From an uncultured Candidatus Actinomarina sp. (lineage in GTDB: Bacteria; Actinomycetota; Acidimicrobiia; Actinomarinales; Actinomarinaceae), in contig CACJUH010000007.1 of assembly GCA_902596545.1 (NCBI GenBank), positions 1 through 63,139 of the forward strand: a DNA stretch of 63,139 nt, read 5' to 3'. The translations under genes were made by a program, and so were the position numbers. The notes beneath the pieces are model-generated. The model saw nothing but the letters and a program-made list of their open reading frames with translations. It did no database searches and was not told the DNA's origin. Shown here piece by piece: positions 1-63,139 of the stretch (positions within the stretch are counted from its first letter, which is position 1; the number at the start of each line of letters is the position of its first letter).

Positions 1-2
1 TC

Positions 3-452
3 CATGAGTACTTAAATATAAATTTAGATAAGAATCCTATAAATTTCACCAGTAGTTCTGGAGGTGGAAATGGCGGTGGTGGTGTAAGCATTTGGATGAA
101 TGGAGTATTTCTTACGAAACTAGATAGGTACAAACAAAAAGGAGTTGTAAAAGTTAATGCTAGAATTATTAACTCTTGGACGTCTGAGGTAAATAGAGCT
201 GAAGCAGTGTTTGTGAAACATAATGAACACACGCTTAAATTCAAAAACTTATTCAAAAATTTAAAACAACTTAAAGATTCACCGCAACGAGAACTGTATA
301 AAAAAATAACATTTTTCTTCCCTATGAAAAATTTAGTTGATAAAAGATTCGATAATTTTGAAGTTATAAAGCCTAACTTTATTGAAATAGAATATGAACA
401 CAATACAGAAACTATTATCTGCAAAGATTGGTATGTAGATCAGGAAAAGTAA
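3..452 (+). CDS. 3' end of an unknown protein with a Gly-rich linker (5' partial)
   Basis: The reading frame is open to the left edge of the window, so the start lies outside; a downstream ATG at 96 is probably internal. The visible N-terminal part holds a Ser/Gly-rich stretch (SSSGGGNGGGGVSIW, about residues 19-33), which looks like a flexible linker. It is followed by about 118 residues of mixed charged and aromatic sequence without a recognised motif and without membrane segments. The C-terminal part is Lys- and Phe-rich. I do not recognise the family. A gene tail is well supported by the long open frame and ordinary codon use in this A/T-rich genome. Confidence 0.6.
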   Translation, partial: HEYLNINLDKNPINFTSSSGGGNGGGGVSIWMNGVFLTKLDRYKQKGVVKVNARIINSWTSEVNRAEAVFVKHNEHTLKFKNLFKNLKQLKDSPQRELYKKITFFFPMKNLVDKRFDNFEVIKPNFIEIEYEHNTETIICKDWYVDQEK

Positions 453-454
453 CT

Positions 455-574
455 ATGTCAGTATTTGCAAATGGCTTGATGAAAAAAGCGAAAAAAGAAA
501 TAAAAAATAATTATCAAGAAACTGGTTTTTACGAAACTAATGCAGAGAGGATTAAAAGGGAGATGAAAAATTAA
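455..574 (+). CDS. Possible small basic protein, 39 aa
   Basis: An ATG two bases after the stop of the preceding gene opens a 39-codon frame ending in TAA. The product is highly charged (runs such as KKAKKEIK) and has no Cys, signal peptide or membrane segment. Its tight spacing behind the upstream gene would fit translational coupling. There is no clear Shine-Dalgarno of its own, and A/T-rich DNA yields Lys-rich ORFs by chance, so this is a weak call. Confidence 0.3.
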   Translation: MSVFANGLMKKAKKEIKNNYQETGFYETNAERIKREMKN

Positions 575-655
575 CAAAAGATATAAAAAATATATTAATG
601 GAAAATATAAAATTTATTAGAATGCTTGCTTTACAAACGACCTTCTACTACTGTT

Positions 656-661
656 TATAAT
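656..661 (+). promoter_or_regulatory. Candidate -10 box TATAAT for the 47-aa gene
   Basis: A perfect TATAAT lies 37 bases before the ATG at 699, predicting transcription from about 668 with a leader of about 30 bases that carries a strong AGGAGG. The upstream -35 is poor: TTTACA at 630-635 is 20 bases away. The stretch 575-655 otherwise shows nothing recognisable. Confidence 0.45.
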
Positions 662-698
662 TCAGTCCCAAACAACCAACCATCCAGGAGGTATTTCT

Positions 699-842
699 AT
701 GCCTATTGGTTTTGTAAGGTCTGAAGAGGAAGAAGATACTTGGATAGCAATGCTAGTCAAGCACATTCTTCACTGTAAAGATATAAACTGTGCTCGATGT
801 GCAGATGCAGCTTTATATCAATACTGGACCTACATAGACTAA
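699..842 (+). CDS. Small Cys-rich protein, 47 aa, unknown
   Basis: A strong Shine-Dalgarno (AGGAGG at 686-691) precedes this ATG by seven bases, which is rare in this window and makes a real gene likely. The product is acidic at the N-terminus (SEEEEDTW). Its centre has a His/Cys cluster: H23, C26, C31 and C34 within HCKDINCARC, a possible small zinc- or Fe-S-binding knuckle. The C-terminus is aromatic (ALYQYWTYID). A TATAAT lies upstream and a 14-bp hairpin begins five bases after the stop, so it looks like a self-contained transcription unit. I do not recognise the family; metal binding is inference from residue spacing only. Confidence 0.6.
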   Translation: MPIGFVRSEEEEDTWIAMLVKHILHCKDINCARCADAALYQYWTYID

Positions 843-846
843 TACA

Positions 847-880
847 TTTGAAGGGCTGACCTATATGTCAGCTCTTCAAA
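847..880. terminator. Strong stem-loop, possible bidirectional terminator
   Basis: Two 14-base arms (847-860 and 867-880) pair with a single G:U wobble around a six-base loop CTATAT. It starts five bases after the 47-aa gene's stop. There is no U-tract after it on either strand, so it may be an RNA 3'-end stabiliser rather than a classical intrinsic terminator. The same structure would also follow the tiny minus-strand ORF at 885-965. Confidence 0.6.
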
Positions 881-884
881 TAAG

Positions 885-965
885 TTACTGAGAAAGCAAC
901 AAAAAACCAAAAAATAAAGGTATTAGCAGAATAAAAGCGCCTAAAAGTATTCTTGTTGCATTCAT
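885..965 (-). CDS. Possible tiny single-span membrane peptide, 26 aa
   Basis: From ATG at 965 the frame encodes 26 residues, almost entirely one hydrophobic helix (LLGAFILLIPLFFGFLLLS). The same frame extends upstream without a stop for 17 more codons to a TAGGAG-like sequence at 1016-1011, so a longer amphipathic N-terminus from a non-ATG start is possible. The ORF faces the 47-aa gene and both would end at the hairpin 847-880. No family is recognised. The rest of 966-1080 shows nothing else. Confidence 0.25.
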   Translation of the reverse strand: MNATRILLGAFILLIPLFFGFLLLSQ

Positions 966-1080
966 ATATTCAATTTTACCCAATATTTTCAGTAGATTTG
1001 CTAATTTATGCTCCTAGTTAACGAAAATTTAACATTGAAAATTACGGGTAAATTTCAAACTCCATTATTTTTATAACACG

Positions 1081-1266
1081 ATGAAAGACAAAATAAATAA
1101 ATTTTTAGAGGTCGAAGACAGAGTATTTCGTGCTCCTTACAATTTCCTCAAAGAAAAAGGAATCATTGATAAGGTTAAAGAAATAAAAACTAGATTTGTT
1201 GAAATTTATGCAAAGGACGAAGAGATTCCATATGGTGGAAATCAAATGTTCTTTGGTGACGACTAA
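1081..1266 (+). CDS. Hypothetical protein, 61 aa
   Basis: This short charged protein has the central segment FLKEKGIIDKVKEIKTRF, likely helical, and an aromatic acidic tail ending FFGDD. There are no Cys, signal or membrane features. The ATG is preceded by an A/T-rich run including TATAAC a few bases upstream and no Shine-Dalgarno, which fits a very short or absent leader. Its stop lies two bases from the stop of the convergent trhO gene. The family is not recognised; codon use resembles its neighbours. Confidence 0.5.
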   Translation: MKDKINKFLEVEDRVFRAPYNFLKEKGIIDKVKEIKTRFVEIYAKDEEIPYGGNQMFFGDD

Positions 1267-1268
1267 GT

Positions 1269-2099
1269 CTATTTCTTTATACAGTACGGACAGTACTCGT
1301 TAATCTTGAAATCTGGAGAAGCTTTCTCTTCTGCTGATAGCGGCTCTCTACATATATAACAGTAAATATACTCTGTTTCATTGAGGTCAGTGTCTAACGC
1401 AACACGTTCGTCAAAGACAAAACAGTCACCATTCCAGTATTTTCCACCTGTCTCTTTAAAGTAGTCAAGCACTCCACCTTCAAGTTGTTTCACATCAGAA
1501 AATCCTGCTTTGAGCATAACTGCAGATGCTTTCTCACATCTAATCCCTCCAGTACAGTACATAACAATTTGTTTATCTTTGTACTCCTCTGGTAGTTGTT
1601 CTATTGCATCTGGGAAGTCTCTAAATGTATCAAGTTGAAGATCTACAGCATTTTCAAAGAGACCTACACGAGTCTCATATTCATTACGAGTATCCAAGAC
1701 AATGACGTCTTCATTGTTTTCGTACATTGCAAACAGTTCTTTTGGGGTAACATAATCTCCAGTTAGTTCTCTTGGATTTATGTCATCTCTGCCCAATGAG
1801 ATAATTTCTTTTTTTGGACGAACTTTCATTCTTCTAAAAGGCTGTGTCTCACTATAAGTTTTTTTTAGTGGAATGTTTAAGAATCTCTCGTCTTGTTTCA
1901 TAAAATACAGAAATTGTTCAATAGATTCTTCACTACCAGCTAAAGAAAAGTTTATGCCGTTTGGACTAAGATACACTGAGCCTTTTAGCTCTAAATTATC
2001 ACAGACTGACTGAAACTCTTGTACTAAAAAATCAATATCAGATAATGGCTCAAATTTATAGCCAGCTATGTTGAGTACATCTAATTTATTCACAGACAT
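1269..2099 (-). CDS. trhO: tRNA uridine(34) hydroxylase TrhO (YceA-type rhodanese)
   Basis: TrhO/YceA proteins make 5-hydroxyuridine at the wobble position of certain tRNAs. At 276 residues this has the family layout: an N-terminal acylphosphatase-like region (1-95), then a rhodanese domain (about 115-215) whose active-site loop is CTGGIRC, with catalytic C182, R187 and C188. The C-terminal tail carries two CxxC pairs (CYIC and CPYC), as in the longer family members. A TAGGA motif eight bases before the ATG can serve as ribosome site. It follows an SDR gene on the same strand by 17 bases, so they are probably co-transcribed. The call is firm from motif and length. Confidence 0.92.
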   Translation of the reverse strand: MSVNKLDVLNIAGYKFEPLSDIDFLVQEFQSVCDNLELKGSVYLSPNGINFSLAGSEESIEQFLYFMKQDERFLNIPLKKTYSETQPFRRMKVRPKKEIISLGRDDINPRELTGDYVTPKELFAMYENNEDVIVLDTRNEYETRVGLFENAVDLQLDTFRDFPDAIEQLPEEYKDKQIVMYCTGGIRCEKASAVMLKAGFSDVKQLEGGVLDYFKETGGKYWNGDCFVFDERVALDTDLNETEYIYCYICREPLSAEEKASPDFKINEYCPYCIKK

Positions 2100-2116
2100 A
2101 TTGTAAATCCTAATTC

Positions 2117-3106
2117 TTACTTTACGAGACCTCTTTTTTGAAAAAATTCAATAGTGTCATATATTGTTTCTTCGATCGGCCTAGGATTATGTCCCAGTTC
2201 TTCTCTCGCTAATGAACTAGGAACAACTTTATTCCCAGTTTGTGCAGTATGAATAGCATCTAAAGTTAACACCCTTGGTTTATTTGTTATGAGAGCTCTT
2301 ATGTATTCAAAAGGAAGAGGAAGAAATGTTATAAACTCAGGAAGTGCTCCAAATACTACTTTTCTACCTAGTTGTTTTCCTATAAGTTCTCCAATGTATA
2401 GATACATATGATAGTCGCCACCAATGATGTAGTTCTGTCCTGTTTTACCATTTTCTACTGCAGAGATTGCGGCATCACATAAATCACGAACATCTATGAA
2501 GTTATAGCCCCAGTTGGGCATAAGTTTTCTTTTTCCATTCGCCATATCTACAAAAGCCTGCATAGGTAGGCCTGGCTTAAAGTCATTTGGACCAACAATT
2601 GATGTTGGATGTATGATTGATGCATCTAGCCCTTTTTCACAAAACTCATAGACAATTCTCTGACCCTCAGCTTTGGAAAAGTCATAAGGCATACCTTTTT
2701 GGTCTTCAATAAGCTTCCTATCTTCAAGCAAAGGTTCATCAATTGGAAAACGATAAAATGCATCAACTGATGAAAAATGAATGAGTTTGTTAATGCTTTT
2801 CTCTAGTGCAACTTCACAGACATTTCTAGTCCCCTCAATATTTACCGTTTCAATGGCCTTTCTAAATCTTCTATCTAAATTTATGAGTGCAGCAGTATGA
2901 AAAACTACGTCAACACCTTCAAAAATTGGATAAAGAGATTCTTTGTTCGTGATGTCGCCTTTGATTACTTCAACATCAAAACCTTCATAAGCACGGTGGT
3001 CGCCATCAAAGTCAATACATCGAATTTTATAATCTAATTCAGAAAGTTTCCTGATTAAATTTGATCCAACATGGCCTGAGCTTCCAGTAATAAGGGCGAG
3101 TTTCAT
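2117..3106 (-). CDS. NAD-dependent epimerase/dehydratase family (extended SDR)
   Basis: This 329-residue protein has the extended short-chain dehydrogenase plan. The nucleotide loop is TGSSGHVG (residues 7-14), followed by the acidic DITN motif near 51, a Ser in HFSSVDAF, and the catalytic YDFSK (Y141, K145). The C-terminal half resembles the dihydroflavonol reductase / 3-beta-hydroxysteroid dehydrogenase group, so the substrate may be a ketone or sterol-like alcohol, but it cannot be fixed from sequence. AAGGAAA lies upstream of the ATG. An alpha/beta hydrolase precedes it and trhO follows on the same strand. Confidence 0.85.
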   Translation of the reverse strand: MKLALITGSSGHVGSNLIRKLSELDYKIRCIDFDGDHRAYEGFDVEVIKGDITNKESLYPIFEGVDVVFHTAALINLDRRFRKAIETVNIEGTRNVCEVALEKSINKLIHFSSVDAFYRFPIDEPLLEDRKLIEDQKGMPYDFSKAEGQRIVYEFCEKGLDASIIHPTSIVGPNDFKPGLPMQAFVDMANGKRKLMPNWGYNFIDVRDLCDAAISAVENGKTGQNYIIGGDYHMYLYIGELIGKQLGRKVVFGALPEFITFLPLPFEYIRALITNKPRVLTLDAIHTAQTGNKVVPSSLAREELGHNPRPIEETIYDTIEFFQKRGLVK

Positions 3107-3149
3107 TAATTTCCTTCAGTAACAATATTTATGATGTTAGTTAAAATAT

Positions 3150-4115
3150 TTAGACTTTTACACCAATATATTTATTTAAAAAGCTTCCAAACATTTTGAA
3201 CGATTCAATTGACTCAGGTAGAAGTGCCTCTATTTGAAACACATGCCAAAGTTCATCCCATTCTTTATATTCGTTAACTACGCCATCTCGCTCAAAGACT
3301 TCTTTTAATGTTCTTGAGTCTGAAAGCAAGAGTTCATGAGCACCCACTTGCACCATAATTGGTGGACAGTCTGTGTAATCTCCTTTAATTGGGCATATAT
3401 ATGGATTTTCTGGATCTAAGTCTTCCTCTTTGACAAAGTATCCTCCAAATCCATCAAGGTTGTATTCTGCCCACATTCTTTTAAAGATAGGGCCAATCAA
3501 GAAATCTTTTTCAGCCATATCTTGATTGTATGATTCACCAGTTGCCGCTGGATCAGCCCAAGGTGAAATACAAATTACAGCACTTGGCATTTCTTTCCCT
3601 AGCTCTTTAAGTTTTAAAAGTGTAACAAGTGACATGTTTCCACCAGCTGAATCTCCACCAAATGCAATCTGATCAGGTGAGTATCCTAAATCATTCACCA
3701 TTGCTTCATACGCTGCAACGCCATCTTCAACTTGTGCAGGATAATAATGCTCTGGTGCCAATCTGTAATCTGGTATATAAATTGTAAAACCAGTCTCTCT
3801 TGCTAAATGTGTAAGCATTGGATAGTACCCTTTTGGACTTCCAACTTGATAAGCACCTCCGTGAAAATACAAAAGTATCTTTTCAGGATCGGAATTTGGT
3901 GTTGTTATTTTCCAAGTCTCCATTCCAGCAAGAGTTAGTTTTTCCTTCTTGTGTCCTTTAGATTTTGGATTTATAGCAACAACGTTATCAAAGTTAAACC
4001 TTTGAAGCTTAACCTTCCACATTTTTGGATTCCAAGGTTCTACAACTAACCATGAAATCATTGCCCCTAATTTTTTATACTTATTTTTGGCTTTTACAGC
4101 CTCTTTACTCAACAT
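3150..4115 (-). CDS. Alpha/beta hydrolase, HSL (family IV) esterase type
   Basis: The oxyanion-hole motif HGGA (residues 85-88) and the nucleophile elbow GGDSAGG (S156) identify the hormone-sensitive-lipase branch of carboxylesterases. A late acidic residue in GAHELLLSDS and the His in ELWHVFQ complete the expected triad. The length (321 residues) is normal for the family. No signal peptide is evident, so it is probably cytoplasmic or membrane-associated. The start is supported by a GGGGGAG ribosome site just upstream. It heads a minus-strand run with the SDR gene and trhO. The natural ester substrate is unknown. Confidence 0.88.
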   Translation of the reverse strand: MLSKEAVKAKNKYKKLGAMISWLVVEPWNPKMWKVKLQRFNFDNVVAINPKSKGHKKEKLTLAGMETWKITTPNSDPEKILLYFHGGAYQVGSPKGYYPMLTHLARETGFTIYIPDYRLAPEHYYPAQVEDGVAAYEAMVNDLGYSPDQIAFGGDSAGGNMSLVTLLKLKELGKEMPSAVICISPWADPAATGESYNQDMAEKDFLIGPIFKRMWAEYNLDGFGGYFVKEEDLDPENPYICPIKGDYTDCPPIMVQVGAHELLLSDSRTLKEVFERDGVVNEYKEWDELWHVFQIEALLPESIESFKMFGSFLNKYIGVKV

Positions 4116-4174
4116 AAGCTCCCCCCTAATATCAATCTATTAATTTTTATTACTAATTTCAAATTTCAAATGTT

Positions 4175-4180
4175 TATTAT
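4175..4180 (+). promoter_or_regulatory. -10 box TATTAT of a leaderless start
   Basis: TATTAT ends five bases before the ATG at 4186, and there is no ribosome site. This favours ATG 4186 over the in-frame TTG at 4180, which lies inside the box. Confidence 0.55.
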
Positions 4181-4185
4181 TGAAT

Positions 4186-4548
4186 ATGGACAAATTATTA
4201 GTACACATTATTACCGGTGTTGAAAATCCCAGCCGTTCTGTTTTGGGTTTTTTGGTCGCAAAATCTGCTATTGAAGATGGAAATGATGTAACAATATTTT
4301 GTGCAGGAGATGGCGTCACATCTCTTCATGAAATCACTACAAGTGAAATGCAGGGGGTAGGCCTAGGTACATTGGCAGACCATCTTGTTGTGTTGAAAGA
4401 AAAAGGTGCAAAACTATATGCATCTGGAAAATCTGCTCAAGCAAGGGGAATCTCAAAAGAGCAATTAGAGTCTTTAGGATTTACACCTGCAACTCCAAAC
4501 AAACTAGTAGAGCTAACATTTGAAGCAGATAGAGTATTAATTTATTAA
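4186..4548 (+). CDS. DsrE/DsrF/TusD-like sulfur-relay fold protein
   Basis: The 120-residue product fits the small DsrE-like fold: a beta strand LLVHIITG, a helix starting SRSVLGFLVAKSA, strand DVTIFCAGDGV, and the late ASGKSAQARGI segment typical of this group. DsrE proteins carry persulfide sulfur or act as small regulatory subunits. The single Cys in FCAGDG is not at the usual active-site position, so sulfur transfer is uncertain. The start is set by the leaderless -10 box. It is followed directly by three tiny membrane-protein ORFs that overlap each other, suggesting one operon. Confidence 0.75.
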   Translation: MDKLLVHIITGVENPSRSVLGFLVAKSAIEDGNDVTIFCAGDGVTSLHEITTSEMQGVGLGTLADHLVVLKEKGAKLYASGKSAQARGISKEQLESLGFTPATPNKLVELTFEADRVLIY

Positions 4549-4567
4549 AAATATAAAACACAGAAGC

Positions 4568-4711
4568 TTGATTTATTTTGCTGCAGCATATATTTCGTAT
4601 CCCTTAATGTATGTTTTTGAAGACTCCAGTATTTTTGTTAACTATGCATTTTTAATTTTGTTCTTATCCGCCTCTATTCTTGGTTTCTACTCGCTTATTA
4701 AAAATGATTAA
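4568..4711 (+). CDS. Tiny two-span membrane protein, 47 aa or slightly longer
   Basis: The frame reads from TTG 4568 to TAA 4711 and has no ATG near its start; ATT 4544 (overlapping the dsrE-like stop) or ATA 4553 are alternative starts. It encodes two hydrophobic helices (SLIYFAAAYISYPLMYVF and YAFLILFLSASILGFY) and a short polar tail. The stop overlaps the ATG of the next membrane ORF by eight bases, which argues for a real coupled gene. The family is unknown. Non-ATG initiation is the main reason for doubt. Confidence 0.4.
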   Translation: MIYFAAAYISYPLMYVFEDSSIFVNYAFLILFLSASILGFYSLIKND

Positions 4712-4880
4712 TTTTAAATACTTAGGAGGTATTGCATTTTTGATTTTGCTTCTTTTTTTAATTGAGTTCACTCTAAGTATTTACGGGATTGAAGAGTCAA
4801 TTATGTTCGCATTTTTCTGGATTGTATTTTTTATTTGGATATTGTTTGGAAAAAGTTATCTTAAAAAGAGAAACTTATGA
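4704..4880 (+). CDS. Small two-span membrane protein, 58 aa
   Basis: ATG 4704 sits inside the end of the previous ORF. An upstream in-frame TTG at 4680 is less likely because it would extend into that ORF. The protein has two strongly hydrophobic helices, IAFLILLLFLIEFTLSIYG and IMFAFFWIVFFIWILF, and a basic tail KSYLKKRNL, predicting a cytoplasmic C-terminus. It ends in ATGA, so the next gene starts on its stop codon. No family is recognised. Position suggests a subunit or partner of the other tiny membrane proteins here. Confidence 0.55.
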   Translation: MINFKYLGGIAFLILLLFLIEFTLSIYGIEESIMFAFFWIVFFIWILFGKSYLKKRNL

Positions 4881-4972
4881 ATTGGATTGAGACTTTAGAG
4901 CAGTACTGGGATACTTGGGAAATTCTCATTGTAATAATTCCACTTATTATTTGGCAGCTTCTTAGAAAATAG
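4877..4972 (+). CDS. Tiny single-span membrane protein, 31 aa
   Basis: It starts on the ATGA overlap with the preceding gene and ends in TAG. The N-terminal half is amphipathic and Trp-rich (MNWIETLEQYWDTWE). The C-terminal half is a membrane helix (ILIVIIPLIIWQLL) closed by RK. Size and plan recall small accessory subunits of membrane complexes, but no homology is claimed. Overlap with its neighbour is the best evidence that it is translated. Confidence 0.45.
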   Translation: MNWIETLEQYWDTWEILIVIIPLIIWQLLRK

Positions 4973-5023
4973 AGAATCCAAACTGTACTTATATGCTTCT
5001 GTTTAAGTTAATCTATCCTTTGG

Positions 5024-5029
5024 TATTAC
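5024..5029 (+). promoter_or_regulatory. -10-like box TATTAC, leaderless start of the MFS gene
   Basis: TATTAC ends six bases before ATG 5036, with no Shine-Dalgarno between them. It therefore fits the leaderless pattern repeated through the window. Confidence 0.5.
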
Positions 5030-5035
5030 ATAAGT

Positions 5036-6313
5036 ATGAGTAAAAAAGTTTATCTCCTTTGGTTTGGCCAAACTGTGTCTTGGACAGGTTCCGCAATGTC
5101 TTTTTTTGCAATAGGTGTTTGGATCTATGAAACAACAGGTAAAGCTAGTGCTCTATCAACAATTCTATTTATCGTAGCAATTGTTGGGGTCGTAACAGGA
5201 CCATTTGGTGGAGTGCTTGCTGATAGATTTCCAAGAAAACAATTAATAATTATTTTTGATTTAATAATCGCTGTTTTGATGTGTGTTATTGGCTACTTTG
5301 CATTAAACGATATGTTGACATTGACTCTATTGATACCATTTGCCCTTGCATTTGGTATTTTCGAAATTGCTCACTGGACCACTTGGAGTGCTTTTCTAGG
5401 AGACGTTGTAAAAAAGAATGAAGTAACAAAAGTATCTGCATTATTTGAAAGTGCTGAGGCAATATCTGTTCTTATTGGACCAATAGGAGGAGCTTTTATC
5501 TATTCTTTCTTTGGTTTGACCGGCGTGATACTTGTTGATGTAATCACATGTTTATTTGGTGTTGCAACAATTACCTTATTTAAAAGTAAAAATGTTGAAC
5601 CCAAGAGCAAAATGAATATTAGGAATATCTACCTTGATTTAATCGAGGCATACAACTGGCTGAAAAAACAAAAAGGACTACTTAGCTTAGTTCTTATTTT
5701 GGGAATTTGTAATTTTCTCTGGGGCTTTACTCAAGTCTTGCTTCCTCCTATGGTTCTAAGTTTTACTGATGCAACGGGCCTTGGTCTCGTAGAGTCTAGT
5801 ATTGGGTTAGCTTTTCTATTTGGCTCTATCATCTCGCTTCGATTATCAGACTGGCTTCAAGGAAACCTTAAAGTTGCAATTTATTGTGGTCTCTTGGGAG
5901 GATTAAGTTTAGTTCTAGGGTCAATTAGACCAAGCATTATTCTTCTGTGTATCCATGGGGTAATAGGTGGAGTTAGTGGAACTGTACAATACACTGTCTC
6001 CTCTGGGGCATGGTTAGCTATCACTACAGAAGATATTAGAGGTAGGGCGTTGGCACTAAGAGGTACAATTGCTCAAATGTTAAGGCCACTAGGTGTGTTA
6101 ATCGCTGGTCCATTAGGAGATTATTTGGAGTTTGATTTTTATCCAAACAATGTTGACTTACTCTCTCCACTTGTAGGACAGGGTCCAGGAAGAGGGTATG
6201 CACTTCTATTTTTTATAGTTGGAGTGTTATATATAGGAATATGGGTCTTAAATTTTAATAACAAAAACTTAAGAAATCTCTCAAGGCAGGTAAAAGAGAT
6301 AACAAATAATTAG
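5036..6313 (+). CDS. Major facilitator superfamily transporter, EntS-like
   Basis: This 425-residue, roughly 12-span protein carries the MFS loop motif GGVLADRFPRK between helices 2 and 3. It resembles the MFS_3/EntS exporter branch, which includes siderophore and drug exporters. The protein is an inner-membrane secondary transporter, and its cargo cannot be told. A phospholipid-type acyltransferase starts nine bases after its stop, so the pair may be co-transcribed. The start is supported by a leaderless -10 box. Confidence 0.85.
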   Translation: MSKKVYLLWFGQTVSWTGSAMSFFAIGVWIYETTGKASALSTILFIVAIVGVVTGPFGGVLADRFPRKQLIIIFDLIIAVLMCVIGYFALNDMLTLTLLIPFALAFGIFEIAHWTTWSAFLGDVVKKNEVTKVSALFESAEAISVLIGPIGGAFIYSFFGLTGVILVDVITCLFGVATITLFKSKNVEPKSKMNIRNIYLDLIEAYNWLKKQKGLLSLVLILGICNFLWGFTQVLLPPMVLSFTDATGLGLVESSIGLAFLFGSIISLRLSDWLQGNLKVAIYCGLLGGLSLVLGSIRPSIILLCIHGVIGGVSGTVQYTVSSGAWLAITTEDIRGRALALRGTIAQMLRPLGVLIAGPLGDYLEFDFYPNNVDLLSPLVGQGPGRGYALLFFIVGVLYIGIWVLNFNNKNLRNLSRQVKEITNN

Positions 6314-6322
6314 CATTAGGAT

Positions 6323-6988
6323 ATGGATCACATTGTAAAGACAGAAAACCATCCTATTAAAATAAGGAAATTTCTTGGTCCACTTGGAAGACTCATTTTA
6401 AAAGCTGTTAACTGGGATGTAGTTGGCAATCTTCCTGATAAAAAAAGAATCATTATTGCCTCAGCTCCACACTCATCTACTTTTGATGCTATTTATGCCT
6501 ATTTTGTCTGCCTGGCAACAGATTTAAAATTTTATTTTCTTGGTTCTGTCTCGATGTTTACTCGAATTGTCGTGCCATTACCGTTTAAGAAAAATCCAGA
6601 CAAGCTTGGTATCCCTCATCCATTCGGAAGACTTCAAAATAAAGCTCTTCTAGGATTTGGCGGAATACCAGTTTGGAGGGCTAAGTCAACAGGAGTTACT
6701 CAACAAGTAATTGAACAGCTTAAATCAAAAGATAAGTTTATTCTTTATTTAACAGTTGAAGGCGAGATGAAAACTAATCAGACAATAAAAAGTGGTTTTC
6801 ATTATATTGGCAAGGCCCTAGACGCTACCATTGTGCCCACAAAAATAGATTACGAAAATAGAAGATTTGAATTAATGGAAGAGCTGCCCTTAACAAACTC
6901 AGTAGAAGAAGACAAAGAGTCCTTAATGGAAAGATACCATTTGGTTAAAGGTAGAAATAAAGTATTTTATAAACCAGGAACAAAATAA
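6323..6988 (+). CDS. PlsC-like lysophospholipid acyltransferase
   Basis: The acyltransferase block I motif HSSTFD (HX4D), followed later by FGGIPVWR and then LTVEGEMKTNQTIKSGFHYIGKAL, marks the PlsC/LPLAT superfamily. The usual block III 'PEGTR' is replaced by VEGEMK, which is seen in divergent members acting on non-standard lipids. At 221 residues it is of normal length, probably peripheral to the membrane with the active site facing the cytoplasm. It lies between an MFS exporter and a tiny membrane protein on the same strand. Substrate unknown. Confidence 0.78.
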   Translation: MDHIVKTENHPIKIRKFLGPLGRLILKAVNWDVVGNLPDKKRIIIASAPHSSTFDAIYAYFVCLATDLKFYFLGSVSMFTRIVVPLPFKKNPDKLGIPHPFGRLQNKALLGFGGIPVWRAKSTGVTQQVIEQLKSKDKFILYLTVEGEMKTNQTIKSGFHYIGKALDATIVPTKIDYENRRFELMEELPLTNSVEEDKESLMERYHLVKGRNKVFYKPGTK

Positions 6989-6989
6989 G

Positions 6990-7127
6990 ATGTTAGTAAT
7001 TTTTTTGACAATTATAGGCTCAATTACACTCTTGTATTTTTTTCCAAACATGACGCTGCTTTTTTCAATCGTCACAGTCATCTTTGCAGTGAGATGGTTA
7101 ATTTACAACAATAAGTATTACGAATGA
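6990..7127 (+). CDS. Tiny two-span membrane protein, 45 aa
   Basis: It starts one base after the acyltransferase stop and ends on an ATGA overlap with the following lipoprotein gene, so it is placed as a coupled operon member. The sequence has two hydrophobic segments (VIFLTIIGSITLLYFF and TLLFSIVTVIFAV) joined by a short turn, and the polar tail RWLIYNNKYYE. No family is recognised. The tight junctions on both sides support translation. Confidence 0.55.
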   Translation: MLVIFLTIIGSITLLYFFPNMTLLFSIVTVIFAVRWLIYNNKYYE

Positions 7128-8584
7128 AAAAATTTATTATTTTTTTACTGTTGCTTTCTATGTGTGGAGACACTTCGATATCAGAAGTTGAACGAATGCC
7201 AGAAAACAATGAGACAACTGAGGATTCATCAACCACTGAACAAGACTCAAACATTCCTCCATTACCCACAGTCAGTTTCGACATTATTGATATCTACGAA
7301 ACAAAACTTGGAACAGAACTATGCAGTGATGCAACTGAAATTGATTCAACAACTGAAGAGTGCTTACGACAATATAGAGATAATTTAGAGTTTGTATTTG
7401 GTTACGCTGAAGATCTTCGCATATATATGGATAATTTAAATGACTTCTTTGCTAATTATCCTTCTGCTTTTACAGAGGAGTTCAGGAATTTATTTGCATT
7501 TGTAAATGAGAAGTTTTCAACTGTACCTCAGAATTATGGAATTGTTGCATCTAAATATCAACAACGGTTTGGAAACTCAAGCTCACCTAGTACAACAGTG
7601 TCTACCACCACTCCTACATCAGACAACTATCTTGACTACAGAGACGTTAAAATTTTTAGAGCTTCAACGATTTCTGATCAACACATAGAGATACTCACAA
7701 AGTATATTGAGTACACAGAGCAGTTATTGTTTACTGATACACGTGTAAAAAGAGAGAATTTATATCCAATACTTGTTGTACAACTTGATTCTGAAAATTA
7801 TGCATCAGCCATTGCTTTAGAAGAAGAGTATTGCCAATATTTAAATCTAGAATATCCAGCAACTTTTAATAGCACGCGTTGTAACCCAGAGTATCAAGAC
7901 AAAAAAGCTGACGGAAGTATCGGATTGTTTACAGATGGTGGAAGAGTCTCAGGCTCATCAATAAGTGGCACACCTAGCGACAGAGAATGTTGTTATCTAT
8001 TTATTAGTGGATCTTTCGATCTGTCTTGGGACAGTCGTTCACAAGCTTATGTAACGATCCATGAAATGTATCACATTTTTCAATTATCTAATGTTGTTGA
8101 TTTTGATTATGATCTACAACAAAAAATTACTGGCAAGCAAATCGGAAGCGATAATAGAGATAAGCCTTTTTGGATGGAGGGATATGCAACATATTTTTCT
8201 CACCTTTATTATTCACGTGACATAAACGATTTTTCTCACCTAGAAAATGAGATGTATGGTGGAATGTTTAGTTGTTATTGTGGAGACAACCAGCCAATAA
8301 TAAAAGAACGATATTTAAATGGACCGGAACTATATAACGTCACCTGGGAAAGCGACTGGGCCGTAGGTTATCAAGTTGGTGCATGGTTTATAGCTTACTT
8401 AACCAACATACATGGAGAACAAACAATGTATGACTTTTGGATAAATTCACAGTCAGGTATATTATTTCCTGAAAATTTTCAAGACACATTTGGAAAGGAT
8501 TACGTCACCTACGAAAAAGAATTTAGAAACTTTATTATGAATAGCTCTGAAGACGAGCTTATGTCAATACTTCCTAGTAGCTAA
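7124..8584 (+). CDS. Lipoprotein zinc metallopeptidase (HExxH, gluzincin-like)
   Basis: The N-terminus is a lipoprotein signal with the lipid-attachment Cys at 14 (LLSMC). It is followed by Thr/Ser/Glu-rich linkers, including a second Ser/Thr-rich spacer near 150-165. The catalytic motif HEMYH (313-317) is followed 35 residues later by WMEGYATYFS, where E352 is the expected third zinc ligand of MA-clan gluzincins. At 486 residues it is a surface-anchored protease with a large N-terminal region of unknown fold. It shares an ATGA overlap with the tiny membrane gene upstream. Substrate unknown. Confidence 0.78.
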   Translation: MKKFIIFLLLLSMCGDTSISEVERMPENNETTEDSSTTEQDSNIPPLPTVSFDIIDIYETKLGTELCSDATEIDSTTEECLRQYRDNLEFVFGYAEDLRIYMDNLNDFFANYPSAFTEEFRNLFAFVNEKFSTVPQNYGIVASKYQQRFGNSSSPSTTVSTTTPTSDNYLDYRDVKIFRASTISDQHIEILTKYIEYTEQLLFTDTRVKRENLYPILVVQLDSENYASAIALEEEYCQYLNLEYPATFNSTRCNPEYQDKKADGSIGLFTDGGRVSGSSISGTPSDRECCYLFISGSFDLSWDSRSQAYVTIHEMYHIFQLSNVVDFDYDLQQKITGKQIGSDNRDKPFWMEGYATYFSHLYYSRDINDFSHLENEMYGGMFSCYCGDNQPIIKERYLNGPELYNVTWESDWAVGYQVGAWFIAYLTNIHGEQTMYDFWINSQSGILFPENFQDTFGKDYVTYEKEFRNFIMNSSEDELMSILPSS

Positions 8585-8588
8585 CTTT

Positions 8589-8810
8589 TCAACGAAATTT
8601 ATCGAAAAAACCCTTTTTCCAGGCATATGCAGCTACAACGGTCAGTAAAACTCCAGAGAAAAAGGGAGGTATTCTTGAAAGTAGCAAAACAAAAGCAACA
8701 AGAACAAGTGCATAGTCAACATAGGTCCAAAACTTGCTTGTCATTTTTGGAATTAAATTAAAGTACCTAAGTATCGAGACTACAACAATTCCAGTTAATA
8801 AATAATACAT
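8589..8810 (-). CDS. Small membrane protein, 73 aa
   Basis: The product has about three hydrophobic segments (YYLLTGIVVVSILRYF, YALVLVAFVLLLSRI, FFSGVLLTVVAAYAW) and a basic C-terminus KKGFFDKFR. TACAAT sits seven bases before the ATG, so a leaderless start divergent from the SDR gene at 8847 is likely. Its stop faces the metallopeptidase stop across four bases. No family recognised. Confidence 0.55.
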   Translation of the reverse strand: MYYLLTGIVVVSILRYFNLIPKMTSKFWTYVDYALVLVAFVLLLSRIPPFFSGVLLTVVAAYAWKKGFFDKFR

Positions 8811-8817
8811 TTATTTA

Positions 8818-8823
8818 ATTGTA
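8818..8823 (-). promoter_or_regulatory. -10 box TACAAT, leaderless start
   Basis: On the minus strand TACAAT ends seven bases before the ATG at 8810, within the 36-base gap between two divergent genes. Confidence 0.45.
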
Positions 8824-8846
8824 GGTATTAATAAACTAAATAAAAA

Positions 8847-9686
8847 ATGTCAAAAACAGCAATAATCACAGGTGGCAACAAAGGCATAGGCCTTGCAGTT
8901 GCAAAAGATTTAATTTCTAAAAACTACAAAGTCATAATTGGCTGTAGAGATACTTCAAAAGGAAAGATGGCTGAGGAGTATCTTGGCAACAATGCGCACT
9001 TTTTAGAATTAGATTTATCAAAACCAGCAAGTGTCTTACAGTTTGTAAAACAAATTAATACTCATTTCTCAGAGATTGACGTTTTATACAATAATGCAGG
9101 TTTAATTTATAGGGATTTTGAACTTACCGAAGAAGGCTATGAGTCAATGATTTCAGTTAATTATTTCGGGGCTTATAGATTAGCTTTAATGCTTTTAGAA
9201 AACTTACATAGAAGCTCAGGAAGAATTGTTCAGGTAACAAGTCTTTCGATGTATCTTGCTAGAAAGTTTAATTTGGACTTTCTTCATTCAAAAACGGGAT
9301 TTTCTCCAAGCAGTAGGTACAACCTTACAAATTTATTTAGGTCAATGTTTGCACTTGAGTTAGAGAATAAACTTAAAAAAACTTCTATCTCGGTTGCTAC
9401 TGCACATCCAGGGGTTACAAAGTCAAGGCAATCAAGACCTTATGAAGTCAAAAAAATTAAGAAATCTTTTTACACATACTTTTCTACAAACATTCAAACA
9501 GGGATAGCTCCTATTATTCAGGCAATTGAAGCAGATAATGTTTCTGCAGAACGTGTTTATGCCCCAAAAATCTTTGGCTTCTATGGTCAACCAGCAACCA
9601 TGCAACATAATAAACTTGTATATAACGAGGAGCTCAGAAATAAACTCTGGACTTTTACGGCGAATGAACTTAATTTAGATTTATGA
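8847..9686 (+). CDS. Short-chain dehydrogenase lacking the catalytic lysine
   Basis: The 279-residue protein has a clear classical SDR fold: ITGGNKGIG (7-15), the NNAG motif (82-85), and LxVNYFGA near 103-109. It is closest in style to retinol dehydrogenase / protochlorophyllide-reductase-like SDRs. The active-site region reads SRYNLTNLF, so Y158 is present but the Lys expected four residues later is Asn (N162). The enzyme may therefore be altered in activity. cutA starts on its stop codon (ATGA). The substrate cannot be inferred. Confidence 0.8.
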   Translation: MSKTAIITGGNKGIGLAVAKDLISKNYKVIIGCRDTSKGKMAEEYLGNNAHFLELDLSKPASVLQFVKQINTHFSEIDVLYNNAGLIYRDFELTEEGYESMISVNYFGAYRLALMLLENLHRSSGRIVQVTSLSMYLARKFNLDFLHSKTGFSPSSRYNLTNLFRSMFALELENKLKKTSISVATAHPGVTKSRQSRPYEVKKIKKSFYTYFSTNIQTGIAPIIQAIEADNVSAERVYAPKIFGFYGQPATMQHNKLVYNEELRNKLWTFTANELNLDL

Positions 9687-9988
9687 TAATAATTCAAACT
9701 ACAGTAGACGAAGATAAAAAAGCAAAGGAATTGATTAATTTGCTAGTTGAAACAAACAAAATTGCATGTGGCACTTTTCATGAAATTCAGTCATCTTATA
9801 AATGGAAAGAAAAACTAGTAGAAGAACAAGAATTCGAAATATCTATGTACACAAAAGAATCTCTTATGCGAGAAGTTGTAGATATCATAACGCAAAGACA
9901 TCCATACCAACTTCCAAAAATTACAGTTTTAGAACCCGTCTATACACTTCCTGAATATGATGATTGGGTAAAAAAACAAACCTCTTAG
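9683..9988 (+). CDS. cutA: CutA1-type divalent cation tolerance protein
   Basis: This 101-residue protein matches the small trimeric CutA1 family: initial strand IIIQTTVDEDKKAKEL, the central IQSSYKWKEKLVEE segment, EFEISMYTK, and the C-terminal HPYQLPKI then LPEYDDWV. CutA1 proteins have been linked to copper and other divalent ion tolerance, but their biochemical role remains poorly defined. Translation is coupled to the SDR gene by ATGA. Its stop shares the four bases TTAG with the stop of the convergent DinB gene. Confidence 0.9.
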   Translation: MIIIQTTVDEDKKAKELINLLVETNKIACGTFHEIQSSYKWKEKLVEEQEFEISMYTKESLMREVVDIITQRHPYQLPKITVLEPVYTLPEYDDWVKKQTS

Positions 9989-10467
9989 CCCTGTTGTCGA
10001 ACATAACCAAAAATACTATATTCGTCTAAATTTATACTTCTCTCATTATTTTTGTCTAGAGCTGCAACAATTTGAGCTCTATGTTCTGTGGCGTGAAAAA
10101 TCATCATAGACAATATGAACGAGATTGTGTCTGATCTCATTCCTTTGGATGTCTCATATTCAATCTCTTTGTCTTCTTTATAAACTTGTTCTATTAAATC
10201 TTTGTCAATATTCTCAAGAGCTGAAAGTAAGTCATCAATTAAATCAGGGCTGTCCATATCAAATTCAATCTTAGAAAAGGGTTTTTCTTGTAATCTCTGA
10301 CTATACAAGTATGAAGCGGCAACGATATGGACCATTATTGTTTTAACTGTCCATTCTTTATCAACTACATAGTAATCAAGAACTTCAGGTCCTAGTTTTT
10401 TAACTTCTTTAAAAATCTCTTGGTTTGCCCAAGCCATATGCTTTGCTAAAAGCTCAACAGATATCAT
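9985..10467 (-). CDS. DinB-family four-helix protein
   Basis: The 160-residue product shows the DinB/YfiT-like four-helix plan with the three metal-binding histidines: H47 in MVHIVAAS, and H125 and H129 in FHATEHRAQ. Proteins of this fold include thiol-dependent transferases of the bacillithiol/mycothiol type and many uncharacterised members; the reaction here is unknown. Its start overlaps the stop of the upstream membrane-protein gene by four bases, so the two are co-expressed. Confidence 0.85.
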   Translation of the reverse strand: MISVELLAKHMAWANQEIFKEVKKLGPEVLDYYVVDKEWTVKTIMVHIVAASYLYSQRLQEKPFSKIEFDMDSPDLIDDLLSALENIDKDLIEQVYKEDKEIEYETSKGMRSDTISFILSMMIFHATEHRAQIVAALDKNNERSINLDEYSIFGYVRQQG

Positions 10468-10781
10468 TTTTCCTCCAATTTTTTTATTCTCTCCTCGATT
10501 GCATCTAGCCTTTCTTTAACAATTTCTATATCGTCTTGATTTTGTGCACTTCTAATATATCTCTCATTTTGCCAGCGTATACCCCACTTTGTTAGAGGGA
10601 TTGATATTACTGCGACAGGCAAAAGAACCAATCCTTCACTAAAAGATCCTGTCAAAGAAATTAACAAAAACAAAGCACCAAACAATGTGTACATGAAATA
10701 CATAATCCACTTTTCCATTGTTTGGGTAAATTTTCGTTCTTTACTAGCTTGTGTATCCATGTATTTATTGTAATTTTTCAT
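10464..10781 (-). CDS. Two-span membrane protein with C-terminal coiled coil
   Basis: A 105-residue protein with a polar N-terminus, two membrane helices (IMYFMYTLFGALFLLISL and GLVLLPVAVISIPL), and a charged helical tail VKERLDAIEERIKKLEEK with heptad-like spacing. An internal ATG (MDTQASKE) is an alternative start. It precedes and overlaps the DinB gene. Divergent from arsC, with only 13 bases between the start codons. No family assigned. Confidence 0.6.
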   Translation of the reverse strand: MKNYNKYMDTQASKERKFTQTMEKWIMYFMYTLFGALFLLISLTGSFSEGLVLLPVAVISIPLTKWGIRWQNERYIRSAQNQDDIEIVKERLDAIEERIKKLEEK

Positions 10782-10782
10782 T

Positions 10783-10788
10783 TACAAT
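10783..10788 (+). promoter_or_regulatory. -10 box TACAAT of a leaderless start
   Basis: TACAAT is followed by exactly six bases and then ATG 10795, with no space for a ribosome site. It is one of the clearest leaderless promoters in the window and lies within the short divergent gap. Confidence 0.65.
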
Positions 10789-10794
10789 AGCACC

Positions 10795-11199
10795 ATGAAA
10801 ATAATTGTTATCTGCACTGGAAATACTTGTAGGTCCCAAATTGCAGAGGGTTTACTTAAAAATAAGTACCCAGACTTTGAAATACAATCTGCTGGAACTC
10901 ATCCAGAATCAGTTGTTAATCCATATGCAGTTAGGGCAATGGCAGAAGAGGGTTATGACATTAGCATGCAGTATCCAAAACTTGTTGATGATTTTATAGA
11001 AGAGTCATTCGATTACGTATTAACAGTTTGTAACTCTGCAGAGGAGCTATGTCCAGTTTTTCCTAATGCAAAAAATAGAATCCATAATTCATTCGTTGAC
11101 CCCAGTAGGTCTTCATATGATTCAGATGAACATGCTCTTACAATTTACAAGCAAACAGTAAAAGAAATTTCAGACTGGATAGACAACCTTAACTTCTGA
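10795..11199 (+). CDS. arsC: Arsenate reductase / low-molecular-weight phosphatase family
   Basis: The P-loop CTGNTCRS (C7 to R13, CX5R) and late VDPS (D102) are those of low-molecular-weight protein tyrosine phosphatases. Two further cysteines in TVCNSAEELCPVFP (C79, C86) are the redox pair of thioredoxin-linked ArsC. The length of 134 residues is normal. It should reduce arsenate to arsenite. No arsenite exporter gene is next to it, so the context does not show an ars operon, and a phosphatase role cannot be ruled out. Confidence 0.85.
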   Translation: MKIIVICTGNTCRSQIAEGLLKNKYPDFEIQSAGTHPESVVNPYAVRAMAEEGYDISMQYPKLVDDFIEESFDYVLTVCNSAEELCPVFPNAKNRIHNSFVDPSRSSYDSDEHALTIYKQTVKEISDWIDNLNF

Positions 11200-11230
11200 T
11201 ATCTATTATTTATTAAAAAGGGGGGAGTTC

Positions 11231-13756
11231 TTGAAGAAATTACTTAAGTGGGTTTTCGTTACAATAATTTTTCTCCAAGCAGTAATTATTGTTGCTGGTG
11301 TAATAATTTTTCGTATGCCACTCCCAGAGCATGAAATTGATGTTTCAGGATTGCCTCTAACAGACTTTGTTGAAATCATAAGAGATGAACGAGGGATACC
11401 TCATATATACGGGACTAATGTTGATGATATCTTATTTGCACAAGGCTATGTTCACGCTCAAGATAGATTTTGGCAATTGGAGTTCTGGAGTCACTTAAGT
11501 ACAGGACGTCTAGCCTCTTTAATAGGGGAACCGGGAGTAGGTGCAGATTTACTATTTAGAACGTTTGGTTTTAACAGAGTTGCTCTCGCTGAGTACGAAA
11601 GTTTACCTCCTGAATTTAAACAAGACTTGATTAGCTATACCAACGGGATAAATGCTTATATTGATTCAAGAGATCAGAACAAATTAAGCTTAGAGCATTT
11701 TATTCTTCAGTTTTTAAACCCAGATTATGTAGTTGACAGATATGAACCGCATTACCCTTTAGCTTGGGCAAAGATGATGGCCTATGACCTAAACGGAAAT
11801 TTTGAACAGGAGTTAAGAAATTCAAAAACCCATAACATATTAAGTTCTGAGATTATAGATTTATTAACCCCTCCTTATCCTGAGGAACATCCCTATATTG
11901 TTGAAGAATGGGCAGGAAAAGGTTCTTTTGCAACACTACAAAAACAAAGCAATATACAACAGTTCTCTCAGTCAATATTTATTAAGTATGTGACTAAAGA
12001 CTTGCAAACTAATCAAGCATTAGGTTCTAACTCATGGGCAATATCAGGAGAACATACTGATACAGGATTACCACTTCTTGCAAACGACCCTCATTTATCT
12101 GTTCAGCTTCCGGCAATTTGGTACGAGAATGGGTTGCATTGTTATCCAAAAAATCGTGATTGTAATTTAGATGTTATAGGGTTTTCCTTTGCTGGATCTC
12201 CATATGTTGTAATAGGTCATAATAGTGATATCGCTTGGGGCTTTACAAATATGGGCCCAGATGTGCAGGACTTGTTTATTGAAAAAATTAATCCATCAAA
12301 TCCAAACCAATACGAAGTTGATGGAGAATGGAGAGATGTTGATAGAGTCACGGAGATTATTGAGGTTGCAGGTTCAGAACCAATTGTTATTGAAGTTCGC
12401 TCTACTCATCATGGACCAATAGTGTCAGATAGAAGTTATCCAGTTAATTTAAACCCTGGCTCTGAAGAAACTTCATTTGCAGATGAAGCAAGAATTGAAC
12501 TCCCAGAATATTTTGCAATATCTCTTGCCTGGCCTGCATTAGAACCAGGTACAACATTTGTAGGGATTCGTGAATTTAATTATTCATCTAGACTTGAGGA
12601 ATTTAGAGAAGCAAGCAAGTTGTTCGATGTACCAGCTCAAAACCTACTTTATGCAGATAGAGATGGAAATATTGCATATCAGTCTCCAGGAAAACTACCA
12701 ATTAGAGCTGAAGGACATACAGGCAGTCTTCCACAAATAGGATGGTTAAGTGAAAATGACTGGCAAGGCTATGTACCTTTTGAAGAACTTCCATATACTG
12801 TTAATCCTTCTTCAGGCTACATAATTACTGCAAACCAATCTGTTCATCCTGACCAACCTTGGCCAAATTATTATGCAAGAGGTTACCGAGCAGAGGCAAT
12901 TGAAAGAGTCATCAATCAATATGTAGTGGAAAAAATAAGCGTTGATGATATGGAAGCCATGCAAATTAATAACTATGATTATTCAGCTGCTTATATACTT
13001 CCTTATGTTTTTAATAACGTTTATATTGACTCAACAGTTCTAAACCTTATGAAAGAGTGGGCCATTAGCGACTCACAATTCGAAATGAATATTGACTCAG
13101 TAGGTGCTTCGGCTTGGGCAGTGTTTTATAAAACTTTGGCATCCCAGACATTTGAAGAACTTGTAGTAGAAGATAATGCAGGTAATGAAATTTCATTACA
13201 ACCCGGAAACTCAGACTCAACATCCGAAGTTTTCAGAGAAATGATTAAAGACCCTAATCATGTACTTTGGGATGATATAAATACACCAGAAAAGGAAAAT
13301 CTTACAGATATTCTGGAAAGATCACTAAGTATTGCTGATGCACTAATTGTTGAATTATTTGACACTTCTGATTCCGATAAATGGACATGGGGTAAGCTTC
13401 ACACTATTACCTATCCAACTAACTTTTTAGGAGAAGCAGGCATATCAATTTTAACAAGCCTTGTAAATGTTGGTCCGGTAGAATCTGGTGGTTCATCTTT
13501 TGCAATAAACTCTACCGACTGGGGTTTTGGCAATAATTTCGAAATAGGGAGTTATCCATCTATGAGAATGGTTATAGATCTAAGTAACCTTGATAATTCT
13601 CGAACTGTTCTTCCATCTGGACAATCTGGACACGTAATGTCAAAATATTATGACGATCAGGTTGAAAACTGGATAACAAACGATATGTACCCGCTTTATT
13701 TTTCACGGAAAGTTGTTGAACTTAACCAAAAAGATGTAATGTATCTTAGACCGTAA
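11231..13756 (+). CDS. Penicillin-acylase family N-terminal nucleophile amidase
   Basis: The 841-residue precursor has an N-terminal membrane or signal segment (residues 8-27), then the alpha-chain motif GIPHIYG and ARG/AHAQDRFWQLE-like region near 74-86. The autocleavage site is ALGSNSWAISG, where S266 becomes the nucleophile of the beta chain, followed by LLANDPHL. Family members hydrolyse amides such as acyl-homoserine lactones, aculeacin and penicillins, so quorum quenching or peptide scavenging outside the cytoplasm are possible. The start codon is TTG, fixed by a strong GGGGGGAG four bases earlier. Its end overlaps the convergent ceramidase-like gene by 11 bases. Confidence 0.9.
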   Translation: MKKLLKWVFVTIIFLQAVIIVAGVIIFRMPLPEHEIDVSGLPLTDFVEIIRDERGIPHIYGTNVDDILFAQGYVHAQDRFWQLEFWSHLSTGRLASLIGEPGVGADLLFRTFGFNRVALAEYESLPPEFKQDLISYTNGINAYIDSRDQNKLSLEHFILQFLNPDYVVDRYEPHYPLAWAKMMAYDLNGNFEQELRNSKTHNILSSEIIDLLTPPYPEEHPYIVEEWAGKGSFATLQKQSNIQQFSQSIFIKYVTKDLQTNQALGSNSWAISGEHTDTGLPLLANDPHLSVQLPAIWYENGLHCYPKNRDCNLDVIGFSFAGSPYVVIGHNSDIAWGFTNMGPDVQDLFIEKINPSNPNQYEVDGEWRDVDRVTEIIEVAGSEPIVIEVRSTHHGPIVSDRSYPVNLNPGSEETSFADEARIELPEYFAISLAWPALEPGTTFVGIREFNYSSRLEEFREASKLFDVPAQNLLYADRDGNIAYQSPGKLPIRAEGHTGSLPQIGWLSENDWQGYVPFEELPYTVNPSSGYIITANQSVHPDQPWPNYYARGYRAEAIERVINQYVVEKISVDDMEAMQINNYDYSAAYILPYVFNNVYIDSTVLNLMKEWAISDSQFEMNIDSVGASAWAVFYKTLASQTFEELVVEDNAGNEISLQPGNSDSTSEVFREMIKDPNHVLWDDINTPEKENLTDILERSLSIADALIVELFDTSDSDKWTWGKLHTITYPTNFLGEAGISILTSLVNVGPVESGGSSFAINSTDWGFGNNFEIGSYPSMRMVIDLSNLDNSRTVLPSGQSGHVMSKYYDDQVENWITNDMYPLYFSRKVVELNQKDVMYLRP

Positions 13757-14705
13757 TTTCTTTTCTGTAGAAGTTAAAAAAGCTGAGTGTTGCTAGCGCA
13801 CATAAAAGATGCCAAATCATGTGAGCCTGAATCCATGAATCTGGATTACACCAAGGATGACCTGGAACACCTGTTCCCCATATAAGAACAGCACCAAAAA
13901 AAGACGCAAACCCAATAAAAAACCATGGAGTATATGTTCTCTTTATGTTTGGTTTTAAATTAGGTATTAATGCAGGAACAAAATATAAAAGCATTTCCCA
14001 ATTATCTTGAAAATTGAGGAAAGAGTCAATAACAGGACTTCCAAACAATTGCTGAATGATTAAGACAGTTATACCTGACATTATTCTGCCAAATGCATTT
14101 GGAAATTTAATCAAAACTTCAGTCGCTATCCAAAGTCCGATACTTAATTCAAATAAATTCACTCCTATTCCAAGCCCTGAATCTAAATACCAGTAACTGT
14201 ATGCGTAGTAAATAAGCAATATCGTATAAGAAGAAAAATAAGTTTTACTTGAGAAGTGAGTCAGTTTTTTTAGGTTGTAGATCCATAGAAGCAATATGTA
14301 AGCAATCATTGAGACATTGTCTAACCATGCCCCAAACTTTGTATGTGTCCCATGCATTGCCATAGACCCAGGTCCTAAAAATGTCGATGCAGCAGCATAT
14401 AACAAGGCAATTTTAAAGGACCCAAACATTGGAGACTTATTGTTTGTAGCGTCGTCTGATAATTTATAAAACATGTAAAGCCCGACTGCTACAAAGCCAA
14501 GATTTCCAAGCGTGTTAGAAGGTTCTCTAAAAAAACCTCCACTTACCCTTTCGCACCATCTAGAGATTTCTCCAATAGCTTGCTCATTTTCTGCTGCAGG
14601 CCCCCATCCATTTGCACCAAACACGATAAACAGTAAGGCGGTAAAAAATACTGAATATATTGCGTAAGAAAAATAATTGGGGTTTAAATTATTTTTTTGC
14701 TGCAT
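13746..14705 (-). CDS. Alkaline-ceramidase-like membrane hydrolase (CREST superfamily)
   Basis: This 319-residue polytopic protein shows the ceramidase-type signature set: EPSNTLGNLGF after the first span, GPGSMAMHGTHTKFGAWLDN in the middle, and a C-terminal AHMIWHLLCALATLSFF helix with the conserved histidines expected to bind zinc. About seven hydrophobic segments are visible. Known relatives cleave ceramides; the bacterial substrate is uncertain and could be another amide lipid. The gene starts inside the 3' end of the trans-sulfuration gene (17-base overlap). Confidence 0.75.
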   Translation of the reverse strand: MQQKNNLNPNYFSYAIYSVFFTALLFIVFGANGWGPAAENEQAIGEISRWCERVSGGFFREPSNTLGNLGFVAVGLYMFYKLSDDATNNKSPMFGSFKIALLYAAASTFLGPGSMAMHGTHTKFGAWLDNVSMIAYILLLWIYNLKKLTHFSSKTYFSSYTILLIYYAYSYWYLDSGLGIGVNLFELSIGLWIATEVLIKFPNAFGRIMSGITVLIIQQLFGSPVIDSFLNFQDNWEMLLYFVPALIPNLKPNIKRTYTPWFFIGFASFFGAVLIWGTGVPGHPWCNPDSWIQAHMIWHLLCALATLSFFNFYRKEITV

Positions 14706-15855
14706 TTAAGGCTGTGTCCATATCTTCAATTAAGTCTTCAATATTTTCAAGCCCTGTAGATACTCTAATTAAATCTATTGGTGCGCTAGCTTCTGTTTCT
14801 TGAGCGTTATCGTGAGTCATCAGATATGGAAGCTCAATCAATGTTTCAACTCCGCCTAGGCTCACTGCTAACTTGTATAGCTCAAGAGATTTCCAAAATT
14901 TCTCTTGGTTAACATTTTCCTCAAGATAGAAACTAAGCATACCTCCAAAATAATTCATTTGTTTTACAGCAATTTCGTGATTTTCGAATCCTTTAAGGCC
15001 TGGATATCTTGCTTCCCTGATGTGTTCTGAGTTTTCTAAATATTCTGCTAATTTATGAGCATTTTCAGAATGTAATTTAATTCTAGGACCAAGTGAGTAA
15101 AGACCCCTCTGAACAAGATAAGAATCAAAAGGAGACATTATTGCTCCACCCTGTCTTTGATACAACATTAGAGTCTCATGAAGTTCAGGATCTTTGCAAA
15201 CCACAGCACCACCTAATGTATCGCTGTGCCCACCAATATACTTTGTTGTAGAGTGCATTATTATATCTACACCGTGTTCAAAAGGTCTTGTTATGAATGG
15301 TGTTGAAAAAGTACTATCAGCAACTAGAAGTGTTGGATAACCGTGAACAATTTCAGATATTTTTTGTAGATCATACAAGTTCATAGAAGGATTTGAAGGA
15401 GATTCAATCCATGCCAGTTTTGTTTTCTCGTTTAGTAGGCTGTCTAGTTTTTCTGTATCTGCAAAATCACAAAAATTAACCTCTACTCCGCGTTCTCTAA
15501 TAATTTTTGAAAAGTAATTAGTTGTTCCTCCATAAACATCTTTCGTTATTACTACATTGTCACCAGGTTTAGCCAGTTCAGCTATTAAGCTAACGGCAGA
15601 CATGCCTGAAGCCATAGCAAATGCATGCTGTTCTTCGTAATTTTGAATACCTTCTAGTGAAGCGAGAGTTCGTTCAAACAACTCTCTAGTTGGATTATTT
15701 ACTCTCCCGTAAAAATATTCTGACTCACCCGGCACATCATTTATATATGTAGTAGATAAATGAAGAGGAGGCATGACATCGCCTGAGATAGGTTCGAATC
15801 TTTTATTTGCATGAAGCGCTTTCGTATTCATGCCATATTTTTTAGATTTCCCCAT
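14689..15855 (-). CDS. Cystathionine gamma-synthase/lyase family PLP enzyme
   Basis: A 388-residue Cys/Met-metabolism PLP enzyme. The PLP lysine is K205 in HSTTKYIGGHSD. The FYGRVNNPTRE and ASGMSAVS motifs near 48-88 and the D180 in VADSTF are as expected. The family includes cystathionine gamma-synthase, cystathionine beta/gamma-lyase and methionine gamma-lyase; the sequence alone does not separate them. TAATAT six bases before the ATG suggests a leaderless start. Confidence 0.87.
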   Translation of the reverse strand: MGKSKKYGMNTKALHANKRFEPISGDVMPPLHLSTTYINDVPGESEYFYGRVNNPTRELFERTLASLEGIQNYEEQHAFAMASGMSAVSLIAELAKPGDNVVITKDVYGGTTNYFSKIIRERGVEVNFCDFADTEKLDSLLNEKTKLAWIESPSNPSMNLYDLQKISEIVHGYPTLLVADSTFSTPFITRPFEHGVDIIMHSTTKYIGGHSDTLGGAVVCKDPELHETLMLYQRQGGAIMSPFDSYLVQRGLYSLGPRIKLHSENAHKLAEYLENSEHIREARYPGLKGFENHEIAVKQMNYFGGMLSFYLEENVNQEKFWKSLELYKLAVSLGGVETLIELPYLMTHDNAQETEASAPIDLIRVSTGLENIEDLIEDMDTALNAAKK

Positions 15856-15861
15856 ATGTGA

Positions 15862-15867
15862 ATATTA
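15862..15867 (-). promoter_or_regulatory. -10 box TAATAT, leaderless start
   Basis: Minus-strand TAATAT followed by TCACAT and the ATG at 15855; exactly six bases of spacing and no ribosome site. Confidence 0.6.
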
Positions 15868-15899
15868 GGGTGAACATACGTATTAAACACTAAAAAAGT

Positions 15900-17099
15900 T
15901 TAGATTTTTACTTTTATTTCCTTGTAGCCGCGTATTCCAAATGCACCAGTTCTCTCAGGTTGGCTTTCTAACAAAATAGAATTTGAAAATAGATTGTGAA
16001 AAGAAACTTCCAGTTCCAATCTTGCTAAATGTGCGCCTAAACAAAAATGTACTCCACCTCCAAAACTAGTATGACTAAGATTCGATCTTTCAAAGTTTAT
16101 TTGGTCTGGCTCCATAAAACTATCTGCATCCCTATTTGCAGACCCTAATAATATGGCCACCTTAGAGTGTTTTTTTACTTCTACACCTCCGACATAATCA
16201 TCATCTAAAACCCACCTCTGGAAGAACTGAAGGGGACTATCAAATCTTATAAGTTCTTCGATAATATTTTTGATATTGTATGTTTTATCAAGATTTAAGG
16301 TATCAATGTTATAATTTGCAAGCGTCACAATAGAGTTTCCAATAGTATTTACTGTTGCTTCATGACCAGCATTTAGCAACAAAATAACTGTGCAGATTAT
16401 CTGATTCTTTGTTAATTTCTGATTATTTTCAGTTACATGAGCAAGTCTTGTAATCATATCATCTCCAGGAGTGCTCACTTTCTGGTCTATAAGTGACAAT
16501 GTATATTCATAGAATTCTTTAGCTGCATTTTCTGCATCAGCAGAGTCCTCGTCACTTACTTTTAAGTCATACATTTTTACAATTTTGTTAGACCAATCTA
16601 AAAATTTTTCATACATATCTTCTGGAACACCTAGCAATTTACCAATTACAGAAATTGAATACGGCTGTGCATAATCTTTAAGAAGATCAAATTCTTCACC
16701 TTTCAAACTTTCCAATAAACTTGAAGATTTATTTTCCATAAAAGGCCTTAGTTCTTGTACCTGTCTATTTGAAAAAGCTTTTGCAACGAGATTTCTTAAA
16801 TCACCATGCAACTGACCTTCTAGGTTAAGTAGAGAGAATTCCTCAGTTTTCCAAAAGTATTCATATTCCTTAGGATCGATAATTGAAGACTCCGTACCTT
16901 CTAAATCATTAGGTGGACTAGATGAAAAGTTCTTACTTGTTTGAATATTTTTAACACCATCAAATCTTGTTACAAGTTGTAAATCAGTTGTTTTATCTAA
17001 AACGACTGGTGACTTTTCTCTTAATTCTTTCATAAAGGGATAAGGGTCTTTAATGAAATCTGAATCACTGCTAGGAAAATCTATTTCTGGAATAGTCAT
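15900..17099 (-). CDS. Cytochrome P450
   Basis: The 399-residue soluble P450 carries the I-helix oxygen motif AGHEAT, the K-helix ELIR (ExxR), and the heme loop FGGGVHFCLG with axial C353. The size and lack of a membrane anchor match bacterial class I P450s, which need ferredoxin partners; none is coded beside it. The substrate is unknown. A TACTTT box six bases before the ATG fits leaderless transcription. It is divergent from the uridine phosphorylase gene. Confidence 0.92.
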   Translation of the reverse strand: MTIPEIDFPSSDSDFIKDPYPFMKELREKSPVVLDKTTDLQLVTRFDGVKNIQTSKNFSSSPPNDLEGTESSIIDPKEYEYFWKTEEFSLLNLEGQLHGDLRNLVAKAFSNRQVQELRPFMENKSSSLLESLKGEEFDLLKDYAQPYSISVIGKLLGVPEDMYEKFLDWSNKIVKMYDLKVSDEDSADAENAAKEFYEYTLSLIDQKVSTPGDDMITRLAHVTENNQKLTKNQIICTVILLLNAGHEATVNTIGNSIVTLANYNIDTLNLDKTYNIKNIIEELIRFDSPLQFFQRWVLDDDYVGGVEVKKHSKVAILLGSANRDADSFMEPDQINFERSNLSHTSFGGGVHFCLGAHLARLELEVSFHNLFSNSILLESQPERTGAFGIRGYKEIKVKI

Positions 17100-17105
17100 A
17101 GTTCT

Positions 17106-17111
17106 AAAGTA
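17106..17111 (-). promoter_or_regulatory. -10 box TACTTT, leaderless start of the P450 gene
   Basis: Minus-strand TACTTT, then AGAACT, then ATG at 17099. Six-base spacing matches the other leaderless starts. Confidence 0.5.
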
Positions 17112-17152
17112 TCAGTTTACAAAGAAATTTCTACAGATTTTATAAAAAATTA

Positions 17153-17180
17153 GTGACAATCTGTTACTTGTTGATAACAT
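17153..17180 (+). promoter_or_regulatory. Promoter GTGACA-N16-TAACAT, leaderless
   Basis: The -35-like GTGACA (17153-17158) and -10 TAACAT (17175-17180) are 16 bases apart. The ATG at 17187 follows after six T residues, giving a leaderless transcript. Confidence 0.6.
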
Positions 17181-17186
17181 TTTTTT

Positions 17187-17957
17187 ATGTCAGAAAAAAA
17201 GTCTATGTTAGATGGTGAAAAGCAGTATCACATTCAGTTAAAAGAAGGCGATATTGCTGATTTTGTTATTCTCCCTGGAGATCCGGGAAGAGTTGATTTT
17301 ATTGCACAGCATTTTGACAACCCTAAAGAAATTGCATTTAACAGAGAATACAAAACTGTAACCGGTACATATAAAGGACGGCCAGTGAGTGTTACTTCAA
17401 CAGGTATTGGTTGCCCTTCTGCAGCAATTGCAATTGAAGAATTAGCCAATATTGGCGCAAAGACTTTAGTCAGGATTGGTACTTCAGGAGCAATGCAAGA
17501 ACATACAAGGGTTGGCGATTTTGTAATTGCAAATGGAGCTGTAAGACAAGAAGGAACTTCTCCTCAGTACATGCCAATGGAATTTCCTGCTGTACCCTCT
17601 GCTGATATGGTTTATGCTCTAGAAGAAGCAGCTAAAGAAAAGGATGTAAACTATCACATCGGAGTAGTTCAGTCCAAAGATTCTTTTTATGGTCAACACG
17701 ACCCTGACTCCATGCCAGTTTCTCATGAGCTTAATCAAAAATGGGATGCCTGGGTAAAGGGTGGTGTTTTATGTTCAGAAATGGAAGCATCAACTCTTTT
17801 TGTTGTTGGTAGTTATAGAAAAGTTAGAACAGGGGCGTTACTTGTGGTTTATGGGGATCAAAACAGACAAGAAGCTCTCAGCAAAGAAGAGTATTTAGAA
17901 TCTGTAAACAACGCTACAAATATAATTCTGGAAGCAAGCTTAAAAATTCCTAGCTAA
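17187..17957 (+). CDS. udp: Uridine phosphorylase-type nucleoside phosphorylase
   Basis: The 256-residue protein has LPGDPGRVDFIAQHFD at 29-44, the phosphate and ribose motifs STGIGCPSAAIAIEEL and RIGTSGAM, and late SEMEAS with the ribose-binding Glu pair. This is the hexameric nucleoside phosphorylase I family, most like uridine phosphorylase, which splits uridine into uracil and ribose-1-phosphate. A ribokinase converges on it and shares the stop tetramer CTAA, so the two form a small pentose-salvage neighbourhood. Purine nucleoside specificity is less likely but possible. Confidence 0.88.
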   Translation: MSEKKSMLDGEKQYHIQLKEGDIADFVILPGDPGRVDFIAQHFDNPKEIAFNREYKTVTGTYKGRPVSVTSTGIGCPSAAIAIEELANIGAKTLVRIGTSGAMQEHTRVGDFVIANGAVRQEGTSPQYMPMEFPAVPSADMVYALEEAAKEKDVNYHIGVVQSKDSFYGQHDPDSMPVSHELNQKWDAWVKGGVLCSEMEASTLFVVGSYRKVRTGALLVVYGDQNRQEALSKEEYLESVNNATNIILEASLKIPS

Positions 17958-18823
17958 TTCTTATAAGAACTCTGAGTACCTTTTTTTGTTACAGAGTCTG
18001 TTGCTTTATGAAGTGCTAGTTTCAAACACTCTTCAATTTCTAATTTACTTGCTACTCCGAATGAGAAAGCACCCACAAAGGCATCACCAGCACCAGTTGT
18101 ATCAACTGCTTTAACTGTATCAGTATTCATAATTTCTACGGAATTATTTTTTATATAGGCACAACCCTTTTCACCCAAAGTGACTACAACATTTGTTTTG
18201 AGATCATTTGCAAATAAAAGTAAATTATCTTCATTAAATACTTCACCATAAATTTCTTCAAACTCTACTTCATTAGGAATAAACCAAGAGGTGTTTTCGA
18301 GAAGAACATCCGTTGGTTTATTCGCTGGAGCGGGATTAAGTACTGTCTGCACACCATTTTTGTAAGCATAAGAAAAAACCTGTTCGTTTACATTCATAGG
18401 TATTTCAAACTGACCAACCAAGACATCGGGTTTACCAATTTTTTCTAAAGATTCTATCGCTAATGAACTATCTAATAAATTATTTGCACCAGGTATTACG
18501 ACAATCCTATTTTGTCCAGACTCATCAACCCAAATAGGTGCAACTCCACTCGACCCTTCGACTGTCTGAATATAATCAGTAATCACATTGTTGTTTTTAA
18601 AATTTTCAATTGTCATCTCTCTATAGACATCACTACCAAGACAGGCAATAACATAAACTTCAGCACCTAAAAGTCCTGCCATTACCGCTTGATTTGCACC
18701 TTTTCCACCAAAGCCCATTTGATAATCTTCCCCAAAAAGCGTCTCTCCATCATTTGGTGCTCTTTTTACATAAGACACTTGATCAATATTTGCACTTCCA
18801 ACAACGCATATTTTTGGTTTCAT
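17954..18823 (-). CDS. rbsK: Ribokinase, PfkB family
   Basis: This 289-residue sugar kinase begins CVVGSANIDQVSYV, has the first PfkB signature in GFGGKGANQAVMAG (residues 37-50), and the C-terminal anion-hole motif DTTGAGDAFVGAF with catalytic Asp. The overall pattern is that of ribokinase, which makes ribose-5-phosphate from ribose and ATP. TATACT eight bases before the ATG suggests a very short leader. It is convergent with udp, sharing stop bases. Another PfkB sugar specificity cannot be excluded. Confidence 0.88.
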   Translation of the reverse strand: MKPKICVVGSANIDQVSYVKRAPNDGETLFGEDYQMGFGGKGANQAVMAGLLGAEVYVIACLGSDVYREMTIENFKNNNVITDYIQTVEGSSGVAPIWVDESGQNRIVVIPGANNLLDSSLAIESLEKIGKPDVLVGQFEIPMNVNEQVFSYAYKNGVQTVLNPAPANKPTDVLLENTSWFIPNEVEFEEIYGEVFNEDNLLLFANDLKTNVVVTLGEKGCAYIKNNSVEIMNTDTVKAVDTTGAGDAFVGAFSFGVASKLEIEECLKLALHKATDSVTKKGTQSSYKN

Positions 18824-18861
18824 AATCTAAAAGTATAAAAAATTATTTGTTTAAAATCTAT

Positions 18862-18867
18862 TAGGAT
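18862..18867 (+). promoter_or_regulatory. -10 box TAGGAT, leaderless start
   Basis: TAGGAT is followed by six bases (TTTTAC) and ATG 18874. The AGGA inside the box could be mistaken for a ribosome site; spacing fits either reading. Confidence 0.45.
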
Positions 18868-18873
18868 TTTTAC

Positions 18874-19839
18874 ATGGAAATTAATTGGGAATCCCAAGTC
18901 TTATCATCGGTTTCAAAAGTCATTCCACAACTTTCTTGTTTGGAAATAGATATAGAAAAATTACATGAATCAGCGATTAACTTAAGCAAAGAAGATTTTG
19001 GAATCAATTATGAGGGAAATCCAAATATTGTTCCCGTGGAATATATAAGAAAAACAATGTTAATAAATACTCTAAACTTTGTATTTACTGATTTTTCGAC
19101 TTCTGTGAAATATAAAATTGAGAACTTATCGGATACTGACGCAATGGTTTATCAAATCGACAAGGCTTTAATTGAAGGAGCCCCTCTTACCCAGGGTCAC
19201 TATATGAGAGACATGGACCTAGAAGAATTTAAGAGAATTTTTACTGGGAATATTGAAATGCCTATGGCAGATGAAAAAGTCGAAATACTTAATAATGTTG
19301 GAGATACTTTAGTTACAAAATATGACGGTGATTGGATAAATTTCATAGACGATGGTCCGAAAAAACTGTATGACAATGGAGAAGGCTTAGTTGAAAGACT
19401 AGTGAGAGATTTTAAAAGGTTTGATGATCATTCAATTTTTGAAAATGAAAAGGTATATTTTCTTAAATTAGCTCAGCTAGCATTCTGGGGAATCCACAGA
19501 GAGCTTTCAAAAAGTTATTTTTTCATAGAGGACATGGAGAATATGACAGCATTTGCTGATTATATTATTCCAGTTGCATTAGAGAGTTTTGGAATTGTTA
19601 AATACTCATCTGGATTAAAAGAAAAAATAGATTCAGGAATTCTTGTTGATAGAGACTCTATTGAGGAAATTGAAATCAGATCTACTTCAATATATGTAAC
19701 AGCAAAATTAACAGAGCTTATAAATAAATATAAAAATGAGGAAGAAAAAATAATAATTCCACAACTAGATTTTAAACTATGGACTGATTTTCATGCTGAT
19801 GAGAGACCTCATCATTTGACTAAAACAATTATGTATTAG
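18874..19839 (+). CDS. Queuosine salvage protein (DUF2419 / QNG1-like nucleosidase)
   Basis: The 321-residue sequence resembles the queuosine-salvage family (DUF2419, human QNG1/C9orf64), which releases queuine base from queuosine nucleotides. Supporting features are LKLAQLAFWGIH, FADYIIPVALESFGIVKYS, EIEIRSTSIYVTAKL, and the C-terminal DFKLWTD then HHLTKTIMY, which parallel the family's LDxxLW and HRTxTIxY-like endings. It would let the cell recycle queuine rather than make it. No tgt or queuosine synthesis gene is in the window. It shares stop bases TTAG with convergent msrA. Confidence 0.72.
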   Translation: MEINWESQVLSSVSKVIPQLSCLEIDIEKLHESAINLSKEDFGINYEGNPNIVPVEYIRKTMLINTLNFVFTDFSTSVKYKIENLSDTDAMVYQIDKALIEGAPLTQGHYMRDMDLEEFKRIFTGNIEMPMADEKVEILNNVGDTLVTKYDGDWINFIDDGPKKLYDNGEGLVERLVRDFKRFDDHSIFENEKVYFLKLAQLAFWGIHRELSKSYFFIEDMENMTAFADYIIPVALESFGIVKYSSGLKEKIDSGILVDRDSIEEIEIRSTSIYVTAKLTELINKYKNEEEKIIIPQLDFKLWTDFHADERPHHLTKTIMY

Positions 19840-20441
19840 TCTTCTCCCCAAGTGTCATCGAGAAACCCTTTTCTTCCACTGGCTTTTGCATACATTTGAT
19901 AACGCATACTTTGCTTTTTATAAAAGTCCTGATGATATTCTTCAGCGATATAAAATGCAGGCGCTTCTGAAATTGCAGTAACAATTGGCTTATCAAATTT
20001 ACCTGAATTTTCCAATTCGACTTTGGATTGTTCGGCTAAATCTTTCTGTTCACTGCCAACTGTAAAAATCTCAGTTCTATATTGTGACCCCACATCTGCA
20101 AATTGATAATTCAATGCTGTTGGATCAATATTTCTCCAGAATACTTCTAATAACTCTTCATATGTAACAGTTTTTGGATCAAATAAGATTTCTACTACTT
20201 CTGCATGTCCAGTTTCGCCTGTAGTGACCTCCTCATATGTAGGATTTTCTGTAGTACCTCCCATATATCCCGATGTGGCTTCAATCACACCTTCCATTGC
20301 TTCGAATGGTGGCTCCATACACCAAAAGCAACCACCGGCAAAATAAGCTTTTTCGTATCCATTGTCATTCATTACAACTCCTGAGCTAGTTACTGAACAT
20401 GATATAAATATTAATAAGAATAAATATTTTAAATAACTCAC
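19836..20441 (-). CDS. msrA: Lipoprotein peptide-methionine (S)-S-oxide reductase
   Basis: MsrA reduces methionine-S-sulfoxide in proteins; the catalytic motif GCFWC is present with C38, and EEYHQDFY completes the active site. Unlike cytoplasmic MsrA, it starts with a hydrophobic signal YLKYLFLLIFISC ending in a putative lipidated C15, so it is likely anchored outside the membrane and repairs exported proteins. The start codon is GTG, supported by a TAACAT box exactly six bases upstream. The usual resolving C-terminal Cys is not evident in the last residues. Confidence 0.9.
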   Translation of the reverse strand: MSYLKYLFLLIFISCSVTSSGVVMNDNGYEKAYFAGGCFWCMEPPFEAMEGVIEATSGYMGGTTENPTYEEVTTGETGHAEVVEILFDPKTVTYEELLEVFWRNIDPTALNYQFADVGSQYRTEIFTVGSEQKDLAEQSKVELENSGKFDKPIVTAISEAPAFYIAEEYHQDFYKKQSMRYQMYAKASGRKGFLDDTWGED

Positions 20442-20447
20442 ATCTTG

Positions 20448-20453
20448 ATGTTA
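20448..20453 (-). promoter_or_regulatory. -10 box TAACAT, leaderless GTG start of msrA
   Basis: Minus-strand TAACAT, six bases (CAAGAT), then GTG at 20441. The box repeats the sequence seen before udp and fixes the GTG start. Confidence 0.55.
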
Positions 20454-20494
20454 TTGGCAATGTTTAGAAATAATAAATCATATCAATAAGTATC

Positions 20495-20522
20495 TTGTTT
20501 AATAATAAAAATTTAATAGAAT
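20495..20522 (+). promoter_or_regulatory. Candidate panB promoter TTGTTT-N16-TAGAAT
   Basis: TTGTTT (20495-20500) and TAGAAT (20517-20522) are 16 bases apart. The resulting leader of about 33 bases carries GAGAGAGG just before ATG 20563, so panB is a normal leadered gene. Confidence 0.45.
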
Positions 20523-20562
20523 AGGTATGAATCCTTCGACTTATTAAAGCGGAGAGAGGAAA

Positions 20563-21426
20563 ATGAAAAAAACAGTACCTTATATTAATAACTTAAAAGG
20601 AAATCGAGTTATCTCCATGATGACTGCTTATGATTATCCAACTGCTAAAGCAGTTTCAGAAGCTGAAATTGATATTATTTTAGTTGGTGATTCTTTAGCA
20701 CAGGTTGTTTTAGGCCATGACGATACACTATCTGTGACTGTTGATGAAATGCTACACCATGTAAAAGCAGTAACAAATGCCAACCCGTCTTCATTAGTTG
20801 TTGCAGATATGCCTTATTTGTCCTATCACATAAATGTTTCTGATTCATTGAAGAATGCTGGAAGATTTATTCAAGAAGGCAAAGCAGATGCAGTAAAAGT
20901 AGAGGGCGGAGAAAAAAGAAAAGAAGTCATCAATGCATTAATAGATGCTGAAATACCAGTGATGGGTCATTTAGGTTTAACGCCACAATCAAAAAACTTA
21001 ATGGGGGGTTACAAAATTCAAGGTAAAACTCTAGACCTAGCTAAAAAACTTTTCGAGGACGCTCTTCTTTTGCAGGAAACAGGATGTTTTGCAATTGTGT
21101 TAGAAGGAGTTCCTACTATTGTTGCTCAATCTATCTCAGAGAATTTAACAATACCAACAATAGGTATAGGTGCTGGAAAGTATACAGATGGACAAGTTCT
21201 TGTAATCCATGATCTCATTGGCATGAAATCTAAAGAATACATAGATGCTAAATTTGTTAAGAGATATGGTGAGCAATATGATTCAACAGTTAAAGCACTG
21301 GTTGAATATAAAAAAGACATAGAAAACTCTAATTTTCCAAGTGAAGAACATTCCTACGATATGGGTTCTGATATTCAAGATTCACTTAAAGAGTGGAAAA
21401 AAGAAATTAAAAAAATTCTGTCATAG
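20563..21426 (+). CDS. panB: 3-methyl-2-oxobutanoate hydroxymethyltransferase
   Basis: PanB makes ketopantoate, the first step of pantothenate synthesis. The 287-residue sequence shows MMTAYDYPTAKAVSEAEIDIILVGDSLAQVVLG (split across 19-51), the metal-binding Asp in VADMPYLSYH, VKVEGG near 110, MGHLGLTPQS, and IPTIGIGAGKYTDGQVLV. It has slightly more C-terminus than the E. coli enzyme. A GAGAGAGGAAA ribosome site precedes ATG. No other pan gene is nearby. It precedes the rpsF operon by 71 bases. Confidence 0.95.
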   Translation: MKKTVPYINNLKGNRVISMMTAYDYPTAKAVSEAEIDIILVGDSLAQVVLGHDDTLSVTVDEMLHHVKAVTNANPSSLVVADMPYLSYHINVSDSLKNAGRFIQEGKADAVKVEGGEKRKEVINALIDAEIPVMGHLGLTPQSKNLMGGYKIQGKTLDLAKKLFEDALLLQETGCFAIVLEGVPTIVAQSISENLTIPTIGIGAGKYTDGQVLVIHDLIGMKSKEYIDAKFVKRYGEQYDSTVKALVEYKKDIENSNFPSEEHSYDMGSDIQDSLKEWKKEIKKILS

Positions 21427-21451
21427 TACATATTTAGTATTAAATTAATTA

Positions 21452-21478
21452 GTACCTGCTTCGAAGGAAGCCACGTAC
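21452..21478 (+). promoter_or_regulatory. Possible rpsF leader stem-loop (S6:S18 autoregulation)
   Basis: Between panB and rpsF an outer GTAC/GTAC stem encloses an asymmetric internal loop (CT opposite CAC) and an inner GCTTC/GAAGC stem with loop GAAG. rpsF leaders in many bacteria fold into a structure bound by S6:S18. Location and shape fit, but the known consensus was not checked. The ribosome site TAGGAG follows at 21488. Confidence 0.4.
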
Positions 21479-21497
21479 AAGTGTCCATAGGAGAAAA

Positions 21498-21785
21498 ATG
21501 AATAAATATGACTTAGTCTCAATAGTGAGACCTACAGCAGACGAATCAATCGTTGATTCAATTCACAAATCCATTTCAGAAGTTATTTCTAATGGTGGTG
21601 GAAATGTGTCAGAACAAGGCGTTTGGCAGAGAAGAAAGCTCGCTTATGAAATAGACACATTCAAAGAGGGAATTTATACTATAACAACATTTGAAAGTCC
21701 TTCAAATGTTCCCGCAGAACTCGATAGAGTGCTAAAAATATCTGATGATGTGATTAGACACAAAGTCTTAAAGATGGAAAGCTAG
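21498..21785 (+). CDS. rpsF: 30S ribosomal protein S6
   Basis: This 95-residue protein has the S6 pattern: YDLVSIVRPTADE at the N-terminus, GVWQRRKLAYEI in the middle, EGIYTITTF, and terminal DDVIRHKVLKME. S6 binds the central domain of the 30S subunit together with S18, which is encoded two genes later. It begins the conserved operon rpsF-ssb-rpsR-rplI-dnaB. TAGGAG lies five bases before ATG, and an upstream stem-loop may mediate feedback control. Confidence 0.97.
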   Translation: MNKYDLVSIVRPTADESIVDSIHKSISEVISNGGGNVSEQGVWQRRKLAYEIDTFKEGIYTITTFESPSNVPAELDRVLKISDDVIRHKVLKMES

Positions 21786-21797
21786 AGGTAGATAATA

Positions 21798-22223
21798 ATG
21801 GCAGATAACGCAATAACAATTGTTGGAACCGTAACAATGGATCCAGAATTAAGAAAAACAGGAACAGGAATGTCTGTTTTAGAAGTTAATTTCGCAGGTC
21901 CAAAAAAACGAAAATTTAATCGTGATACAAGCCAATGGGAGAATGTTGAAGATGATCCACAGTATTTTAGTGGCGTTGCTTTTGGAGACTTAGCTGATAA
22001 TGCAAATGCAACAATAACAAAGGGTATGAGGGTTGTAATTGTTGGAAAGCTCAATTATTCCTCTTGGCAAGATCAAGAAGGAAATAATCGTTCAAAAGTT
22101 CAAATAGTCATAGATGAAATATCTCCTAGCTTAAGGTTCGCTTCAGCTACAGTTAACCGACAAGAGTTGAATTCAGAACCAGTAGCTAGAGAAAACTACG
22201 AAGAAGACGAAGCACCGTTCTAA
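21798..22223 (+). CDS. ssb: Single-stranded DNA-binding protein
   Basis: The OB-fold DNA-binding domain occupies about residues 1-110: it starts [14 protein letters not shown], with [15 protein letters not shown] and [22 protein letters not shown] short linker leads to the acidic tip EDEAPF, the partner-binding tail of SSB. At 141 residues it is shorter than many actinobacterial SSBs because the Gly-rich linker is reduced. It is 12 bases after rpsF in the ribosomal/replication operon, with AGAGGTAG as ribosome site. Confidence 0.96.
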
Positions 22224-22234
22224 GGAGTTTTATT

Positions 22235-22516
22235 ATGGCAAATGGAAAAAAAACCAGTGGAAGAAGATCTTCAAAATACGAAGCTCCCAAACAAAGAAGA
22301 ATTACAAAACAGCAAATAGAGAATGCTACTTACAAAGATGTTAAGTTACTAGAGAAATTTGTTTCTGATAGAGGAAAGATTAGATCTAGTTTAATTACAG
22401 GCATTAGTAAACAAGAACAAGCAAAAGTAGCTCGTCTAATCAAAGTTGCTAGAGAACTTGCTTTGCTTCCTTATGTAACTACAAGTTCATATAAACAAAG
22501 TTACAACAGAAGATGA
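22235..22516 (+). CDS. rpsR: 30S ribosomal protein S18
   Basis: The 93-residue basic protein shows the S18 core: [17 protein letters not shown], then [32 protein letters not shown] split over 47-80. The N-terminus is a Lys/Arg-rich extension. S18 pairs with S6 on the 30S platform. AAGGAG lies just before the ATG, and rplI overlaps its stop by four bases (ATGA). No CxxC zinc motif is visible, so it is the zinc-free form. Confidence 0.97.
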
Positions 22517-22965
22517 AACTCATTCTCAATTCTGATGTAAAGTCTCTTGGAAGAAAAGGAGATGTGGTTGATGTAGCTAAAGGATATGCTAGAAACTATC
22601 TTCTACCAAAAAAACTTGCTATTGTTGCTACTTCAAGCAACCTTAAATTTGCAGAGGAACTACAAGAAAAAAGAGAAATGCAAACACAAGCTAATGATGA
22701 GTTAGCTGAATCAATTAAAACTGCGCTTGCAGATGCAAACATTGTAATATCTCAAACTACAACAGATGAAGGAACTCTTTATGCAGCAGTTAACAACGAA
22801 CAAATTGTAGATGCGATAGAAACTTTCTCGGGATTTAGGCTAGAAGCTGAGCAAATTGATATGGAAAATCAAGTTAAAGAAATAGGATTACACACAATTT
22901 CAGTTGTATTAGGCCCAGATACAAAATTTGAAACAACTTTAGAAGTAATACCTGAAACAAAATAA
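22513..22965 (+). CDS. rplI: 50S ribosomal protein L9
   Basis: L9 is recognised by its N-terminal domain [19 protein letters not shown] followed by [16 protein letters not shown], then a long helix and the C-terminal domain with [17 protein letters not shown]. Length 150 is standard. L9 binds 23S rRNA near the L1 stalk and influences frame maintenance. It overlaps rpsR (ATGA) and the stop overlaps the dnaB start (TAATG), so the last three genes are translationally coupled. Confidence 0.97.
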
Positions 22966-24326
22966 TGGCTGGACCTGAAGCACTTTCATCAAGAGACAGT
23001 CAGTCTTTAGGTAAAGTTCCACCACACAGTCTTGAAGCCGAAGAGGCACTTTTAGGAAGTGCTTTGTTATCTAGAGATGCTGTCTCTAGATTAATGGAAG
23101 AAGTAAGACCAGCTGATTTTTATAGTCCTTCAAATCAAACAGTTTATGAAGCAATGAAGGGTTTATTTGATACAGGAAAACCTATTGATACAGTTACAGT
23201 TTCGGAGTTAATATTTAAAGATTCAAAAAACTCTAAATCGATAAATGCTTCATACATTGCACGTTTAGTAGATAATGTTCCAAGTTCCGCAAACTTTGAA
23301 AGATATATTGAAATAGTTCTAGAACACTCTCATAGAAGGAAATTGTTAAAAGCTAGTGGAAGAATTGAGCTTCTTGCAATGGCTATGGATAAGGAAATTC
23401 ACAGCGTTCTTGATGAAGCTGAGCAAACTATTTTTACTGCCTCTGACGATGCTATTGGAGATGGACTAGTTGGAGTTAATGATGTTCTAGAGGGTGCAAT
23501 TGAAAGAATTGAAGAGATTGAAAATCGTGGAACTGGCTTATCAGGACTTCCTACTTATTTTTCCGATCTTGATTATTATTTATCAGGGCTTCAAGAAGGA
23601 AATTTAGTAGTTCTTGCATCTAGACCCAGCATGGGTAAATCTTCACTTGGTTTAAATATTGCTACGAATGCTTCAAAAGAAGGTAAAGTTGTTGCGTTTT
23701 TCTCTCTGGAAATGACAAAAGAAGAACTGGTGCAAAGAGTTTTATTTTCCGAAGCAAAAGTTACTTCAGGGGATGCTAGAAAAGGACAACTCGGACCTGA
23801 AAAATGGTCAAGAGTTGTAGAAGCTGCATCCAAAGTTAATAGTCTTCCACTCTATTTTGATGATGCACCAGTAATCACAGTCACTGATATTAGAGCTAAG
23901 TCAAGAAGACTGAAATCATCAAAAGGTCTAGATTTAATTATTGTTGACTACCTTCAACTTATGCAAAGCTCTTCTGGGGATAACAGACAGCAAGAAATTG
24001 CTGAAATTAGTAGAAATTTAAAGAACTTAGCACGTGAATTAAGAGTACCAATACTTGCCCTCTCACAGCTAAACAGAGCAGCAGAAGCAAGAGAGGATAA
24101 AAGACCAAGATTAGGAGACTTGCGTGAATCAGGTGCGATAGAGCAAGACGCAGATATTGTGATGATGCTCTACAGAGATGATTATTACAATCCTGGGACT
24201 GAAATACCAGGTGTTGCTGAAGTTAATATTGTCAAAAATAGATCTGGACAAACTGGAAAAGTTGAACTGTTCTTCAGTAAAGAATTTACACAATTTAGTA
24301 ATTACTCAAAACAAGAACAGCAGTAA
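22965..24326 (+). CDS. dnaB: Replicative DNA helicase DnaB
   Basis: The 453-residue hexameric helicase has the N-terminal DnaB domain (about 20-125, VPPHSLEAEEALLGS), a linker, and a RecA-type C-terminal ATPase. Walker A is SRPSMGKSS (219-227) with FFSLEM downstream, Walker B LIIVDYLQLM, and the arginine-rich SQLNRAAEAREDKRPRLGD split across the H3/H4 motifs. It unwinds DNA at the replication fork. No intein interrupts it. TAATG overlap with rplI. Confidence 0.97.
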   Translation: MAGPEALSSRDSQSLGKVPPHSLEAEEALLGSALLSRDAVSRLMEEVRPADFYSPSNQTVYEAMKGLFDTGKPIDTVTVSELIFKDSKNSKSINASYIARLVDNVPSSANFERYIEIVLEHSHRRKLLKASGRIELLAMAMDKEIHSVLDEAEQTIFTASDDAIGDGLVGVNDVLEGAIERIEEIENRGTGLSGLPTYFSDLDYYLSGLQEGNLVVLASRPSMGKSSLGLNIATNASKEGKVVAFFSLEMTKEELVQRVLFSEAKVTSGDARKGQLGPEKWSRVVEAASKVNSLPLYFDDAPVITVTDIRAKSRRLKSSKGLDLIIVDYLQLMQSSSGDNRQQEIAEISRNLKNLARELRVPILALSQLNRAAEAREDKRPRLGDLRESGAIEQDADIVMMLYRDDYYNPGTEIPGVAEVNIVKNRSGQTGKVELFFSKEFTQFSNYSKQEQQ

Positions 24327-24328
24327 GT

Positions 24329-25159
24329 TTGAATCTAAAACTTAGGGCCTATTTTTTAATAAGTCTTTTAGCTATTTCTTGGGGTACAATTCCTCTAATT
24401 ATCAGAACATCAGATATTAGCCCACTTTCACTTGTAGGTATTAGAACATTTCTAGGGTCAATTTTTCTCTTGTTATTTGTTCTCAAGAAAAGAGGTATAA
24501 CTAGGAAATTATTCAATTCTGGATTTGTATTAGGACCTTTATTAGCAATTCACTGGTCAACTATGTTTAAGTCTATAGAACTTAATAGTGTTGCAGTTGG
24601 AATTGGACTTGTGTTTTCTTATCCAATTTTTGTAATATTGATTGAAATATTAAGAGGTCAAAAGGTTGTAAGAGCTCAAATCTTAATAATTTTTACTGGA
24701 TTCTTTGGTTTGTTTTTTCTACTAGATATCTCAACTATTGCCTCACCAATTGGAGTTCTTTACGGGATTATCAGTGCAATAACTCTTGCAATCCTTATTA
24801 TTTATGGATCCGAAAAGTCAAAAGAATATGGCGGTTTAAACGTTGCATTTATACAGGTAAGTTTTGCAGCAGTATGTTTATCTCCATTTACAGTTTCTGG
24901 ATTTGGTTGGATGTTAGAGAATTTAATGGTAAGTATATTTTTGGGATTCTTTTTAACAGGAGTAGGTTTAGCCACTTATTGGTATGTGGTAAAAATTATT
25001 ACACCATTGTCAATTGGGACAATAACCTATCTAGAACCAGTCACGGGAGTAATTATCGGCACTTTGATTTTAAACGAATCGCTAAAAGGTTTTCAATATT
25101 TTGGCTTTGGTTTAGTTATTATTGCAGGAATAGCTCAGGTTTATTTAGATTCTAAATAG
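24329..25159 (+). CDS. EamA/DMT-family transporter
   Basis: The 276-residue protein has about ten membrane helices in two EamA repeats: the first around 5-125, the second from about 140. PVTGVIIGTLILNE near the C-terminus is the usual last-repeat motif. DMT transporters export or import amino acids and other metabolites; substrate unknown. The start is a TTG three bases after dnaB, without a clear ribosome site, so it probably rides on dnaB translation. Its tail overlaps the convergent IspD-like gene by 19 bases. Confidence 0.82.
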   Translation: MNLKLRAYFLISLLAISWGTIPLIIRTSDISPLSLVGIRTFLGSIFLLLFVLKKRGITRKLFNSGFVLGPLLAIHWSTMFKSIELNSVAVGIGLVFSYPIFVILIEILRGQKVVRAQILIIFTGFFGLFFLLDISTIASPIGVLYGIISAITLAILIIYGSEKSKEYGGLNVAFIQVSFAAVCLSPFTVSGFGWMLENLMVSIFLGFFLTGVGLATYWYVVKIITPLSIGTITYLEPVTGVIIGTLILNESLKGFQYFGFGLVIIAGIAQVYLDSK

Positions 25160-25599
25160 ACTTCAGGCTCAAGTGCTTTATATTGGTCATAGTAAGAACT
25201 ATTTAAAGCCATGAATTTATTAAAGCTCCACACTGCATATTTATCGAAGTAAGACTTAATCATTCCAATGGTTGCTTTTGATGGGGTTGATAATCTAATA
25301 TATTCTTCTCTATCAAGGTGTTCAACTATCTGACCATCTGTATTTATTTTTTTAATTGCATTAGTTACATTGTTAGTAGTTATTTTGTAGTCTGAACTAA
25401 TTAAGTTGCTGAGCAACATAGAAAGTTTTGGCTCTTCAGGTGCTGTTGCATCTATTATCACGCATTCTGTATCATCATTAAAATTTAATTGATTTGAGTC
25501 TTCAAATTCTCCTAAGTTTTCAAATTTAAGGGATCCATCTTGACCACTTAAATTAAACAAAGTAATAGAAGTATTAATCTCAAGCACTAAAATTTGCAT
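25141..25599 (-). CDS. Short, apparently degenerate IspD-like protein
   Basis: The 152-residue product was not recognised at first, but its middle aligns by eye with the second half of IspD. CVIIDATAPEEPKLSMLL stands where IspD has the VHDAARP region, and NVTNAIKKINTDGQIVEHLD then IRLSTPSKA parallels the VTDTIK...DG.V.E...R...TPQ motif. The N-terminal CTP loop LAGG..R...K is missing, and the catalytic Asp region is changed. It is probably not an active cytidylyltransferase. A genuine ispD lies 1.7 kb away. A regulatory or structural paralogue or a relic is inference. Confidence 0.5.
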   Translation of the reverse strand: MQILVLEINTSITLFNLSGQDGSLKFENLGEFEDSNQLNFNDDTECVIIDATAPEEPKLSMLLSNLISSDYKITTNNVTNAIKKINTDGQIVEHLDREEYIRLSTPSKATIGMIKSYFDKYAVWSFNKFMALNSSYYDQYKALEPEVYLESK

Positions 25600-25674
25600 A
25601 TAAATTAAAGTAATAATATTTTTGAATAATAAGAAATTATTAAAGAAAATTTTTGAATAAGGTTTGATGTAAAT

Positions 25675-27306
25675 ATGACAAATGTTAAGGGTTTAGGTGC
25701 CTCATTAGGTGTTGCAATAGGTTCAGCATTTGTTTATGAGAACGAAATAGATTTCGGTAAACAAGCAGTTATTTCCCAAAGTGAAGCCAGCAAGCAATTG
25801 ATTGATAAATTTAATTTTCAAATTAATGATTTTCGCTCAAAAGATAGAAATGATGAAGCTGATATCTTAGATGCCTATATATTAATACTTCAAGATCCAG
25901 AAATACTCAATCAACTTAATCAAAATCTAGATTCATCAATATCGGAGGTTTATGAAGTTTTTACATCTACAGCAAAAATATTTGAATCTATGGAGGATGA
26001 ATATTTCAAGCAACGAGCTGAAGACATAGTTTCTGTTGGAAAACATCTAGTTTTCAATATGCAAAATATCGAAAAGGAAATCTCATTAAGCGACAATACG
26101 ATTTTAATTGCTAAAGACTTAACACCAGCAGACACATCATCAATGGATTTGAGCAAAGTGTGTGGAATTATATTAAAAGAAGGAGGACTTACTTCACATG
26201 CTGTTATCGTCGCAAAAAATTTGGGTATTCCATGCGTGATTGGTATTAAAGAACAATTAGACACCATTACTAATGGTGAGTCGGTGACAATTGATGGTAG
26301 CACAGGAGATATTGTTGTTTCACCTAGCGATAGTCAGATTTCTGCTTTGGAGCAAAAACAAAGCAAGATTGAGGATTTAATTCAAAATTTCACTGAAAAA
26401 AAATATAAAAATCTTGGAGTTGAGTTTAGAGTCAATATCGGATCGTTAGAAGAAATTAATGCATTTAATCATCCATTTTTAAACTCTATAGGCCTATTTA
26501 GGTCAGAATTTATATATCTTGACAACTCAACCAAACCAACACTTGAACAACAAAGCAGTGTTCTCAAAGAGATAACTCAAAAATTTTCTGGAATTATTGT
26601 TTACAGAACTCTTGATATAGGAGGCGATAAACAAGTAGACTATCTTAATTTGCCTATAGAGGAAAACCCATTTCTTGGTGTTAGGGGCATCAGGTTATCT
26701 CTAGGAAATTTAGACTTATTTGATTCTCAAGTGAAGTCAATTTTAACTTCTGAATCATTAGAAAGAATAAAAATTATGTTTCCTATGATTTCTACAATAG
26801 AAGACTTTATAGAAGCCAAAGCATTTGTTACTAAAATAGCGAAAGAACTTAATGTTGAAGCTCCGCCTATGGGAATTATGGTTGAGACACCAGCATCTGC
26901 ATTTATTGCTGACAAGTTTTCAGAAATTGTTGATTTTATATCCATAGGCACAAATGATTTAACGCAGTATATTATGGCTGCTGATCGTGGCAATATTGAT
27001 TTAGGTCATTACCAAGACCCCCTTCATCCGGCTGTGCTTAGAGCTATATCGAATGTAATTGATTGCTCTAATAAAAATAATATTGAAGTTTCAGTTTGTG
27101 GAGAAATGTCTTCAGATCCGGTTGCAGCATTTGCATTATACATACTTGGTTTAAAGACATTTAGCATGGCCCCATCAGCCGCTCCTTTTGTATTCGAAAT
27201 TTTAAATACACACTCAAAAATTAATAAAGTAACTGTTAAAGAGACTATATTGTCACAAAAAAATGCTGACGAAATAAGAACCACTATCAAGGATATTATA
27301 AGTTGA
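25675..27306 (+). CDS. ptsI: PTS enzyme I (phosphoenolpyruvate-protein phosphotransferase)
   Basis: Enzyme I takes phosphate from PEP and gives it to HPr. The N-terminal HPr-binding/phosphohistidine domain carries the active H175 in GGLTSHAVIVAK. The C-terminal PEP-binding barrel contains LFRSEFIYLD, GVRGIRLSL, SIGTNDLTQY and SVCGEMSSDP with the active Cys. At 543 residues it is slightly short compared with about 570 in E. coli, but complete. It is separated from ptsH by ten kilobases; ptsH sits in the mannitol operon. ispD starts on its stop codon. Confidence 0.95.
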   Translation: MTNVKGLGASLGVAIGSAFVYENEIDFGKQAVISQSEASKQLIDKFNFQINDFRSKDRNDEADILDAYILILQDPEILNQLNQNLDSSISEVYEVFTSTAKIFESMEDEYFKQRAEDIVSVGKHLVFNMQNIEKEISLSDNTILIAKDLTPADTSSMDLSKVCGIILKEGGLTSHAVIVAKNLGIPCVIGIKEQLDTITNGESVTIDGSTGDIVVSPSDSQISALEQKQSKIEDLIQNFTEKKYKNLGVEFRVNIGSLEEINAFNHPFLNSIGLFRSEFIYLDNSTKPTLEQQSSVLKEITQKFSGIIVYRTLDIGGDKQVDYLNLPIEENPFLGVRGIRLSLGNLDLFDSQVKSILTSESLERIKIMFPMISTIEDFIEAKAFVTKIAKELNVEAPPMGIMVETPASAFIADKFSEIVDFISIGTNDLTQYIMAADRGNIDLGHYQDPLHPAVLRAISNVIDCSNKNNIEVSVCGEMSSDPVAAFALYILGLKTFSMAPSAAPFVFEILNTHSKINKVTVKETILSQKNADEIRTTIKDIIS

Positions 27307-27983
27307 AAGTACATTCAATTCTCTTAGCAGGAGGTTCTAGCGATAGATTTAACAATGAGGAAAATAAAGTCTACTTTCCAATTGGCGGTAAGCCAGCCTT
27401 GTCTTGGGCTTTAGAAACCCTCGATAATTCTGATAAGGTGGACTCTATTTTATTGGTAGTAAGAGATGAAGATTGGGATAAAACTAATAATGTAATCGAG
27501 CTTGTAAATCCCAATAAACTTTCTGGTGTGACAATTGGTGGTGATACTAGACATGAAAGTGAATATCAAGGACTTGCATATTTGAAAGAACGCCCTGATG
27601 TTAGTGAGGCAGATTTGATATTAATTCATGACGGTGCAAGACCTTTACTCCCAAGTTATTTACTTGATGAACTCATTGATGTTGCTATTAAATATGGTGC
27701 CTCTGCCCCAGGTTTTAACTCAGATAACTTGATGAAAAAGCAGGAATTTAAAAAAGAAGAAATTCAAGAAACAATTGTAGAAATTCAGACTCCACAAATT
27801 TTTCCAGCATCAGAACTTTGGAAGTCTTACGAATTAGCAAAATTAGATAACTGGCAGGCAGTGGACACCACAGAATGTGTATCAAAATACTCTGAGCTTG
27901 AAGCAGTTGTGATTCCGGGAGATCCAAGGAATATGAAGGTAACTTTTATTGAGGATATATTCGAACTTGAACAAATGATTTGA
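27303..27983 (+). CDS. ispD: 2-C-methyl-D-erythritol 4-phosphate cytidylyltransferase
   Basis: IspD couples CTP to methylerythritol phosphate in isoprenoid synthesis. The 226-residue protein has the nucleotide loop LLAGGSSDRFNNEENK with R15 and K22, HDGARPLL, EIQTPQIF, and NMKVTFIEDI with the late catalytic Lys. The usual DTIK segment reads SDNLMKK, a mild deviation. The start is TTG overlapping the ptsI stop (TTGA), so isoprenoid and PTS expression are linked here, which is not a common pairing. Confidence 0.85.
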   Translation: MKVHSILLAGGSSDRFNNEENKVYFPIGGKPALSWALETLDNSDKVDSILLVVRDEDWDKTNNVIELVNPNKLSGVTIGGDTRHESEYQGLAYLKERPDVSEADLILIHDGARPLLPSYLLDELIDVAIKYGASAPGFNSDNLMKKQEFKKEEIQETIVEIQTPQIFPASELWKSYELAKLDNWQAVDTTECVSKYSELEAVVIPGDPRNMKVTFIEDIFELEQMI

Positions 27984-27987
27984 AAAT

Positions 27988-28011
27988 TTAACTTGAATTA
28001 ATTTAAGTTAA
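27988..28011. promoter_or_regulatory. 24-bp near-perfect palindrome upstream of gutM, operator candidate
   Basis: Outer arms TTAACTT and AAGTTAA flank an A/T core; 22 of 24 positions are symmetric. A further TTAACTT copy starts at 28018, 30 bp from the first, and TTAACTTAA recurs at 29640-29648. The site lies just after ispD and 126 bp before gutM. It could be an operator for the glucitol operon or an A/T-rich 3'-end hairpin of the ptsI-ispD mRNA; no U-tract follows. Confidence 0.45.
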
Positions 28012-28048
28012 AATCAATTAACTTAAAAACATTATAAATTTTTGTTAC

Positions 28049-28070
28049 ATCTTTTTAAAGATTTCGCGAA
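28049..28070. promoter_or_regulatory. Two adjacent short dyads upstream of gutM
   Basis: ATCTTT-TT-AAAGAT (28049-28062) is a perfect 6+6 inverted repeat. It is immediately followed by the palindrome TTCGCGAA (28063-28070). Together with the 24-bp palindrome they make the 153-base gap 27984-28136 rich in symmetry, as expected of a control region. TAGAAT at 28100-28105 is the best -10, with no good -35. Confidence 0.35.
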
Positions 28071-28136
28071 TTTACCAAATCTGGGTGGATTGATTTAGGT
28101 AGAATTAAAGTATCAATTTAGGTTGAAGGGGAAAAG

Positions 28137-28550
28137 GTGTTATCAAATTCACCGTATGCCTTAGGTATAATTTTTGTAACTCTTGCATTAATGTGGGTTT
28201 TACAAATGTCTCTTGCTAAAAGACAAGCGACTGGGTTTTTGAATGCTGTAAACAGCATAAAAGGACCAGGCTTAGAAGTAGCAATAGGAGTCAATCAACC
28301 TAAATGGGGAAGAAAAAAAATCTACCTAGCGATTTCAGTTGATTCAGATTCTACTGTTGTTAATGCTCTTACCCTAGAGGGCGTAACTACTTTTGCAAAA
28401 AGTAAAAACGTTTCATTATTTAATGGTATGAATCTGCAAGAAATTGTTAATTCAAATAACAACGAACCTATCTGGCAAGCTGCAGAAATGGCAGCAAACA
28501 CTTTGATTAAAAAATTTCAAAGCGTGTCAGAAAGTGGTTCAACTAATTAA
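28137..28550 (+). CDS. gutM: GutM-like glucitol operon activator
   Basis: The 137-residue protein has an N-terminal membrane helix (ALGIIFVTLALMWVLQM) followed by a small soluble domain: GLEVAIGVNQPKWGRKKIYLA split by a short loop, then ALTLEGVTTFAKSK. This is the GutM/SrlM pattern. GutM is an auxiliary activator found in glucitol PTS operons, and its mechanism is poorly understood. GTG start with AAGGGG eight bases upstream. No companion repressor (SrlR) or GutR-type regulator gene is present in the window. Confidence 0.8.
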   Translation: MLSNSPYALGIIFVTLALMWVLQMSLAKRQATGFLNAVNSIKGPGLEVAIGVNQPKWGRKKIYLAISVDSDSTVVNALTLEGVTTFAKSKNVSLFNGMNLQEIVNSNNNEPIWQAAEMAANTLIKKFQSVSESGSTN

Positions 28551-28568
28551 TAATAAGGAGGGGGAGAT

Positions 28569-29111
28569 ATGGATGCTTTGGTAGCAGGCGCAGAAGCCTT
28601 TATCCAAGTATTTAGAACCGCTGCTGATGTATTTGTTGGTTTCACAACAGGAATTATTCCTATTGTGGTTGTGTTCTTGACCGCAGTAAACGCTTTGGTC
28701 AAGTTTATTGGTGAGGAGAGAGTAGAGGGCTTTGCAAAATGGGCTTCTCAAGAAGGGGCAATATATATGCCTGTTCGATATACTCTTCTTCCATTTGTAG
28801 CGGTGTTTATGCTAACAAACCCAGTTTGCTATACATTCGGTACATTTTTACCAGAAAAACACAAACCAGCTTTTTATGATTCAGCAGTAAGCTTCGTTCA
28901 TCCAATTACGGGAATTTTTCCACATGCAAATGGAGGAGAATTATTCGTGTGGTTAGGGATTGCAGCAGGTGTAGAAATAGTTGCACCGGATATGGTTACT
29001 GCTTTGGCAGTTAGATATCTTCTTGCCGGTCTTGTTGTCATTTTAATTAGAGGTATCGTAACAGATATTATCTATAACATTATGACTTCTAGAAGGGCAG
29101 GTGTTGAATAA
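28569..29111 (+). CDS. srlA: PTS glucitol/sorbitol-type IIC2 membrane subunit
   Basis: The 180-residue membrane protein matches glucitol PTS IIC (SrlA/GutA type): AFIQVFRTAADVFVGFTTGI at the N-terminus, LLPFVAVFMLTNPVCYTFGTFLPEKHKPAFYDS (in two pieces), and FVHPITGIFPHANGGELF. It forms half of the polyol channel with the next gene. It has the best ribosome site in the operon, AAGGAGGGGGAG, consistent with high expression. The following gene starts on its stop (TAATG). Confidence 0.92.
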   Translation: MDALVAGAEAFIQVFRTAADVFVGFTTGIIPIVVVFLTAVNALVKFIGEERVEGFAKWASQEGAIYMPVRYTLLPFVAVFMLTNPVCYTFGTFLPEKHKPAFYDSAVSFVHPITGIFPHANGGELFVWLGIAAGVEIVAPDMVTALAVRYLLAGLVVILIRGIVTDIIYNIMTSRRAGVE

Positions 29112-29635
29112 TGCAAGCTTTAATAGAAAAAATTGGTCGTTCAGTTGGTGGCGTGGTTGGAACATTGTTCCAAGCAGGTCGTGATGCTGTTGACCTATGT
29201 TTAAAAACAATAATTCCATTTATGGCATTCGTTACATTCGTCATTGGTTTAATTTTAGAAACTGGTGTTGGTGATGCTATTGCTAATGGTATTAAAGGTT
29301 TTGCAAGCAGTTTAGGCGGTCTTATGATCGTTTGTATCATTTGTGCGATACCTGTTTTGTCACCACTACTTGGACCTGGTGCAGTTATAGCCCAGATCGT
29401 AGGTGTGTTGATAGGTACAGAAATTGGACGTGGAAACATTGATGTTTCAATGGCACTTCCAGCATTGTTTGCAATCAACCCGCAGGTTGGTTGTGACTTC
29501 GTACCTGTTGGCCTGGCTCTTGGTGAGGCAGAACCTGAAACAGTTACGGTTGGAGTTCCAGCAGTTCTAACAAGTAGAATGATTACTGGTCCAATCTCAG
29601 TAGTTGTTGGTTATTTATTTGCATTGGGTTTGTAA
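29111..29635 (+). CDS. srlE: PTS glucitol/sorbitol-type IIBC, membrane C-domain only
   Basis: In E. coli the IIBC protein SrlE joins an N-terminal soluble B domain to a membrane C domain (about 319 residues). Here this gene encodes only the membrane portion (174 residues): GRDAVDLCLKTIIPFMAFV, IPVLSPLLGPGAVIAQI, FAINPQVGCDFVPVGLALGE and a final hydrophobic helix. The B domain is a separate gene 75 bases downstream, after a stem-loop. It is coupled to srlA by TAATG. A split with inverted domain order is visible, not inferred. Confidence 0.9.
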   Translation: MQALIEKIGRSVGGVVGTLFQAGRDAVDLCLKTIIPFMAFVTFVIGLILETGVGDAIANGIKGFASSLGGLMIVCIICAIPVLSPLLGPGAVIAQIVGVLIGTEIGRGNIDVSMALPALFAINPQVGCDFVPVGLALGEAEPETVTVGVPAVLTSRMITGPISVVVGYLFALGL

Positions 29636-29665
29636 ACACTTAACTTAACAATTTTTAAATTTGTG

Positions 29666-29689
29666 ACGCTCTGACTAAAATCAGAGCGT
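29666..29689 (+). terminator. Stem-loop between IIC and IIB of the glucitol operon
   Basis: ACGCTCTGA and TCAGAGCGT form a perfect nine-base-pair stem around loop CTAAAA. A shorter outer GT/AC pairing is possible beyond one mismatch. It is 30 bases after the membrane gene stop and 21 bases before the IIB ATG. Only a short T-run (ATTTT) follows, so partial termination or mRNA 3'-end protection are both possible. Confidence 0.65.
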
Positions 29690-29710
29690 TACAGATTTTA
29701 AAGGAGAAAA

Positions 29711-30088
29711 ATGTCAGATTACAAAAAAGTAAAAGTTGAAGCAGGACCAAGCGGTTGGGGAGGTCCTTTAGAAATACAACCAACTGATGAAAAAAAGTAT
29801 ATTGTTTGTATTACTGGTGGAGGCATTCATCCAGTAGCTCAAAAAATAGCTGATTTAACCGGAGCAGAAGCTTTTGATGGTTTTAAATCATCACCAGAAG
29901 GAAGCTTTAAAGCGATGGCTTGTGCAGTAATAGATTGTGGAGGAACAGCAAGAATTGGTGTATATCCTATGAAGGGCGTACCTACTATTGATATTCACGA
30001 CACCACACCAGCAGGTCCACTCGCACAATTTATTAAAGAAGAGAACTTTGTTTCTGGAGTTTCTGAGGATCAAGTTTCTGAAGCTTAA
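29711..30088 (+). CDS. PTS glucitol/sorbitol-type IIB subunit (separate gene)
   Basis: The 125-residue soluble protein corresponds to the N-terminal B domain of SrlE: AGPSGWGGPLEI, VCITGGGIHPVAQKIADLTG, FDGFKSS, VIDCGGTARIGVYP and the final GPLAQFI...FVSGV. The Cys in VIDCGGT is the likely phosphorylated residue by family analogy. It has its own AAAGGAG ribosome site after the stem-loop, so it can be translated independently of the membrane genes. The IIA gene starts on its stop (TAATG). Confidence 0.9.
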   Translation: MSDYKKVKVEAGPSGWGGPLEIQPTDEKKYIVCITGGGIHPVAQKIADLTGAEAFDGFKSSPEGSFKAMACAVIDCGGTARIGVYPMKGVPTIDIHDTTPAGPLAQFIKEENFVSGVSEDQVSEA

Positions 30089-30447
30089 TGCAAATTTATT
30101 CTTCAGAAATAGTAAGAATAGGTGAACAAGCTAAGTTATTTTTAGATGAAGGTATTGTAGTTTTTTTTGGAGACAATGCTCCTGAAGAATTACAAGATTT
30201 TGCTGTAATACACAAACTACAAGAAATTACTGGCAAGATTAAAGTTGGATCCGAAGTAACTCTTTCAGATGTTCAACTCAAAGTAACTGCAGTCGGAGAT
30301 GTTGCAAATGAAAATTTTAAAAACTTGGGACATCTTGTTCTTAAGCTTGACGCTGCAACAGAAGCGGCTCTACCGGGAGATGTTAGTTGTAGTTACGATA
30401 AAAAGCCTGAAATAGAAGTCGGCGATAAGGTAATAATAAACGAATGA
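30088..30447 (+). CDS. srlB: PTS glucitol/sorbitol-type IIA subunit
   Basis: This 119-residue protein follows the GutA/SrlB IIA family: short strands, DEGIVVFFGDNAPEELQDFAVIH near 20-42, and NLGHLVLKLD near 90-100 with a conserved His. It passes phosphate from HPr to IIB. It is coupled to IIB by TAATG and to the dehydrogenase gene by ATGA, so all soluble parts of the operon are translationally linked. Confidence 0.9.
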   Translation: MQIYSSEIVRIGEQAKLFLDEGIVVFFGDNAPEELQDFAVIHKLQEITGKIKVGSEVTLSDVQLKVTAVGDVANENFKNLGHLVLKLDAATEAALPGDVSCSYDKKPEIEVGDKVIINE

Positions 30448-31697
30448 ATTTTACAGAACTTTTAGTAGCTAGAGAAAAAGAACTAGGAAGACCAGTAAAA
30501 GTAGGTCTTGCTGGTGCAGGTCAAATGGGCTCAGGGCTTGCTGCTCAGATAGGAAAAATACCAGGTATGAGTCTTGTCGCATGTGCAGACATTGATACCT
30601 CTAGAGCAGAAAATGCTTTAAAACTTGCAGGAATTCAAAGTGTAAAGCATAACTCTGATGCTTCAGACTCTATTGAAAAAGGACAAGGCGGAGTTGTAGA
30701 CAAAGCAGCAGCCTTAGCAGAATTACCAATAGACATTGTGTTTGAGGCAACAGGAGTTCCATGGGTAGGTGCAGAAGTTGCAGAAGCATGCATAAATGCA
30801 AAGAAGCACATTTTAATGTTAAACGTCGAAACAGATGTCACAATAGGTATGTATTTAGCAAACAAAGCAAACGCAAATGGTGTCGTATACAGTGTTGCCA
30901 ATGGTGATGAACCAGTCGCTTGTAAGGAGCTTTACGACTTCTCTGTTGACCTTGGATTTGAAATTGTATGTGTAGGCAAAGGCAAAAATAATCCATTAGA
31001 TCAAACCGCAAATCCTGATACTTGTTTGGAAAAAGCCACTAGGAAGAAAATGAATCCAAAAATGTTAGCCAGTTTTGAGGATGGATCTAAAACAATGATT
31101 GAAATGACGGCACTTGCAAATGCTATAAATCTACCACCTGACAAAATTGGTATGAACGGGCCTGTAAGTGAGGTCAATGATTTAAACAAAGTCTTAATTC
31201 CTAAAGAAGATGGAGGAGTGTTAGCAGGCACTGGAAGAGTTGATTACGCATTTGGTCCCGCACCCGGTGTGTTCTCAATTGTAAAGTCTGAAAACCCAAC
31301 TGTAATTGAAGAAATGGAATATCTATCAATGGGTGAAGGCCCATACTATACGCTCTACAGACCTTATCATCTTGCTTCAATTGAAGCTCCTAGAAGCATA
31401 GGAATGGCAATTATCAATAATGAGCCTGGATTACAACCAAAATCATGGATTGCTGAAGTTATAGGTCACGCAAAAAAAGATCTTCAAAAGGGAGACCAGA
31501 TTGATGGGATAGGAGGGTTCAGTTCATATGGCGTAACATACCCAGTTTCAGAAGCAGATAATCTAGTTCCACTGGGCCTATTGGAAGGAGCCGTTGTTGT
31601 AAAAGACGTTAAACAAGGTAATCCTATTTCTTATGATTCAGTTGAGCTACCAGAAAACCTAATAAATAATTTAAGAAAATTACAAGAAGATAGTTAA
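30444..31697 (+). CDS. NAD(P)-dependent dehydrogenase with C-terminal SAF domain (COG4091 type)
   Basis: The 417-residue protein has an N-terminal Rossmann region VGLAGAGQMGSGLAAQI (21-37), VFEATGVPWVGAEVA, and a long C-terminal part ending in a SAF-like domain (DNLVPLGLLEGAVVVKDVK). This is the 'homoserine dehydrogenase-like with SAF' family, COG4091. It overlaps the IIA gene by ATGA, in the place where a sorbitol-6-phosphate dehydrogenase (SrlD) would be expected; no SrlD-type SDR is present. I infer action on the imported polyol phosphate or a product, but the reaction is unknown. Confidence 0.75.
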   Translation: MNFTELLVAREKELGRPVKVGLAGAGQMGSGLAAQIGKIPGMSLVACADIDTSRAENALKLAGIQSVKHNSDASDSIEKGQGGVVDKAAALAELPIDIVFEATGVPWVGAEVAEACINAKKHILMLNVETDVTIGMYLANKANANGVVYSVANGDEPVACKELYDFSVDLGFEIVCVGKGKNNPLDQTANPDTCLEKATRKKMNPKMLASFEDGSKTMIEMTALANAINLPPDKIGMNGPVSEVNDLNKVLIPKEDGGVLAGTGRVDYAFGPAPGVFSIVKSENPTVIEEMEYLSMGEGPYYTLYRPYHLASIEAPRSIGMAIINNEPGLQPKSWIAEVIGHAKKDLQKGDQIDGIGGFSSYGVTYPVSEADNLVPLGLLEGAVVVKDVKQGNPISYDSVELPENLINNLRKLQEDS

Positions 31698-31707
31698 ATA
31701 GTTTTTA

Positions 31708-32667
31708 ATGACACTAACACTTGATAAGCAATTGGAACTTCATCGAATGATGATGTTAATCAGATTGTTTGAAGAAGCTTTAGAAGAAATGTTTTCAAGA
31801 GGGTTACTTCATGGGACAATGCATTTATCTATAGGTCAGGAAGCTTCAGCTGCAGGAGCATGCTTAGCACTCGATAAAGAAGACCTTATTACATCGACTC
31901 ATAGAGGTCATGGACACTGCCTTGGTAAAGGTGCTGACCCATTCAAAATGTTTGCAGAGCTACTAGGGAGAGAAGATGGCTATTGCAGAGGTCGCGGAGG
32001 ATCAATGCATATTGCTGATTTATCAAACGGCAACCTTGGAGCAAATGGAATCGTTGCTGGCAGCTTAACAATATCAGTTGGTGCAGCATTGTCTTTTCAA
32101 ATGCAAAAGAAGGATAATATTGTTTTATGCTTCTTTGGTGATGGTGCAGTAAATGAAGGGTCTTTTCATGAAGCACTAAACCTAGCTTCCCTTTGGGACT
32201 TGCCCGTACTTTTTCTTTGTGAAAATAATCAATATGGAATGTCCATGGCTTCAGACAAAGCGGTGGCAGGAGAATCAATTGCATCAAGAGGAAACTCTTA
32301 TGGCATTGAGAGCATACAAATTGATGGCAATGATGTTGAGGCTGTATTCGAAAGTGTAACAAGTTTTAAAAATGAAATACTTACCACCAATAGGCCAAAG
32401 TTTATAGAAGCAGTAACTTATCGTTATAGAGGACATTCGAAATCTGACAGGAATCTTTATAGAACAAGTGATGAAATCGAATACTGGAAAGAGGAAAAAG
32501 ACCCAATAAAAAGATATATTGGAAAGCTTATAGAGTCAGGGGTTACTGAAGCAAAACTTAAGGAAATTGATGAAGGTGTAAAAGAGCTAATTCGTAATTC
32601 TGTTAAAAAGGCACTTGATTCGCCAATGAGCCCAGTAACAAATTTAGAGGAAGATTCATATGCCTGA
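31708..32667 (+). CDS. TPP-dependent dehydrogenase E1-alpha (pyruvate/acetoin type)
   Basis: The 319-residue protein is the alpha subunit of a heterotetrameric thiamine-diphosphate 2-oxoacid or acetoin dehydrogenase. Visible motifs are THRGHGH (64-70), RGRGGSMHI (95-102), and the TPP/Mg motif GDGAVNEGSFHEALNLA with CENNQYGMSM (144-180). The regulatory phosphoserine loop is RYRGHSKSD. It lies ten bases after the SAF dehydrogenase and overlaps E1-beta by eight bases. The acceptor and substrate cannot be told; acetoin-type AcoA is the closest style. Confidence 0.88.
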   Translation: MTLTLDKQLELHRMMMLIRLFEEALEEMFSRGLLHGTMHLSIGQEASAAGACLALDKEDLITSTHRGHGHCLGKGADPFKMFAELLGREDGYCRGRGGSMHIADLSNGNLGANGIVAGSLTISVGAALSFQMQKKDNIVLCFFGDGAVNEGSFHEALNLASLWDLPVLFLCENNQYGMSMASDKAVAGESIASRGNSYGIESIQIDGNDVEAVFESVTSFKNEILTTNRPKFIEAVTYRYRGHSKSDRNLYRTSDEIEYWKEEKDPIKRYIGKLIESGVTEAKLKEIDEGVKELIRNSVKKALDSPMSPVTNLEEDSYA

Positions 32668-33643
32668 ACTTACTGCTGGACAATCAATAAATAAAGCTCT
32701 CTCTTTAATATTAGAAAAGAATCAAACAGCATTCTTAGCAGGAGAAGACATAGGAATTTATGGTGGTGCATTCGGTGTAACGGAGGGTCTTCTAGAAGAG
32801 TTTGGTAGTGAAAGAATAAAAGACACTCCTATTTCTGAAGATGTAATTGCGGGTTTAGCAGTAGGCGCTTCAATGACTGGAAGTAGACCTATTGTTGAAA
32901 TGCAGTTCAGTGATTTTATTGTTAACGCAATGGATCCAATAGTAAATCAAGCTGCAAAACTTCATTTCATGTATGGAGGAGCTGTTAATGTTCCTATAGT
33001 TGTAAGAGCTGCTAGTGGAGCCGGTACAGGCGCAGCAGCTCAACACAGTCAGTCCCTTGAGTCTTGGTTTTGTCATGTACCAGGCTTAAAAGTAGTCACT
33101 CCTTCAAACGCACAAAATGCTTATGATTTATTATTAAGTTCTTATGTAGATACAAACCCTGTTATTTTTATGGAGCATAAGTTGATTTATAAAGTAAAGG
33201 AAAATGTAACATTAAATCCAATTCCAAAAGATTCTAGTTATCTGGGTAAAGCATCAATTGCACAAGAAGGTACAGATCTTACTGTTGTTTCTTACTCTAA
33301 TATGGTGAATGTTGTTAAAGAAGCTGTTTCGATGGATGAACTACAAAATTATTCAATTGAGATAGTTGACTTACAAACAGTATCACCAATAGATTTTGAA
33401 ACTATTAAAAATTCATTAATTAAAACAAAAAAACTTTTGGTATGTCAAGAAGCGCCTTCAAACAGCTCTGTTGGAACAACTGTAGTTTCAAAAGTAGTTG
33501 AAAGTGATCTATTCAATGTTTTAGAAATTGCTCCAAAGCTTGTTTCAGGATTACACTCCCCAATGCCATCTGCAAAACATTTAGAATCAACCGTTATTCC
33601 CCAAAAAGAAGATATTTTAAATGCTATTCAAGACATGCTATAA
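32660..33643 (+). CDS. TPP-dependent dehydrogenase E1-beta (pyruvate/acetoin type)
   Basis: The 327-residue beta subunit shows FLAGEDIGIYGGAFGVTEGL, DTPISEDVIAGLAVGAS, VEMQFSDFI and the central GAGTGAAAQHSQSLESWF with the catalytic His. The C-terminal transketolase domain is complete (QEAPSNSSVG near 270). It pairs with E1-alpha, with which it overlaps. The stand-alone lipoyl gene begins nine bases after its stop, forming an E1-alpha/E1-beta/lipoyl set without E2 core or E3. Confidence 0.9.
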   Translation: MPELTAGQSINKALSLILEKNQTAFLAGEDIGIYGGAFGVTEGLLEEFGSERIKDTPISEDVIAGLAVGASMTGSRPIVEMQFSDFIVNAMDPIVNQAAKLHFMYGGAVNVPIVVRAASGAGTGAAAQHSQSLESWFCHVPGLKVVTPSNAQNAYDLLLSSYVDTNPVIFMEHKLIYKVKENVTLNPIPKDSSYLGKASIAQEGTDLTVVSYSNMVNVVKEAVSMDELQNYSIEIVDLQTVSPIDFETIKNSLIKTKKLLVCQEAPSNSSVGTTVVSKVVESDLFNVLEIAPKLVSGLHSPMPSAKHLESTVIPQKEDILNAIQDML

Positions 33644-33651
33644 ATATATAT

Positions 33652-33924
33652 ATGGCTAAAGAAAATATTTTATTACCTGCAATGTCTGATCAAATGACTG
33701 ATGCTGAGCTACTTAGTTGGAAGATTTCAGCTGGAGATAAGGTTAATAAAGGCGATATTCTATGTGAGATATCTACAGACAAAGTAGATATGGATCTTGA
33801 CTCACCATTCACGGGAGAAATACTCTCTTTGAAAGTTGAAGAAGGTGATGTGGTCAATGTTGGCGATGCAATAGCTGAAATAGAAACAGAAGAAGACAGT
33901 TTACTTGGCTCTATTTTTGATTAA
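33652..33924 (+). CDS. Stand-alone lipoyl-carrier protein, 90 aa
   Basis: The protein is one biotinyl/lipoyl domain: LPAMSDQMTDAELLSWKI at the start, the lipoylation hairpin EISTDKVDMDL with K44, and GDVVNVGDAIAEIE. It ends soon after, with no peripheral-subunit-binding or acyltransferase domain. Usual E2 proteins are 350 residues or more. It directly follows E1-alpha/beta, so it should accept the acyl or hydroxyalkyl group from this E1. Where the group goes next is unknown; E2/E3 may be supplied elsewhere in the genome. Confidence 0.88.
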   Translation: MAKENILLPAMSDQMTDAELLSWKISAGDKVNKGDILCEISTDKVDMDLDSPFTGEILSLKVEEGDVVNVGDAIAEIETEEDSLLGSIFD

Positions 33925-33927
33925 CAG

Positions 33928-34311
33928 CTAACAAGAAGTATCTTTAGTGATTGTAACTATCTCTTTTTCTTCTTTTTTTGCAAACTCACCTGAAATTAAG
34001 ACACAATCTTTTTCAACTGCAATATTTTGATTTATTAGGATACTGCACTCAATTGTTTTATCTTTATATTCTGATTTATAAAAATTAAGACAGTCATTTA
34101 TTTTTTTCTCAGCATTATTTGTGTTTATTTGATAAAGCAAAACCTTTACTTTATCATCGCCAACTTCAACAGACTCAGGATCAATATAAAAATTTTCTTC
34201 ATAAAGGTTATCTAACGTATCACTAGTTTCAGTAGTTAAAAAACCTGAAGCACTACTTGAGATAATTCCTAAAAAACTAGCACCTATAACGATATATAGT
34301 AAATTTTTCAT
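33928..34311 (-). CDS. Exported hypothetical protein, 127 aa
   Basis: An N-terminal signal-like helix (LLYIVIGASFLGIISSSASGF) precedes a soluble, charged domain with three Cys (in NDCLNFY, IECSIL, KDCVLIS) plus a C-terminal Cys, so two disulfides are possible. There is no recognised family. It is inserted on the minus strand between the two plus-strand PTS operons; its stop lies three bases from the lipoyl gene's stop. Confidence 0.55.
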   Translation of the reverse strand: MKNLLYIVIGASFLGIISSSASGFLTTETSDTLDNLYEENFYIDPESVEVGDDKVKVLLYQINTNNAEKKINDCLNFYKSEYKDKTIECSILINQNIAVEKDCVLISGEFAKKEEKEIVTITKDTSC

Positions 34312-34383
34312 ATTTTTTTGAAGTTAAGTGTACTAATTTTATCAAATGGTTACAAGAAAAGTATTTATTTATAGGATAACTAC

Positions 34384-34412
34384 CTGAAACCTTAAACAAA
34401 ACTCGGTAAAAT
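34384..34412 (+). promoter_or_regulatory. Candidate mannitol operon promoter CTGAAA-N17-TAAAAT
   Basis: CTGAAA (34384-34389) and TAAAAT (34407-34412) are exactly 17 bases apart, predicting transcription from about 34419. This gives a leader of about 60 bases before ATG 34480. Confidence 0.5.
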
Positions 34413-34419
34413 TAAGGTG

Positions 34420-34437
34420 ATTATTTTGTGAAATAAT
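34420..34437. promoter_or_regulatory. Inverted repeat at the predicted transcription start, operator candidate
   Basis: ATTATTT-TGTG-AAATAAT is a perfect 7+7 dyad covering roughly +1 to +18 of the predicted mannitol transcript. Its position suits a repressor site. No regulator gene is adjacent. Confidence 0.4.
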
Positions 34438-34479
34438 TAATCAACGTATAAACAAACAATCGTTAGGGGGATTGTAAAT

Positions 34480-35544
34480 ATGAAAGAAACCGTACAACGC
34501 GTTGGCGGTGCTATGGCAGGAATGGTTATTCCTAACATTGGCGCATTCATCGCTTGGGGTTTAATTACAGCACTCTTTATTCCAACAGGATGGACACCAA
34601 ACGAGGGTCTATCTGAAATGGTTGGTCCGATGATCGTTAGCATGTTACCAATATTGATTGGTTATACAGGCGGTAAAATGGTTCACGGACATAGAGGTGG
34701 TGTAATCGGTGCAGTTGTAACTACAGCTATTGTTGTAGGTTCAACCACCCCACAATTCTTAGGAGCTATGGCCATTGGTCCTCTAGCTGCTTGGGTCCAA
34801 AAGAAACTAGACGGAGTGCTACAACCAGCTACACCTGAAGGTTTTGAAATGTTGGTTGACAACTTTTCATTGGGTATCCTTGGAACAGTTCTTGCTGTAG
34901 TAAGCAAGAATGTAATTGGTCCAATTCTCTCAGGTATTACTGATGCATTAGGAAATGCAGCAGGTGCTTTAGTTGATGCTGGACTAGTTCCACTAGCTGA
35001 TATTCCAATTGAAGTTGCTAAGGTTCTATTCCTTAATAATGCGATTAACCACGGTGTTTTAGGTCCACTCGGTGCTGCTGAAGCTGCTGAGACTGGACAA
35101 TCCATCTGGTTCTTGCTTGAAACAAATCCTGGTCCTGGACTAGGCTTGCTTCTTGCATATTGGTTCGCAGGAACAGGAATGTGGAAGCAATCAGCTCCTG
35201 GATCTATAATTATTCACTTCTTTGGTGGTATTCATGAAATCTACTTCCCATATGTTTTGGGTCATCCAATAATGATCCTTTCAATGTGGGCAGGTGGAAT
35301 TGCTGCTGACCTTTGGTTCCAAATCACTGGAGCTGGATTGGTTGCAACACCATCACCAGGAAGTATTTTTGCCTATTTAGCAGTTACACCTAGAGGTGGA
35401 CACTTTGCTGTATTAGGCGGTGTTTTAATTGGAGCAGTTGGATCAGCAGTAGTTGGTACACTAATCCTTAAAGCACGACCAATTAAAGAAACTGATTCTG
35501 GTGTAGAAGACGCTATTGAAGTCAACGTACCTACAGCTGAATAA
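34480..35544 (+). CDS. mtlA: PTS mannitol-specific IIC membrane subunit
   Basis: The 354-residue membrane protein matches the IIC domain of MtlA: GGAMAGMVIPNIGAFIAWGL, IGYTGGKMVHGHRGGVIGA, NNAINHGVLGPLG and the substrate-loop motif GGIHEIYFPYVLGHP. In E. coli IIC, IIB and IIA are one protein; here they are three genes. The start has a GGGGG ribosome site. It is followed by a strong stem-loop before the IIB gene. Confidence 0.93.
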   Translation: MKETVQRVGGAMAGMVIPNIGAFIAWGLITALFIPTGWTPNEGLSEMVGPMIVSMLPILIGYTGGKMVHGHRGGVIGAVVTTAIVVGSTTPQFLGAMAIGPLAAWVQKKLDGVLQPATPEGFEMLVDNFSLGILGTVLAVVSKNVIGPILSGITDALGNAAGALVDAGLVPLADIPIEVAKVLFLNNAINHGVLGPLGAAEAAETGQSIWFLLETNPGPGLGLLLAYWFAGTGMWKQSAPGSIIIHFFGGIHEIYFPYVLGHPIMILSMWAGGIAADLWFQITGAGLVATPSPGSIFAYLAVTPRGGHFAVLGGVLIGAVGSAVVGTLILKARPIKETDSGVEDAIEVNVPTAE

Positions 35545-35566
35545 AGAACTTTAAGCTAAAATGTTA

Positions 35567-35593
35567 TTTGGGGAGGTTTTATACCTCCCCAAA
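35567..35593 (+). terminator. Stem-loop between IIC and IIB of the mannitol operon
   Basis: TTTGGGGAGG and CCTCCCCAAA form a perfect ten-base-pair, G/C-rich stem with a seven-base loop. It lies 23 bases after the IIC stop and 16 bases before the IIB start. No U-tract follows. Its placement mirrors the stem-loop in the glucitol operon, suggesting a shared way to set membrane versus soluble subunit levels. Confidence 0.7.
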
Positions 35594-35609
35594 TTATTAA
35601 AGGAGTTAA

Positions 35610-35933
35610 ATGAGTAGAGATTCAATACCAGCAAGTGAAGTCAAAAAGATTGTTTTAGCGTGCGAAGCAGGCATGGGTTCAAGCTTGATGGTGAAAAACG
35701 GAATGATAAAGAAGGCAAAAAAAGCAGGTTTAGAGGTAAATATAGAGCATTCACCTGTAAATCTAATTCCACAAGACGCAGATGTAGTTGTTGCACATGC
35801 TGGTCTCTCAAAGAGAGCAAAAGAAGTAGCAGTTAATTCAGTTGTTATATCTTTTAATATGTTCATGAACGATCCAGCTATTAATAAATTAATTGCCGAC
35901 CTAACTGCAGGGAATGACATAACCTCAGCCTAA
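35610..35933 (+). CDS. PTS mannitol-specific IIB subunit
   Basis: The 107-residue protein has the IIB-mtl P-loop VLACEAGMGSS with phosphorylated C18, preceded by a basic strand, and VVVAHAGLSKRA in the middle. The C-terminus is short. It transfers phosphate from IIA to mannitol via IIC. An AAAGGAG ribosome site sits right after the stem-loop. IIA begins three bases after the stop. Confidence 0.93.
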   Translation: MSRDSIPASEVKKIVLACEAGMGSSLMVKNGMIKKAKKAGLEVNIEHSPVNLIPQDADVVVAHAGLSKRAKEVAVNSVVISFNMFMNDPAINKLIADLTAGNDITSA

Positions 35934-35935
35934 AA

Positions 35936-36370
35936 TTGGAAATATTAACTAAATCATCGATATTAACTTCTCAAGATATTGCAAACAAAGAAGAAGCAAC
36001 AATCATTTCTGGAAACCTATTAGTCGATAACGGTTACGTACAAAAAGAATATGTTGACTCGATGCTCGAGAAACTTGAAAAAGAAGGCTATGCAACATAT
36101 ATTGGAAATGGGGTGGCCATTCCACATGGAATGGAAAACGGAAAAAAATATGTTAAATCTACAGGAATTTCTATTGTTCAATGCCCAGATGGTGTTGAGT
36201 GGAATGGTGAAACGGCTTACATAGTAGTAGGAATTGCCGCAAAAGATGATGACCACATGGACGTTTTGTCTAAATTGGCAGAGTTGATCGAAGATCCAAA
36301 AGATGCAGAAAAGTTTTGGAAACTTGATGATGTTGATTTAATTTATAAAGAATTTACAAGTTCTAAATGA
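35936..36370 (+). CDS. mtlF: PTS mannitol-specific IIA subunit
   Basis: The 144-residue protein has the IIA-mtl/fru fold; the phosphorylation site is H64 in GVAIPHGM, close to the H65 position of known mannitol IIA proteins. LLVDNGYVQKEYVDSMLE precedes it. The start codon is TTG, two bases after the IIB stop region, and relies on coupling because no clear ribosome site is present. mtlD starts on its stop (ATGA). Confidence 0.93.
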   Translation: MEILTKSSILTSQDIANKEEATIISGNLLVDNGYVQKEYVDSMLEKLEKEGYATYIGNGVAIPHGMENGKKYVKSTGISIVQCPDGVEWNGETAYIVVGIAAKDDDHMDVLSKLAELIEDPKDAEKFWKLDDVDLIYKEFTSSK

Positions 36371-37431
36371 GAAAACTAGCACTTCATTTTGGAGCAGGCA
36401 ACATTGGTAGAGGTTTCATTGCTCCAGTTCTTCAGCAAAACGATTTTCAAGTTGTTTTTGTAGACGTAAATAAAGAACTTGTAAATTCTATAAATGAGAA
36501 TAGGGAATACAAAGTTTCTACCATTGGAAATGAAAACTCTATAAAACATATTAAAGATGTAAGTGCAGTTGATATTGCGGACAAAACTAATCTTCAAAAA
36601 TTAGTTGAGCAATCATTTTTAATTTCTACCTCTGTTGGTCCTAAATTTGTACCAGAAATAGCAGCTACTATTAATGAATATTCATTATCCGATTCTGTAA
36701 TTTTTATAGCATTTGAAAATCAATACAGGGCGTCAACATCTGCATTTACAGATTTAAAAAATAAAGTAATACCTATAGATGCAGTAGTTGATAAAATCAT
36801 CCCTCCTCAGTCCACAGATTCTTTAGATGTGTTAGTTGAGGATTTTGGATCAATTTTTATTGAGGAAAATGAATATAGACCATTAACGGAATCTGAAGTG
36901 GTTTCTTATGGTGAATATGAAAATGAGTTTATAAAAAAACTATGGTTATTGAACGGTTTGCATCTGAAGCTTTCGTACTTTGGATTATCAAAGGAACTTA
37001 AATATATTCATGAACTATTTGAATCTGATGAGTACTCAATATTTGCAACCAAGGCTGTAAATAGTTTAAAAGAAGCTTTTACAATCCATACTGGTTACCA
37101 GCTAGATCTTGATGAATACTGTAAAAATATTCTTACTAGATTTTCTATGCCTGAAGTCAAAGACGAACTTGTAAGAGTTGCCCGTAACCCTTTAATTAAA
37201 TTCTCTCATTCAGAACGTTTTGAATTTCCACTCAGAGTGTTGATCTCTAACAATAAATCAATTGATACATTTAAAGAGGTATTTCAAATAATTCTTGAAA
37301 AAGATTTTCATCAAATTGAAGGTTATGAAGAATTTAATTATAATTTCAAAAATGGGATTCAAGAATTTTTTACAAAGTTTTGGCAAGTCCCTCAAGAGAA
37401 AACTACAACATATATAGAAAGGTTAGTTTGA
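36367..37431 (+). CDS. mtlD: Mannitol-1-phosphate 5-dehydrogenase
   Basis: MtlD oxidises mannitol-1-phosphate to fructose-6-phosphate using NAD. The N-terminal loop HFGAGNIGRGFIAP is the family signature. IAFENQYRAST, and the catalytic lysine region LWLLNGLHLKLSYFG near 195-210 are present. The length (354) is a little short of E. coli MtlD (about 380). It overlaps the IIA gene and is followed one base later by ptsH. Together these define a complete mannitol pathway. Confidence 0.93.
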   Translation: MRKLALHFGAGNIGRGFIAPVLQQNDFQVVFVDVNKELVNSINENREYKVSTIGNENSIKHIKDVSAVDIADKTNLQKLVEQSFLISTSVGPKFVPEIAATINEYSLSDSVIFIAFENQYRASTSAFTDLKNKVIPIDAVVDKIIPPQSTDSLDVLVEDFGSIFIEENEYRPLTESEVVSYGEYENEFIKKLWLLNGLHLKLSYFGLSKELKYIHELFESDEYSIFATKAVNSLKEAFTIHTGYQLDLDEYCKNILTRFSMPEVKDELVRVARNPLIKFSHSERFEFPLRVLISNNKSIDTFKEVFQIILEKDFHQIEGYEEFNYNFKNGIQEFFTKFWQVPQEKTTTYIERLV

Positions 37432-37432
37432 G

Positions 37433-37693
37433 ATGTCTCTATCAAAAGATTTAACTGTAAAAGCCTCTGTAGGGTTACACGCAAGACCAGCGGCAGAATT
37501 TGTTAAATTAGCACAACAATTCAATGGAACGGTGACAATTGACAAAAATGGTATTGAAGTAGATGGAAAAAGTATGATTGGTATTCTTAAACTCGCAATA
37601 AAACAAGGAGAGACATTTCAACTCACTATAGATGGGGAAGATGAAGAGACTTTTATGAAACAATTTGAGGAATTAGTGAATAAAGATGACTGA
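37433..37693 (+). CDS. ptsH: PTS phosphocarrier protein HPr
   Basis: The 86-residue HPr has the phosphorylated H16 in GLHARPAAEF and the regulatory-site-like S47 in KSMIGILKLAI. It shuttles phosphate from enzyme I to the IIA proteins of both operons. No HPr kinase gene is in the window. Sitting at the end of the mannitol operon rather than with ptsI is notable. The next small gene overlaps its stop by eight bases. Confidence 0.95.
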   Translation: MSLSKDLTVKASVGLHARPAAEFVKLAQQFNGTVTIDKNGIEVDGKSMIGILKLAIKQGETFQLTIDGEDEETFMKQFEELVNKDD

Positions 37694-37964
37694 TGAATTC
37701 AAATCTTTACTGAGTTCATCTGAAAAAATTACAAGCTCTGATGATTGGGATGCTATATACGAAGAACTCCCAGTTGTTATAGCTTTATCTACAAACGAAT
37801 TGCAAGTAGCTTTAGACAAACTTGATAGTGTCGGAGGCTATGGATATATAGCTACCTGGAGAAAAAACCTTTTTGCATTTAATCCAAAATTACTATCAAA
37901 GCGTTGTGGATTAATTGATGAAAACGGAAGCTTACTTAAAGCTGCAAGAATCCCTAAAAAATAA
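37686..37964 (+). CDS. Unknown 92-aa protein coupled to HPr
   Basis: It starts inside the last codons of ptsH, so it is translationally coupled. The sequence is mixed alpha/beta in appearance, with the distinctive GGYGYIATWRKNLFAFNPKLLSKRCG segment (spread over 50-75) and a single Cys. No motif is recognised, and no signal or membrane segment is present. Its position suggests a role with HPr or polyol regulation, but that is inference. It ends four bases from a convergent membrane-protein gene. Confidence 0.55.
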   Translation: MTDEFKSLLSSSEKITSSDDWDAIYEELPVVIALSTNELQVALDKLDSVGGYGYIATWRKNLFAFNPKLLSKRCGLIDENGSLLKAARIPKK

Positions 37965-37967
37965 TAT

Positions 37968-38240
37968 TTACTTTCTTAAGCCACTCCATTTAAATATATT
38001 TTGAAGTGTGTGCATTGATAAAATTGCAACACCAAGTTTAATTACTTCTCTTAACCACCAAATGTTTTCTGGTACATCTAAAATATTCCCAATTCTTCCA
38101 CCAATTAAACCACCTAATAATCCAGAAGATATTAAAAGAAGATAGTCTCTTTTATTACTACCTTTTACAAAAAGAGAAGCTGCAAATCCATAAAGAAGCC
38201 AAACTGATAGCAGGGTTACAACTTGCCAAAATAATGCCAT
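37968..38240 (-). CDS. Small membrane protein with GxxGG motif, 90 aa
   Basis: About three membrane helices: residues 3-24, then LLLISSGLLGGLIGGRIGNIL, and IKLGVAILSMHTLQNIF. The Gly-rich helix recalls GlsB/YeaQ-type small membrane proteins, but the match is too weak for a name. It is downstream of the PQQ-type dehydrogenase gene on the same strand, separated by 21 bases. Confidence 0.55.
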   Translation of the reverse strand: MALFWQVVTLLSVWLLYGFAASLFVKGSNKRDYLLLISSGLLGGLIGGRIGNILDVPENIWWLREVIKLGVAILSMHTLQNIFKWSGLRK

Positions 38241-38261
38241 AATTAATTATAAGCTTTTTGT

Positions 38262-39737
38262 TTAGGGAATATCTTTATCTGTTCTATTAACAATAATTAG
38301 ACTTCCTAAGTCCCCAGCTAGTACTAAGCGACCGTCATTTGCAATTGTAATATCACGAATTCGTTCACCAATGTACATTTCACCAACATGAATTATGCTT
38401 TTTCCCTCAGCGTCAAGTTTAAGGGTATACATTGTCATATCTTTTAAGCTCGTAATTAAGATAAAATTGTCCCATCTAGGAAATTCTTTACCTTCATAAA
38501 TTGTAAGCTCACTTATTCCAATCGATGGTGTGAAGAAATAAATTGGCTCCTCATACTCTTCAGCATGATCAAGTTCATAAATATTTTCTAATCCGTATGT
38601 AAATCCGTATGCACTTGTAGGCCAACCATAGTTTCTGCCTTCTATTACGGTGTTGAGTTCATCTCCTCCAAAAGGCCCGTGTTCTGTTGAGAGGATAGTC
38701 TCACCTTTAATAATTAAGCCTTGTGGATTTCTATGTCCTGAAGAGAAGATATTTGAATTCCAATTCTCGTCAATAAATAAGATTTTTCCTAAATCTGATT
38801 CTTCACCTATCTCTAATTTAAAATCTTCGGGTAGCTTAAAATCACCAACTGTTAACAGATAGCCATCATTAAATGACTTTATTCTTCCTCCAGCATGGTG
38901 AGAATTAAAATTTTCATAACAATCACTTATGTTGTATACCCATGAAAAATTTAGGTTTTCTGGATTTAATTCAGCTGAAAGTACACCTAATGTAAAACAA
39001 TTTTTTGTAAAGTCTTTTTTTATTGCTGTAATTAATATCAAATTATTCTTTTTATCAAAAGAACTATCTCTTAGACCCATTCTTGATGAATAGTCAGAAC
39101 CTTTAACAACTGATGTATATTCTTGATCTTGAATAATTTGATTTAAATTTGTCTCAACCTCCTGAACAAATCCATCAGCCAAATTTATTTTGACTATATT
39201 CCCCATACCTCCAAACATATATATTTCATCACCAATTGATTCAATAAAAAAAGAGGGAAGTAAGCCGGAAGTATATTTTGTAAAATGATTAGTAAAGTCA
39301 ATTTTTGTCACATCTGAGTTATGAAAGTCACCTTGTACATTGAAGGAAGTAGTAAATTTGTCTTGTTCAATATTATCTTGAAGACGGAGTATTTTTTCTG
39401 GTAAAGGTAAAATTCCAATAGCAGACATTTTATCTACAACATTTCTATCAAGTGGATTCATAACTCTTCCACCATCTCTTATGCCTTTTCTTAAATTTTC
39501 TTTAGTAAATACAATTAATACACCATCGTCAACTATGTCTCTATCAACTCTAAGAGCAACAAAATTTCCACTACTGCTTTTGCCAATATAATTATCCCAA
39601 TCAGAATTTGATATTTCGATTTTGTTTGTAGTGGAGCCAGTAATGTCATCCAATGAACTCACACTAATTAGAGTTGACGAATCACTACAAAAAGAAATAA
39701 AAAAGAAAAGAGCTAAAACTAGTCTTGTAGACTTCAC
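38262..39737 (-). CDS. PQQ-dependent sugar dehydrogenase-like lipoprotein
   Basis: A hydrophobic signal ending FFFISFC suggests a lipid-anchored C17. The 491-residue body has the soluble glucose dehydrogenase-like beta-propeller motifs: FSSGHRNPQGL, TEHGPFGGDELN, NYGWPTSAYG and GERIRDI. Such proteins oxidise aldose sugars with pyrroloquinoline quinone outside the cytoplasm. The N-terminal third is longer and more divergent than in short Yli-type members. No PQQ synthesis gene is nearby. It shares a base with the upstream CNNM gene's stop. Confidence 0.8.
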   Translation of the reverse strand: MKSTRLVLALFFFISFCSDSSTLISVSSLDDITGSTTNKIEISNSDWDNYIGKSSSGNFVALRVDRDIVDDGVLIVFTKENLRKGIRDGGRVMNPLDRNVVDKMSAIGILPLPEKILRLQDNIEQDKFTTSFNVQGDFHNSDVTKIDFTNHFTKYTSGLLPSFFIESIGDEIYMFGGMGNIVKINLADGFVQEVETNLNQIIQDQEYTSVVKGSDYSSRMGLRDSSFDKKNNLILITAIKKDFTKNCFTLGVLSAELNPENLNFSWVYNISDCYENFNSHHAGGRIKSFNDGYLLTVGDFKLPEDFKLEIGEESDLGKILFIDENWNSNIFSSGHRNPQGLIIKGETILSTEHGPFGGDELNTVIEGRNYGWPTSAYGFTYGLENIYELDHAEEYEEPIYFFTPSIGISELTIYEGKEFPRWDNFILITSLKDMTMYTLKLDAEGKSIIHVGEMYIGERIRDITIANDGRLVLAGDLGSLIIVNRTDKDIP

Positions 39738-40987
39738 TAGTTTATTTTAGATATCTTTTTTACAATTAATGAATCAATTCTTCTATTGTCTATTGCAGAT
39801 ACTGTAAGTTCGAGACCATGAACAGTGATTTTCTCATTTACAGCTGGGAGTTTTTCAGAATTACTTAAATATAAACCACCAACAGTAGCAACATCTGATT
39901 CTTGTGACTCCAAACCAAAAAACTCTTCAAAATCATCTATGTCTGTTTTACCTTCAACAACCCATTGCCCAGGTCCAAGCCTTTTGATTCCCTTGAATCT
40001 TTCATCGTGCTCATCGGGCAAATCACCAACAAACTCTGAGAGAACGTCTTTTATCGTAATTACTCCCTCAATACCACCATTCTCATCGATTACACATGCG
40101 AAACTTGCTTGATTTTCTCTAAGTATATTAAGTGCTGACAAAACGGTTGTGTATTCAGGAAGATAGATGGCATCTTTTACTAAGTTTTCCACCTCCACTG
40201 AGGTAGCTTCGTTATCTAAATTAAATAAATCTTTTACATACACAATTCCAAAAGTATCATCTAATGATTCTGAACGAGAAATTGGCATTCTTGATATTCT
40301 CTTTTCATCAACAACTTTTCTTACATCTTCCATGTCTACTGGAATTGAGAGGAACAATACATCAACTCTGGGGGTCATAATTTCTTTAATTGGTCTATCA
40401 GAAAAATCTAAAAGAGAATCAATAATTTCTCTTTCAGCAGGTAATATCTGCCCCTCCATTTCACCAAGTGCAGTTAAAGCTTGAATATCTGCTTCAGTAA
40501 TTTCACCATCTCCATCCATATCCCCATCTTTTGATGTATTGTCGATAGCTTTTGTAATAAGACTTGTAAATGGAGCAAAAACTCTAGAAAGAAAATCAAT
40601 TATAAAAGCTGTTTTCGATAAGAAGCCAATCGGGTTTCTTGATGCAATTGTTTTTGGTGTTATCTCTCCAGCAATGAGTACTAATAAAGTAATTACAATA
40701 GTTGAAAGCGCTGATCCAGCAGTTTCGTCTCCATCTAAAAAATTAACAAATAAAATAGTTGATAAAGATGCCATAAGAATATTCACAAAGTTGTTTGCTA
40801 CTAATATTCCACCAATTGTTTTTTCAAGTTCATCTTTGGCATTTTTAATTTTTTTATTTCTTTTTGAATCAGAAAGTTGATGAATTTTTTCTCTTGGTAC
40901 ATAAGTAATAGCAGTTTCGGAGCCTGAAAGTAATGCAGAAAAAAACAGGCAGATTGCTATAAGTGCGATTATAAGGTTAGTACTCAA
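39737..40987 (-). CDS. CNNM/CorC-family protein with an EF-hand-like loop
   Basis: The order is DUF21 membrane domain (1-140; SGSETAITYV, GEITPKTIA), then two CBS domains (about 200-320; MTPRVDVLFLSI, CVIDENGGIEGVIT), then a CorC/HlyC transport-associated domain at the end. CNNM/CorC proteins act in magnesium and other ion export. Between DUF21 and CBS, residues 156-167 read DMDGDGEITEAD, a full 12-position EF-hand calcium loop merged with the usual ITEAD/EEL helix. The start is TTG without a clear ribosome site. Confidence 0.9.
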   Translation of the reverse strand: MSTNLIIALIAICLFFSALLSGSETAITYVPREKIHQLSDSKRNKKIKNAKDELEKTIGGILVANNFVNILMASLSTILFVNFLDGDETAGSALSTIVITLLVLIAGEITPKTIASRNPIGFLSKTAFIIDFLSRVFAPFTSLITKAIDNTSKDGDMDGDGEITEADIQALTALGEMEGQILPAEREIIDSLLDFSDRPIKEIMTPRVDVLFLSIPVDMEDVRKVVDEKRISRMPISRSESLDDTFGIVYVKDLFNLDNEATSVEVENLVKDAIYLPEYTTVLSALNILRENQASFACVIDENGGIEGVITIKDVLSEFVGDLPDEHDERFKGIKRLGPGQWVVEGKTDIDDFEEFFGLESQESDVATVGGLYLSNSEKLPAVNEKITVHGLELTVSAIDNRRIDSLIVKKISKIN

Positions 40988-41018
40988 TATGTATATTTGA
41001 TTTTAAAGTATTTTTTGT

Positions 41019-41342
41019 TTAAGTAAAAAGGTTTTTTAAATTTGTTTTATCTATAGGTTTTAACAGATATCCATCAGCACTCACTCTTTTCGCTTGAAAA
41101 ACATCTGCTTCCCTATCTATTAAAAGAATTTTTTTTGAATTTGAAAATTTGTTATCTCTGCTTAATTCTCTTATTATCGAAGGCCCACCATTATTATTTA
41201 CCTGCATATCAACAAAAATATAGTCATATGACAACTTTATCTCATCACTTCCTTCAAGGTGTGTAAAATTGTATTCAAAATCAAGAAATTTCAGTAAAGA
41301 ATCCTTTACCCATTCGTTATCTGTTATCAAGCAAATTTTCAC
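41019..41342 (-). CDS. Stand-alone response-regulator receiver domain
   Basis: The 107-residue CheY-like protein has a hydrophobic strand KICLITDNEW, the phospho-acceptor Asp in YDYIFVDMQV, and the conserved Lys in GYLLKPID. The first acidic pair is reduced (TDNE). There is no output domain. No histidine kinase gene is in the window. GTG start. It is divergent from the NfeD gene. Confidence 0.78.
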   Translation of the reverse strand: MKICLITDNEWVKDSLLKFLDFEYNFTHLEGSDEIKLSYDYIFVDMQVNNNGGPSIIRELSRDNKFSNSKKILLIDREADVFQAKRVSADGYLLKPIDKTNLKNLFT

Positions 41343-41383
41343 AGTTTTAAAAGACTACTATTGTATATATTTAAGTATATAAA

Positions 41384-42520
41384 ATGTTAAAACTATTACC
41401 TATATTATTTTTTGCAGCTGTAAATATAACACAAATCAGCATATTTGAAATTGATGGTATATTTTCAAATGGTCATATCAATGCCATTCAAAGATATATA
41501 AACGAGAATGAATTAAAAGACACAAGCTTATTTGTTATACAATACAACGCATCAGACGTTAATGAAAATAGTGTTAATGAATTGCAAGAAATACTAAAAA
41601 GTATCAAAACACCGAAAGCCATTTGGGTCGGACCTAATAAGACAACAGTAGATTCAGGACTGTTAAAGAGCTTTGACTATGTTGGTATTTCACCAGGGAC
41701 AACAATTATTAATAAACTTTCAAATAATGAATTCGAATTTACAAATCAAGAAGGAATTTATGAAGGATATATGGTTGTAGGTTCAATTGGAGCATTTATT
41801 GAAAACTTAGGGAGTGAAAAAATAGTATCCAATATAACTTCACAAGAAACAGGAACATCTGGCATTGTAAGTTTTGATATTAACTCTGATGAAATTAATG
41901 AAATTAAATTTGTAAAACCGTCTCTCTATGAAAGATTTTATATTTCAATATCAAACCCATTCTTTACTTATTTATTTTTTGCTCTAGGTTTTGCACTACT
42001 TGGTTTAGAGCTATTCGCAATTGGGCCTGGATTGATGGCATTTATAGGAGCTCTACTGATTGGTTTCTCCTCTATCACGTTTACTGAGTTCGGTTTAAAT
42101 TATTATGGTTTAATTCTATTTCTCATTTCTTTTCTGATTTTTATAAAAATATTAGCAAGGGGATATTTTGGTCCTTTAGGAATAGCTGCTTTTTCCATCT
42201 TGCATATTTCATCAATTGTAATGTTTTCAAATTACCAACTAGAAATAAATAATTTCTTGATGATATTTGCTTCATCAATAATCTCTTTCTTTTATTTTGT
42301 TGCAATACCTACAGTTATTAGATCCAGGCTTACTACAGACACAAGTGCAATGTCATCGTTCAAGGGCTCGAAGGTCAAAATTGTGGAATTATTAAGTGAT
42401 AACAAAGCACTTGTCCAATTAGAAAGCAATAATTTTGTTGTAGAAATAGAAAATAAGCAATCTTTAGAGGTTAACCAAGAAGTAGAAATTGCCGAAATAG
42501 ATGGAAAACTGTCAATTTAG
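41384..42520 (+). CDS. NfeD-family membrane protein (ClpP-like plus OB domain)
   Basis: The 378-residue protein has the long NfeD plan. After a signal helix, residues 15-180 resemble the ClpP/SDH-like serine-protease part (IFEIDGIFSNGHINAIQRYI, GPNKTTVDSGLL). About four membrane helices follow (190-310), and a C-terminal OB-like domain (330-378; FKGSKVKIVELL, ALVQLESNNF). The usual catalytic Ser motif is not obvious, so the protease part may be inactive. NfeD proteins associate with SPFH/stomatin proteins, none of which is adjacent. Confidence 0.78.
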   Translation: MLKLLPILFFAAVNITQISIFEIDGIFSNGHINAIQRYINENELKDTSLFVIQYNASDVNENSVNELQEILKSIKTPKAIWVGPNKTTVDSGLLKSFDYVGISPGTTIINKLSNNEFEFTNQEGIYEGYMVVGSIGAFIENLGSEKIVSNITSQETGTSGIVSFDINSDEINEIKFVKPSLYERFYISISNPFFTYLFFALGFALLGLELFAIGPGLMAFIGALLIGFSSITFTEFGLNYYGLILFLISFLIFIKILARGYFGPLGIAAFSILHISSIVMFSNYQLEINNFLMIFASSIISFFYFVAIPTVIRSRLTTDTSAMSSFKGSKVKIVELLSDNKALVQLESNNFVVEIENKQSLEVNQEVEIAEIDGKLSI

Positions 42521-42579
42521 TTAATTACTTCGCGAAAAAAATCTTTTTACACAATAGAATCTTTAATTACTGTTTACAT

Positions 42580-42840
42580 ATGCTTCAAATAAAAGTTTCT
42601 ACATGGCAATACGATGCACTTTGCAGACAACACAGTAGCAATCTGTTTTTTCCACCAGCAACATTTGAAAAGAAAGAAGATAGAGAAAAAAGGGAAGCCA
42701 AAGCTAAAGCAGTCTGTAGCGGTTGTCCTGTAAAGATTGAATGTTTGGATGAAGCAAATGAAATTTCAGAACCATTTGGTGTATGGGGTGGCTTAAATGA
42801 AGTTGAGAGAAAACGAGAGAACCTCTACGTATCAAACTAA
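42580..42840 (+). CDS. WhiB-family iron-sulfur transcription regulator
   Basis: The 86-residue protein has the four cluster cysteines C15, C46, C49 and C55 (CSGCPVKIEC) and the GVWGG turn followed by the basic stretch KRE. WhiB-like proteins bind a 4Fe-4S cluster and sigma factor. They are almost restricted to Actinobacteria and their phages, so this is a strong taxonomic marker. The closest paralogue (WhiB1-4) cannot be told. It ends overlapping the convergent selB gene by nine bases. Confidence 0.93.
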   Translation: MLQIKVSTWQYDALCRQHSSNLFFPPATFEKKEDREKREAKAKAVCSGCPVKIECLDEANEISEPFGVWGGLNEVERKRENLYVSN

Positions 42841-44505
42841 TTTTTTTCTTTTTCCTAAACTATTAATTTTTGAAGTGTATAAACATTTATCTAAAAACTC
42901 CAAATAAGGTATTGCATACTTTCTGGATAAATTAGAAGCTTCTTTAAATTCGGATACATCAAAAATATCAGGTAATTTTTGTAGAATTTCAACAAGCTCT
43001 GATTTATGCTCTTTCCCAATAATTATATTTTTATCAACTCTATATAAATACTCGTTCATAAAGAGTTCTTTTATAGATTCTTTATTGAACTTGTTTATAT
43101 CAACACGTTTAACTGATAGATTGGTCGAAATCTCTTTGATAACATTCTGGTAAACCTCTAAATCAACAACTGTTTCTTTATTAACAAATAACTGGTCATT
43201 TATAATGTTTAACCCATCGATTTTATCTATTAATTCATCAATATAATTATCCTCTATAAAAAGTTCATCATGGAAATAATTTTTAACACCAACCGAATTT
43301 ATAGTTTTTATATTTTCCATAATTTTTTGGGTCATAAACTCCAAATAATCTTTTGATATGTATTTGTTGCTTATATTTATATAATCTTTAAAATTTTCTT
43401 TTAGATTTTCTGATAGAAGAGTAAATGCTTTTTCTACGTCAACAGATTCAGTTTTTCGAACTTGTCTAAAAAATGTTTTAACTAAATTATTATTATTTGA
43501 AACAAATGCAATTTTTCCACCTATGAAATCATTAGACACCATATTTTGAATTAATATTTTCTGGTTTTCTAACATTGGCAATTTATTTGGTAGCTCTATA
43601 TATATTAAAATTTTCTCTGAAGCATTTATAATTTCTAATCTTTTGACAATTTGATTTGTTGTCCCAACAAATAATCTATTGCTTCCTTTTTTCTTAAACC
43701 CATTATCATTTCCATTTAAAATTGCAAAAATATATTTACCTGAAGAAACAACTTTATTCGTTAATAAGTCGCCTCGGCTAATATCGTCTTGAGTACCTTT
43801 CTTGAGAGATATAGCAATTCTTGATGTAGACGTAATATTTTTAACTTTATCTTCAGTATTTCGTATTTCTTTTACTTCTAATAATTTATTTGTCCTAGCA
43901 AGAAACATATTTTCTAAATCAAAATCCATAGAAGCAGTACCAGTTATAACTTTACCAATTCCATCTTTAGTAAAGCTACGATCAATCCATAATGAATTTG
44001 GGTTTTCAAATGAGTCAGACTTAAAGAAATCTACTATTTTCTCTTGAAATAGATCGAGATCGCTAGTTTTATAGCTAAATTCCTCAATTGTGTAATTTAT
44101 TACTTTTTCAGATATTAATTTTTTTTCAAGAAATCCTTTATCAACTGGAGAATCTAGTAAATCTGTTTTTGTAAGTACAAAAAAAATATTATTAATCTGG
44201 AGATTTCTAATTGCTTGAAAATGTTCCTCTGATTGTCTAGACCATCCCTGAACAGAATCGATACAAAAAATTATACCATCGACATTTGCAAATCCTGCAA
44301 TCGTGTTTTTAAAGTAGTCAACATGACCAGGGACATCAACAATAGATATTTTTTTGTTTTTAAATTCATAATAGGTGTATCCAAGATTGATAGTTAGTCC
44401 GCGGATTTTTTCTTCTTTTAATCTGTCAGTTTCTTGACCCGTTAAGAAATTTACAAAAGTTGATTTTCCATGATCTACATGACCTGCAGTTGCAAGTACG
44501 GTCAT
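42832..44505 (-). CDS. selB: Selenocysteine-specific elongation factor
   Basis: SelB delivers selenocysteyl-tRNA to UGA codons marked by a SECIS hairpin. The EF-Tu-like GTPase starts AGHVDHGKSTFVNFLTG, with DVPGHVDYFKN and LTKTD as the other G motifs. A long C-terminal part (about 350-557) supplies the winged-helix SECIS-binding region. At 557 residues it is somewhat shorter than E. coli SelB (about 614). It overlaps selA by four bases. No selenoprotein, selC or selD was found in the window. Confidence 0.93.
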   Translation of the reverse strand: MTVLATAGHVDHGKSTFVNFLTGQETDRLKEEKIRGLTINLGYTYYEFKNKKISIVDVPGHVDYFKNTIAGFANVDGIIFCIDSVQGWSRQSEEHFQAIRNLQINNIFFVLTKTDLLDSPVDKGFLEKKLISEKVINYTIEEFSYKTSDLDLFQEKIVDFFKSDSFENPNSLWIDRSFTKDGIGKVITGTASMDFDLENMFLARTNKLLEVKEIRNTEDKVKNITSTSRIAISLKKGTQDDISRGDLLTNKVVSSGKYIFAILNGNDNGFKKKGSNRLFVGTTNQIVKRLEIINASEKILIYIELPNKLPMLENQKILIQNMVSNDFIGGKIAFVSNNNNLVKTFFRQVRKTESVDVEKAFTLLSENLKENFKDYINISNKYISKDYLEFMTQKIMENIKTINSVGVKNYFHDELFIEDNYIDELIDKIDGLNIINDQLFVNKETVVDLEVYQNVIKEISTNLSVKRVDINKFNKESIKELFMNEYLYRVDKNIIIGKEHKSELVEILQKLPDIFDVSEFKEASNLSRKYAIPYLEFLDKCLYTSKINSLGKRKKLV

Positions 44506-45797
44506 GAATTATTTAGTGCTTTTACAATTATGTCATCTTGATTATGAAATACACTTCTTAAATCAAGACAAACTTGATCCTTAATAATCCTTGGAATTAT
44601 GGGGATATCATTTCTAATTAACTGATTGATAGTATTTATTGTCTTTTCATTATTTATAAGCAAGATAGGAGATTCTAAAGTTACATCTGGTAGTGTTCCT
44701 CCGCCAATTACACTTTCACCTTTCTCTATGCTTGTAGAAAAAGAAATAGATTTAGCAATATTTTTGCATCTTTTTTCCAAGGAGGAATAAGGTTGTGTAA
44801 TGAGATGCCAGAAAGGTATCTCCTTTTCTTGTTTATTTATATATTTAAGTACAGTCTCTTGCAGTTCAAATAAGGTAATAGGTGAGCAACGATAAGTTCT
44901 AAACAAACTGTAATTTTTTATTTCATTAACTAAATTGTCATCTCCTGCAATAATTCCAGATTGAACTGACCCAAACAATTTGTCTCCAGAAAACATAACT
45001 AAATTTGCGCCATCAGAAAGTGAATCTTGCACAAATGGTTCATCTTTGAAGATACTTACATTATTAATTTCTAAAAACTTCTTATCAATTACTAAACCAC
45101 TCCCTAAGTCATGAAAAATAAATACGTCAAATTTATTTTTTAATTCAGCAAGTTCTTCAATTGAAACATCTTCTGTAAAACCATTGATTGAGAAATTTGA
45201 CCTGTGAACTTTTAATATTAAAGAGTTTGGATACTTCTCCAATGCTTTACTGTAATCACTTAATTTAGTCTTGTTTGTTGTACCTATCTCTACAAGGTTC
45301 AAATCTGTCTCATTGATTATTTCAGGAAGCCTATAGGAGCCTCCAATTTCTATAATTTCACCTCTAGAAATAATTACATTTTGAATATTGTGTGATTTAG
45401 AAATGGCTTTTAATGAAAGAAAAAGAGAGGAAGCATTATTGTTTACAAAAGCAATATCTTTAGATCCTATTAGGTTATTCATAAGTACAGATAGGTATTC
45501 ATTTCTTTTTCCTCTGGATAAAGTTTTTAAATCATATTCAATATTCGTGTATCTACCAGGAAAACTTATGTTATTTGGAGAACGACCTAAGTTTGTATGC
45601 AGTACAGTACCAGTTGCATTTACAACTTCTCTTTGAGTTTTTGAACTTAAATCATTTATAAGTTCAGAGAATATATTTTTAGCAATATCTGAGTCTTTTT
45701 CTTCGGCAAGTATGTTTTTTGCAATCGTAGATTTTATATCTCTTGGTAAATTGGAATTTACGGATTCAGTTAATTCATTAACAGAAATAGGGTTCAT
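44502..45797 (-). CDS. selA: L-seryl-tRNA(Sec) selenium transferase
   Basis: SelA converts seryl-tRNA(Sec) to selenocysteyl-tRNA using selenophosphate. The 431-residue PLP enzyme shows REVVNATGTVLHTNLGRSP near 56-74, EIGGSYRLPEI, HDLGSGL, and the PLP lysine K273 in MFSGDKLFGSVQSG. It overlaps selB downstream and the mrp-like gene upstream by four bases each, making a three-gene coupled unit. Confidence 0.94.
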   Translation of the reverse strand: MNPISVNELTESVNSNLPRDIKSTIAKNILAEEKDSDIAKNIFSELINDLSSKTQREVVNATGTVLHTNLGRSPNNISFPGRYTNIEYDLKTLSRGKRNEYLSVLMNNLIGSKDIAFVNNNASSLFLSLKAISKSHNIQNVIISRGEIIEIGGSYRLPEIINETDLNLVEIGTTNKTKLSDYSKALEKYPNSLILKVHRSNFSINGFTEDVSIEELAELKNKFDVFIFHDLGSGLVIDKKFLEINNVSIFKDEPFVQDSLSDGANLVMFSGDKLFGSVQSGIIAGDDNLVNEIKNYSLFRTYRCSPITLFELQETVLKYINKQEKEIPFWHLITQPYSSLEKRCKNIAKSISFSTSIEKGESVIGGGTLPDVTLESPILLINNEKTINTINQLIRNDIPIIPRIIKDQVCLDLRSVFHNQDDIIVKALNNS

Positions 45798-46921
45798 TGA
45801 TTTGAAAGTTCCTCAAAAACTTTTGCTAGTCTTCCAGTACATGTTTCATCAATAATTGGAGGAAGTTGGATAGCAATGTTGTTAATTAATTTTTCTATCT
45901 CTACTTTCGTAACAGAATTGTTTTGATCAATTAACGGAGTTCCACTGTCTGCTACATTATTTGTGTTTTCACTAATAGGAACTTTTCCTAATAGTGGTAT
46001 TCCAAATTTATCTGACAAAGCTTCACCTCCACCCTCACCAAAAATATTATATTTTTCTCCAGTGTCTGATTCAAAGTACGACATATTTTCGATAACTCCC
46101 AAGAGGGGGATGAAACTTCTCTTTGCCATATCGGCAACTCTTGTAGCAACTTTTTGTGCCATTAATTGTGGAGTTGTAACAACAATTAGCTCAGCTTGTG
46201 GAAGCAATCTACTTAGAGCCATTTGTATATCTCCTGTACCAGGGGGTAGGTCAATTATCAGATAATCTAAATCTCCCCATTCCACATCAGTTAAGAATTG
46301 CTCAAGCGCTTTACTTAACATAAGACCTCTCCACATCAGTGCAGTATCTTCATCACTTGTTATAAGTCCGGTTGAGATTACTTTTAAATTTCCAATTTCA
46401 TGAGGAATCATTTTTTTGTCACTATTTGCTTCAATTCTTCCAGTTATTCCTAGCAGCCTTGGTATTGAGAATCCCCAAATATCTGCATCTAACAGTCCAG
46501 TTTGAAATCCTTTTTTTGCTAAACCCAATGCAATATTTGCAGATAAAGTTGATTTTCCAACTCCCCCTTTTCCACTTCCAATAGCAATCACCCTGGTTCT
46601 AGGATCAACATTTGTAGGTTGAGCGTTTTCCCTAGCTTTCTCTCTCGCTTTTTCCATAACAGCAGTTCGATCTTTTTGATCCATTGCAGTTATGGCTATC
46701 TCTACTGTTTCAACGTTTTCTAAAAGCTTTAGTTTTCTATTGATTTCTGTTTCTATTTGATTCCTCATTGGGCAGTCAGCTATTGTCAGAGCTAATTTGA
46801 TTGTTACTGTTTTATCAATATGCTGAACATCTTTAACCATGCCTAATTCAACGATATTGGCCCCTAATTCAGGGTCAAATACAGTTGAAAGATGTTTTAA
46901 AAGAATATCACTTTGGGTCAT
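45794..46921 (-). CDS. Mrp/ApbC-type Fe-S cluster carrier ATPase
   Basis: The N-terminal MIP18-like domain (1-85) is followed by a P-loop NTPase with the deviant Walker A GSGKGGVGKST (115-125), DLPPGTGDIQMAL and ENMSYF. The CxxC that follows ENMS in enterobacterial Mrp is absent (ESDTGEKY here), a common variant. Mrp proteins carry Fe-S clusters to target proteins. It is divergent from the IscA-type gene, so a shared Fe-S role fits. Leaderless start from TAGAAT. Confidence 0.9.
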   Translation of the reverse strand: MTQSDILLKHLSTVFDPELGANIVELGMVKDVQHIDKTVTIKLALTIADCPMRNQIETEINRKLKLLENVETVEIAITAMDQKDRTAVMEKAREKARENAQPTNVDPRTRVIAIGSGKGGVGKSTLSANIALGLAKKGFQTGLLDADIWGFSIPRLLGITGRIEANSDKKMIPHEIGNLKVISTGLITSDEDTALMWRGLMLSKALEQFLTDVEWGDLDYLIIDLPPGTGDIQMALSRLLPQAELIVVTTPQLMAQKVATRVADMAKRSFIPLLGVIENMSYFESDTGEKYNIFGEGGGEALSDKFGIPLLGKVPISENTNNVADSGTPLIDQNNSVTKVEIEKLINNIAIQLPPIIDETCTGRLAKVFEELSNQ

Positions 46922-46927
46922 AACAGT

Positions 46928-46933
46928 ATTCTA
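46928..46933 (-). promoter_or_regulatory. -10 box TAGAAT, leaderless start of the mrp-selA-selB unit
   Basis: Minus-strand TAGAAT, six bases (ACTGTT), then ATG at 46921. It probably drives all three coupled genes. Confidence 0.6.
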
Positions 46934-46986
46934 AGGAGTTTTCAAAAAGATGTAATTACAAATTTATTGAATAACTGGATGTTTGA

Positions 46987-46992
46987 TATAAT
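46987..46992 (+). promoter_or_regulatory. -10 box TATAAT, leaderless start of the IscA-type gene
   Basis: Consensus TATAAT followed by six bases (TAACAT) and ATG 46999. It is the clearest leaderless promoter in the window. Confidence 0.7.
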
Positions 46993-46998
46993 TAACAT

Positions 46999-47346
46999 AT
47001 GGATATACAAATAAAATCTTCTCGTGCGATTCTCGCAACTGATAGTGCTGTAAAAAAGCTTAAGGAACTAAAATCTGAGGAATCATCCGACGATAGTTTT
47101 CTTCGAATGGGTGTTAAACCAGGTGGCTGCTCAGGCTTTTCATACGAGATGTTCTTTGATACTGATAAGTTTGATGGTGACGTAATTGAGGAATATGATG
47201 GCGTAAACATCGTAGTTGATGGTCAAAGCTTAGAACATGTTAAAGGTGCAACCCTAGATTACAAAGAAGGATTAATGGAATCTGGTTTCTCTATTGACAA
47301 TCCAAATGTCTCCAGAACTTGTGGATGCGGTAACAGTTTTAGTTAA
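46999..47346 (+). CDS. IscA/ErpA-type iron-sulfur insertion protein
   Basis: A 115-residue A-type carrier with the three cluster cysteines C44 (GGCSGFSY), C108 and C110 (RTCGCGNSF) in their standard positions. It hands Fe-S clusters to target proteins. It is divergent from the mrp-like gene and close to a stand-alone Nfu N-domain gene. Its stop overlaps the convergent GlnR gene by eight bases. ErpA versus IscA cannot be decided. Confidence 0.93.
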   Translation: MDIQIKSSRAILATDSAVKKLKELKSEESSDDSFLRMGVKPGGCSGFSYEMFFDTDKFDGDVIEEYDGVNIVVDGQSLEHVKGATLDYKEGLMESGFSIDNPNVSRTCGCGNSFS

Positions 47347-47968
47347 ATTTATATCCAACTGAGTGAACAGTCTTAATCCAATCTTGTCTTTTATCTCCCA
47401 GTTTTGCTCTTAACCTTCTCACGTGAACATCAACGGTTCTAGCACCGCCAAAATAGTCGTAACCCCATACTTTTTCTAAAAGCTGTTCTCTTGACCAAAC
47501 ATTATCTTGATTTTCAACAAAAAATTTAAGTAACTCGTACTCCATAAATGTTAAATCTAACAAGCTATCTCCAGCTTTTGCATCATAAGTTTTTAAGTTT
47601 ATTAAAAGATCTTTGAATTCAAGGATCTCTGACTCACTGTCGCCTACTAAAGCATGAATTCTTGCACCGACCTCTTCAATCTCACTTTTACTAGACATAA
47701 GCTCAATTAGAGGGTTTTGAATCAAATCTATTGTTTGTTCAAAATCTTTGTCGTCAACAATAATTAATGTTGGGAAAGATTTGTTCGTAGATTCAAAGTC
47801 TGATAGATTCTTTTTTGTTTCACCATATTTAGCTAGCGATGTAACTACTAAGTTAATTTGATTCGAGTTAGTTATATTTTTTAGCGCGAGTTTATTAAGC
47901 CCAAGGTCAACAAAGGCTTTATCAAAGCTCTTATGGCTTTTATCTATATTTATGTAACTATCTATCAT
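47339..47968 (-). CDS. glnR: GlnR-like atypical OmpR-family regulator
   Basis: The C-terminal winged helix is clear: LTFMEYELLKFFVENQD, REQLLEKVWGYDYFGG, RTVDVHVRRLRAKLG, VHSVGYKF. This matches actinobacterial GlnR, the nitrogen regulator, whose receiver lacks a normal phosphorylation pocket. Here the N-terminal domain is also degenerate, with no clear Asp triad (LIIVDDKDF is off place). It lies divergent from a glutamine synthetase gene, as expected for GlnR control. I chose ATG 47968 over the upstream in-frame TTG at 47980. Confidence 0.75.
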   Translation of the reverse strand: MIDSYINIDKSHKSFDKAFVDLGLNKLALKNITNSNQINLVVTSLAKYGETKKNLSDFESTNKSFPTLIIVDDKDFEQTIDLIQNPLIELMSSKSEIEEVGARIHALVGDSESEILEFKDLLINLKTYDAKAGDSLLDLTFMEYELLKFFVENQDNVWSREQLLEKVWGYDYFGGARTVDVHVRRLRAKLGDKRQDWIKTVHSVGYKFN

Positions 47969-47973
47969 TTTTG

Positions 47974-48000
47974 GAAACAATTATTTAATATTTCTGTAAC
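47974..48000. promoter_or_regulatory. GlnR-box-like repeat between glnR and glnII
   Basis: GAAAC (47974-47978) and GTAAC (47996-48000) are 17 bases apart, i.e. two elements of the 22-bp periodic GTnAC/GAAAC pattern known for GlnR boxes. Only two of four elements are visible, so it is a candidate. Confidence 0.35.
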
Positions 48001-48021
48001 AACATTTCTTTGAATACATAT

Positions 48022-48027
48022 TACATT
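48022..48027 (+). promoter_or_regulatory. -10 box TACATT, leaderless start of glnII
   Basis: TACATT, then six bases (ATTTTC), then ATG 48034. It selects this ATG over the in-frame TTG at 48010. Confidence 0.6.
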
Positions 48028-48033
48028 ATTTTC

Positions 48034-49062
48034 ATGAAGATAAAAGCAGAATATATATGGATTGACGGTCTTACTCCGACCGCAAAACTAAGGAGTAAAA
48101 CAAAGATAATTGAACAAGGAACAGAGCCTCCAATTTGGGGCTTTGATGGTTCAAGCACTCAACAAGCTACAGGTGACCAATCTGATTGCGTATTAAAACC
48201 AGTTGCTCAATTTCCAGACCCAATTAGAGGTGGAGACAACATATTAGTAATGTGTGAAGTAATGAATGTAGACATGACTCCACATGCTTCAAATACAAGA
48301 GCAGCTTTAGTTGAATCAGCTTCAAATTTTAGTGAATTTGAGCCTTGGTTCGGTATGGAACAAGAGTACACATTTTATGAGCAGTCTTATGACTCTCTCA
48401 AATATGGACAACCTCTTGGTTTCCCTCCATCAGGCTATCCTGCACCTCAAGGAGGTTACTACTGCGGAGTTGGCGCAGACGAAGTTTATGGACGTGATAT
48501 TTCAGAAGCACATGCAACAGCTTGTATAGAAGCAGGGCTAGGAATTTCTGGAACAAATGCAGAAGTTATGCCAGGTCAGTGGGAGTTTCAAATAGGTCCA
48601 GTCGGAGCACCAGATATTGGTGATCACATATGGGTTGCAAGATGGTTGCTCTATAGAATTGCTGAAGACTGGAACATTTCTGCAACTTTAAATCCAAAAC
48701 CTGTAAAAGGAGATTGGAATGGTGCCGGTATGCATACAAACTTCTCAACAAAACAAATGAGAGAAGAAAATGGTTATGATGCTATTATCGCAGGTTGCGA
48801 AGCGCTTGGTAAGAATGCAGATTTGCATGTAAAAAATTATGGTGCAAATATAGAAGACAGGCTTACAGGTGACCACGAAACTCAAAGTTTTGATACTTTT
48901 TCTTACGGAGTTAGTGATAGAGGTGCATCAATAAGAATTCCTTGGCAGGTTGAAGTAGATAAAAAAGGCTACTTAGAAGACAGAAGACCTAATGCAAATG
49001 GTGATCCTTATGTGATTGCTATGTTGATGATTGATACGGTTTGTTCAGCAGCTTCTAGCTAG
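48034..49062 (+). CDS. glnII: Glutamine synthetase type II (GlnII)
   Basis: The 342-residue enzyme belongs to the short, eukaryote-like GSII class: AEYIWIDGLT, WGFDGSSTQQA, GMEQEYTFYE, VGADEVYGRDISEAH, QWEFQIGP, NGAGMHTNFST and RGASIRIPW. GSII joins ammonia to glutamate using ATP. It occurs in some Actinobacteria beside GSI. Its divergence from GlnR, with a box-like repeat between, suggests nitrogen control. A leaderless box sets the start. Confidence 0.94.
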   Translation: MKIKAEYIWIDGLTPTAKLRSKTKIIEQGTEPPIWGFDGSSTQQATGDQSDCVLKPVAQFPDPIRGGDNILVMCEVMNVDMTPHASNTRAALVESASNFSEFEPWFGMEQEYTFYEQSYDSLKYGQPLGFPPSGYPAPQGGYYCGVGADEVYGRDISEAHATACIEAGLGISGTNAEVMPGQWEFQIGPVGAPDIGDHIWVARWLLYRIAEDWNISATLNPKPVKGDWNGAGMHTNFSTKQMREENGYDAIIAGCEALGKNADLHVKNYGANIEDRLTGDHETQSFDTFSYGVSDRGASIRIPWQVEVDKKGYLEDRRPNANGDPYVIAMLMIDTVCSAASS

Positions 49063-49666
49063 AAGTTGCTGATGCAACAATTTGCTCTACTCTCTCAATA
49101 AATAAATCTAAATTACTATTGAAAGATTCCAGTGCAGCCGTTCTTCTTTCACCTGTATCAGGCGCTGTCAATCCTTCTAACAACTCTAAAGTGTCTTCAT
49201 AAATTAGATTGACTAAAATAGTAAGTTCATCGTGAGTAGAAACTAGACTAGATTGATTAGCTGGTGGACCAGGTTCTGAAAAAATACCAACAAAATTTTC
49301 GAAATCTTCAATAAACTCTTGAAATTCTTGCTGAGCTTCTTGATAGGTGGTAACTTTGTCGTCCCATCTTTGATTAGTTTCTAAAACCTTTTTTCCCAAT
49401 TCAATAGCTTGAATTTTCTCACCTGTTATTTCTTCAAGGTATGAAACTACATCTTCAGGAATTGTTGTGGTTGTTGTTGAAGTAGTTGTAGGTTCTTCAA
49501 TATTTTCAACCGCCGTTTCTTCAGTTGAGATATTTTCCTCAACAATTTCTAAGTCGTTTTGTGTTGCCACTCTATTTATAAACGTATACGTTGTAGCTAT
49601 CATCCCAATAAGAACTAATGGAAGAATTAATCTACCGGGTTTAGGATCGCTATTGAAATTTTCCAT
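49055..49666 (-). CDS. Membrane-anchored protein with Thr-rich linker
   Basis: A short cytoplasmic N-terminus is followed by one membrane helix (LILPLVLIGMIATTYTFI), a Thr/Glu-rich linker (EEPTTTSTTTTTIPED), and an acidic helical external domain of about 130 residues with coiled-coil-like segments. No enzymatic motif is seen. The low-complexity Thr linker resembles that of surface proteins in this window, such as the metallopeptidase. Its stop overlaps glnII by eight bases. Confidence 0.6.
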   Translation of the reverse strand: MENFNSDPKPGRLILPLVLIGMIATTYTFINRVATQNDLEIVEENISTEETAVENIEEPTTTSTTTTTIPEDVVSYLEEITGEKIQAIELGKKVLETNQRWDDKVTTYQEAQQEFQEFIEDFENFVGIFSEPGPPANQSSLVSTHDELTILVNLIYEDTLELLEGLTAPDTGERRTAALESFNSNLDLFIERVEQIVASATSS

Positions 49667-49672
49667 ATGTAT

Positions 49673-49678
49673 ATATTA
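49673..49678 (-). promoter_or_regulatory. -10 box TAATAT, leaderless start
   Basis: Minus-strand TAATAT, six bases (ATACAT), then ATG at 49666. The box directly abuts the stop of the upstream Nfu-like gene. Confidence 0.55.
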
Positions 49679-49909
49679 TCAAGAGTTGTCTTTTAAATCT
49701 TTAATTATATCTTCCCAAGAATAATTTTCATTCTTTGATATTGTTAAAAAATTTGGACCAGTAAAGATACTCTTGACTCCATCATGTGATAATAGATAGT
49801 TTATTTCAGGGGAATAAGCTCCTTCTTTATCTAGATAAATGGATACTTCATAGCTGTGAACAACTTCAATCTTTTTGGCGTTTGGATTTGGAGTGTCTAT
49901 AAATTCCAT
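49679..49909 (-). CDS. Stand-alone Nfu/NifU N-terminal domain protein
   Basis: The 76-residue protein matches the Nfu_N domain: TPNPNAKKI at the start, SPEINYLLSHDGVKSIFTGPNFLTISKN in the middle (split), and the SWEDIIKDL tail. Full Nfu proteins add a C-terminal CxxC cluster-binding domain, which is absent here. It may pair with a separate NifU-type protein or act as an Fe-S accessory with nearby mrp and iscA-type genes. That link is inference. Confidence 0.8.
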   Translation of the reverse strand: MEFIDTPNPNAKKIEVVHSYEVSIYLDKEGAYSPEINYLLSHDGVKSIFTGPNFLTISKNENYSWEDIIKDLKDNS

Positions 49910-49940
49910 AATTATAAATATTTTAATAGCAAAAAAAGGT

Positions 49941-49946
49941 TAAGAT
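49941..49946 (+). promoter_or_regulatory. -10 box TAAGAT, leaderless start
   Basis: TAAGAT, six bases (GTCTTT), then ATG 49953. Confidence 0.55.
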
Positions 49947-49952
49947 GTCTTT

Positions 49953-50498
49953 ATGAATAATCAAAAATTGACAATTCAGCAATCAATTACTTTCGGTAAT
50001 CTAGGTAAGCACCTCAAAGGCACAATTAGCCTATATATGTTTACTCTTGGATCAGCAATTCTTGGTTTTTCAGTTTATCTATTTTTGTCAACAATAACCT
50101 TGCAGGAAACTAACTATGTATCTTGGACAGGTGAAGCATTGTTCTGGGGGTTAATATTTTTTCTTATTTCTATTTTTATTTTATTTTTACCTATTGAATT
50201 TTCTAACACTTTTTACTTACTTAATGATTCATTTAATGATTTGGTTATTAATATAATTTCAACAATTTTAACTTCTTTATTTTTTTTAATTTTCTTCCAA
50301 ATTGTGATACCGAGTCAAATTTTAATTTTTAATGAGATTAGCATTATTGCACGATCAGTCTCTTTTTCTGGATTTATAGTAATTCCAATTAGTTTTTTCA
50401 TACTAAATAACTTACCTGCAAGAATAAAAATTTTTGAAAATTACAATTTCAGCACAATATTATTTTTGTGGGTTATAAGCTTACAGCTTTTTCTTTAA
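49953..50498 (+). CDS. Polytopic membrane protein, unknown
   Basis: About five hydrophobic helices in 181 residues, after a polar N-terminus with LGKHLKGTISLYMF. Its very high Ile/Phe content is typical of this genome's membrane proteins. No family motif is recognised. It ends one base from the convergent argS stop. A leaderless box sets the start. Confidence 0.55.
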   Translation: MNNQKLTIQQSITFGNLGKHLKGTISLYMFTLGSAILGFSVYLFLSTITLQETNYVSWTGEALFWGLIFFLISIFILFLPIEFSNTFYLLNDSFNDLVINIISTILTSLFFLIFFQIVIPSQILIFNEISIIARSVSFSGFIVIPISFFILNNLPARIKIFENYNFSTILFLWVISLQLFL

Positions 50499-50499
50499 A

Positions 50500-52137
50500 C
50501 TACATCTCACTTACAGGTTCAATACCTAGACAATTAAAAACTTTAGTAATTGTTTGATAGAAAATCTCTACAATGCATAGTCTGTGAAGTTTTAAATCTT
50601 CATTAATGTCCTCAGAAAATATTTTATTATTTGTATAAAATTTATTAAATTCATGACACAGGCTATATGCATATTCTGCCAAATGATGAGGCTCATTTGT
50701 TTCTAGTGCCATTTTAAAGAAATGATTAAATTTTAAAATCTCAATAACAAGTTTTCTTTCATCATTGCCAATAACGCTTAACCGGCTCTCTACATGGCTT
50801 TGGGCTATCAGCTTTTTTGCTCTTACTTGTGAATATTGAATAAATATTGCCGATTTACCAGACACATTTGTAAATTTATCTATGTCAAAAATATAATTAC
50901 TTGTTCTTTTTGTTACTAGATCTGAATAGGCCAGGACACTTTTTGCTAATGTGGAGACGATTGCACTATCTAAATTATTTTCAGATAATTTATTTATTAA
51001 ATCATTATAAAGCTCAATTAATTTGTAGTTTTTACCATCACGAGTTTTCATTGGCTTACCTTTTTCATCATTTACAGTTCCAAATGGAACATGTTCAAAC
51101 TTTGATTTTGATAATTTGAAATAATCTACAAGTTTGAATAATTGTTTAAAGTGGTTTTTTTGTCTTTGATCAACAACATAAATATAATAATCTGGACTAA
51201 AATTTTTTTCTCGATACAGTATTGTGCCAATATCTGTAGTCAAATACATATAGGATCCGTCTGATTTGGTGATTAATGCAGGTGGATCTTGATTATCGTT
51301 TGCAATAAGTGCCCCATCATCGATTTTTACCAATGTTTTCTTTTTTAAATTATTAATAAAATCAGGAAGCAATGAAATTACATCACTTTCACCAAGGTAA
51401 TAGTCAAAATTAAAATCAAGATCACTTAATAATGATTTGATATTTTTGGTTGAAACATCGTATATTTTTTGCCATTGGGAAATTCTGTATTCATTTTTAA
51501 GGTTCATTTCTTTTGAAATATTTAGTGCTTTAGAATAAAACTCTTCATTTTCTTTTGATAGGCTTGAAGCATTTGGGTATATCTCTTCTAAGTCATCAGA
51601 TGATAGTGTTTCAATATCAATATTTTTATCCTCAATGTATGCAATTATTAAAGCCAATGGCATACCCCAATCTCCAAAATGAATATCTGTAATAGTTTTG
51701 TAACCAGCCATTTTATATATATTTGCTAAAGACCTGCCGATATTTAGAGTTCTGATATGGCCTACATGTAGAGACTTTCCAATATTTGCACCACCATAAT
51801 CAAAAATTACGGTACCTTTTTCCACTACGTTTTTTTTTAGAATATTTTTTTTGTGATTTTGCAAACTTTCTTCTAAAAAAGTTGAGCTTAATTTTATATT
51901 TATAAAACCTGAATCTACAATTTCAAAACTTTCAATAAAGTTACTATTTCTAAACTTTTCTTTTATTGAGTTCACTATTTCATTAAAATTTTTATCTTTC
52001 TTTATTTTTATTAGATCGTTTATTTGAATATCAGTGTCTTCATTAAAATTTGAATATCTAGCATCTATTTCGTTATTAATTTCAAATTTAATCAACTCTT
52101 CTTCTACTAGATTTGTAATTTTTTTTAGCTCATTCAT
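50500..52137 (-). CDS. argS: Arginyl-tRNA synthetase
   Basis: The class I synthetase has the ArgRS-specific N-terminal additional domain (1-100), the HIGH box as HVGH in GKSLHVGHIRTLNIGRSL, and FGTVNDEKGKPMKTRDGKNYKL (split) as the KMSKS equivalent. The C-terminal DALR anticodon domain (420-545) carries QYSQVRAKKL. Length 545 is normal. It attaches arginine to tRNA(Arg). It stands alone, divergent from the glycan cluster. Confidence 0.95.
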   Translation of the reverse strand: MNELKKITNLVEEELIKFEINNEIDARYSNFNEDTDIQINDLIKIKKDKNFNEIVNSIKEKFRNSNFIESFEIVDSGFINIKLSSTFLEESLQNHKKNILKKNVVEKGTVIFDYGGANIGKSLHVGHIRTLNIGRSLANIYKMAGYKTITDIHFGDWGMPLALIIAYIEDKNIDIETLSSDDLEEIYPNASSLSKENEEFYSKALNISKEMNLKNEYRISQWQKIYDVSTKNIKSLLSDLDFNFDYYLGESDVISLLPDFINNLKKKTLVKIDDGALIANDNQDPPALITKSDGSYMYLTTDIGTILYREKNFSPDYYIYVVDQRQKNHFKQLFKLVDYFKLSKSKFEHVPFGTVNDEKGKPMKTRDGKNYKLIELYNDLINKLSENNLDSAIVSTLAKSVLAYSDLVTKRTSNYIFDIDKFTNVSGKSAIFIQYSQVRAKKLIAQSHVESRLSVIGNDERKLVIEILKFNHFFKMALETNEPHHLAEYAYSLCHEFNKFYTNNKIFSEDINEDLKLHRLCIVEIFYQTITKVFNCLGIEPVSEM

Positions 52138-52205
52138 TATTTGTATACTTTAAGATTGTATCTTTCTTTAACATTAGCTTAACTAATAAGAATATAATGT
52201 TTTTA

Positions 52206-53708
52206 GTGATGATAGATTATTTGAACAAGAATAGAAATCAGATAGCGGTTATTCTTGCAATTTCACTGACCTATTTTTATAGGGTTAATCAATTTATTTT
52301 TCCACAAAACTACCAACAAGACGATGTATCTGAATTAAGAGTTATTTTCTTTGAGAACTTTTCTTGTGCTTTAGACCAGGGAGATAATCATCCATTATTT
52401 ACAATATTTATTTGGTTTTTATCAAAATTTTTTGAATACCCCGAATATATCTTATCGTCTTTAATAATTATTTTGACTATTTCATCAATATATATTTTGT
52501 TCAATATATTTGGGGATCAATTTTCGATAGGTATTGCAATTATATTTTTAGGAGTTTTGTTTTTTTCTCAACCAATAATTACATATTCCTTATCACTTAA
52601 ACAATATGCTCTGGAGCTTTATGCATCTGTTTATTCATTTAGATTTTTTCAAAAGTATTTAAATACAAATGAATATAAAAATTCTATATCAAAGTACTGT
52701 TTTGTATCTGTAATTCTAACGTTATTTTCTTTTGTAAATGCGATACCTTTTTTCTTGACAATATTTTTTATATTTTTAAATGAAAAAAGAATTAATTTTA
52801 ATTTAATTATATTTCCTTTTTTAGCAATACTCCCTTTTACACGATTCATTATTTCAAAACTCCAAAGAGTTTCAGGTAATGGATATTGGGATGATTTTTT
52901 TATAACTAATGAAGTAGTATCATTTCAAGACTTCTATGAGAATTTTTATTTTCTAAATAGTTTATTTCTTAAAAGTTTATTCGTTGAGAACCTTGTACCA
53001 CTAGTTTTTCCAATTTACCTCTTATCGGTGGTAATCGCATTTTTTCAAAAAGATAAATTAACAAATTATTCACTTTTAGGAGTTGCTTCTATTGTTTTAC
53101 TATCGATTATTGGGTTTTACCCCCTTGGTGGAGGTAGAACAGATATTTTATTCATTCCATATTTATTATTTTTAATAAGTAGTTTTGCCAACTTTTTGTA
53201 TTTGAAATTTTTTAACAAAAAAGGCCAATTTTTATTGGCGGTTATTTTTGCTCTGTACATAACTAATGGAGTTGCAACTACAGAAGTGTTCTATAAAGAT
53301 GAGAACGTAGAGCCAATAATTGAGAATATAAGGGAAAAATATAACAACGATGATGCATTAATAATCGTCACAGAAGATCAGTTCCCTTCAATTATTTACT
53401 ACTCAATGGACTTAGTCGACTCTGTTTCTTTTGAGATAGGTGATTGTACAAAGACTATTCCGAACATCAGCAATATTTTGCAATTTAAAAATAATTCATA
53501 CTTTAACAACTTAGGAGAAAATAAGGGCGATACTTCTGATGTAATACAAGAAAAAAATCAAATTATATTGATCGGGATTGAGCTTCCTGGAACAAATGGA
53601 AAATACAGGGCTGCAAATGATTTGATTTTAAAAAACGGATTTATTATTGATTCTCAAACTAAATACGAAAATGGGCTGGTAAGTATAAAATTTATAAGAG
53701 ATGAATAA
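52206..53708 (+). CDS. GT-C-type membrane glycosyltransferase (PMT/GT39-like)
   Basis: A 500-residue protein with about 11 membrane helices. The first outer loop has QQDDVSELRV, with acidic residues where GT-C enzymes place their catalytic Asp, and DNHPLFTIFIWF follows. A soluble C-terminal domain begins near 380. Such enzymes use polyprenyl-phosphate sugars outside the membrane. I chose GTG 52206 because a TATAAT box covers 52193-52198, overlapping ATG 52197; ATG 52209 is also possible. It overlaps the next glycosyltransferase by eight bases. Confidence 0.68.
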   Translation: MMIDYLNKNRNQIAVILAISLTYFYRVNQFIFPQNYQQDDVSELRVIFFENFSCALDQGDNHPLFTIFIWFLSKFFEYPEYILSSLIIILTISSIYILFNIFGDQFSIGIAIIFLGVLFFSQPIITYSLSLKQYALELYASVYSFRFFQKYLNTNEYKNSISKYCFVSVILTLFSFVNAIPFFLTIFFIFLNEKRINFNLIIFPFLAILPFTRFIISKLQRVSGNGYWDDFFITNEVVSFQDFYENFYFLNSLFLKSLFVENLVPLVFPIYLLSVVIAFFQKDKLTNYSLLGVASIVLLSIIGFYPLGGGRTDILFIPYLLFLISSFANFLYLKFFNKKGQFLLAVIFALYITNGVATTEVFYKDENVEPIIENIREKYNNDDALIIVTEDQFPSIIYYSMDLVDSVSFEIGDCTKTIPNISNILQFKNNSYFNNLGENKGDTSDVIQEKNQIILIGIELPGTNGKYRAANDLILKNGFIIDSQTKYENGLVSIKFIRDE

Positions 53709-54789
53709 TTCAGTTTTAATTATTTGCACATCACTAAATATGGGTGGATCAGAAAAGCAAGCAGTTTGGCTTGCAAATAAACTTATTGAAGAAAATAAAA
53801 AAGTCTACTTTGTTTCCTTAAAAGATGCAGGAATTTTATCTACTGAGTTAAGCCCTAAAATATCGGTCAATAATTTTAAATTAAGAAATGCAAAAAACCC
53901 ATTAACAAAATTTCTTTATTTCTGCCTGGGGGTTGTAAAACTTTCAAGGCTTATCAAAAACAAAGAAATTACAACGATTATTACTTTTTTATTTCACTCC
54001 AATGTTGTAGGTAAGCTATTAAAAATAATAAGCAGAGAAAAAATATTACATATAGCAACATTTAGATCTGACAGGCTGAGCAAAAGAGATTCAAAAATTA
54101 GTAGATTTAGGACTCTTATTTTTAAAAACTTTGTATTGGATAAAGATATATTTGTTGTATTTAATTCAATGTCTGGCTTGAATAATATGAATTTAAAAAA
54201 TGTCAATACAAGGATTATTTTTAATACTCCTCTTAACAATGTTCAATTGAGTAAGGATACGAAAGAACAGAATACAAAATTAGTATTTATAGGTCGTTTT
54301 GATGAATTAAAAAATGTTAAAAATATTGCATTGTCTATGAAATATTTACTATTTGAAGATATTGTTTTGGATATATATGGCAAAGGTCCAGATTTAAAAT
54401 CTATAGAACAAGCTATTATAGATAACAGTCTTCAAAACAATGTAAAACTTAAAGGAATTGATAAAGAGATTGCTAACAAGTTAAGTAATTATGATGCGTT
54501 AATTATCGCTTCTACCCACGATGCCTTTCCGAATGTACTAATAGAAGCAATGAATGCAGGAGTTGTCCCTATTTCCACAAAAGTAGGAGATTGCGAGTGG
54601 CTATTAAATGAAAATAGAGGGATATTCATCAATGGATTTGATTCAGAATCTATATATTTATCTATAAAAGAGTTTTATGAAATGGATTTGAATCAAAAGA
54701 ATGCAATTATTAAAAATGGAAGAAATTTTATTAATCAAAATTTGAGTGAAGAAAAAATTCTTAAAGATTGGTTAGACCTGCTTTTTTAA
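53701..54789 (+). CDS. GT-B glycosyltransferase, family 4-like
   Basis: The 362-residue protein has the GT4 plan: N-terminal CTSLNMGGSEKQAVWLANKL, then C-terminal donor-binding motifs GRFDELKNV, LDIYGKGPDL, and the EX7E-type region DAFPNVLIEAMNAGVVPIS (split from STH). It adds a sugar from a nucleotide donor on the cytoplasmic side. It overlaps the upstream GT-C gene. Its stop shares TTAA with the convergent membrane gene. Sugar unknown. Confidence 0.87.
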   Translation: MNNSVLIICTSLNMGGSEKQAVWLANKLIEENKKVYFVSLKDAGILSTELSPKISVNNFKLRNAKNPLTKFLYFCLGVVKLSRLIKNKEITTIITFLFHSNVVGKLLKIISREKILHIATFRSDRLSKRDSKISRFRTLIFKNFVLDKDIFVVFNSMSGLNNMNLKNVNTRIIFNTPLNNVQLSKDTKEQNTKLVFIGRFDELKNVKNIALSMKYLLFEDIVLDIYGKGPDLKSIEQAIIDNSLQNNVKLKGIDKEIANKLSNYDALIIASTHDAFPNVLIEAMNAGVVPISTKVGDCEWLLNENRGIFINGFDSESIYLSIKEFYEMDLNQKNAIIKNGRNFINQNLSEEKILKDWLDLLF

Positions 54790-56093
54790 TTTTTATTTTT
54801 TCTACGATTTTTAAAATTGTGAAATTCCCTTGAAAAGAAATATAAGTGAAAGAAAATTAAAATCGAACCAAATCTTGCGTGGGGGGTTGATAATAGAAGA
54901 AGAGGAAAGATTAATAATAAATAATAAATTATTATTTTATCTAGCTTCTTTTTAATAAAAGTTTCTTTCAAAATATATTTAAAAGTAAAAAATAGTAAAA
55001 AAAGATTTGTAGCTGTGTAAATTAATTTATAACCAGTCAAATTATCTAGATTAAAAACATAGTTAAGTAAATGGTCTCCCGGCTCAAGTAAAATATAAAT
55101 AAAAGATCTAGAAGTTAGTATAAAAAGTTCAGGTATATTATTTTTTAATACTCTTAAAGCATAAGATTGGTATTCGCTAGCAACAAGGTGTGGATTAGGC
55201 CCTGGAGCATTAGCTATAACCCTTGAAACATTTCCTAATTCAACTTTATTTCTTAATACTTGCGACCAGTATCGTCTTTCTTCATATTCAATATTTATAA
55301 TTTCAAAAAGAGATTTATTTCCAGACAGGTCTTCATCTATTGCCATGACTCCGCTTGCAGTTTCTTCAAGTAAATTCATCCCGGACAAAGAAGAAAAAAG
55401 ATATAAATTAGTAAAGTTATAATTTCTTACAGTCCAACCAACAGTGGGAATAAGTAGTAAAAAACAAAATATCAAAAATTTTTTAATATTTAATTTTTCT
55501 ACATATAAATTGATAAATAATAATATTCCTAAGCTGAGTACAACAAATGCAGGGCGAAGCAGGGGAAGAACGCCTACTATACAAAAGAAAATGTATTTAT
55601 TTTTGTTTTGTAACAAAAAATAAATAGATAGAGAGATTAAAAAGATCGAAAAACTTTCCGTAATTAACAGCTGATTCAGTGAAATCAATACCGGATTAAA
55701 AAGAAAAAGTATGAAAATTATTAATGCAAATTTAATATCAGCAAATTTTTTTATTATTGATAAAAGAATTAAAGACGAAATTATATGAAATACATTTTGA
55801 ATTATGATGACTGTTTTTAAATTATTGAGAAAAATTGATAAAAAAAGTGGATAAATTGGAGTCCTTATAGTTTCTACACCAGCATCAATAAACTCTGCTC
55901 TAACAAATTGATTAGAGTTTTTTAAAGATTCTGCAAGTGATATGTATGAAACGCTGTCTCTTGCCGGATCATAAAAGTCATTAATATTTTTAGATGCAGT
56001 ATTTTGAATAATTAATAATGCAAAAATAAATATAGATAAAAAAATAAATAAGGTTTCAAAATTTATTTTTCTAATTTTGTAATTTGATAACAT
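54786..56093 (-). CDS. GT-C-like polytopic membrane protein
   Basis: A 435-residue protein with about ten membrane helices. An outer loop after helix 1 contains DFYDPARDSVSYISLAESL, and later ETIRTPIYPLFLSIFL resembles the dolichyl-phosphate-mannose-mannosyltransferase-like (GT39/GT83) first loop. This suggests lipid-linked sugar transfer. The C-terminal soluble part is small. It ends the minus-strand run epimerase-methyltransferase-GT2, and is spaced eight bases after the epimerase. Confidence 0.65.
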   Translation of the reverse strand: MLSNYKIRKINFETLFIFLSIFIFALLIIQNTASKNINDFYDPARDSVSYISLAESLKNSNQFVRAEFIDAGVETIRTPIYPLFLSIFLNNLKTVIIIQNVFHIISSLILLSIIKKFADIKFALIIFILFLFNPVLISLNQLLITESFSIFLISLSIYFLLQNKNKYIFFCIVGVLPLLRPAFVVLSLGILLFINLYVEKLNIKKFLIFCFLLLIPTVGWTVRNYNFTNLYLFSSLSGMNLLEETASGVMAIDEDLSGNKSLFEIINIEYEERRYWSQVLRNKVELGNVSRVIANAPGPNPHLVASEYQSYALRVLKNNIPELFILTSRSFIYILLEPGDHLLNYVFNLDNLTGYKLIYTATNLFLLFFTFKYILKETFIKKKLDKIIIYYLLLIFPLLLLSTPHARFGSILIFFHLYFFSREFHNFKNRRKNKN

Positions 56094-56101
56094 TAAATAA
56101 C

Positions 56102-56962
56102 TTAGTAATCAAAATCTAACAATGAATCTACGATACTAAATATACTTCCCTTAAATTCAAAATTAAACTCTTTTTCAAATTTTTGAGTTTTCATCATAAA
56201 GTTGTATGTTTTCGTATTTCCTAGATCATTTAGTTTAGCCCCTGTAATACTCTTAATCTCTTTACCCAACTCACCAATTGAAGAATTAAAAGATGCGAGA
56301 TTATATATTCCTGTCTGAGTACTAGATTCTAGAATCGCATCTATTGCTTGAAGTAAATCATTAATCCATAAGATGGGTCTAAAAAAATCTTTATTCATAA
56401 TATTTATTTCACCTGAATCTTTAAACGATTTAATCATTGAATTTATCATAAGTTCTTTTTTCATGTTTTGACTAACGCCATTTACTGTTCCAAATCTAAG
56501 ACCGATTCCATTTCTTTCATTAGAAATTAAGTAATTGTCAAAAGATATTTTTGTAAAATCATAAATGTTTTTGGGTATCATTGTTGGGGAATTTTCATCA
56601 CAATATTCTGCTATATCTCTTGAGTAAACACTTCCTGAACTTGCATAAATAAGTCTATTTTTAAACCTATCTCTTAAACTAATTAAATCATAAAAGTTAT
56701 TGTTCAATGCTTCTTTAGGGCTATTCAATGAATCCTGTACCGAAGAATGCCCTGCAAGCCATATGCAATCGGTATGAGAATTTAGAAAATCCTCATCTAG
56801 GTTTTGGTAGTCGTTTTGAAAAAAATTAGAAGACTTTTCTTTTTTAGAACTTGGACGTCTTAAATTATCGACTTTGTTTATCTCGTACCCCTTATTTGAT
56901 AAAAAATTAGATAATTCAGATCCTATATATCCGGACGAACCAATTAATAGTATTTTCTTCAC
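56102..56962 (-). CDS. NAD-dependent nucleotide-sugar epimerase/dehydratase (SDR)
   Basis: The 286-residue extended SDR has GSSGYIGSEL (8-17), SSGSVYSRD, and the catalytic YDFTK (Y and K in the YxxxK pair), plus FFRPILWINDLLQAI typical of sugar epimerases. It probably modifies a nucleotide-bound sugar for the glycan made here. It starts on the stop of the methyltransferase gene (four-base overlap), so the two act together. It is shorter than usual UDP-sugar epimerases (about 310-330). Confidence 0.82.
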   Translation of the reverse strand: MKKILLIGSSGYIGSELSNFLSNKGYEINKVDNLRRPSSKKEKSSNFFQNDYQNLDEDFLNSHTDCIWLAGHSSVQDSLNSPKEALNNNFYDLISLRDRFKNRLIYASSGSVYSRDIAEYCDENSPTMIPKNIYDFTKISFDNYLISNERNGIGLRFGTVNGVSQNMKKELMINSMIKSFKDSGEINIMNKDFFRPILWINDLLQAIDAILESSTQTGIYNLASFNSSIGELGKEIKSITGAKLNDLGNTKTYNFMMKTQKFEKEFNFEFKGSIFSIVDSLLDFDY

Positions 56963-58161
56963 GATATTTTTTTTATGTCTGGTATTAAAGTATAAACATC
57001 TTTTTTAAATCCATATGAAGTTAGCTTATCTAATAAATAATCCGAATAGTTCCAAGACAGTATGATTGCTATGTCATAGTTGCCAAAATCAACTTTCTCC
57101 CATTGTGTTACTGGAATATGAGTACCTGGAAAAAGTTTATTTTGCTTTTCTTTTGTATCATCAATTACTATACAATTTTTTTTATTTAAGCTTTTTACTA
57201 AGTTTATTACAACCACTCCTCGTGCGGGAGCTCCAATAAATAGTATTTTTTTATTTTTTTCATAGAGCGCTTCAAAAAATTGATTTATTTTGTCTACTTT
57301 TGTTTGAATAGATTTAGCAATAGATTCATAAAATTCTACTTCTGAGTACCCAAGTTTTTTTTCACCATCAAGTAACTTTGTAAATCTATTGTTCGTTTTA
57401 AGATTTGTTGATAGTTTTTTACACATCAACCTCAACGAACCACCTTGTGTGTCAATTTCATAAGCATCAATTATCTTGAATCCTGCGATGGAAAGGACTT
57501 TGTTGAGAGATGTAAGAGTATAAGAACAAACATGTTCATGGTATATGGTGTCAAAGTTACCTTTTAGTATCGTTTTGTCTGCATATGCAACTTCAAAAAT
57601 AAATGTACCATCTGTTTTAAGAAGTTCATTTGCTGCTAAAAACATGTCTAAAAAATCTTTACTGTGTGCAAAAACATTAAGTCCAAAAATAAGATCAAAT
57701 TTACCATAATTATTAGAAATTTTTTCCACAATTTCAGTATTAAAAAAAGAGCTTATTACATTTTTATCATCTTGATTTAGATTTATTGCTGGATCTATGC
57801 CAATAATATCAAACCCTTCTTCATTAAGGAGATTTAATAATGTTGAATCATTTGAACCAATTTCTAAAATATTAGTTTTAAGGTCAAAATTATCAACTAT
57901 AAAATCTTTAAAACTCTTTAAATGATCAACATTTCCTGCGGAGGCAGATGATTTGTGATGATAGTCTTGATAAAGATCTTCAGCAGGTGGCACTTCTTCT
58001 ATTTGAACCAAAAAACATACTTTACAATAATTTAAAACTAAAGGATATTTTTTTTCAGAATCTACATCATCTTGGCTAAAAAATTTGTTTACAGCTGGCA
58101 ACTCACCAAAGTCATATAAAAGATTTGAGTCATTAGAGCTACAACTTAAACATACAGACAC
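56959..58161 (-). CDS. Sugar C-methyltransferase-like SAM protein
   Basis: The order is an N-terminal zinc-binding region with two CxxC pairs (CLSC and CKVC, Methyltransf_13), a SAM domain with LEIGSNDSTLLNLL, and a C-terminal Rossmann-like Methyltransf_14 region with FIGAPARGVVVINLV. The 400-residue length and layout match NDP-hexose C-methyltransferases of the TylCIII group. Proteins of this layout also occur in surface-glycan clusters with an unclear reaction. It is coupled to the epimerase gene. Confidence 0.85.
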   Translation of the reverse strand: MSVCLSCSSNDSNLLYDFGELPAVNKFFSQDDVDSEKKYPLVLNYCKVCFLVQIEEVPPAEDLYQDYHHKSSASAGNVDHLKSFKDFIVDNFDLKTNILEIGSNDSTLLNLLNEEGFDIIGIDPAINLNQDDKNVISSFFNTEIVEKISNNYGKFDLIFGLNVFAHSKDFLDMFLAANELLKTDGTFIFEVAYADKTILKGNFDTIYHEHVCSYTLTSLNKVLSIAGFKIIDAYEIDTQGGSLRLMCKKLSTNLKTNNRFTKLLDGEKKLGYSEVEFYESIAKSIQTKVDKINQFFEALYEKNKKILFIGAPARGVVVINLVKSLNKKNCIVIDDTKEKQNKLFPGTHIPVTQWEKVDFGNYDIAIILSWNYSDYLLDKLTSYGFKKDVYTLIPDIKKIS

Positions 58162-58164
58162 AAT

Positions 58165-58896
58165 CTATCTCAAACTTCTGAATATACCGCTTTTGATTCT
58201 AACTTTAGTAAGTAAAAAACGAAATAATGTTAAAAAATGTTGAATAGCATAAATTGAGGCACCTATATAGCTGTGTGATGTATGATCATCAATATAGTCA
58301 CACTCGACTGGAACTTCTGCAGATTTAAAATTCATAAATGCAGCAAAAGCAATAACCTCAAAACTTAATAAATAATCATCAGAAAACTTTTCAAATGGCA
58401 TTCTATTGAATTGTTTACCATAAATCCTAAAACCTGTATGAAATTCTGTAAAAGGAAGTTGCAATATCAACCTATCAATCTTAGACAAAAATTTATTTGC
58501 ATAATACCTTGGCTTAGGAATCCCAAGATTTAAAGTTGTTTCAATGTCTATAAATCTAGAACCAATAATAAAGTCATAATTTTTATTAATAAATTCTTTT
58601 GCAGGAAAAATAGCTTTAGGATTGAACTGTGCTCCATCTCCGTGTATTTCTACAATATAATCAGCACCATTTTCAAACCCCCATTTAAGACCATTTTTTA
58701 CATTTGCACCATAACCACTCTTATTTGAAGTAATAACTTCAATACCTAAAGAATTGGCAATCTTTAATGACTTATCTGAAGATCCGTCTTCCGTTATGTA
58801 GATTTTATCAAATTCACTATGAGGAATTTTATTGAAGGCCTTAATGAGTAATTCTCCACAATTATGAGAAAGAATCATCGCATAAACTTTACTCAA
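58165..58896 (-). CDS. Family 2 glycosyltransferase (DPM-like)
   Basis: The GT-A fold shows YAMILSHNCGELL, ITEDGSSDKSLKIA, GYGANVKNGL and the divalent-cation motif EIHGDGAQ. This resembles polyprenyl-phosphate sugar synthases, which would feed the GT-C enzymes in this cluster. The C-terminus lacks clear membrane helices. I place the start at TTG 58896 because AAAGG lies six bases upstream; TTG 58902 is possible. It is three bases upstream of the methyltransferase gene. Confidence 0.82.
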   Translation of the reverse strand: MSKVYAMILSHNCGELLIKAFNKIPHSEFDKIYITEDGSSDKSLKIANSLGIEVITSNKSGYGANVKNGLKWGFENGADYIVEIHGDGAQFNPKAIFPAKEFINKNYDFIIGSRFIDIETTLNLGIPKPRYYANKFLSKIDRLILQLPFTEFHTGFRIYGKQFNRMPFEKFSDDYLLSFEVIAFAAFMNFKSAEVPVECDYIDDHTSHSYIGASIYAIQHFLTLFRFLLTKVRIKSGIFRSLR

Positions 58897-59022
58897 TAGC
58901 AACCTTTCAGTTAAATTTGATTTTTTTATTATAACTTAAATTATCTATTTATTTTTGTGAACTTTTATTTACCAAATCAAAAAGTGGAAACAAATCGTAC
59001 CTACAATACTAAATTTAATACT

Positions 59023-60345
59023 ATGCTTTTAACTTCTTATTCATTTCTCTTCTTTTTTTTTCCGATAAGTCTTTTAGGTTATTTTTTATTTTTTGAAAAA
59101 AACTTAAAAAGCAAAATTATTTATTTAGGCTTTGTAAGTTCCTATTTTTATTTTTTAGACAATGGGCCTCTGTTACTAATTCTGATTTTTTTGGCATTTC
59201 TAACTAAAATTCAAATAGAAACAAAGATATTTAATAATTTTTTTTATGTGTCATTAAGCCTAACCCCACTAATTGTTTTTAAATATTCATATATACTTTT
59301 CTCGCTGTTTGGTTTTGAAACACCTATTTTTATCAAAAATAATTTTCCAATTGGGTTGTCATTTTTTACTTTTCAAGCGATTGCATATTATTTTGACAAA
59401 AATAGATTACAAAAAAATGAATCGACTTTTGAAATTTTTACTTTTTTAGCATTTTTTCCTCAACTTTTAGCTGGACCAATAGTTGATATATCAACATTTA
59501 GAAATGGAATCAAAAACATAGCAACCAAAGAAGATATACAAAGCGGAATCAGACGGCTTTCAGTGGGATTACTTAAAAAATTTTTAATTGCCGATACACT
59601 AGCTGAGATTACGACTATATATATAAATTCAACAAATATTGAAAATATTTCATTTTTCTCTTCTTTTTTACTAATTTTTTCATACACTTTCCAAATTTAC
59701 TTTGATTTCTCTGGTTATTGCGACATAGCAATTGGATTGGGGTACCTTTTTGGTTTTAAGCTTCCAGAAAATTTTAATCGACCCTATTTATCAAAATCTT
59801 TTCAAGAGTTTTGGCAAAGATGGCACATTACTTTATCAAAATTTTTCAAAGATCATGTATACATACCTTTGGGCGGTAATAGAGTTACAAAATTAAAGGT
59901 ATACAGAAATTTATGGATTACATTTTTTTGTACAGCCCTATGGCATGGTTCCTCTCTAACGTTCTTATTTTGGGGATTTTTACACGGATTATTTATGACA
60001 ATTGAGAAAATATTTAATTTTAATAAATTATTCTCAAATAGATTTGTTACGTTAATGCTAATTGGTTTAACTTGGGTACCATTCTTTGCTAAGAACTTAG
60101 GCGATGTATTTTATATATACTTTGGCCTTTTTAATTTTGATTTTCACAATGATTACTTAGCCACCTTAATTTCCCAAAATATAGACTTTAGATATATAGT
60201 TGTTTCAATAATATGTATTTTTTCTCTAAGATTCAATATTTTTAGAATTCCAAACTCCCAAACAGCATCAGCGCTTCTATTGTTAATTGCAATTGTTACA
60301 GTTTTGTCCTCCAGTGTTGATCCATTTATATACTTCAAATTCTAA
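59023..60345 (+). CDS. MBOAT O-acyltransferase, AlgI type
   Basis: The 440-residue membrane protein has the AlgI/DltB-like MBOAT signature: DFSGYCDIAIGLGYLFGFKLPENFN (split), PYLSKSFQEFWQRWHITLS, DHVYIPLGGNR and the catalytic His in ALWHGSSLTFLFWG. It passes acetyl or other acyl groups across the membrane to a glycan. I prefer ATG 59023 (MLLTSYSFLFFFFP, the normal MBOAT beginning) over GTG 58957. The next gene starts on its stop (TAATG). Confidence 0.9.
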   Translation: MLLTSYSFLFFFFPISLLGYFLFFEKNLKSKIIYLGFVSSYFYFLDNGPLLLILIFLAFLTKIQIETKIFNNFFYVSLSLTPLIVFKYSYILFSLFGFETPIFIKNNFPIGLSFFTFQAIAYYFDKNRLQKNESTFEIFTFLAFFPQLLAGPIVDISTFRNGIKNIATKEDIQSGIRRLSVGLLKKFLIADTLAEITTIYINSTNIENISFFSSFLLIFSYTFQIYFDFSGYCDIAIGLGYLFGFKLPENFNRPYLSKSFQEFWQRWHITLSKFFKDHVYIPLGGNRVTKLKVYRNLWITFFCTALWHGSSLTFLFWGFLHGLFMTIEKIFNFNKLFSNRFVTLMLIGLTWVPFFAKNLGDVFYIYFGLFNFDFHNDYLATLISQNIDFRYIVVSIICIFSLRFNIFRIPNSQTASALLLLIAIVTVLSSSVDPFIYFKF

Positions 60346-61349
60346 TGATAAACCTTACTAGAACATTTGCATGCTTACTTCTTTTAGGAGTCTTTATATC
60401 TGGTATATTTTTTGTTTCCGAAGACCCCTACAGTATAAATAAAAAACAAACAACTTTTGGAGAAACAAGAAGTGTAGCTCAATTAATTTTTTCAACTAAT
60501 CGTTTAGAACTCAAAGAAAAAATTGAAATTACTATTTTAAATTCAGAAATCAGAAATTCTACTTTAAAAACTCTTGCAAGTACTACATGGAAATTTCAAG
60601 AGAATTCTAATTTTTTAGATTATCAATTTTTTAATACAGAAATTTTTTATGGTAAAAAAGGAGAAGTGTTTCCAAAATACACAACTTGTAGTTCTTATAA
60701 TTTTAAAAATATTGAGATTAACCAAATAGATAATACAAAAATAATATTCTTATTAATGCCATTAAAACAGGAAATAGAAACTCATAGGCTACACACTTTA
60801 CATAAGGACATAGCAGTGTGTGATAATTTCAAAAACTTTGATATATTTAAAAACAAATTTCAAAATGATAATATAAAAATTCTTGACATTTACAAAATTT
60901 TTAATTCTAGCAATAAAAGATTCTATGAATCAGGTGATACGCATTGGAACGATTTAGGAGTAAAAAAAGTATTTTTAGAAATAATCAAAATTTCACATAA
61001 TGTAAAAGAAATTCAATTAAAGGAATCAGGGACAAAAAAAGAAAATAACTTAGTGCTCAAACGGTTAGGCCTCGTAGATAAAACAGTTTCTCAAAACCAA
61101 TACGAAATCAATTTTGAAAGCAATGAAAATAAAAAACTATTGATTATCCACGATTCTTTTTTTGAAAAATTTTATGTATCTGAAGAATTTTTAAATAAAT
61201 ACTTTGATTCGGAACTTTTAAGTTGGTCTGAGTTCAAGAATATGCCAAAAAATGATATAAACAATTTACTAAAAGAATACGAGTTTGTAATTATTGAATC
61301 ATCAATAGACACTTTTTTTGAGGAAAGGATTTTAGTTTTCAGTAAATAA
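60345..61349 (+). CDS. AlgJ/AlgX-like SGNH O-acetyltransferase partner
   Basis: A signal anchor (FACLLLLGVFISGIFFV) precedes a 300-residue external domain. The motif YESGDTHWNDLG holds the Asp-His pair of AlgX/AlgJ-type SGNH proteins, and LLIIHDSFFEKF is the late Ser block. Such proteins take acyl groups delivered by the MBOAT and attach them to polysaccharide. Overlap with the MBOAT gene (TAATG) strengthens this. The acceptor glycan is unknown. Confidence 0.8.
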   Translation: MINLTRTFACLLLLGVFISGIFFVSEDPYSINKKQTTFGETRSVAQLIFSTNRLELKEKIEITILNSEIRNSTLKTLASTTWKFQENSNFLDYQFFNTEIFYGKKGEVFPKYTTCSSYNFKNIEINQIDNTKIIFLLMPLKQEIETHRLHTLHKDIAVCDNFKNFDIFKNKFQNDNIKILDIYKIFNSSNKRFYESGDTHWNDLGVKKVFLEIIKISHNVKEIQLKESGTKKENNLVLKRLGLVDKTVSQNQYEINFESNENKKLLIIHDSFFEKFYVSEEFLNKYFDSELLSWSEFKNMPKNDINNLLKEYEFVIIESSIDTFFEERILVFSK

Positions 61350-61473
61350 TCAATTGATATGCAAAATATAAATTTCTTTATTCACTATCTTATGACTTTA
61401 ATTTAAATTATCATTTCATCAATGCAGTTATTTACACACAACCAATTACCTTTCAAGCTATGAAAACAAAATA

Positions 61474-62547
61474 ATGAAAAGGTTACTTATTTTTTTGCCA
61501 ACGATCGGTTATGGTGGCGCGGAAATGTCTCTCACGAGAATTGCTGGATATCTATCGGAACAAAATAAAATTAATATTGATTTAGTTGTTGCCAAAAAGT
61601 TAGATAAAAGTGATGAAATCAATATTTCTAATGAAATAAACATTACATACTTAAATTCAAAAAAAACAATATTTTCTTTGTTTAAGCTTCTCAAAATTAT
61701 TCGTGACTCCAAGCCCCAGGTCATTTTATCAACTTTGCCCACACCTAATTTAATGGTCATTATTTTAAAACAACTGAAGTTAATCAATTCAAAAGTAGTA
61801 CTTAGAGAAGCAAACTCGAATTACTTAAACTGGCAAAATGGTCTACTCAATAAAATTAAAGGCCAGATTTCTATTTTTGCTTTTAATAAATCAGATACGA
61901 ATATTTTTATATCTAAAGAATTACAAACCAATTTAGAAAAGTTAATTTCTAATAGAAGAAATATAACAATTTACAATCCTGTTTTAGTTGATAATTTTTT
62001 TGAAAAAAGTTTAGAAGAAGTTTTAGATTTTAAAAAACCTGATTCTGAATTATGGGTTACAACATCCAGGTTGGAACACCAAAAGGGTTTAGATTTACTT
62101 TTTGAGGCTGCGTATAAATTTTTGGGAAAAAGAAAATTTTCTATATTAGTTGTAGGTGATGGTAGCCAAGAATTACATTATAAAAATATGTATTCGGATC
62201 TACCAATCACTTTTATTGGAAACACTCAGAATCCAATAAAGTATTTAAATCTTGCTGATATATTCTTCTTTCCTTCAAGAAGAGAGGGCTTAGGAAATTC
62301 ATTAATTGAAGCTCAAATTTTAGGTAAAAATATTATATCTTCTGATTGCCCTTCGGGCCCCAAAGAGATTATTAATGTTTTTAATAATGGAATGTTATTT
62401 GAGTCTGAAAATATCGATAAGTTAGTTGAAGCTATTAACAATATTGAATTAACTGATAATAAAAATGTGAATAAAGAAATTATTAATAAATTTTCTACAG
62501 AAACAATTTCATCTGAGTATTACAGTTTGATAAATAAACTTATCTAA
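61474..62547 (+). CDS. GT-B glycosyltransferase, family 4
   Basis: The 357-residue protein has GYGGAEMSLTRIAGYL at the N-terminus and, in the donor domain, TTSRLEHQKGLDLLFEAA, VVGDGSQE, and FFPSRREGLGNSLIEAQ with the EX7E pair. It belongs to the GT4 group acting in surface polysaccharide synthesis. It is separated from the upstream gene by 124 bases with no obvious hairpin. The ATG is preceded by a TATGAA-like box nine bases upstream. Confidence 0.9.
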   Translation: MKRLLIFLPTIGYGGAEMSLTRIAGYLSEQNKINIDLVVAKKLDKSDEINISNEINITYLNSKKTIFSLFKLLKIIRDSKPQVILSTLPTPNLMVIILKQLKLINSKVVLREANSNYLNWQNGLLNKIKGQISIFAFNKSDTNIFISKELQTNLEKLISNRRNITIYNPVLVDNFFEKSLEEVLDFKKPDSELWVTTSRLEHQKGLDLLFEAAYKFLGKRKFSILVVGDGSQELHYKNMYSDLPITFIGNTQNPIKYLNLADIFFFPSRREGLGNSLIEAQILGKNIISSDCPSGPKEIINVFNNGMLFESENIDKLVEAINNIELTDNKNVNKEIINKFSTETISSEYYSLINKLI

Positions 62548-62597
62548 ATAATAAAAAATATTCTTTTTCAATAATAAGCAATTATAATGGCGAAATA

Positions 62598-63139
62598 ATG
62601 GATTCAATTGACAAATATTTAGAAGAATCAGCCCAAGTTGCACATGAACAAAAACAATTAAAATCTGTATTTATGGTAATTGCTAATGAGGTTTTGAAAG
62701 CCGTACAAGAAGGTGGAACAGTGTTTTTTTGTGGCAACGGCGGTTCTGCAGCTGATTCACAACATTTGGCAGCAGAATTAATTGGAAGGTTTAAAAAAAA
62801 TAGAGAACCCATAAGTTCCATTGCCTTAACAACAGACACAAGCATTCTTACCTCAACAGCAAATGATTTAAGTTACAGCGAAATATTTTCAAGACAGTTA
62901 TCAGGAATCGGTAAAGATAAAGATATATTAGTTGCCATTTCTACAAGCGGTGAAAGCGAATCTGTATTGAAAGCTGTTGAAACAGCTAATAGTATTGGCA
63001 TGCTAACAGTAGGTTTTACAGGAAAAGAAACAAATTCACTTTCTAATATCACAAAATATTCATTACACATTCCATCGAGAGAAACAGGCATTATTCAGCA
63101 GGGTCACATCACTTTCGGTCAAATGTTATGTTTGTACTT
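62598..63139 (+). CDS. gmhA: Phosphoheptose isomerase-type SIS protein (3' partial)
   Basis: The frame is open to the window end, so about 180 residues are visible. CGNGGSAADSQHLAAELIGRF is the GmhA signature, and AISTSGESESVLKA is the SIS-domain sugar-phosphate loop. GmhA makes sedoheptulose-7-phosphate into glycero-manno-heptose-7-phosphate, so heptose may be part of the envelope glycan. TATAAT at 62583-62588 is nine bases before the ATG. The C-terminus is missing only because the window ends. Confidence 0.88.
   Translation, partial: MDSIDKYLEESAQVAHEQKQLKSVFMVIANEVLKAVQEGGTVFFCGNGGSAADSQHLAAELIGRFKKNREPISSIALTTDTSILTSTANDLSYSEIFSRQLSGIGKDKDILVAISTSGESESVLKAVETANSIGMLTVGFTGKETNSLSNITKYSLHIPSRETGIIQQGHITFGQMLCLY

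Follow-up and report, generated by a model that had tools for sequence, protein, structure and literature searches.

A probable truncated E2 as likely lipoyl carrier for the neighboring E1 in a PTS/DXR-II gene cluster of Candidatus Actinomarina, and a proposed methylerythritol pathway

In a stretch of 63,139 nucleotides from an uncultured Candidatus Actinomarina (in the following simply called the window), a lone lipoyl protein of 90 residues is encoded behind an E1-alpha/beta pair. This protein is very probably a truncated E2, and it is likely to be the lipoyl carrier for the adjacent E1. Its gene ends a cluster that runs in the order PTS enzyme I, IspD-like, GutM, four glucitol-type PTS genes, DXR-II, E1a, E1b and lipoyl protein. 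This PTS/DXR-II/IspD context, absent from an earlier note on this DNA, is the more informative part of the finding. Other lone lipoyl proteins encoded behind E1 pairs are already known; what is new is that this one very probably arose by truncation inside a conserved PTS/DXR-II/E1 cluster, together with the pathway implied by this cluster. The pathway would use a methylerythritol, and we consider the chances about even that the whole is the best explanation in substance, without every step holding at once. The members of the cluster are:

25675-27306, forward strand: PTS enzyme I
27303-27983, forward strand: IspD-like MEP cytidylyltransferase (TIGR00453, 1.4e-39, 135.9 bits, below the curated cut-off of 181.3)
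28137-28550, forward strand: GutM
28569-29111, forward strand: glucitol-type PTS EIIC
29111-29635, forward strand: glucitol-type PTS, C-terminal part of EIIBC
29711-30088, forward strand: glucitol-type PTS EIIB (N-terminal part of EIIBC)
30088-30447, forward strand: glucitol-type PTS EIIA
30444-31697, forward strand: DXR-II/DRL-type oxidoreductase (PF21135), a relative of the Brucella enzyme 3upy
31708-32667, forward strand: E1-alpha, ThDP-binding (E1_dh, 1e-80)
32660-33643, forward strand: E1-beta (Transket_pyr, 9.5e-37; Transketolase_C, 2.7e-25)
33652-33924, forward strand: lone lipoyl protein, 90 aa, with Lys44 and the conserved C-terminal tail EDSLLGSIFD, a probable truncated E2

The lipoyl gene is a complete open reading frame with an ATG start and a TAA stop, and it starts 8 bp downstream of the E1-beta stop at 33643. 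Pfam family Biotin_lipoyl (PF00364) matches the protein at 2.6e-20, and the lipoyl lysine, Lys44, lies within STDKVDMD. Thus, the lipoyl domain of an E2 with its lysine is present. In the same Pfam search the E3_binding domain (PF02817) was absent, and for the acyltransferase core with its DHRxxDG motif no PF00198 (2-oxoacid_dh) match was obtained in the protein or downstream of it. This agrees with the earlier note, which had described a lipoyl hairpin at K44 without a binding or acyltransferase domain, encoded behind E1-alpha/beta; the domain matches show that both of these E1 genes are real. An AlphaFold2 model computed on the alignment of orthologs has the lipoyl fold with a mean pLDDT of 88, the last ten residues being weak (pLDDT 51), and its top PDB matches are E2 lipoyl domains. 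The gap behind the gene is filled by a 127-aa open reading frame on the reverse strand (33928-34311) with a signal-peptide-like start and no clear family. A mannitol-type PTS lies downstream of this end of the cluster.

The short form of the protein is a constant feature of its lineage. The order comprises 42 genomes of one genus, and in 13 other Candidatus Actinomarina genomes E1a, E1b and the lipoyl gene have the same arrangement, the lipoyl proteins showing 68-94% identity to the one in the window. In 12 of these relatives the stop codon follows directly after SLLGS(I/L)FD, as in the window; the gene of the 13th was not read to its stop and ends alike in the alignment. Two objections raised beforehand, that a base error or frameshift after 33924 hides a full E2 or that close relatives have an adjacent E2, did not hold. 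Using the E2 cores of three related clusters as queries, nothing credible was detected in the window or at the loci of 14 relatives, the single stray match (E 0.72) being located elsewhere, and the same queries recovered the genome's own E2 on another contig. With this search empty and the stop conserved in relatives, a frameshift or hidden E2 was rejected. Conserved E1-lipoyl pairs, proposed earlier as a check, are found in the 13 other genomes at the same place and without an E2 core; a full E2 stands there in distant relatives. That the protein is a decaying relic without function is scarcely credible. Two of the three E2 domains are indeed gone, but the length is constant in all relatives read to the stop, and pairwise dN/dS values are 0.01-0.2 for pairs with unsaturated synonymous change. 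The gene is under purifying selection.

The origin of the protein can be read from the distant relatives. A GTDB scan with the DXR-II protein gave 80 loci. Of those outside Actinomarina, 24 from Actinomycetota, Chloroflexota and Bacillota encode after E1b an E2 of 339-488 aa with its lipoyl domain first; of two further E2, one runs off the end of its contig and the other lies in an ambiguous frame. The residues after the lipoyl domain are TEAEDLLGDLFD in the Kocuria E2 and SDADDLLDGLLD in the Tamaricihabitans E2. The tail of the lone protein, TEEDSLLGSIFD, aligns to its last residue with this first E2 linker, and because of this alignment the protein is taken as an E2 cut off just after the first linker motif. 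The ancestor of a single Actinomarina lineage would have lost the binding and acyltransferase domains, keeping the lipoyl domain and a conserved docking-like tail.

A different kind of decay was detected in freshwater actinobacteria. In ten of their clusters (L095, L098, L099, L103, L104, L106, L107, L119, L123 and L129) the E2 is present and retains the lipoyl lysine, with a short core in which the catalytic His is replaced by Leu (DLR or DLN for DHR); the core at L103 scores 22.5 bits. In each of the nine freshwater genomes searched, another acyltransferase scores about 260 bits. One further alignment row seemingly without the catalytic His (L169) was left uncounted, as this E2 is annotated as acetoin type and the row is probably misaligned. 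Taking the Actinomarina truncation and the freshwater His to Leu replacement together, the E2 catalysis of this complex was lost in two kinds of small-genome actinobacteria.

Stand-alone lipoyl proteins are also found in other settings. In the case of Natrialba magadii pNMAG02, an 86-aa lipoyl protein lies behind E1-beta together with a 247-aa E2 core, so that a catalytic E2 adjoins it, whereas the Actinomarina cluster is without any. In the case of a Streptomyces NBC_00564 plasmid, a 77-aa lipoyl protein (L167:4529-4762) directly follows another E1 pair with no E2 nearby; this one, compared at the locus only, lies among other genes than those of Actinomarina. Acetoin and pyruvate dehydrogenase complexes share with the window the E1-alpha/beta pair followed by a lipoyl domain, the ThDP-binding E1 and the DKV hairpin. 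Unlike in these complexes, the lipoyl protein of the window has no E3-binding or acyltransferase domain and the genes adjoin DXR-II, IspD and a glucitol-type PTS.

The lone carrier would require an E2 from elsewhere. The window is contig C7 of a genome of 1.10 Mb that is 94.65% complete and whose content was checked by searches for single families. By eye, SelB- and SelA-like genes (selenocysteine machinery) lie at 42832-45797 on the reverse strand of the window, in this very small genome. On contig C3 of the same genome, E3, a fused E1-alpha/beta, E2, a LipB-LipA fusion and transketolase follow each other in a row. This E2 of 425 aa has lipoyl, E3-binding and acyltransferase domains and is the sole E2 found in the genome, where PF00364 matches three proteins: the C3 E2, the lone lipoyl protein and another C3 protein. 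Among the Actinomarina genomes, 36 of 42 have one E2 and the rest none; a second E2 was found in none of the 42, as the two matches in one genome are neighboring pieces of one region. Since full E2 and E3 genes, which the earlier note had proposed to look for, are thus encoded elsewhere in the same genome, its suggestion of a free carrier that hands its group to a distant E2 appears to be the best reading of the sequences. The free carrier would serve the E1-alpha/beta encoded just upstream, and in the C3 complex the sole E2 would unload the arm to CoA and the neighboring E3 would re-oxidise it. The hand-over of acetyl to the C3 E2 itself we put forward tentatively, at slightly less than an even chance.

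The same note had offered the glycine-cleavage H protein as an analogy. This was not supported, because both tail and gene order correspond to the N-terminus of an E2. The H-protein family gave no match among the Pfam and NCBIfam results and no gcv neighbor was seen, so that identity with H protein was rejected for lack of both family match and gene context. Small, free lipoyl proteins exist, like H protein itself or LbpA of Hdr-like sulfur oxidation (PMC6067878), and a different kind of lipoyl protein serving a non-E2 acceptor could be imagined. It is very unlikely here, as by place and tail the counterparts of the lone protein are E2 N-termini, and among the cluster genes neither an Hdr-like nor a glycine-cleavage gene was seen.

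To understand what the E1 pair may act upon, the neighboring genes have to be considered. The DXR-II of the window matches Brucella 3upy at an E-value of 1.3e-96 and contains eight landmark residues described for the family (G121, E174, F178, K191, K193, T229, R320 and Y322; PMC3847144). The family makes MEP from DXP, as shown by complementation (PMC3847144). With Brucella DRL (3upy/3upl) the enzyme shares the PF21135 domain and the conserved K191, K193, T229, R320 and Y322. It differs in that His250 is Asn, and in its place among transport and E1 genes, which suggests the reverse, catabolic direction. This Asn is found in the window and its subclade, the other Actinomarina subclade having His; His250 is present in all but four family members, the family thus allowing exceptions (PMC3847144).

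Based on gene content and known chemistry, we infer the substrate, the direction of DXR-II and the role of DXP in the following pathway. The glucitol-type PTS would import and phosphorylate a branched polyol, most likely 2-C-methyl-D-erythritol, to give MEP. As 2-C-methyl-D-erythritol phosphate is MEP, the transporter, DXR-II and E1/E2/E3 make sense together. DXR-II in reverse would convert MEP to 1-deoxy-xylulose 5-phosphate (DXP), and E1 would cleave DXP acetoin-style to glyceraldehyde 3-phosphate and an acetyl group on the lipoyl arm. An acetoin-dehydrogenase-like E1 could split DXP because DXP, like acetoin, has an acetyl next to a carbinol; whether DXP is the E1 substrate appears evenly poised on these grounds. 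MEP could also pass via IspD directly to isoprenoids, sparing the cell DXS. Against the pathway count the glucitol-type PTS, which taken by itself would point to sorbitol, the Asn in place of His250 in DXR-II, and the scores of E1a and E1b as generic pyruvate dehydrogenase (PDH) E1. A limited literature search on methylerythritol uptake and catabolism, DXP cleavage and methyltetrol degradation found no description of such a pathway.

Related clusters show that the combination is not confined to Actinomarina. A glucitol PTS and E1ab both occur in 26 of the 65 non-Actinomarina DXR-II loci (19 of 33 among those with wide flanks), and an IspD relative occurs in 29 of the 65. Plasmids of rhizobia and related bacteria have E1a, E1b and E2 directly downstream of DXR-II. 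In Rhizobium B230/85 and Nitratireductor these genes are joined by a glucitol-type PTS, in S. meliloti Rm41 and Agrobacterium by an ABC transporter plus sugar kinase and also by E3 and LipA. These rhizobial DXR-II have 72-75% identity to the Brucella enzyme and group with it at 100/100. In Priestia, PTS, E1a, E1b, E2, E3 and DXR-II lie in one region. In Listeria innocua (L159) and Ligilactobacillus salivarius (L160), DXR-II lies beside a glucitol-type PTS without this E1 pair; the latter has fructose-6-phosphate aldolase and transketolase instead, which may cleave the product by a different route. In a Listeria study (PMC11176438) the PTS was listed together with GutM and SAF-domain genes as a sorbitol operon, and uptake of sorbitol and mannitol has been described for Actinomarinales (PMC7771536). 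If our reading is right, this sorbitol label needs a test.

The E1 pair could of course be a second, ordinary dehydrogenase E1 for pyruvate or another 2-oxo acid, with a reduced carrier, that merely happens to adjoin a PTS for sorbitol or some similar polyol. The resemblance of E1a and E1b to PDH E1 fits this, as does the automatic annotation of the relatives as PDH or alpha-ketoacid dehydrogenase. The joint recurrence of the E1 pair, DXR-II and the transporter across four phyla speaks against it, as does the absence of a recognisable sorbitol-6-phosphate dehydrogenase from the cluster. Moreover, E1b linked to DXR-II from outside the genus have 43-50% identity to that of the window, and the unlinked ones sampled at most about 40%, with one exception of 47% on a C. 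difficile plasmid. In a tree, the E1b of the window groups weakly with actinobacterial DXR-II-linked E1b (54/77), apart from two acetoin-linked E1b; the fused Actinomarina E1 also joins the window's E1b there, a grouping based on long branches that was left out of the reading. Altogether, we regard such an ordinary dehydrogenase as unlikely.

The isoprenoid genes of the order gave rise to a further explanation. Two DXS models and one DXR-I model, positive in 10 of 14 controls, found DXS over cut-off in 0 of 42 Actinomarina genomes, the best match of 74 bits being at E1 proteins, and DXR-I likewise in 0 of 42. As the models found none while the controls were positive, a DXS or DXR-I hidden elsewhere was rejected. 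IspF is present in 40 and IspH in 30 of the 42 genomes, not in the window's own, incomplete assembly. With DXS and DXR-I undetected in these genomes, the cluster may also supply MEP. Accordingly, one might suppose that E1-alpha/beta replaces DXS: it would decarboxylate pyruvate and combine the C2 unit with glyceraldehyde 3-phosphate to give DXP, which DXR-II would convert to MEP for IspD, with the E2 core decayed and acetyl-CoA no longer the product. The loss of E2 catalysis in both lineages, seen as His to Leu in the ten freshwater clusters, would fit. So would the nine freshwater actinobacterial MAGs that contain the cluster: in eight of them DXS stays below cut-off, six giving nothing above 82 bits and two giving partial matches near 165 bits, although MAGs are incomplete. 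DXP is made by E. coli aceE mutants (PMC3424233), and among 181 species that have the MEP pathway except for DXS, no mechanism of isoprenoid supply is known for 172 (PMC10663253). However, many Actinomarina genomes have IspD-DXR-II without the glucitol PTS or this E1 pair and are equally without DXS and DXR-I. One freshwater genome (G045) has DXS plus a dead E2, and Kocuria, Tamaricihabitans and Paenibacillus have DXS besides the cluster. A replacement of DXS by this E1 would account neither for the conserved PTS and GutM nor for the lipoyl hairpin being under purifying selection, and is therefore improbable.

The same PTS-less Actinomarina also bear on our preferred pathway, since the PTS cannot explain their MEP supply. 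In four of them (L053, L055, L057 and L058) DXR-II is followed by a gene for a conserved 174-179 aa protein and then, judging by eye, by a thioredoxin-like gene in the opposite orientation. An actinobacterial genome with only DXR-II-IspD (G052) has DXS.

Candidatus Actinomarina are streamlined, exclusively marine plankton (PMC7771536), and DXR-II has been found in bacteria without the MEP pathway, namely Finegoldia and Chloroflexus (PMC3847144). One testable gene cluster links both puzzles, that of DXR-II without the MEP pathway and that of isoprenoids without DXS. In its widest form, an undescribed and widespread pathway would burn 2-C-methyltetrols by reversed DXP/MEP chemistry (PTS or ABC transporter plus kinase, DXR-II, DXP-cleaving E1/E2), and in streamlined marine and freshwater actinobacteria it would take the place of DXS in supplying MEP, the E2 arm being free or catalytically dead and borrowing the E2 of another complex; we propose this extension as a doubtful one. 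The 2-C-methyltetrols are plant metabolites and major airborne products of isoprene oxidation, and for this reason bacteria that consume them would be of ecological importance. A lipoyl arm leaving its own complex to serve another would show how far such complexes come apart.
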